Source: Saccoglossus kowalevskii (lineage: Eukaryota; Hemichordata; Enteropneusta; Harrimaniidae). Taken from it: a DNA stretch of 24,667 nucleotides. The notes below the pieces were generated by a model. That model was not told the origin of the DNA and made no database searches. It was given only the letters and a program-made list of their open reading frames with translations. Shown here piece after piece: positions 1 through 24,667 of this stretch. Position numbers and translations under genes: made by a program. The stretch spans positions 416,188-440,854 of the forward strand of contig NW_003106596.1 of NCBI RefSeq assembly GCF_000003605.2, written 5' to 3'. Within the stretch, counting starts at the first letter, position 1. Each line of letters begins with the position of its first letter.

Positions 1-2377
1 TCATAAAGCACACTTTCCACATCAATAATTTCTTTCTTGTGGGCAATTACAGTATGAAAAACAAAAAAAGTGACATGAGTAGCTCATCAGCTACATCTAA
101 TTGCAGTTTTGTGTTGTTTATACGTAATTGCTTCAATGCGTATCCCGTGACCGTACCAAAAAATGTAATGATGCTCGTCCAATTACATTTTAAACTACTG
201 TGCGTCAGTTCATTATTAGTGGCGGGAATGCGTCAACGTACACATAGAGATTATCTAACAAGCTATAACTGAATAATATAACAAGTTAATCACAAGTTAA
301 TGTTTGGCATGATGTGATGTTTTTAACTTGTCATTATTCTCAACTGCGCCTCTGTGTTTGAATGCAACTTTTTTTCTTTGAAATAACTATCGCGGTCTTG
401 GCGGGATACTTTAAATGGTGATTAATGAGTTTCAAACTTATTCTTGCGGTTATGCAATATTAATTATCGAGTTTATTTTTTTGAGTTTCAATCAACGTAT
501 AAGTTGTATTCTTTAAATGCCTAATATTAAAACATTTATTATATTATTAACGCCACTTACTGTTTGCTGCAACTAATATCACGTTATGACTCGACACTTT
601 AAATGTAAGTGCAAACGTAATTAGCGATCAATACGTTGTTCAAACATTATATAATATGAAGTTTAGGAATTCTATTAACACTACTTCTCATTTCGTATAG
701 CGTTTTCCACATGTTGTTTGATAGTAATGTCTCGAATTTGTACTGCATAGACATTAAGCGCAAATGGCCTTTCAATTAATGTTTCATTCTGTATTGTCAT
801 CACATCAATTGTTACAAACGTCATGGTTACATATATCTAGGGGAACAATGGACACGATGACCGTAGAGAACGGAACACTATTTGATGTGCAAAAACAAGT
901 CTCGTAGTTATCTCGCATTTGACGAGATCTTGACAGCCATTTGCCTCTGAAGTATAGGGTTAAAATATCCGTTAGCTTTATAACATTATTTTTTTAAATG
1001 TTACTTTTTTGTACCAGGCGACAGTTCCGGATATTGTATGTCACTTTTGTCTCTCCTGACTTTTTTTTTTGTAAGTGCAAATTGCAAGTGCTAGTGCTGA
1101 CACATAGTTATTAAATCGTCTTAATAATATATCAATGACATGATACAGATATCACATGTACATACAAACACGCGATTCAATTTTAAAGAACCAGTATATT
1201 ATATTATAATCACAATACGATTTCTGGCAACTGGTTGATAACAGAATGAAACAATATTTATACATATACCATTTCAAGTATCATTTTTGTTTACGTTACT
1301 AACCTATCGATTGATTTTGATATCAAAATATACCCTTGTTAGTAGTGTTAGTAAAATATTACAACTTCAAAAAAATGTACGCTACATTTAAATCTGGAAT
1401 GCTTTTGGGAATACAACAAGATATTAAAAGTAATTTCATTGCTCTGCTTTAAATTCACGGCAACATTTCTTGTATAACGTAGTTTTCCATATGCCAGTGA
1501 TATGCGTCCTTAATCGCCATACATTTAATACCTTACTTGCTTTCCGAATTGACATTTGCGTCTCTGTGCTTCGCTTTGATTTCATTGTAATTATTATGAG
1601 TGACATTTATTCATGTGTGCTATACAAGTGATTTCTGCACTGCATGATACAACATTTCAGCTGCCATTTTTAAAATTTGTCAACACGCCATTATAAGTAA
1701 CGGAACACAGAACACATTGAATAGCTAAAGTTGTTTTAAACCAAACACATGTAAAGGAATGCAGATTGGAAAATGTACTGACATGAACTGAACTATCAAG
1801 GCGATTGCAAGCAGAAACGGAAAACGTCTTCTGGTGGCATGATATTTATTTCTACGTCGCGTGTGTTGGCTTGCGTGTATGCTATGGTTCTTTGTAAAAG
1901 CTAAAACTTGTCTAAGTAATAATTAAAGAGTTTTATAGTCCCCAGTTTTGGCATTGTAAAAGTCTAAGCGAACTGTAGTGATTTGTACAGCGTCATGGAT
2001 GAGTCATTTAGTTAAAAAAAGTAGAAGTAGGACATGATGCCGATCACCAACACGCTGAATTACGGTGCTTACTTTAAATCGCTACAATGTCAATACAAAG
2101 GTGACACACTAAGCCGAGGTACGATAAATAATTAAGCGTCACAGGCGAGATGATCGTTGGCGTATACCTGATTACGATGTATACCCCGTGAGAAGTATGT
2201 CAGTCTTATTCCTTAACGTGACATGATACTGGTAACTAAACTGTGGGACTTGGAAGGCTGTATTGTTTGATTTATTTCATACATCTCACTATGGTGTGAG
2301 GATTTGCAGGCGACAGGGTGTCACAGATTTAAATACACAATATCGAGATTTGTAGCCAGATTGAAAGACGTAATAAA
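1..2377. other. AT-rich non-coding DNA, no gene seen
   Basis: No long reading frame, tRNA-like cloverleaf or repeat array stands out on either strand. A short open stretch near the left edge (about 39-272) begins at a TTG, has low-complexity composition and matches no family I know, so I treat it as chance. A perfect 16-bp palindrome (ATTTTGATATCAAAAT, 1314-1329) is the only local structure noted. The stretch is probably intergenic or intronic. Confidence 0.6.
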
Positions 2378-2401
2378 AATAATAATAATAATAATAATAA
2401 T
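2378..2401. repeat. (AAT)8 microsatellite
   Basis: Eight uninterrupted AAT triplets lie here. They are followed directly by a two-copy 21-bp tandem duplication starting GGTAATTTAGATT (copies at 2402 and 2423). Confidence 0.9.
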
Positions 2402-2445
2402 GGTAATTTAGATTGTAGGTTAGGTAATTTAGATTTAGGTTGTAG
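2402..2445. repeat. Two-copy ~21-bp tandem duplication
   Basis: GGTAATTTAGATT occurs at 2402-2414 and again at 2423-2435, each followed by a related TAGGTT-containing tail. It adjoins the AAT microsatellite and probably arose by slippage. Confidence 0.75.
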
Positions 2446-2714
2446 ATAAATGTAACACAGTTTATCTATCAAGGTATTTTCATTATTGATTTCAATCAAT
2501 TTGATTTTGTTTGAGTAGCAATCTCATGAAATATTTCAAAACTCTCCCAATGTTTGTAATATATTTGTTCTTTGTTTCTTTTGATTTGTGTACACATCAG
2601 CTGTGTTTTTATTCTCTGATTACAAGCCAGACATTGTTAGAATAAACGATATTACGTATTACTTTATAAAGCATACTGTCGCATACGACTTATGTACCAC
2701 TTCCGTGTCACTGA

Positions 2715-2828
2715 GAATGTTCTAGAACCGTACTGTGTCAGGGTGGAATATTCTAGATTTTTAGTAACTGGTTGAATAGGTAATAGAACACTGTAGAAGG
2801 CAATAGAAGGTAATGGAACATTCTAGAA
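2715..2828 (+). promoter_or_regulatory. Cluster of heat-shock-element (HSF-binding) matches
   Basis: Three matches to nGAAnnTTCnnGAAn are visible: GAATGTTCTAGAA (2715-2727, perfect), GAATATTCTAGAT (2746-2758, one mismatch) and GAACATTCTAGAA (2816-2828, perfect). Ahead of the third, GAA triplets recur every 10 bp at 2786, 2796 and 2806, in register with its own GAA at 2816, its TTC at 2821 and its GAA at 2826. This is the pattern of a gapped HSE. The first two elements sit in a roughly 30-bp duplication led by GTGTCA (2705 and 2735). The cluster ends about 65 bp upstream of the TATA box. Spacing and order are as in heat-shock promoters; activity is inferred. Confidence 0.6.
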
Positions 2829-2893
2829 ATTGGTAGTAAGTTTCAGACTCATTATGTATGCTGATGTAATGGTCTATTTATAGACAGTGTGGG

Positions 2894-2930
2894 TATATAT
2901 AGGGGAGTTGTTCAGCACTGAGTTCAGACC
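2894..2930 (+). promoter_or_regulatory. TATA box plus initiator
   Basis: TATATATAG starts at 2894. TTCAGAC, an initiator-like sequence, has its A at 2926, 32 bp downstream, which is the normal TATA-to-start distance in animals. Together with the upstream HSE cluster this predicts rightward transcription starting near 2926. No open frame follows, which agrees with an LTR R/U5 region or a non-coding transcript. Confidence 0.5.
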
Positions 2931-3149
2931 GGAGATCTCGTTGAATTGTATTGGAGTTTAAGTATCTAGTTATTGGAGTAGTGGAGTTTTACCGCGTTAT
3001 TGTACATGATGTTTGCAGAGTATAATAATACCAGTACCAGTTGAAACCTCATCTGTTGCTTGGCTCCGTGTTCGTATTTTATCATCGCCGCCAGGGAAGT
3101 CTTTCTGTTACTGTTGCCATTTTGGTATTTGAACCATCACACCTGTACT

Positions 3150-6100
3150 ATACCAATTACGGTAATATTACGTTACGTGCATTAACTTAACCAAAACCAA
3201 ATATTTCATTCCATTCTAAACGGCGACAGGACGGTGAACAATTCCGAAAAAAATCGAATGTGTTACATGCAAATGCTGGAATTCCTTAATATCCGGATTG
3301 TCAAATTTCAAACTATGTAATGACATTTAGTTGAGATAATGCAGAAATAAATTCGAGCGCGTTTGCTCAGTGTATATGTTTTGAATCGATGTATAATTTC
3401 CGGAAATTCAGTTCCACTTAATTTAATATCTATAAATATTCATGACAACAAGCAAGGCTATGTAGTATATTTCATTAAAGAATGATTTTTTACGTGATCT
3501 CACGTTATGCGTATAAAGTGTAAAATGAACATCTGAGGATAAAAACGAATTATTCATTCAGAAATTGTATTTCTTTTGTTCGTTGTTGAATGTCAAACTA
3601 TCGATATTTCAGATGGAATACGGCATTAAGATACCTTTACTTCGTGAAAATTTCCCGTCATGAAATCTAATTACGTCAATCCAACACACACCCAAAATAC
3701 AAACAAGCACATACTATTTCTCCATTGCTTCGGGTAGAACGGTACACTAATGTGTCTTTTTAACCAACTCATTTGTATGTCTATTCATTATAAAGTAGGG
3801 GTTATATGTACTGACTCAATATACTGTAGTCGTGGATCAAACCAAACTTGGCTATTTGTTTCTCAACAGTTGAGACAGAACTCGTGTTTTCCTCTAAAAT
3901 TACAAACCGTTATACTCAGTTAAGCTCGAAGTAGTTACAAAATTAATACATTCATTACAACGGGTCAAGAATGGTCTGAATCTATAAACATAACTACGAG
4001 TTTGTGTGTGATGTATGTCAACGGTTCACTTATGTAACAACACGTGATTTTCCGCGTATTATGAGTTTTCCATCAAATACTCGTAATCAATATAAAGTCA
4101 TTTAAATCCCATTGTGAGTGTGACAGCTGATGAATAAATAGCGAATTATCTGTTGAAACTGAAGGGCATGTAAACAGACGATCCCGCTTTGTCTAACTAT
4201 AGTTGTGAAACAAACCGTGAAATTAAATGTTTTGTCATGTGAATAACGAAATAAATATGAACTCTGATGTAAATATTTTAAAAGAAACAAGACTGCCCTG
4301 AATACCTTCTTATCTTATCCATGTTTGTTATTTAACATTTTCAAAGTATTTCCGCGTGGGATAGCATGGGTCATATTCCTAAATGTAATGACGTGAATAC
4401 AACAACCTTTAACGATGCTACTGTAGTACACGCAGAGCTATAGCTGGGTAATTTGGAATTACCGGAGATACACTTCGACGTGTCAAGTATGTGATAGGTG
4501 TGATTTGTTGACAACAGTGCCAACCGTATTTCACTTTAGAATCGTGAACAGGGTGTTTGCAATTGCTTTTGAGTGTGTTTTATATAGCTTCTTATAACAA
4601 AACGTGCGTGCTATGTGTGTTCATCGGGTAATGAGACACGACTCTAAGAAGATGATTCTCAACATTATAATATTAGTATGTTTCTAATGTGATCTTCACA
4701 GTAGAAATATTACTGCATCATTACTGCCAGGCTTGTTAGGAGAGCTTTTCGCAGAAATATCAGCTCACTTAACGAGTATCCCGTCACCAATTAATCAGGT
4801 TTCAGCAAACGCGATAAGGCGTTGAAAGTAGATGGAAACGGACCTTATCTACTACGTCGACTGACACCGCAAGCACGATTAGGCTGCGAGTTGCTATGGT
4901 GATGCAATATCTGGACCATACCCCGGGGAAGCTCACAGAAACTCCCATACGAAATAAAATCGTGTTGCCATGACTTCCAATCACTCCGGAAGTGCCGACT
5001 GTTTTTATCGAAATGTCAATCGATTGTATGCACTGTATATCAGTACAAAATGAAAAAAAGGCCCCCTAAACACTGGAAGCTGAGATGCACAGCTTGTGAA
5101 TTTTTCCCACAATTGCTCAATCGCCGTTGTTTGCATACATCGGGTTGGTTTTAAGATAGACATGTACGTCATGCGACGAATGTTTTGATTAGCTTTTAGG
5201 GAGGCTTACTATCTGTGTTGCGTTAAACAAGATCAGGGTATGCGTGTTCTCCCATGGGATGTGTAACAGGTAAGATTAGAATATTTAATGAGCCAGCTTG
5301 CAGGCATCGCACCACTTCTAGCTTGGCGAGTCATGTAGAAGCTTCACTTGAGTAGGAAAAAGAAGGAGTCTAAAGTGGTGTTTCGCAATCACATTATGCT
5401 CTGTTATACTGAAGAAGGGTATGGTGGACGATGGTCTTCATTATTGTTAGTGAGTGTATTAACATGTTATATTTGGTTTGCCCTCCGTCTATTTTTTAAA
5501 TTCCGATTGGAATTGTCCAAGACCTAATCAATTTACAAAGTGGAGACTTCAAAAATATTTACTAAAACTCGAAAGATCATTTCCAGAATAAACAACGCTT
5601 GCTGATTTGGAAGTCTGCGGCATTCAAAAATACTGAATATTACATAGTATACGTCTCAATGAAGGGCGACTATCACACCTAGACGACATTATGGAAATAT
5701 TTTATGGCAGGTGTCACATGTGGAGCAGGATGTGCTAATTCCTTTCGAAACACTACACATTACTTCATTTATACCATGAGGTTTATTTATTTGTTTGCTT
5801 ACTCATTCGACATCCTGTAGTGCATACTGGTATTTGTACTAATGCGATGTTTGTCAGTCGTTTGTGATGTGTGACTTTCTCTGTAGTACTGTGCCCTGGC
5901 GTGTGGCGGATCACTTGACTTCACTTCATGTATACCATGGCGATCATATATCTTACTTTTACTGATTTGACTATGTTGTGAAATGTACATTTAATTGTTT
6001 TGTTCTTGTGGATTGTGGATTGTTTAACGATCAACGGTTCTGTATGTTGTTTCCATTTTTCAACTGCTGCTTTGAAAGAAAATTTAACCGGAGAACACGG

Positions 6101-6580
6101 ATAATGTTATGTCATTATTTCAGTATCGGACCTTAAGATCACTTGAAGTCTCAAGATAGTGAATACATGCGTTATATATTTAAAACGCCTTTGCGCGTTA
6201 TTTATTCAAACGGGGGACTATTACCAACAATTAGTCACCAAATCCATATCAAGTAAAAACACATACATTACTATACAAACATTTATGTAAACAAAAATAA
6301 TATAATAACCAGTCGTTCGTTGCGCATATAATTACTAACAACACCTCAAATGTTGTTAACATAATACTTCATTCATCGGGTTCTTTTTTTTCACTAAACA
6401 CGACAATTACATTGATTGACAAGGTTATATACCAGAACGATCTCCGTGTTTATTATTATCCTAATGGCATATCATCGGTAATAACACGTTTTCTTTTTCT
6501 GTATAAATGCCGATAGAGAGCATAGAGAGCATCAAGTAGAGTAATGATCCAAGTAATATGTCATTTCAAGTAACGCCATT
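3150..6580. other. AT-rich non-coding DNA, no gene seen
   Basis: No supported coding region was found. Small structures only: a 14-bp palindrome AATTTCCGGAAATT at 3395-3408 and a 7-bp-arm inverted repeat (GGTAATT/AATTACC) at 4447-4463. Open frames of about 60 codons on the minus strand look like chance. Confidence 0.55.
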
Positions 6581-6856
6581 TTAGCTCAATTGTTCATGTC
6601 GGTATCTATTCATTTGACGTGTTTCTTTTTTCCGATACTTAAAGCACTGGCATCTTGATGATATACAGGTGTAATGGTTACGACCATTTACACTATAGAT
6701 TTTCCCTGTGAAATATCCTAATTGTTTGTAAGCCAATCGTCGACCTTTTTTCAGTAGTAATTTGAAGCAAGTGGTACGCACGCACACATATACAACGTGT
6801 GATGAGCGTACAACTGCATTAATTGTTTTGGTTAAAATGTGAACGCGCAGCTTCAA
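6581..6856 (-). pseudogene. FLYWCH-type zinc-finger-like fragment
   Basis: This stop-bounded frame has 91 codons and no ATG at its head (the first codon is TTG), so it is a fragment or an exon rather than a complete gene. Residues about 31-87 recall the FLYWCH finger, with the order F, KGRRL, a GYF block, NGRNHYTC, a second Cys five residues on, and a terminal H-E-Q. In FLYWCH proteins the pattern is F, GGxxL, GYxY, then YWxC, C and HxH. Here the signature Trp is replaced by Thr (HYTC) and the final His by Gln, which would weaken zinc binding. FLYWCH fingers occur in chromatin proteins and at the N-terminus of MULE-type transposases. No transposase domain is visible nearby. It is probably a decayed transposon-derived piece; a chance resemblance is possible. 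Confidence 0.3.
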
Positions 6857-6859
6857 ATA

Positions 6860-9800
6860 TAATTTGTACAGTGTAGCTTGTGTCGAAGATGTATAATCAA
6901 TTACATTCTGTCACATTACTGTGTCATTAGTTAAATGGTTTTGGTGATACGATCCACACACGCTTTTTGAAAAGCTTTGAATGATCATGATTAAGTAGTA
7001 TAAGTATTCGATCAATAATCAATAAATTGGCGTTTATGATATTACCGATCTGCTGCAGATATACGTTATTGTAGATGGTAACATAACCCTGCCACACAAT
7101 TCAAAGCAAGGCATATTCTTACGGTGGCAACATGTACTGTAGCCACTTGCAAACTGCGCCTACAAAAATCAGAGAAGACAACACAGGCATTCAATGTTTG
7201 TAATTGTTCCCCGGGAACAAATATATATTTAAAAAAAAAGAATATATACTAAATATAAGTGCTTTTCTCTTTGGTGTGCAAGACACATTGAAATAGTCTG
7301 GAAAACACATTTTATCACATCCGCTTGGCAAGGACTTTTATTGCTTTCTCTTAAATAGCAAGGGCGCAAGGCAAGGCAAGACAACGATGATTACATTTGA
7401 GTGCCATTTGGTACTGTTTTCACTAAATTTAAGTCTTTTTATACCTCATTAAGGAAACGTATATATTAATCCCTTCATGAATCCAAGCACTGAATTTATT
7501 ATATTCAGGTCATACAGCGATCACGTATATCATATTATGTATTACTAATTTTGTTATGATTAGTATTAAAAACACACGAGAGTTGGATTTGTCTGTAGCT
7601 AGTCACGTGGAAACGTGGAAGATTCTTTGAAATGAAAGCGGTAAATTTGAAATAATTAAGACTAAAGGACGCATTTCCGGGTAGCATACCCGAAACGATT
7701 ATGTTTTCTTGATTGATTGACAAAAAAGTCAAAATAGTGTTTCCTGGTGAAAATCAATGTTATCAATATGCTAATCTGATTAGTCTCAAAACACTGTGGT
7801 TCTTATTATCAAATACTCCAAGTGAAGAAAACACCAATAATTAGCTTTAACCATATGGCTATTAGTTGTACTAAATTAAACTGGATAGGTATTGATTTTG
7901 ATCGATAGTTCAAGTTATTTGATTTACCCGTCTCAGTATGTGAATGTCACTTCAAATAGTTTGTTTATTTGCCAAGGCGTGAAAGCCTTCTGGGCAGCGC
8001 AGGTTCAATAAAATAAATCAAAAATGTATATGTAGGTACAATAACATGAACTTCCGTTGGACAGCTGTGAAATGATTTTCTTGTCTAATATTCATAGAAC
8101 GGAGTTGTAGTTGAAGCGTGTACTTTCTACCCTGGGTGATTTTACCATGTGCTTAATTCATTCGGCGACCCCTAAGTTAAAGTACACTTGTGCTTGTGTT
8201 TGATCGGTCCTGGTTAACGCCAGGATAGCACATTAAATTGACATTTGGTAGAGAAATAGCCACACAGCCCTGTAATCCCATACATGACTATGGTTTCTGT
8301 GACAAGTAAAACAAACAGTAATATGAACAACACAGTTCTAACTAGCACCTACAGAACGGCTTGAGGTATATGATTTGTACGCAAGTTAATTTGAGTAAAC
8401 AATATATGCCTAGCCACCCTAAAAATGGTGGTGTGCCATTAAGACTGTGATTTAAATATTCAATTCAACGTAAAATTGATTTAGTAACAAGAAAATTAAG
8501 TTTAGGTATCCAATACATTAGTTTCAACATACTTCACTGAGTTACTTCTTCATCATAACACTCTTATACTATTTAAGTGAATATTCAGATATATGTACAC
8601 GTATGTATCGATTTACATATCTTGTAAATCAAACATGTGCACTGTACCACGAATCTGCCAGCGCTTGGTAAATGCTTCATTGCAGATCAGTTTCTAAATC
8701 GTTTCTGTGCCACTTGGCCAGTCAATTCAAAAGGTGTGAAAATCACTCTGACAGGCAATGCATCATTGTCACTATGAGAAAAGTGTCAGTTGAGGTACGC
8801 GGAGAACACCATTATGCTTCTTAAAACAACGCTTGTCTGCAACGGTAACAAAACAAATTGCTCTCCATAAAAAGTTTCGTCCCATGAGATAGTAAATATT
8901 ATACCACAGAAGATTTACCTATGTAAAAAAAAATTGATACATTTTTCATTAGTCTATACTTGCGCATACTTCTCATCGTTTCTAACACTTAGAATTATCC
9001 ATATGTATTACTAATTCAATATATATGTTATTATTATAATTCTGATGGGAGTGTGAGAATTTGTAGGCTTATAAACTAACAACCACACAATCTCAAAAAA
9101 CCAAAATAACAGCTGTTGGATATATTCCATAATTGTATCATGAGCATCACAGTATAGCAGACTGTGTCTGATGGTTAGGTATATAATATAAGCGGTAACA
9201 CTAGTTCTGTTAAAATCTTCTTAGAGACCCAGTATGTGTGGAGAGTATAACATGTGTGTCAAATAATGTGTTACCATGTTCATTTCTAATTCTAAAACAT
9301 TCACACGAAAAAAACATCGAACAATTTAGTCCGCGTCAGTGTAATTAGTAGTATTCACGCTACACGAAACACGCGCTCAGATTTGAGATACTCTCATATG
9401 TTTACACATCGTTTATAAAACAATACCAAAGATAAGTCAGAAAGTGCAGATTGCTGAAAACAGTAAGTAACACAACCTCTCATAGTCAGTTGACTGTTTA
9501 CTGAGAACAATATTCTTGATGTGCTCGCGATGAATATCATGTCGGGAATGATATAACGAAATAAATAGTTATGAACATAAAAGTATGTCTTCCAAATGAA
9601 CTTCGATTTAATCCGTACGTGAACGCTTCTCCTAAACTCGCGACAATGTTAATGTTCACTTACATGAACAAAAAAAGCAATATGATTTTAAAATTAAATG
9701 AATAATGTTTGCCATTGAAGGTCGCTCATCTATTTTCGCGCTTGTCTTAAAACAGACATAAGTGATGAGTAAACGCCACTTTTATATGTTTATGTTTACA

Positions 9801-10010
9801 ATCATAGATATGCTGGTTTGTTGCTATTTTCTGCGTTCATTTCCATCTAAATGCATAATATACTGTGTCTTAGTCGCGGGTTTACTAGTTGACACGTTTT
9901 CCTTTTCACGTTGTAACTTGGTGCATGTTCTTGGTTCCTTTAGAGACACACTAACACTTATGTGTGACCATATACAGGCACATGGTTATACTTTTTTTAT
10001 TATTTATTTG
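6860..10010. other. AT-rich non-coding DNA, no gene seen
   Basis: No supported gene. Local structures include the palindrome at 7204-7220, a small hairpin AAGGC/GCCTT near 7974-7989 followed by two AATAAA hexamers, and a 6-bp hairpin TCCTGG/CCAGGA at 8208-8225. A 101-codon frame at 9762-10067 is rich in Phe, Cys and Leu, resembles nothing recognised and overlaps a local duplication, so I do not call it. Confidence 0.55.
7204..7220. repeat. 17-bp near-perfect palindrome
   Basis: TTGTTCCCCGGGAACAA has 8-bp arms around one central base. It is an island of G and C in A/T-rich DNA. It could be a site for a dimeric factor; no neighbouring gene supports a role. Confidence 0.5.
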
Positions 10011-10011
10011 T

Positions 10012-10157
10012 TGTGCCATTCAAAGAAGTACATCTCAAGTAGACATACACTGTGTCGACATAATTAAATAATTCAGTACAATTCAGTGTCATTTTGTGTC
10101 AATCAAAGAAGTACATCATCAACAGACATACACAGTGTCGACATAATTAAATAATTT
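10012..10157 (+). repeat. Local direct duplication, period ~83 bp
   Basis: A roughly 60-bp segment is present twice. CAAAGAAGTACATC occurs at 10021 and 10104, and GTGTCGACATAATTAAATAA occurs at 10052 and 10135. The two copies differ by a few substitutions and a small indel in the middle. Confidence 0.85.
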
Positions 10158-10159
10158 CA

Positions 10160-12308
10160 AAACATGGATAACCACTTAAGACGTTTTACAGAAGCTACAT
10201 GTAACAATTACTAGATACGTTATGTCTTTCAAACCTTTCATGTTCTTTCAAACCTTACTCAATAATTAACAACCGTGGAAGAATAAATCAAACGAGACAA
10301 ACCTCTATTCATGTAAACAAATCACAAAATGTTGTAGCAGTGAAAATTTCTCTGGGGGTTCCACAAACCGGTTGCCTGTAACTTTCGCAAAATAATGTCC
10401 TCACGAATGCCATAAAATGCTCACATCGAGAAACTTTCTGGCTGCGAAAATTAAACGCTTTACAGTATATATGCGTATATACAGACCGTATTTATTAAAC
10501 GTATAACAAGAACACACTTCTAGAAACAAATGATATCCGCCAGGTTTTGAGCAAAAAGTGTGCCACCACACCAATTTATTTGAATTCATGAATGACATAG
10601 AGGGCAATGACATTTGATAATTCCATAATGCGTCTGATGGACGGCACAATGTAGTTCCGCTCTTGCCATGTGAAAATCTCCGGGATCAGTGAAATCATCA
10701 AAAGGGTTATACCTTTTAAAATAACAAGAATCATTAGGCAAACATTGATATAGCGTAATTTGTTTTAAGGAGCATTCACGCACACGAAATAAGTAGATTA
10801 TTTAATCATGTCACGAATAGTGTAAATATTTTCAAAGTGATATGTTAATGTACTGTCGGGTAATACTTTTTAGTATAATTAAGATGCATGTGTGAACATA
10901 TTGTATTTGTACTCAATAGTATACGACGAGGATGAAGATTACTTTTATGTTGATGTGTCATTAGTTGTAACACTCATGTGCAGCGGTTACAGAGGACATT
11001 GTCCATTCGTAAGACTTCCCCGTGGAATCAGAATCCGGCAATAGCGAAAATAATTGCATCAAAACTCGCAAAAGATAACTTAAATGTCACTATCACCAGG
11101 ACTGTGATGCTGCGCTATTATCCACAATTCGACGTTCTTTACTAGGTCAGCCGTGTCTAATTTGTGTAGACATTTGCATTAGTAATGTCAATATCGATAT
11201 CAATTTAAAAAGACATTGACGCCAAGCAGCAATATTGTGCAGTTTCGCGGTAAGTGACACGCTGGCTGATTTTAAGAAACATTCTATAACTTTACTTACT
11301 GGATTCTTGTTACCGTTCAGGTGCAGCCAAACATATGGGTAGATGTCACTGTATGTTTAGAGAATTAATAATAAAAAGCAATAATAAAATAGCAACTGTG
11401 GGCGTCACTGCTAAAGTTGTACTTCTAATGTGTGTTCTATTTTCATTCATGTCATTCACCATGCTTGTTGCTTGTTTGTTAACCCGATAGTTTCATTTAT
11501 TGTCCTAATGATATGCAAATGTGGGACTATTTAAGCTCCATTGCCCTATAAACTATGATTAAAAATGGCAACAAATGTTTAAAAGTGAAATAGACATAAT
11601 AAAAACAATTATCTTACAAATATCCAGTTGCCCAGTGCTCATGTCACTGAGAACTAAGCCTATTCTGTCTATCGAAATTCATTATACCCACGAATTAAAG
11701 TGAGCATGAATCAAAGTAGAACAACGGTATCCAGTTATGTGTGTATGTGTCATGTATACATGTACACCATTACCTTTCTGCTCACAATATTATGTTTTTA
11801 CATTCCCATAGATACGGATTAACGTCAGTGAAATCTGCAGTCAATAACCGTTATTTTAGTTGGAACATTCAATTGCAATTGTCTGATACAGCTGTCATAT
11901 TGTGAAGCCTTTGCATGAAATTGAAGCGTCTGGGAACGACTGAAGTAGATATCACTGCTGAATTTGTTTTCAAGGATACTAGTTGACAGTAGCTTTCGAT
12001 TATCATTTTCTACTCACGTTGATTTTGATTAAAGAACATATCGGATAATATAGGCTGATTTAGTGTATGCGTGATTACTGAACTTTGCAGCTCAATGATG
12101 AAAGCGTGTGATTATTGAGAAGGTAACCATGCCTGACGTTAATACCTCAAAATTTCAACGAAAAGAGATATAAACGGTGAATTTCATGTGTGCTGTCACG
12201 TCTTCTTCACCCAACAGCGGACATTCATTGTGAGTCACCAATCACAAATCTGCAATTATGGCATTGTCGTTCTCGTTCATTGCAAGTTTGAACTTCACTC
12301 TAAATTCC
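10160..12308. other. AT-rich non-coding DNA up to the gap, no gene seen
   Basis: No supported coding frame. The minus-strand frames at 10401-10649 and 10586-10783 lack family resemblance and overlap each other. A short duplication TTCTTTCAAACCTT lies near 10226-10255, and GTATATA/TATATAC forms a small hairpin near 10465-10482. Confidence 0.55.
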
Positions 12309-13308
12309 NNNNNNNNNNNNNNNNNNNNNNNNNNNNNNNNNNNNNNNNNNNNNNNNNNNNNNNNNNNNNNNNNNNNNNNNNNNNNNNNNNNNNNNNNNNN
12401 NNNNNNNNNNNNNNNNNNNNNNNNNNNNNNNNNNNNNNNNNNNNNNNNNNNNNNNNNNNNNNNNNNNNNNNNNNNNNNNNNNNNNNNNNNNNNNNNNNNN
12501 NNNNNNNNNNNNNNNNNNNNNNNNNNNNNNNNNNNNNNNNNNNNNNNNNNNNNNNNNNNNNNNNNNNNNNNNNNNNNNNNNNNNNNNNNNNNNNNNNNNN
12601 NNNNNNNNNNNNNNNNNNNNNNNNNNNNNNNNNNNNNNNNNNNNNNNNNNNNNNNNNNNNNNNNNNNNNNNNNNNNNNNNNNNNNNNNNNNNNNNNNNNN
12701 NNNNNNNNNNNNNNNNNNNNNNNNNNNNNNNNNNNNNNNNNNNNNNNNNNNNNNNNNNNNNNNNNNNNNNNNNNNNNNNNNNNNNNNNNNNNNNNNNNNN
12801 NNNNNNNNNNNNNNNNNNNNNNNNNNNNNNNNNNNNNNNNNNNNNNNNNNNNNNNNNNNNNNNNNNNNNNNNNNNNNNNNNNNNNNNNNNNNNNNNNNNN
12901 NNNNNNNNNNNNNNNNNNNNNNNNNNNNNNNNNNNNNNNNNNNNNNNNNNNNNNNNNNNNNNNNNNNNNNNNNNNNNNNNNNNNNNNNNNNNNNNNNNNN
13001 NNNNNNNNNNNNNNNNNNNNNNNNNNNNNNNNNNNNNNNNNNNNNNNNNNNNNNNNNNNNNNNNNNNNNNNNNNNNNNNNNNNNNNNNNNNNNNNNNNNN
13101 NNNNNNNNNNNNNNNNNNNNNNNNNNNNNNNNNNNNNNNNNNNNNNNNNNNNNNNNNNNNNNNNNNNNNNNNNNNNNNNNNNNNNNNNNNNNNNNNNNNN
13201 NNNNNNNNNNNNNNNNNNNNNNNNNNNNNNNNNNNNNNNNNNNNNNNNNNNNNNNNNNNNNNNNNNNNNNNNNNNNNNNNNNNNNNNNNNNNNNNNNNNN
13301 NNNNNNNN
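12309..13308. other. Assembly gap (1,000 Ns)
   Basis: There are exactly 1,000 consecutive Ns. The round number suggests a scaffold gap of placeholder or estimated length. Any open frame drawn across it is an artefact. Distances across this point should not be trusted. Confidence 0.99.
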
Positions 13309-16300
13309 AATTGTTGAACAAATGTCTTTAAATTCTTAAATTCCATGTTCATCAGAAAATCAATAACAATCATCTTTAATGTATAAACTAGAAATCTCAC
13401 ACTATATAGTACCATATAGATGGCAATTATTTCTATAAACTGCATTATCTATGATTTGCAAAGCAACAGCTATCGTGTTTTAATCTGTTTCATTATTTGT
13501 GGTGTTCAGAAATTAAGTTTCACTCGCAGCAACTAGTAATCAGATTAGTTTGAACTATCAGATGAAGTGGGATGGGGTCCAAGGTAATTGATAAACAAAA
13601 TGGCGGCCTACATAAGTTTGTGGTCCAGGGGGCGCATAGCAACAGACAGAGAGACACTTTCCCATCACGATATGATACAATCGCATCTTAAACTGAACAC
13701 ATGAATACTTATAGCGAACCATCTTTCATTACACATTTGGCTTTCAAGTTTGTACTGAATCTGAACACATATGCTGCCACTCGCATCAACGTTCTCCCTT
13801 TTGAGTAATCAATGCCCTCCTAGGATTCTTCAGTCAATAGCACAGTTTTCACTGACCTTTAAGAACAGACATTGGCCACTCTGATTCTGGCAATAGTAAA
13901 ACGGTTGGTCCATTATTTCAGGCACCTTCAAGCATGTTGACATTGATGCCTCTTGATACTTTGTCTGCTATATCGAATATGTATGTAATATCCAGTTTAT
14001 TCAATGTCATGTGACATTGGTTCCCATCCAATCAAAACATGTATAACAGTGAGATGTGATAACAATGAATGTTACATAATTTATTACCCCAAGTGGATAT
14101 TACATGGTATATCACATGAATGACATCACTACTGCGCCATGATACTGTGCATAACAAATTTTCGCTCGCTGCACTGCTGCTGTATCGGCCCGTTGCTTTC
14201 AGGGTTTTGAAGGATCATTAGCCACCGAAATAGACAATGAATATTCCAGAATGGATATTAAGTAAGATACTCCATTTTGATGTTTAGGATATTCTTTATA
14301 TAACGCAAATATGTACAGCAAAGACGCCACTGAAACGTGCATCTGGGATTGCTGCTGCTTGTTCTACGCTGGTTCTAGGAATGCCACGCCGATGCTCGCT
14401 GAGAACGCCCTGAACTGAGCACCTGGTGAATGCTAATAGAAGATGTGATACGTTCTGGAGAATGTCAAAGCAGTCACTTTCATCCTGATATTTCTATCCG
14501 GGGCGAGTGGTGAAATAACTTGCGTTTGAGAAGTTCTCAATACAACATCAATAAATCCTGGAATGCCGGGTGAAATTCAAGTAATCAGCGCAAGGTACCT
14601 ATGTTTCAACATACCACAACACACAACTTTAAGATTAAGGCAAAAAACAAAAAATCAAATTAATCATAATTACTTAAATTCGTATATATACTACATGTTA
14701 TTCGCATTTGTCCGCGATTCGCTTGTGAATTAATAATTGTGGGATTGTGCTAATAACATGCTATTTAGAGCTTTTAATTAGAACAGTGATCTTGTCATGA
14801 AGTCACACCTGTCATGGTTACGAATTTGAATTTCGTGTTTGCTGTTGTAATATATATCTCTTTGGTTATAATTTTATATAATATGTAATGCTTAATCCTA
14901 GTGCTATTTCCCTGATTAATTGAAAACATCCTGGTCCTTTCCTTTTATTCACCATATAATCATCCTGTCCTCTCTCAATATAGATATTCCTCCGTGGAAT
15001 TCATCGCCACATTCCCTGTGTAGACTAAACCATGTCCAGATTGACAATTTTTGATGGATGGCGTAGTTAGTAGGTTACAAAGCTGTCTACATCTAACTGC
15101 GAGGACGATATGGTATGGTGCATCATTATCTGCTGTGAATGGTTTCACCTAGCCTGTCTTGGTGTGATGAAGGACAGTGTTTGCAGGCTGTTATATTAAT
15201 TACAGACATCAACACTAAGCTCAAAGAACTGCAATCTATTCCACAACGCATGCGTGACAGTGCCGTTGGTACAAAGTGTTCGTCGATCTGGAAAGGTTAA
15301 TGTCACACATTCGCTCTAAACTGCGAGCCACATTCCTAGTGTTGTTGAAATTGACAAATTTAGCCGAGTCTATGGAGTGTAAATACACTTAGTAAGAATA
15401 TACTTTGAACTTTTTGTCCCTTCACAACCGTCTACATTGTCTCCTTCCTTAACACCAACGCACAGTCCTACCCTTGTAAACAATCACTAGGTATTAAATA
15501 ATTTCGTTGTGTTGTTTTACGTGTCTGTTCGTGGAGTAATTGTTGTTTCGTCGTCAAATGGTCAGCGCTTTGGCTGTAACTGTGGCACCAAAATCCACCT
15601 AACGCGTTGCTCACCTTACGTCTTTATGTCTATATGGGGATTTGCACAACACAGTAAATGTGTTATATAGGAACAAAGTATGTTAAAGATATTTCAGTGC
15701 ATAATTTGTTTTACCTCCAGTGCAAGGCATTCTCTCCATCTTCATAAATATTTATCAATTTAAATTGAGTCCAATGAACTAATTAACTAGCACAGTGCTC
15801 AAAAGGTTATTTTAAAACGTTCATACAACATTCAATCTGCTAATATAAACCTTTGCTTTCAGTTTGCATTATGAAATTTATGATGGAGGTTATTATATTG
15901 TTGCGCTGAAAGTATGTTTTATAATCGTTAACACATGACGGCAATTATTTTCAAGTATGGAAATTATGATGGAGGGAATTATGTTTCATAAAAATATGAT
16001 TACACTGCTGACGAAATACAAAAGTGTTTTGTTTATCTGTGTGGAAACAATTTACAATAATTGAAAGAATACAATGACATACCAGTTAATGGAATTTGAT
16101 AATTTGATACAAAGTCTGATACGACTGCTTTTGAAAGGGAAACCAAGAATACGAGACGATAAATTCAACTCAGTGAGAATTGAGTGCAAAGAAAAAGCAG
16201 AAACAAACATGGTGTGCAAAGTAAAATAAATACTGATTGTGAAATATGGGTTTGAAAATAAGTTAAGTGGAAAATGGTGTTTGGTATACTAAATTCATCT

Positions 16301-16570
16301 CTGAATATAACACAAACAGCAAAAAGCCAAAAGCAACAAATTCGTCATCCCGAGACACGTCATGTTATCAAAGGCTACTTACTTTCTCAAAATCGACTGT
16401 TGCTATTACCTTAAATTACAAACAGGGTAACATTAAAACTCAAATACTGAGAGCGCTACTAATATTTCACAAATAATATAATAACCTAAAACAATTGACT
16501 TTTAACCATAAATGGACCAATAGGTATTCACAATCAAAACACACACACAACGAGATTTAATAGATAATGA
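13309..16570. other. Non-coding DNA after the gap; a few weak exon-like stretches
   Basis: No confident gene. GC is locally higher near 14.16-14.58 and 15.1-15.3 kb. Two short open stretches there (14296-14484 minus, 15139-15300 plus) look somewhat protein-like but match no known family; they are described under findings. A YY1-like site lies at 13596. Nothing else was recognised. Confidence 0.5.
13596..13607 (+). promoter_or_regulatory. YY1-like motif CAAAATGGCGGC
   Basis: This is an exact match to the extended YY1 recognition sequence, which in animals is enriched just downstream of transcription starts. The local sequence is more GC-rich than its surroundings. No transcription unit could be attached to it. 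Confidence 0.3.
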
Positions 16571-16575
16571 GACCA

Positions 16576-16735
16576 ATATACCACAAAGTGAATCCCACTA
16601 TCTGTCTCCTGCCCCGGATTCCGTCATTACAAATCTAGCTTCCAACGCCCAGTACGAGTCATATATTGCAAGGAAATTAATTTGTAAAGTAGTAGTTTAA
16701 GGTAGGTTAGACCAAATGTACGATTTTGTAAAAAC
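16576..16735 (+). repeat. Local repeat A, copy 1 (partial)
   Basis: It shares an ordered series of blocks with copies 2 and 3: a CTCCTG-containing stretch, ACAAATCTAGCTTCCAACG, then ATATTGCAAGGA, then TTTAAGGTAGG. Only this central part is recognisable, so this copy is truncated or more diverged. Confidence 0.7.
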
Positions 16736-16781
16736 AGTTTGAAATGGTTTCCCGTTTTACCCATTTTCTCGCAACCTAATT

Positions 16782-16801
16782 AAACAAACAAACAAACAAA
16801 C
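16782..16801. repeat. (AAAC)5 microsatellite
   Basis: Five perfect AAAC units lie between repeat A copies 1 and 2. Confidence 0.9.
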
Positions 16802-16924
16802 AACAGACAAGTCTGTATCATGAAAATCTAACAACACATATGATATACTAGTATACAAGTTATTTACACGAATTACGAACCTATATTAAATGTATTTATA
16901 ATACGGATACTCACGGTTGTCACG

Positions 16925-17910
16925 AATTATTAAAGAATTCTAACGAATAGTATATATTTTTATGAAATAATGCTTTAACATGAATTGCCCATATTTTGCA
17001 AGTTATCGTACAATTAAAATAATTCGTAACAGGTAAAAAATCCCAAAGTTGAGACGTGAAGTCTTAATCAAAAATTTTGAAAGTTTCGAAACACAAGAAC
17101 GTAATATTGTTTCCGCTCTGATATATTTGGTATAATGCCCACAAACGACTTTAAGGCAACTCATACCACCTACTTGGGGTTAAAGTTCACTGCGTTACAT
17201 ACCAGTACAACTCAACCTCACTGTACGTCTCCTGTCCTGGTTCCCGGCACTACAAATCTAACTTCCAACGACCAGCTCAAGTCTTATATTGCAAGGACAT
17301 TGCGTAAATAATAGTGGTTAATTTAAGGTAGGTATGACAAAATGAATGATTTTGTAAAACTATATAAACAGGTTGTAAGATCGTCAAGTAGGTGTGACCA
17401 CAGTCACTCTACTAGGACTGTGGTATGACCGACCCCTGACGAGACCGCCATTTTGTTGTATATTTTTTGCGGTGAAATCCCACGGTGTTGATATTGTTTT
17501 GAGTGGAAATGAAATACACATGAAATCAAAACAAATTACATGGCAGTCAACATGTCGATTTTTCTTACCTTATTTCCGGGTTCATTGAACTAGTTTGTAT
17601 GATTAACAATGCATAGCATTCAAAGGTGAACACGGCGCATATTTGGTTCCAAAATCTATACAACGTTGTATTAAACACTCATGAATAAATTATGTACGTT
17701 AATTACAATCATATTGTGAACTGCCCATTATTTGAAACGCCGCATTCTTGTTGATCGCGTGGTCACATGTTTGGTCACATGATCTATTTTATCAGTTAAC
17801 TGAACAGGTCTCAAGGTCAATACACGAACAGTCGAGCAAGATTGTATTTGAATCAACAATATCCAATGCTTTCCTGTATTTGAAGGGAATCCTATATTAA
17901 ACAAACGCAC
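16925..17910 (+). repeat. Local repeat A, copy 2
   Basis: Several blocks match copy 3 in the same order and orientation: AATAATGCTTTAACATGAATT (16968; AATAATGCTTTACAATGAATT in copy 3), TTGGGGTTAAAGTTCACT (17175), TATTGCAAGGACATT (17287), CTTATTTCCGGGT (17569) and GATTGTATTTGAATCAACAA (17841). The middle blocks also match copy 1. Copy 2 is longer than copy 3 because of unmatched insertions, including the stretch with a TATA box, a hairpin and a YY1-like motif at 17361-17455. No coding frame is conserved between copies. Confidence 0.75.
17361..17455 (+). promoter_or_regulatory. TATA box, 9-bp hairpin and YY1-like motif cluster
   Basis: TATATAAA lies at 17361. About 35 bp on is a perfect inverted repeat, ACCACAGTC/GACTGTGGT (17397-17405 and 17416-17424, 10-base loop). 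CCGCCATTTTG, a reverse-orientation YY1-type motif, follows at 17445-17455. The order TATA, start region, downstream YY1 is promoter-like. No transcript or frame confirms it. Confidence 0.25.
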
Positions 17911-18120
17911 CAGGGTGTTTTACAATAATAATAAATTCTGGTCATTTGTATTTCGACAGCATGGCAGCGTGTTTTCAAATGTCGTGTGCCGGTGATCGTT
18001 TTATGTGCAACTGAAATACAAACGTCTACGACGCGCTAACCACACTATTTGCTTCTCTCATTTCAAATCACCACTGAACATATATTCAATATTTCGGCAT
18101 TTCTTGGTGTTAAGGACTCT

Positions 18121-18230
18121 ACCCTGTTCATTATTGCATGATAGCAGGGCCCGTCGAACAGGGTACTGTTCAGTACAGTACTGCGTCTCGTCCATTATTG
18201 CCCGCATTATTGTCCTGTTATCATGCAATA
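18121..18230. repeat. Nested inverted repeats / long hairpin
   Basis: The outer stem pairs 18132-18148 with 18214-18230. It is 17 bp with one G-T (G-U in RNA) pair and contains TGCATGATAGCAGG opposite CCTGTTATCATGCA. A second, alternative pair is perfect over 9 bp: ACCCTGTTC (18121-18129) with GAACAGGGT (18156-18164). The loop also holds GTACTGT/ACAGTAC. The pairs compete, so at least two folds are possible. It could be the core of a small foldback element or a structured RNA. An overlapping 111-codon frame (18005-18340) is better explained as chance. Confidence 0.55.
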
Positions 18231-19009
18231 TAGGCATTGTGTCGTCCTTTATTCTCTTAATATCAAATTACATAAACTCTCACTACCTCAGTTTTAGGAT
18301 GGAAGCAGTGTTTGATCACCGACATTTTCCTTGTCAATAACACCGCTCAATATTCCAAGTAATAGAGCTAAATCCGATGTGAATAATTCTCCATTGCGCA
18401 ATAAGTTGAAGCTCATAGAAAACGTATTGATACAATGAGAGGGATAAAAAAAACAATAAATTGTGCACATACCTGAAGTCAAATTATAAACCTACGCCCA
18501 ATGTAAATGTGAAGACACTTTATTTTCGAGCTTACTTCTGAATTCGAATTTACGCAATCCAAACTCATTATAATAATCACAAGGTTAGTTTGAGATTTTC
18601 ATCAAATCATACAAAATTGGAATGCGGTATTTAATTCTTCACTTCTCAGCTAATTTATATAAGTTATGTATGTATATAAGTATGGATTAAAATAGAATAT
18701 ATTAATAATATCAATGATTACAAATATTTCATATTGTCATATGACTACATTATCACATGAAATGACATCTATCAGTTCAGAAATAATAAGTTGGATTGGT
18801 GCCCGACATAAGTACCAATTGAAAACAAAACAAAACTGGTGATATAATATGAAAGTGTGTGTTAAAAAAAAATCCTGGTGAAAAATGTATTGCAACAAAA
18901 CTACCGATATTTTAATAAGCTTCTACGACTATACTAACATGTATAGAGTTCAGTGATTATATTATTTTCAGAAATACCCAGGAACGAAAGATCATTTCAG
19001 GTGCTAAAT

Positions 19010-19650
19010 CATGAAATAATTCTGACAAATAGTATCTATTTTCTATGGAATAATGCTTTACAATGAATTGCTATGGAAATAGTTCAAAAAGGGCCAATAT
19101 TTTGCATGTTTCAGACAGCTTTTCTCTTATAAAATTGTTCGTACATGAACACAAACCTTAATCAACAATTATGTAAACGAACTACCTTAAGCCAACTCAA
19201 ACAACCGTCTTGGGGTTAAAGTTCACTACGGTAGAAACGAATACACATTAAACTGAACCTCACTATCGGTCTACTGTTCTGGTTCCAGGCATTTCAAATC
19301 TAGCTTCCTAGCGTCCAGCACGAGTATTATATTGCAAACATATTACATGTAAATTGGGGTTGAATTTAGGTAGGTGTGATAGATTTCCACGTGTCGAGTG
19401 GAACTGAAACACTCATTAATTCAAAACAAATGACTTGGTAGTTAGTCGCCGGAGTTATAATGATTTCAACAAATATTCAACCAAAAATGTAATAAGTAAT
19501 TTCTAATGTCCTTATTTCCGGATGCTTTGAACGATGCTTGCCACATGCAGTCTTGTTATCAGATTAACAAGATTGTATTTGAATCAGCAATATCCATTGC
19601 TTTACCATATTTGTACGGATCCTATATTCAATAAACCCACCATGAATTTG
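19010..19650 (+). repeat. Local repeat A, copy 3
   Basis: It matches copy 2 along its length with substitutions and indels. Shared blocks include TTGGGGTTAAAGTTCACTAC (19213), a CAAATCTAGCTTCC block, TTATTTCCGGAT (19512) and GATTGTATTTGAATCAGCAA (19570). It ends just before the dispersed repeat that precedes the TRIM exon. Same orientation and close spacing suggest local tandem duplication, though independent insertion of a dispersed element is possible. Confidence 0.75.
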
Positions 19651-19678
19651 TATCTATGTTGTCATCAAAGATAAAAAA

Positions 19679-19870
19679 GTGGAGCTTTTCATGTAGATTG
19701 TCCGTCGTCATCTGTCAAGAATTGTATTTATTACTTCTCAAATTTTGTAAGTTAGTTTGTTCTCTTTGTTAACTGTCACCCCAATTATTTTGATACTTAG
19801 TATGTAGGTATCTTTAATTCTCTATTTTTAGTGAATATTTTTTTTCATTTTACATTGTTGTAGATGTTTC
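19679..19870 (+). repeat. Dispersed repeat B, copy 1 (degenerate)
   Basis: It begins GGAGCTT and continues with TGTCCGTCGTC, then TTTTGATACTTAGTATGTAGG and TCTTTAATTCTCTA. The same landmarks occur in the longer copy at 21960-22570. This copy has one degenerate unit and lies about 300 bp upstream of the TRIM exon. Confidence 0.65.
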
Positions 19871-20119
19871 ATTGTGGCGAAAAACTGTTCGGCTATGTGT
19901 TAACATCGCCGCTAATTATAGATTATAGATGCATGTTGGCCAACATTGCTGATTTAACATTTTAACAATCAGGATTTTGAATATTAATTGAATTCAGCGG
20001 TTAGACAGGTTATTTGTTAAAAATTAGAAATACTCCAAATAGTCACTTAATGTGCGCTTAATTTATTTATTTATGTCAGGTAGTTGGGGGTTATCTATTT
20101 TAGATATGAAAATATGAAT

Positions 20120-20150
20120 TTAATTTCACTTTATTTTTCCCAATTTTCAG
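20120..20150 (+). other. Splice acceptor of the TRIM exon
   Basis: A pyrimidine-rich tract (TTTATTTTTCCCAATTTTCAG) ends in AG at 20149-20150, 23 bases before the ATG. The sequence upstream of it is A/T-rich and intron-like. The in-frame open stretch that begins further up at a TTG (20084) is therefore most likely intron, and an untranslated 5' exon must lie upstream; I could not locate it. Confidence 0.65.
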
Positions 20151-20173
20151 ATTCAACCAATAACCCTCTCATA

Positions 20174-21416
20174 ATGGCCAGCAATATTGGAGCCACGTCA
20201 CACAAGCAACTTATGGACGATATTGATAAGAAAATCCTTCTTTGTCCTATATGTCAAGAAAGATTCACATCACCAAAGATATTACCATGTGTTCATACAT
20301 TCTGTGAGAAATGTCTGAAGTCGTGGGTTGAAAAGAAACATGGTCAACTGACTTGTCCATCTTGTCGAAAACCACACGCCGTTCCTCCAGGTGGTGTCAG
20401 AGCACTAAATAACAATCTGTTTGTAAACGAGATGCTGGAAATGTTCTGTAACGTCAAGATTGGTCAAGGTGTGTTGAAGTGTGATGTGTGTGCATCTGCA
20501 GCCTCGTTCTGGTGCAAAGACTGCGCCGAGTTTGTTTGTCAAGATTGCAGTGTACCACATAATCGTATGCGAGTTACGAAAAACCACAAAGTGATCACAG
20601 TAGAGGAGTACCAAGAATTAGAGAAATCTGATCAGCGTCATCTCATCCGACCACGATTCTGTACAAACCACCCTGACAACCAGCTGGAGTTATTCTGTGA
20701 TTTGTGTCAAGTTACAGCTTGCATAAAGTGTGGTATGATCGATCATAAAGGAATCGATCATAAAATGATATCCATGGGAGATGCCGTGAATAAATATTCT
20801 CCTAATTTACATAGTCTTACAGATAAACTGGGAAGAGCAGTGACGTCACTGAATTCATGTAAAGATAAACAGGAACAAGTAAAAAAACAGCTCAAACGTA
20901 AACAAATATCAGTAGAACAAGAAATAAAGCAACACGCAGCTAACATTATTAAACGTGTAAAACAAGAAAAGCAGAGACTTCTTGCCAAGGTGACTGAGAT
21001 ATGTGGTAAGAGAGAAAGAATTACAGGCACAGATGGAACACATCGAGTTGGATTTAGGACGAGCAGAAAGTATGCAGTCTTACGCTACCAACTTTCTTCA
21101 CCATGGCAACCCAGCTGATATTCTATCACAAAAACAGAATTTAGAAGAAGGACTGATGGAGTTAGGACATACATTCCTAATAACGCAGTATGAAATAGGA
21201 ACAGACATTAAATTCAAATTTCAGGAAAGTGTTTCACCACATACGTTATCCATTGGTGAAGTAAACTGTGAACGTACAGAGAGCCCCCCTCAAAGAGAGG
21301 TTGAATGTAAGTCCGAAGTTATCACTGGAAACATGCCACATGGTACGATGAAGAATAGTGTTAATCAATGGGGCGCAATATGCATCGATTACAATATCCC
21401 GGATGGTGTTCAAGGG
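20174..21416 (+). CDS. TRIM2/3/56-like RING, B-box, coiled-coil E3 ligase exon, frameshifted
   Basis: The start is ATG 20174 with A at -3 and G at +4. RING (C3HC4): C24, C27, C39, H41, C44, C47, C61, C64. B-box 1: C103, C106, C114, C117, C122, C125, H129, H138. B-box 2: C163, H166, C175, C178, C183, C186, H191, H196. A charged coiled coil follows from about residue 205. All zinc ligands are present, so the N-terminal half looks intact, as expected of a cytoplasmic ubiquitin ligase. Near 21008-21017 the frame shifts by +1. The uncorrected frame ends at a stop at 21118 (314 aa), while the family-typical sequence (HGNPADIL block, then an IKFKFQ linker) continues in the other frame to a splice donor. 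The shift lies in an AGAGAGAAAG tract and is explained by loss of one AG. It may be a pseudogenising mutation, an allele or an assembly error. The filamin/NHL part usual in this subgroup is absent from the window. Family identity is secure; the subfamily is inferred. Confidence 0.9.
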
Positions 21417-21422
21417 GTAAGA
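21417..21422 (+). other. Splice donor after the TRIM exon
   Basis: GTAAGA follows CAAGGG and closes the open frame just before an in-frame TAA at 21429-21431. Good donor consensus here suggests the coding sequence continues in a further exon. None was recognised before the window ends, so that exon is either outside the window or lost. Confidence 0.5.
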
Positions 21423-21959
21423 CACATATAACCAATATATAATCACCATTGCTACATATTCATTACATGATGCACGGTTTCACAACTATCTTAATTACTG
21501 TATGTATTATTTTTTCTGGGAAACATGTGCAGTACAAATCGCGATTACCGACAGACATGATGTTTTGATTTTGCGCAACGGGCGCGTCCAGGACAATAAT
21601 ATAAAAAGTCAAATTACCCCGCCATTAGTATCCAAAGTGTTGTTTCCTTTACAGATAAACTGAGTAAATGATCTCTCTAAAATATTTAAATTATAGACGC
21701 GGACACGTACGAGTACAATATTTCCACTGCTCTGTCATAGTTACGAATGTGGTAGCAATTCTATTTTGTTATCATTGTTACACATACACACACTCACATA
21801 TACACAATTTATTTCAATTAAAATATTATGATTAAACCCTGACATATCTTTAGAGTGCTATAACGATACTCACGACACATTTCCACAAAACATATTTCAG
21901 AATAAATAACTTTGTTGATGTCCGTCCTCATTTCTCACATTTGAGATTCGGCATTGCAA
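21423..21959. other. Intron or 3' flank of the TRIM exon
   Basis: AT-rich with no supported frame. An AATAAA hexamer lies at 21901-21906, directly after an acceptor-like CATATTTCAG. It could serve as a poly(A) signal if the message is not spliced at 21417, but nothing else supports that. Confidence 0.4.
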
Positions 21960-22570
21960 GTTTTCAGCTCCGCTGTCGACTTTGTCGAGCGGAGCTTATC
22001 ATATGAGTGATTGCCCGTCGTCGTCGTCTGTCGTCCGTCTTTCGTGTCAACTTTTTACTTTTTCGACTTCTTCTTGGAAATTACAAGCCTGAATGCTTTG
22101 ATACTCGGTGTACATGTACCTTGGGTGGACCTTCTAATTCTCTAATTTTGGTGAACATTTGTGTTATTTTTGGTAAAAAGTGATATTTTTGACTTCTTTT
22201 TAAAAATCGTAAGTCTGATTGCTTTGATATTACACATATAGGTACGTAATGTAAACCTCTCTCAGATTAGTTCATTTTGTGATGATATCTTTAATTCTTT
22301 AACTTTGATGAGTATTTTTGTCATTTTTGGTAAAAAGTGATATTTTCGACTTCTTGTTAAAAACCGCAAGTCTGATTGCTTTGATATTACATATATAGGT
22401 ACTACATGTGAACCTCTCTCAGATTTTTTTCATTTCGTGATGATATCTTCAATTATCTAATTTTGATGGATATTTTTGGTAAAAAGTTGTATTTTCGAAG
22501 TCCGATTGCTTTGATACTATACATATTATTCATTTTCTAATGATATCTTCAGTTCTTTAATAGAAATGTG
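21960..22570 (+). repeat. Dispersed repeat B, copy 2, with ~3.5 tandem units
   Basis: It starts with a hairpin (AGCTCCGCTGTCGAC/GTCGAGCGGAGCT, 21966-21996, with a 2-base difference between arms), then a CGTCGTCGTC stretch. Imperfect tandem units follow. Each runs through CGACTTCTT, a run of A, AAGTCTGATTGCTTTGATA, TAGGTAC, CTCTCTCAGATT, TGATATCTT and TTTTTGGTAAAAAGTGAT. GACTTC (or GAAGTC) landmarks at 22065, 22191, 22348 and 22497 give unit lengths of about 126, 157 and 149 bp. The last unit is truncated. The structure resembles a non-autonomous dispersed element with internal minisatellite units. Confidence 0.8.
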
Positions 22571-23050
22571 CATTGCTAACAGCGTAGCTATCTCGCAGAC
22601 AGGCTGCTTGTTTGTGATATCCTGAATTATCCAAAAGCATTATAATGCGCTTGTTGGATTTATTGAAGATATTATTCCACAACTGTAAACCACAATTAAA
22701 CGGAGACAATTCTGTATTGAAAATAGACAAAGAATATTTGTATTAAATTGTAAGATGTTGTTTAGCAGTTACTTACTAAAGTTTACCAAATTGTCGATTA
22801 GAACGTGAAAATATCGTTAACAGTGATTAGCTTTTCATGGTTAATTATTACAAATCAAATACAATTAACATCACTGATACAGCGCCATCTATTACATTAC
22901 ATAGTTGTAAAGCACTTGACGTGATCAATTTGCAATCAACATAATTTACGATTACTATCACCAGGGTGTGATGTTATCTCCCCACCTTAATTAATTGTTT
23001 GTCTCAAATTATGTCTAAAATGTTTCTCAGAATAAAATTGTTTTTGTTAC
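22571..23050. other. AT-rich non-coding DNA, no gene seen
   Basis: Nothing recognised apart from a short inverted pair ATCAC/GTGAT near 22958-22973. Confidence 0.6.
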
Positions 23051-24244
23051 CGGATAATGTACTACAAGTATATTTTCACAACTATTATTGTATTGCCATT
23101 TCCACTCCTGGCATTGTTATAACCCGTCCGTATACTATTATTGTCATGATATTTGAACTACTCATATCATATTAATATTTCTAATAATAGTGTCGCATTG
23201 TTACTTCCATTACTTGCATCTTAGTTATCATATTACTATTATTATCAGTCTGTTACTTTCACTACTAGTAGCTTGTTGACATTTGAAATAATAGTATCAT
23301 ATTGACACGTTCCCTACTAGCATCGTATTGACGCATACGGTATTAGTATTGAGTACTAGAATTGATACTTTCATTACTTATGTCTGAGTAATTCTAATAC
23401 TTAACAGTACTTGCCTGATACTTTCGGTATTAGTACCGTATAAATGTTCTAACTACTAGTATCGTGTTATTTATTTCATTACTTTATTTTAGAAAAACTA
23501 TTTAATTACTTGTGTTTGCAATAATGTTACTACTAGTAAATGTTTTGTACCTTTACCACGAGTATCGTATAAACATTCACACTAGAAAGTAGTTCATGCA
23601 TGTTCATATTGTGTCGTATTGATATTTTCATTACTTGTATATTAGTAATAATACTGCTGAAAAAAATTGCAAGATTCATTATCGTATGAATGCTTACAAT
23701 AATAATATGGAATTGATATTTTTGCTGTATCTGTCTGATACTTTCACTACCAGTATTGTGTTGATACTCATACTACTTATATTGATACTTTCACTATTAG
23801 TATCTAATTGATACATTTTTACTGTGTCTCCCTGATACTTTCACTACTAGTATTGTGTTGATACTCACAATACTTATATTGATAATTTCGCTATTAGTAT
23901 CGAATTGATACATTTTTACTGTATCTGTCTGAAACTTTCACTAACAAAATTGTGTTGATACTCACACTACCTAAGTATATTGATACTTTCACTATTAGTA
24001 TCGAATTGATACATTTTTACTGTATCTGCCTGACACATTCACTACCAGTATCGTGTTGATACTCACATATTGTTACTTTCACTATTAGTGTCGTATTGCT
24101 ATTTGATAGTATTTCAAATGATTTACTATATTGTATTGCAGCTTTCAATGCTAGTTGTACATTGTTTAAACTATTAATATTATCTCCCTGCCACTTTTCA
24201 TTAATTGTATCTGCGTATTAGTTTTACTACTCGTATTGTATTTA
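23050..24244. repeat. Degenerate minisatellite with ~97-bp higher-order units
   Basis: The region is built from variants of a roughly 24-bp motif of the type TTGATACTTTCACTATTAGT. Between 23713 and about 24105 four motifs are arranged as a longer unit that repeats about four times. Unit starts at 23713, 23808, 23905 and 24006 give periods of 95, 97 and 101 bp, the last lengthened by a small insertion. To the left (23050-23713) the motif is more diverged and irregular. No open frame runs through it. Confidence 0.85.
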
Positions 24245-24356
24245 TAGAGAGAGAGTCAAGGGTCACGACTAGGCTGTTGTTGCGTTCACGTCGCTCTCAA
24301 AAACTATCAGTATTTTACAAGTTTAAAAAGCCAAAACTTCAGTATCTGCACAAGAC

Positions 24357-24509
24357 ATGGACTGTAAGTGTATCATCTGTCAAATCGTGTGTTTGTGTGA
24401 AGATGGAAATCTCAATAGAGCTATTTCGAGTGCGTGTTGGTTGTTTCACTCAACGTGTCAAGACAACAAAGGATCGCCATTATCGTTCATGGTCAAGGTC
24501 AGATCATGA
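24357..24509 (+). CDS. Small Cys-rich ORF overlapping the 2A-like ORF
   Basis: This 50-codon frame starts at ATG 24357 and ends at TGA 24507-24509, in a different frame from the 2A-like ORF that starts inside it. The N-terminus is strikingly Cys-rich (CKCIICQIVCLC), with further Cys at 27 and 34 and a His at 31, loosely like a small zinc-binding knuckle. No family is recognised. It could be an upstream ORF that tunes initiation at 24403, the displaced start of the same protein after a frameshift, or chance. A GTAAGT donor-like hexamer at 24364 lies within it. Confidence 0.25.
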   Translation: MDCKCIICQIVCLCEDGNLNRAISSACWLFHSTCQDNKGSPLSFMVKVRS

Positions 24510-24667
24510 CATTCACCTTGTAGCGATCGCTATACGGTTAGTTCTGATCGCATTATTAATAGTATCGGGCGATGTTGAAGTGAATCCAGGCCCACAACCA
24601 ACAACCAGACAAACAACATTGGCATTTGGAAATGGTAAGGATAAAGATGGGCATGCTGCGTCGGCAT
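24403..24667 (+). CDS. 2A-like peptide-containing ORF, 3' incomplete
   Basis: ATG 24403 opens a frame of 88 codons that reaches the window edge without a stop. The first ~38 residues are basic and polar. A hydrophobic segment follows (about residues 39-54), then GDVEVNPGP, with the 2A core D57-V-E-V-N-P-G-P64 complete. In 2A peptides the ribosome skips the Gly-Pro bond, here between G63 and P64. The product would be a 63-residue leader and a separate downstream protein starting with Pro. Beyond the motif the chain is polar; RQTTLAF faintly recalls a PCNA-interacting motif but lacks its second aromatic residue. The hydrophobic run directly before the 2A core could act as a signal sequence when skipping fails, as reported for some sea urchin 2A proteins. 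A GGTAAG near 24632 could be a splice donor if this is a host gene. Confidence 0.65.
   Translation, partial: MEISIELFRVRVGCFTQRVKTTKDRHYRSWSRSDHDIHLVAIAIRLVLIALLIVSGDVEVNPGPQPTTRQTTLAFGNGKDKDGHAASA
24571..24594 (+). other. 2A-like ribosome-skipping motif (DVEVNPGP)
   Basis: All invariant positions of the D(V/I)ExNPG|P consensus are present, preceded by Ser-Gly and a Leu/Ile-rich stretch as in active cellular 2A sequences. Skipping would occur at codons 24589-24591 (Gly) and 24592-24594 (Pro). Confidence 0.8.

Follow-up and report, generated by a model that had tools for sequence, protein, structure and literature searches.

The right end of the analysed DNA, a stretch of 24,667 nucleotides from Saccoglossus kowalevskii (contig NW_003106596.1; hereafter the window), carries a complete StopGo/2A peptide near the start of an open reading frame. 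Most likely this is the start of a LINE-type element, a real but ordinary example of a kind that has already been described. Specifically, we consider it highly probable that the window ends within an APE-type non-LTR (LINE) retrotransposon, in its 5' part; the element runs rightwards and lies beside or in TA-rich repeats (Table 1). A leader of some 63 residues ending in the 2A would form the beginning of its first ORF. During translation, the nascent ...VEVNPG would prevent formation of the Gly-Pro bond, the leader would be released and translation would resume from Pro. The downstream product would then mostly be made without the hydrophobic leader; it would be an ORF1 protein or, with lower probability, the endonuclease-reverse transcriptase itself.

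Table 1 Features at the right end of the window (positions count from its first nucleotide).
Feature	Position	Strand	Remarks
TA-rich degenerate tandem-repeat region	23065..24240	.	considered the flank that the element lies in or adjoins; core array 23706-24067
Presumed 5' leader of the element	24247..24402	+	starts at GAGAGAGAG; boundary presumed from the GC step
Overlapping upstream ORF, other frame	24357..24509	+	50 residues, 7 Cys; ATG with G at -3 and G at +4
Start of the 2A-bearing ORF	24403..24666	+	88 complete codons, open at the window end; ATG with A at -3 and G at +4
Hydrophobic run	24517..24567	+	residues 39-55, Arg45 inside
StopGo/2A core DVEVNPGP	24571..24594	+	residues 57-64
Residues after the 2A, predicted start of the downstream product	24595..24666	+	24 residues, hydrophilic

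An earlier note on this DNA had reported a complete D-V-E-V-N-P-G-P core directly after a hydrophobic segment, and our analysis confirmed it: the core occupies residues 57-64 of the frame opened by ATG 24403, behind a run at residues ~39-55, and the residues ahead of it, IRLVLIALLIVSG, are strongly hydrophobic. NPGP is found only once in a six-frame translation of the window, apart from the 1000 N at 12309-13308, which cannot be read, and a first-order Markov model of both strands predicts 4.2e-6 occurrences of D[VI]ExNPGP by chance. A degenerate DNA pattern for DVExNPGP with up to two mismatches had one match in the window, and 0 of 100 shuffles contained any. From its ATG, the frame stays open to the end of the window. 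By itself this openness is weak evidence, because a Markov model of the same 264 bases also left the frame open in 106 of 5000 resamplings, and it is the motif and its context that carry the case. One possible reading of these resamplings, of the window ending at this very place and of the searches in viral_contigs, genome_contigs and phages, which yielded no confirmed relative, could be that a chance motif lies in non-coding or long-dead sequence without function. However, with so few cores expected and an upstream context that fits too, we regard such a coincidence as very unlikely, although the sequence may be a decayed copy of a genuine element.

The region from 24247 to 24667 gave a z of -0.90 for RNA structure, with 15 of 100 shuffles folding equally well, and Rfam returned 0 matches at gathering scores. 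Besides that, a Cys-rich frame starting at ATG 24357 overlaps the start of the 2A frame. This upstream ATG may reduce initiation at 24403, may mark a decayed copy, or may have no meaning and be due to chance.

The peptide agrees well with the described grammar of StopGo/2A sequences. Its core DVEVNPGP falls within the definition (D/G/C/N)(V/I)ExNPGP (PMC12846837). The same study describes two L-rich upstream motifs of RNA viruses, motifs 2 and 6, which end in (A/S/C)G before p12, have D at p12 and prefer G at p11 and S at p15; an example of motif 6 was active in reticulocyte lysate (PMC12846837, Li et al. 2026). Judged by eye, the window context fits this L-rich class: the canonical core is preceded by a hydrophobic hexapeptide, LLIVSG, which places G at p11 and SG ahead of D at p12. 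The one departure from the two motifs is V at p15 instead of the preferred S, and unlike the viral examples the 2A of the window lies near an N terminus and in animal DNA. Since the L-rich context is matched with this single departure, skipping of the Gly-Pro bond is likely as far as motif and context can tell. By analogy with the 2As in PMC12846837 and PMC4981915, the break would be expected between Gly (24589-24591) and Pro (24592-24594).

In addition, we scanned genome_contigs, in which each of 84,980 prokaryotic species is represented by one genome, and viral_contigs with a wide pattern consisting of four residues with T at the second codon place (Leu, Ile, Val, Phe or Met), any residue, Gly and D[VI]ExNPGP. 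The scan recovered four loci in genome_contigs (L001-L004; ~0.12 expected at even base composition) and 0 loci in viral_contigs. All four encode RVT_1 (E 6.9e-30 to 8.4e-36), and 3/4 also encode an endonuclease family; for L002, RVT_1 alone was reported by Pfam. The hydrophobic residues and the Gly shared by these loci are not independent observations, because the pattern demanded both, but it demanded neither reverse transcriptases nor an early position of the 2A. In L001 and L004, the 2A is part of a separate first ORF of 359 residues and of at least 491 residues (open at the contig end), respectively; in L002 and L003, it is part of a single ORF (1153 and 1077 residues). An open frame of 84-102 residues precedes the core in each of the four, and the distance from ATG to core ranges from 8 to 99 residues, compared with 56 in the window, where the 2A likewise sits early in what would be a first or only ORF.

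Over the 2A, L002 is the closest of the four loci, having 14/19 residues in common with the window, and GDVEVNPGP is identical in L004 and the window; we found no likeness worth naming between the window and the four loci beyond the 2A. A tblastn search with the six proteins of L001-L004 against the window gave nothing below E 1 except the 2A (E 0.001 to 0.089), as would be the case for an element that continues beyond the right end of the window. One record bears the title of a mussel (Bathymodiolus brooksi) gill symbiont, and the other three are metagenome-assembled genomes. The four contigs, filed as bacterial or archaeal, are probably animal host DNA contaminating those assemblies. The recovery of four such loci from contigs filed as prokaryotic underlines that reverse-transcriptase elements with an early 2A are easily met.

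These loci bear on the suggestion of the earlier note that the frame may be a retrotransposon ORF1 leader. The comparison argues for it, with a reverse transcriptase and an early 2A at every locus recovered by the pattern; however, neither a reverse transcriptase nor an endonuclease was seen in the window itself, and these domains would lie to the right of 24667. The D[VI]ExNPGP core, the L-rich context and the location near the beginning of a first or single ORF, all shared with L001-L004, are features of known 2A-bearing non-LTR retrotransposons, whereas the known part of the window element ends before any reverse transcriptase or endonuclease. The 2A-bearing clades of non-LTR elements include CR1, L2, Rex1, Crack and Ingi. 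Odon 2013 (Mol Biol Evol 30:1955) is said to have described the 2A in non-LTR retrotransposons. The occurrence of 2As in such elements is also stated in PMC11512398 and PMC4981915.

With respect to the downstream product, the endonuclease match of L003 begins 8 residues after the core and sequence similar to it begins, by eye, ~10 residues after the core in L002; a hydrophilic stretch follows the core in L001 and L004. As 24 hydrophilic residues also follow the core in the window, comparable to L001 and L004, an ORF1-type product is somewhat more likely than a single ORF, but because the window ends 24 residues after the core, this preference is a weak one. The ORF1-like proteins of L001 and L004 matched no Pfam family at E<=0.001 and none above cut-off at E<=1, and no PDB chain at E<=0.01. 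Inspection by eye alone suggests a PHD-like Cys/His pattern downstream of the 2A in L004.

Under the preferred reading of a LINE-type element, the window provides a further case in which a probable mobile element opens with a hydrophobic leader coupled to a StopGo peptide. The role of this leader could lie in targeting, or it could serve only the 2A in the ribosome exit tunnel. The leader comprises ~63-64 residues, with 37 polar residues (8 R/K, 5 D/E) preceding the hydrophobic run. The best Kyte-Doolittle mean of 15 residues before the core is 3.11, at residues 40-54 (with approximate scale values), and a plain residue sum for residues 39-55 amounts to -2.33 (calculated without positional weights and on an approximate scale).

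A role in targeting has a precedent in Strongylocentrotus purpuratus, where 14 N-terminal 2As of 26 residues were counted among 87 NLR entries (Roulston et al. 2016, PMC4981915). Of these, 12/14 are predicted signal sequences and one was tested; an N-terminal 2A of 26 residues from a sea-urchin NLR was shown to skip, and blocking the skipping directed a reporter to the Golgi (PMC4981915). NLR proteins with a 2A inside their N-terminal region are mentioned there too, so that a looser form of this arrangement is conceivable for the window. Based on this precedent, the window could hold the first exon of a host gene, for example an NLR-type immune receptor, whose 2A signal splits the product between the cytosol and the secretory route. 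The window resembles the sea-urchin signals in the hydrophobic run that leads into D[VI]ExNPGP near the N terminus, and the splice-donor-like sites GTAAGG at 24635 and GTAAGT at 24364 leave room for a spliced host gene. However, the sea-urchin 2As, as described in PMC4981915, are 26 residues long and located at the very N terminus, whereas the window has a 64-residue leader with a polar head, a run at residues 39-55 and an Arg inside that run. Furthermore, Pfam found no family match in the 2A ORF, and with it no NLR domain, over a frame that includes only 24 residues past the 2A. An NLR-type gene was present in 0/4 comparison loci, and NACHT gave no match in their six proteins. A host gene of this type is hence unlikely, and the host gene with dual targeting that the earlier note had proposed finds little positive support, which comes from the two donor-like sites.

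Regarding the leader itself, a cleavable signal peptide is unlikely and a signal-anchor is possible. Dual targeting by the leader is at best faintly suggested, because the run starts ~38 residues in and holds Arg45, unlike the 26-residue 2As of sea urchins. The 15 residues of highest hydrophobicity ahead of the core adjoin it in L002 and L004 but form part of the predicted N terminus in L001 and L003 (start codons being assigned mechanically throughout), and with these mixed positions the four loci are not decisive on leader targeting. In one conceivable scenario, the leader serves as a signal-anchor: the smaller share of the protein, be it of the element or of a host gene, that escapes skipping would be tethered to the ER membrane, and the skipped majority would be cytosolic, possibly tuned by the Cys-rich ORF at 24357. 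We consider this scenario quite unlikely; if true, it would mean that dual targeting by a 2A extends beyond the NLR genes of sea urchins.

StopGo peptides are mainly viral (PMC12846837), and GDVEVNPGP appears in the entry of a tortoise picornavirus in a table of PMC8623073. The 2A could accordingly stem from the polyprotein of an endogenous RNA virus copy, either picorna-like or dicistro-like. However, it is located 57 residues from a plausible ATG, and the picornaviral 2As described in PMC4981915 and PMC11512398 lie deep in polyproteins. Pfam gave no viral family above cut-off, the match to Calici_PP_N in another frame staying below it (E 0.093, 12 bits vs a cut-off of 24.2), and viral_contigs gave no confirmed relative, which makes a virus copy extremely unlikely. 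A DNA pattern for GDVEVNPGP likewise had 0 matches in viral_contigs. More generally, relatives of the 88 residues were confirmed neither among 33 pattern stretches in viral_contigs nor among 286 stretches in genome_contigs, and phages showed no match at E up to 1. One PDB row, a designed protein at E 2.6, was taken as a chance match.

The LINE-type element would be flanked on its left by TA-rich repeats, for which Tandem Repeats Finder delimited the tandem core listed in Table 1. In many steps between 23065 and 24096, though not in every one, the likeness of 24-mers to this core is elevated; between 24097 and 24216 it is no higher than in shuffles, with a single further rise at 24217. Because of this drop and single rise, the right edge of the repeats is uncertain and lies between ~24096 and 24246. 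GC content amounts to 0.29 for 23001-24241 vs 0.43 for 24247-24667, and based on this step in composition and the GAGAGAG start we infer an element boundary near 24247. The step also counts among the arguments for the LINE-type reading. No second copy of 24241-24667 was found in the window by blastn, where the best other match covered 23 bases (E 0.03).

Besides the putative element, the window contains a TRIM-type ORF (RING + B-box) of 344 residues on the + strand at 20084-21118, with a zf-B_box match of 5.5e-13 and TRIM3 and TRIM2 as best PDB rows. Owing to this ORF, the window reads as animal DNA. An ORF of 142 residues at 21003-21431, on the + strand and in another frame, overlaps the right end of the TRIM-type ORF. 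Altogether, the window holds 86 stop-to-stop frames of >=55 aa (six span the N run); 12 of the 86 were put to Pfam, among them two TRIM frames (whole or part), and nothing besides the TRIM frames reached cut-off. The N run comprises exactly 1000 positions and represents an assembly gap or a withheld stretch. A second tandem array, with a period of ~157, 2.2 copies and 86% matches, is located at 22135-22478.
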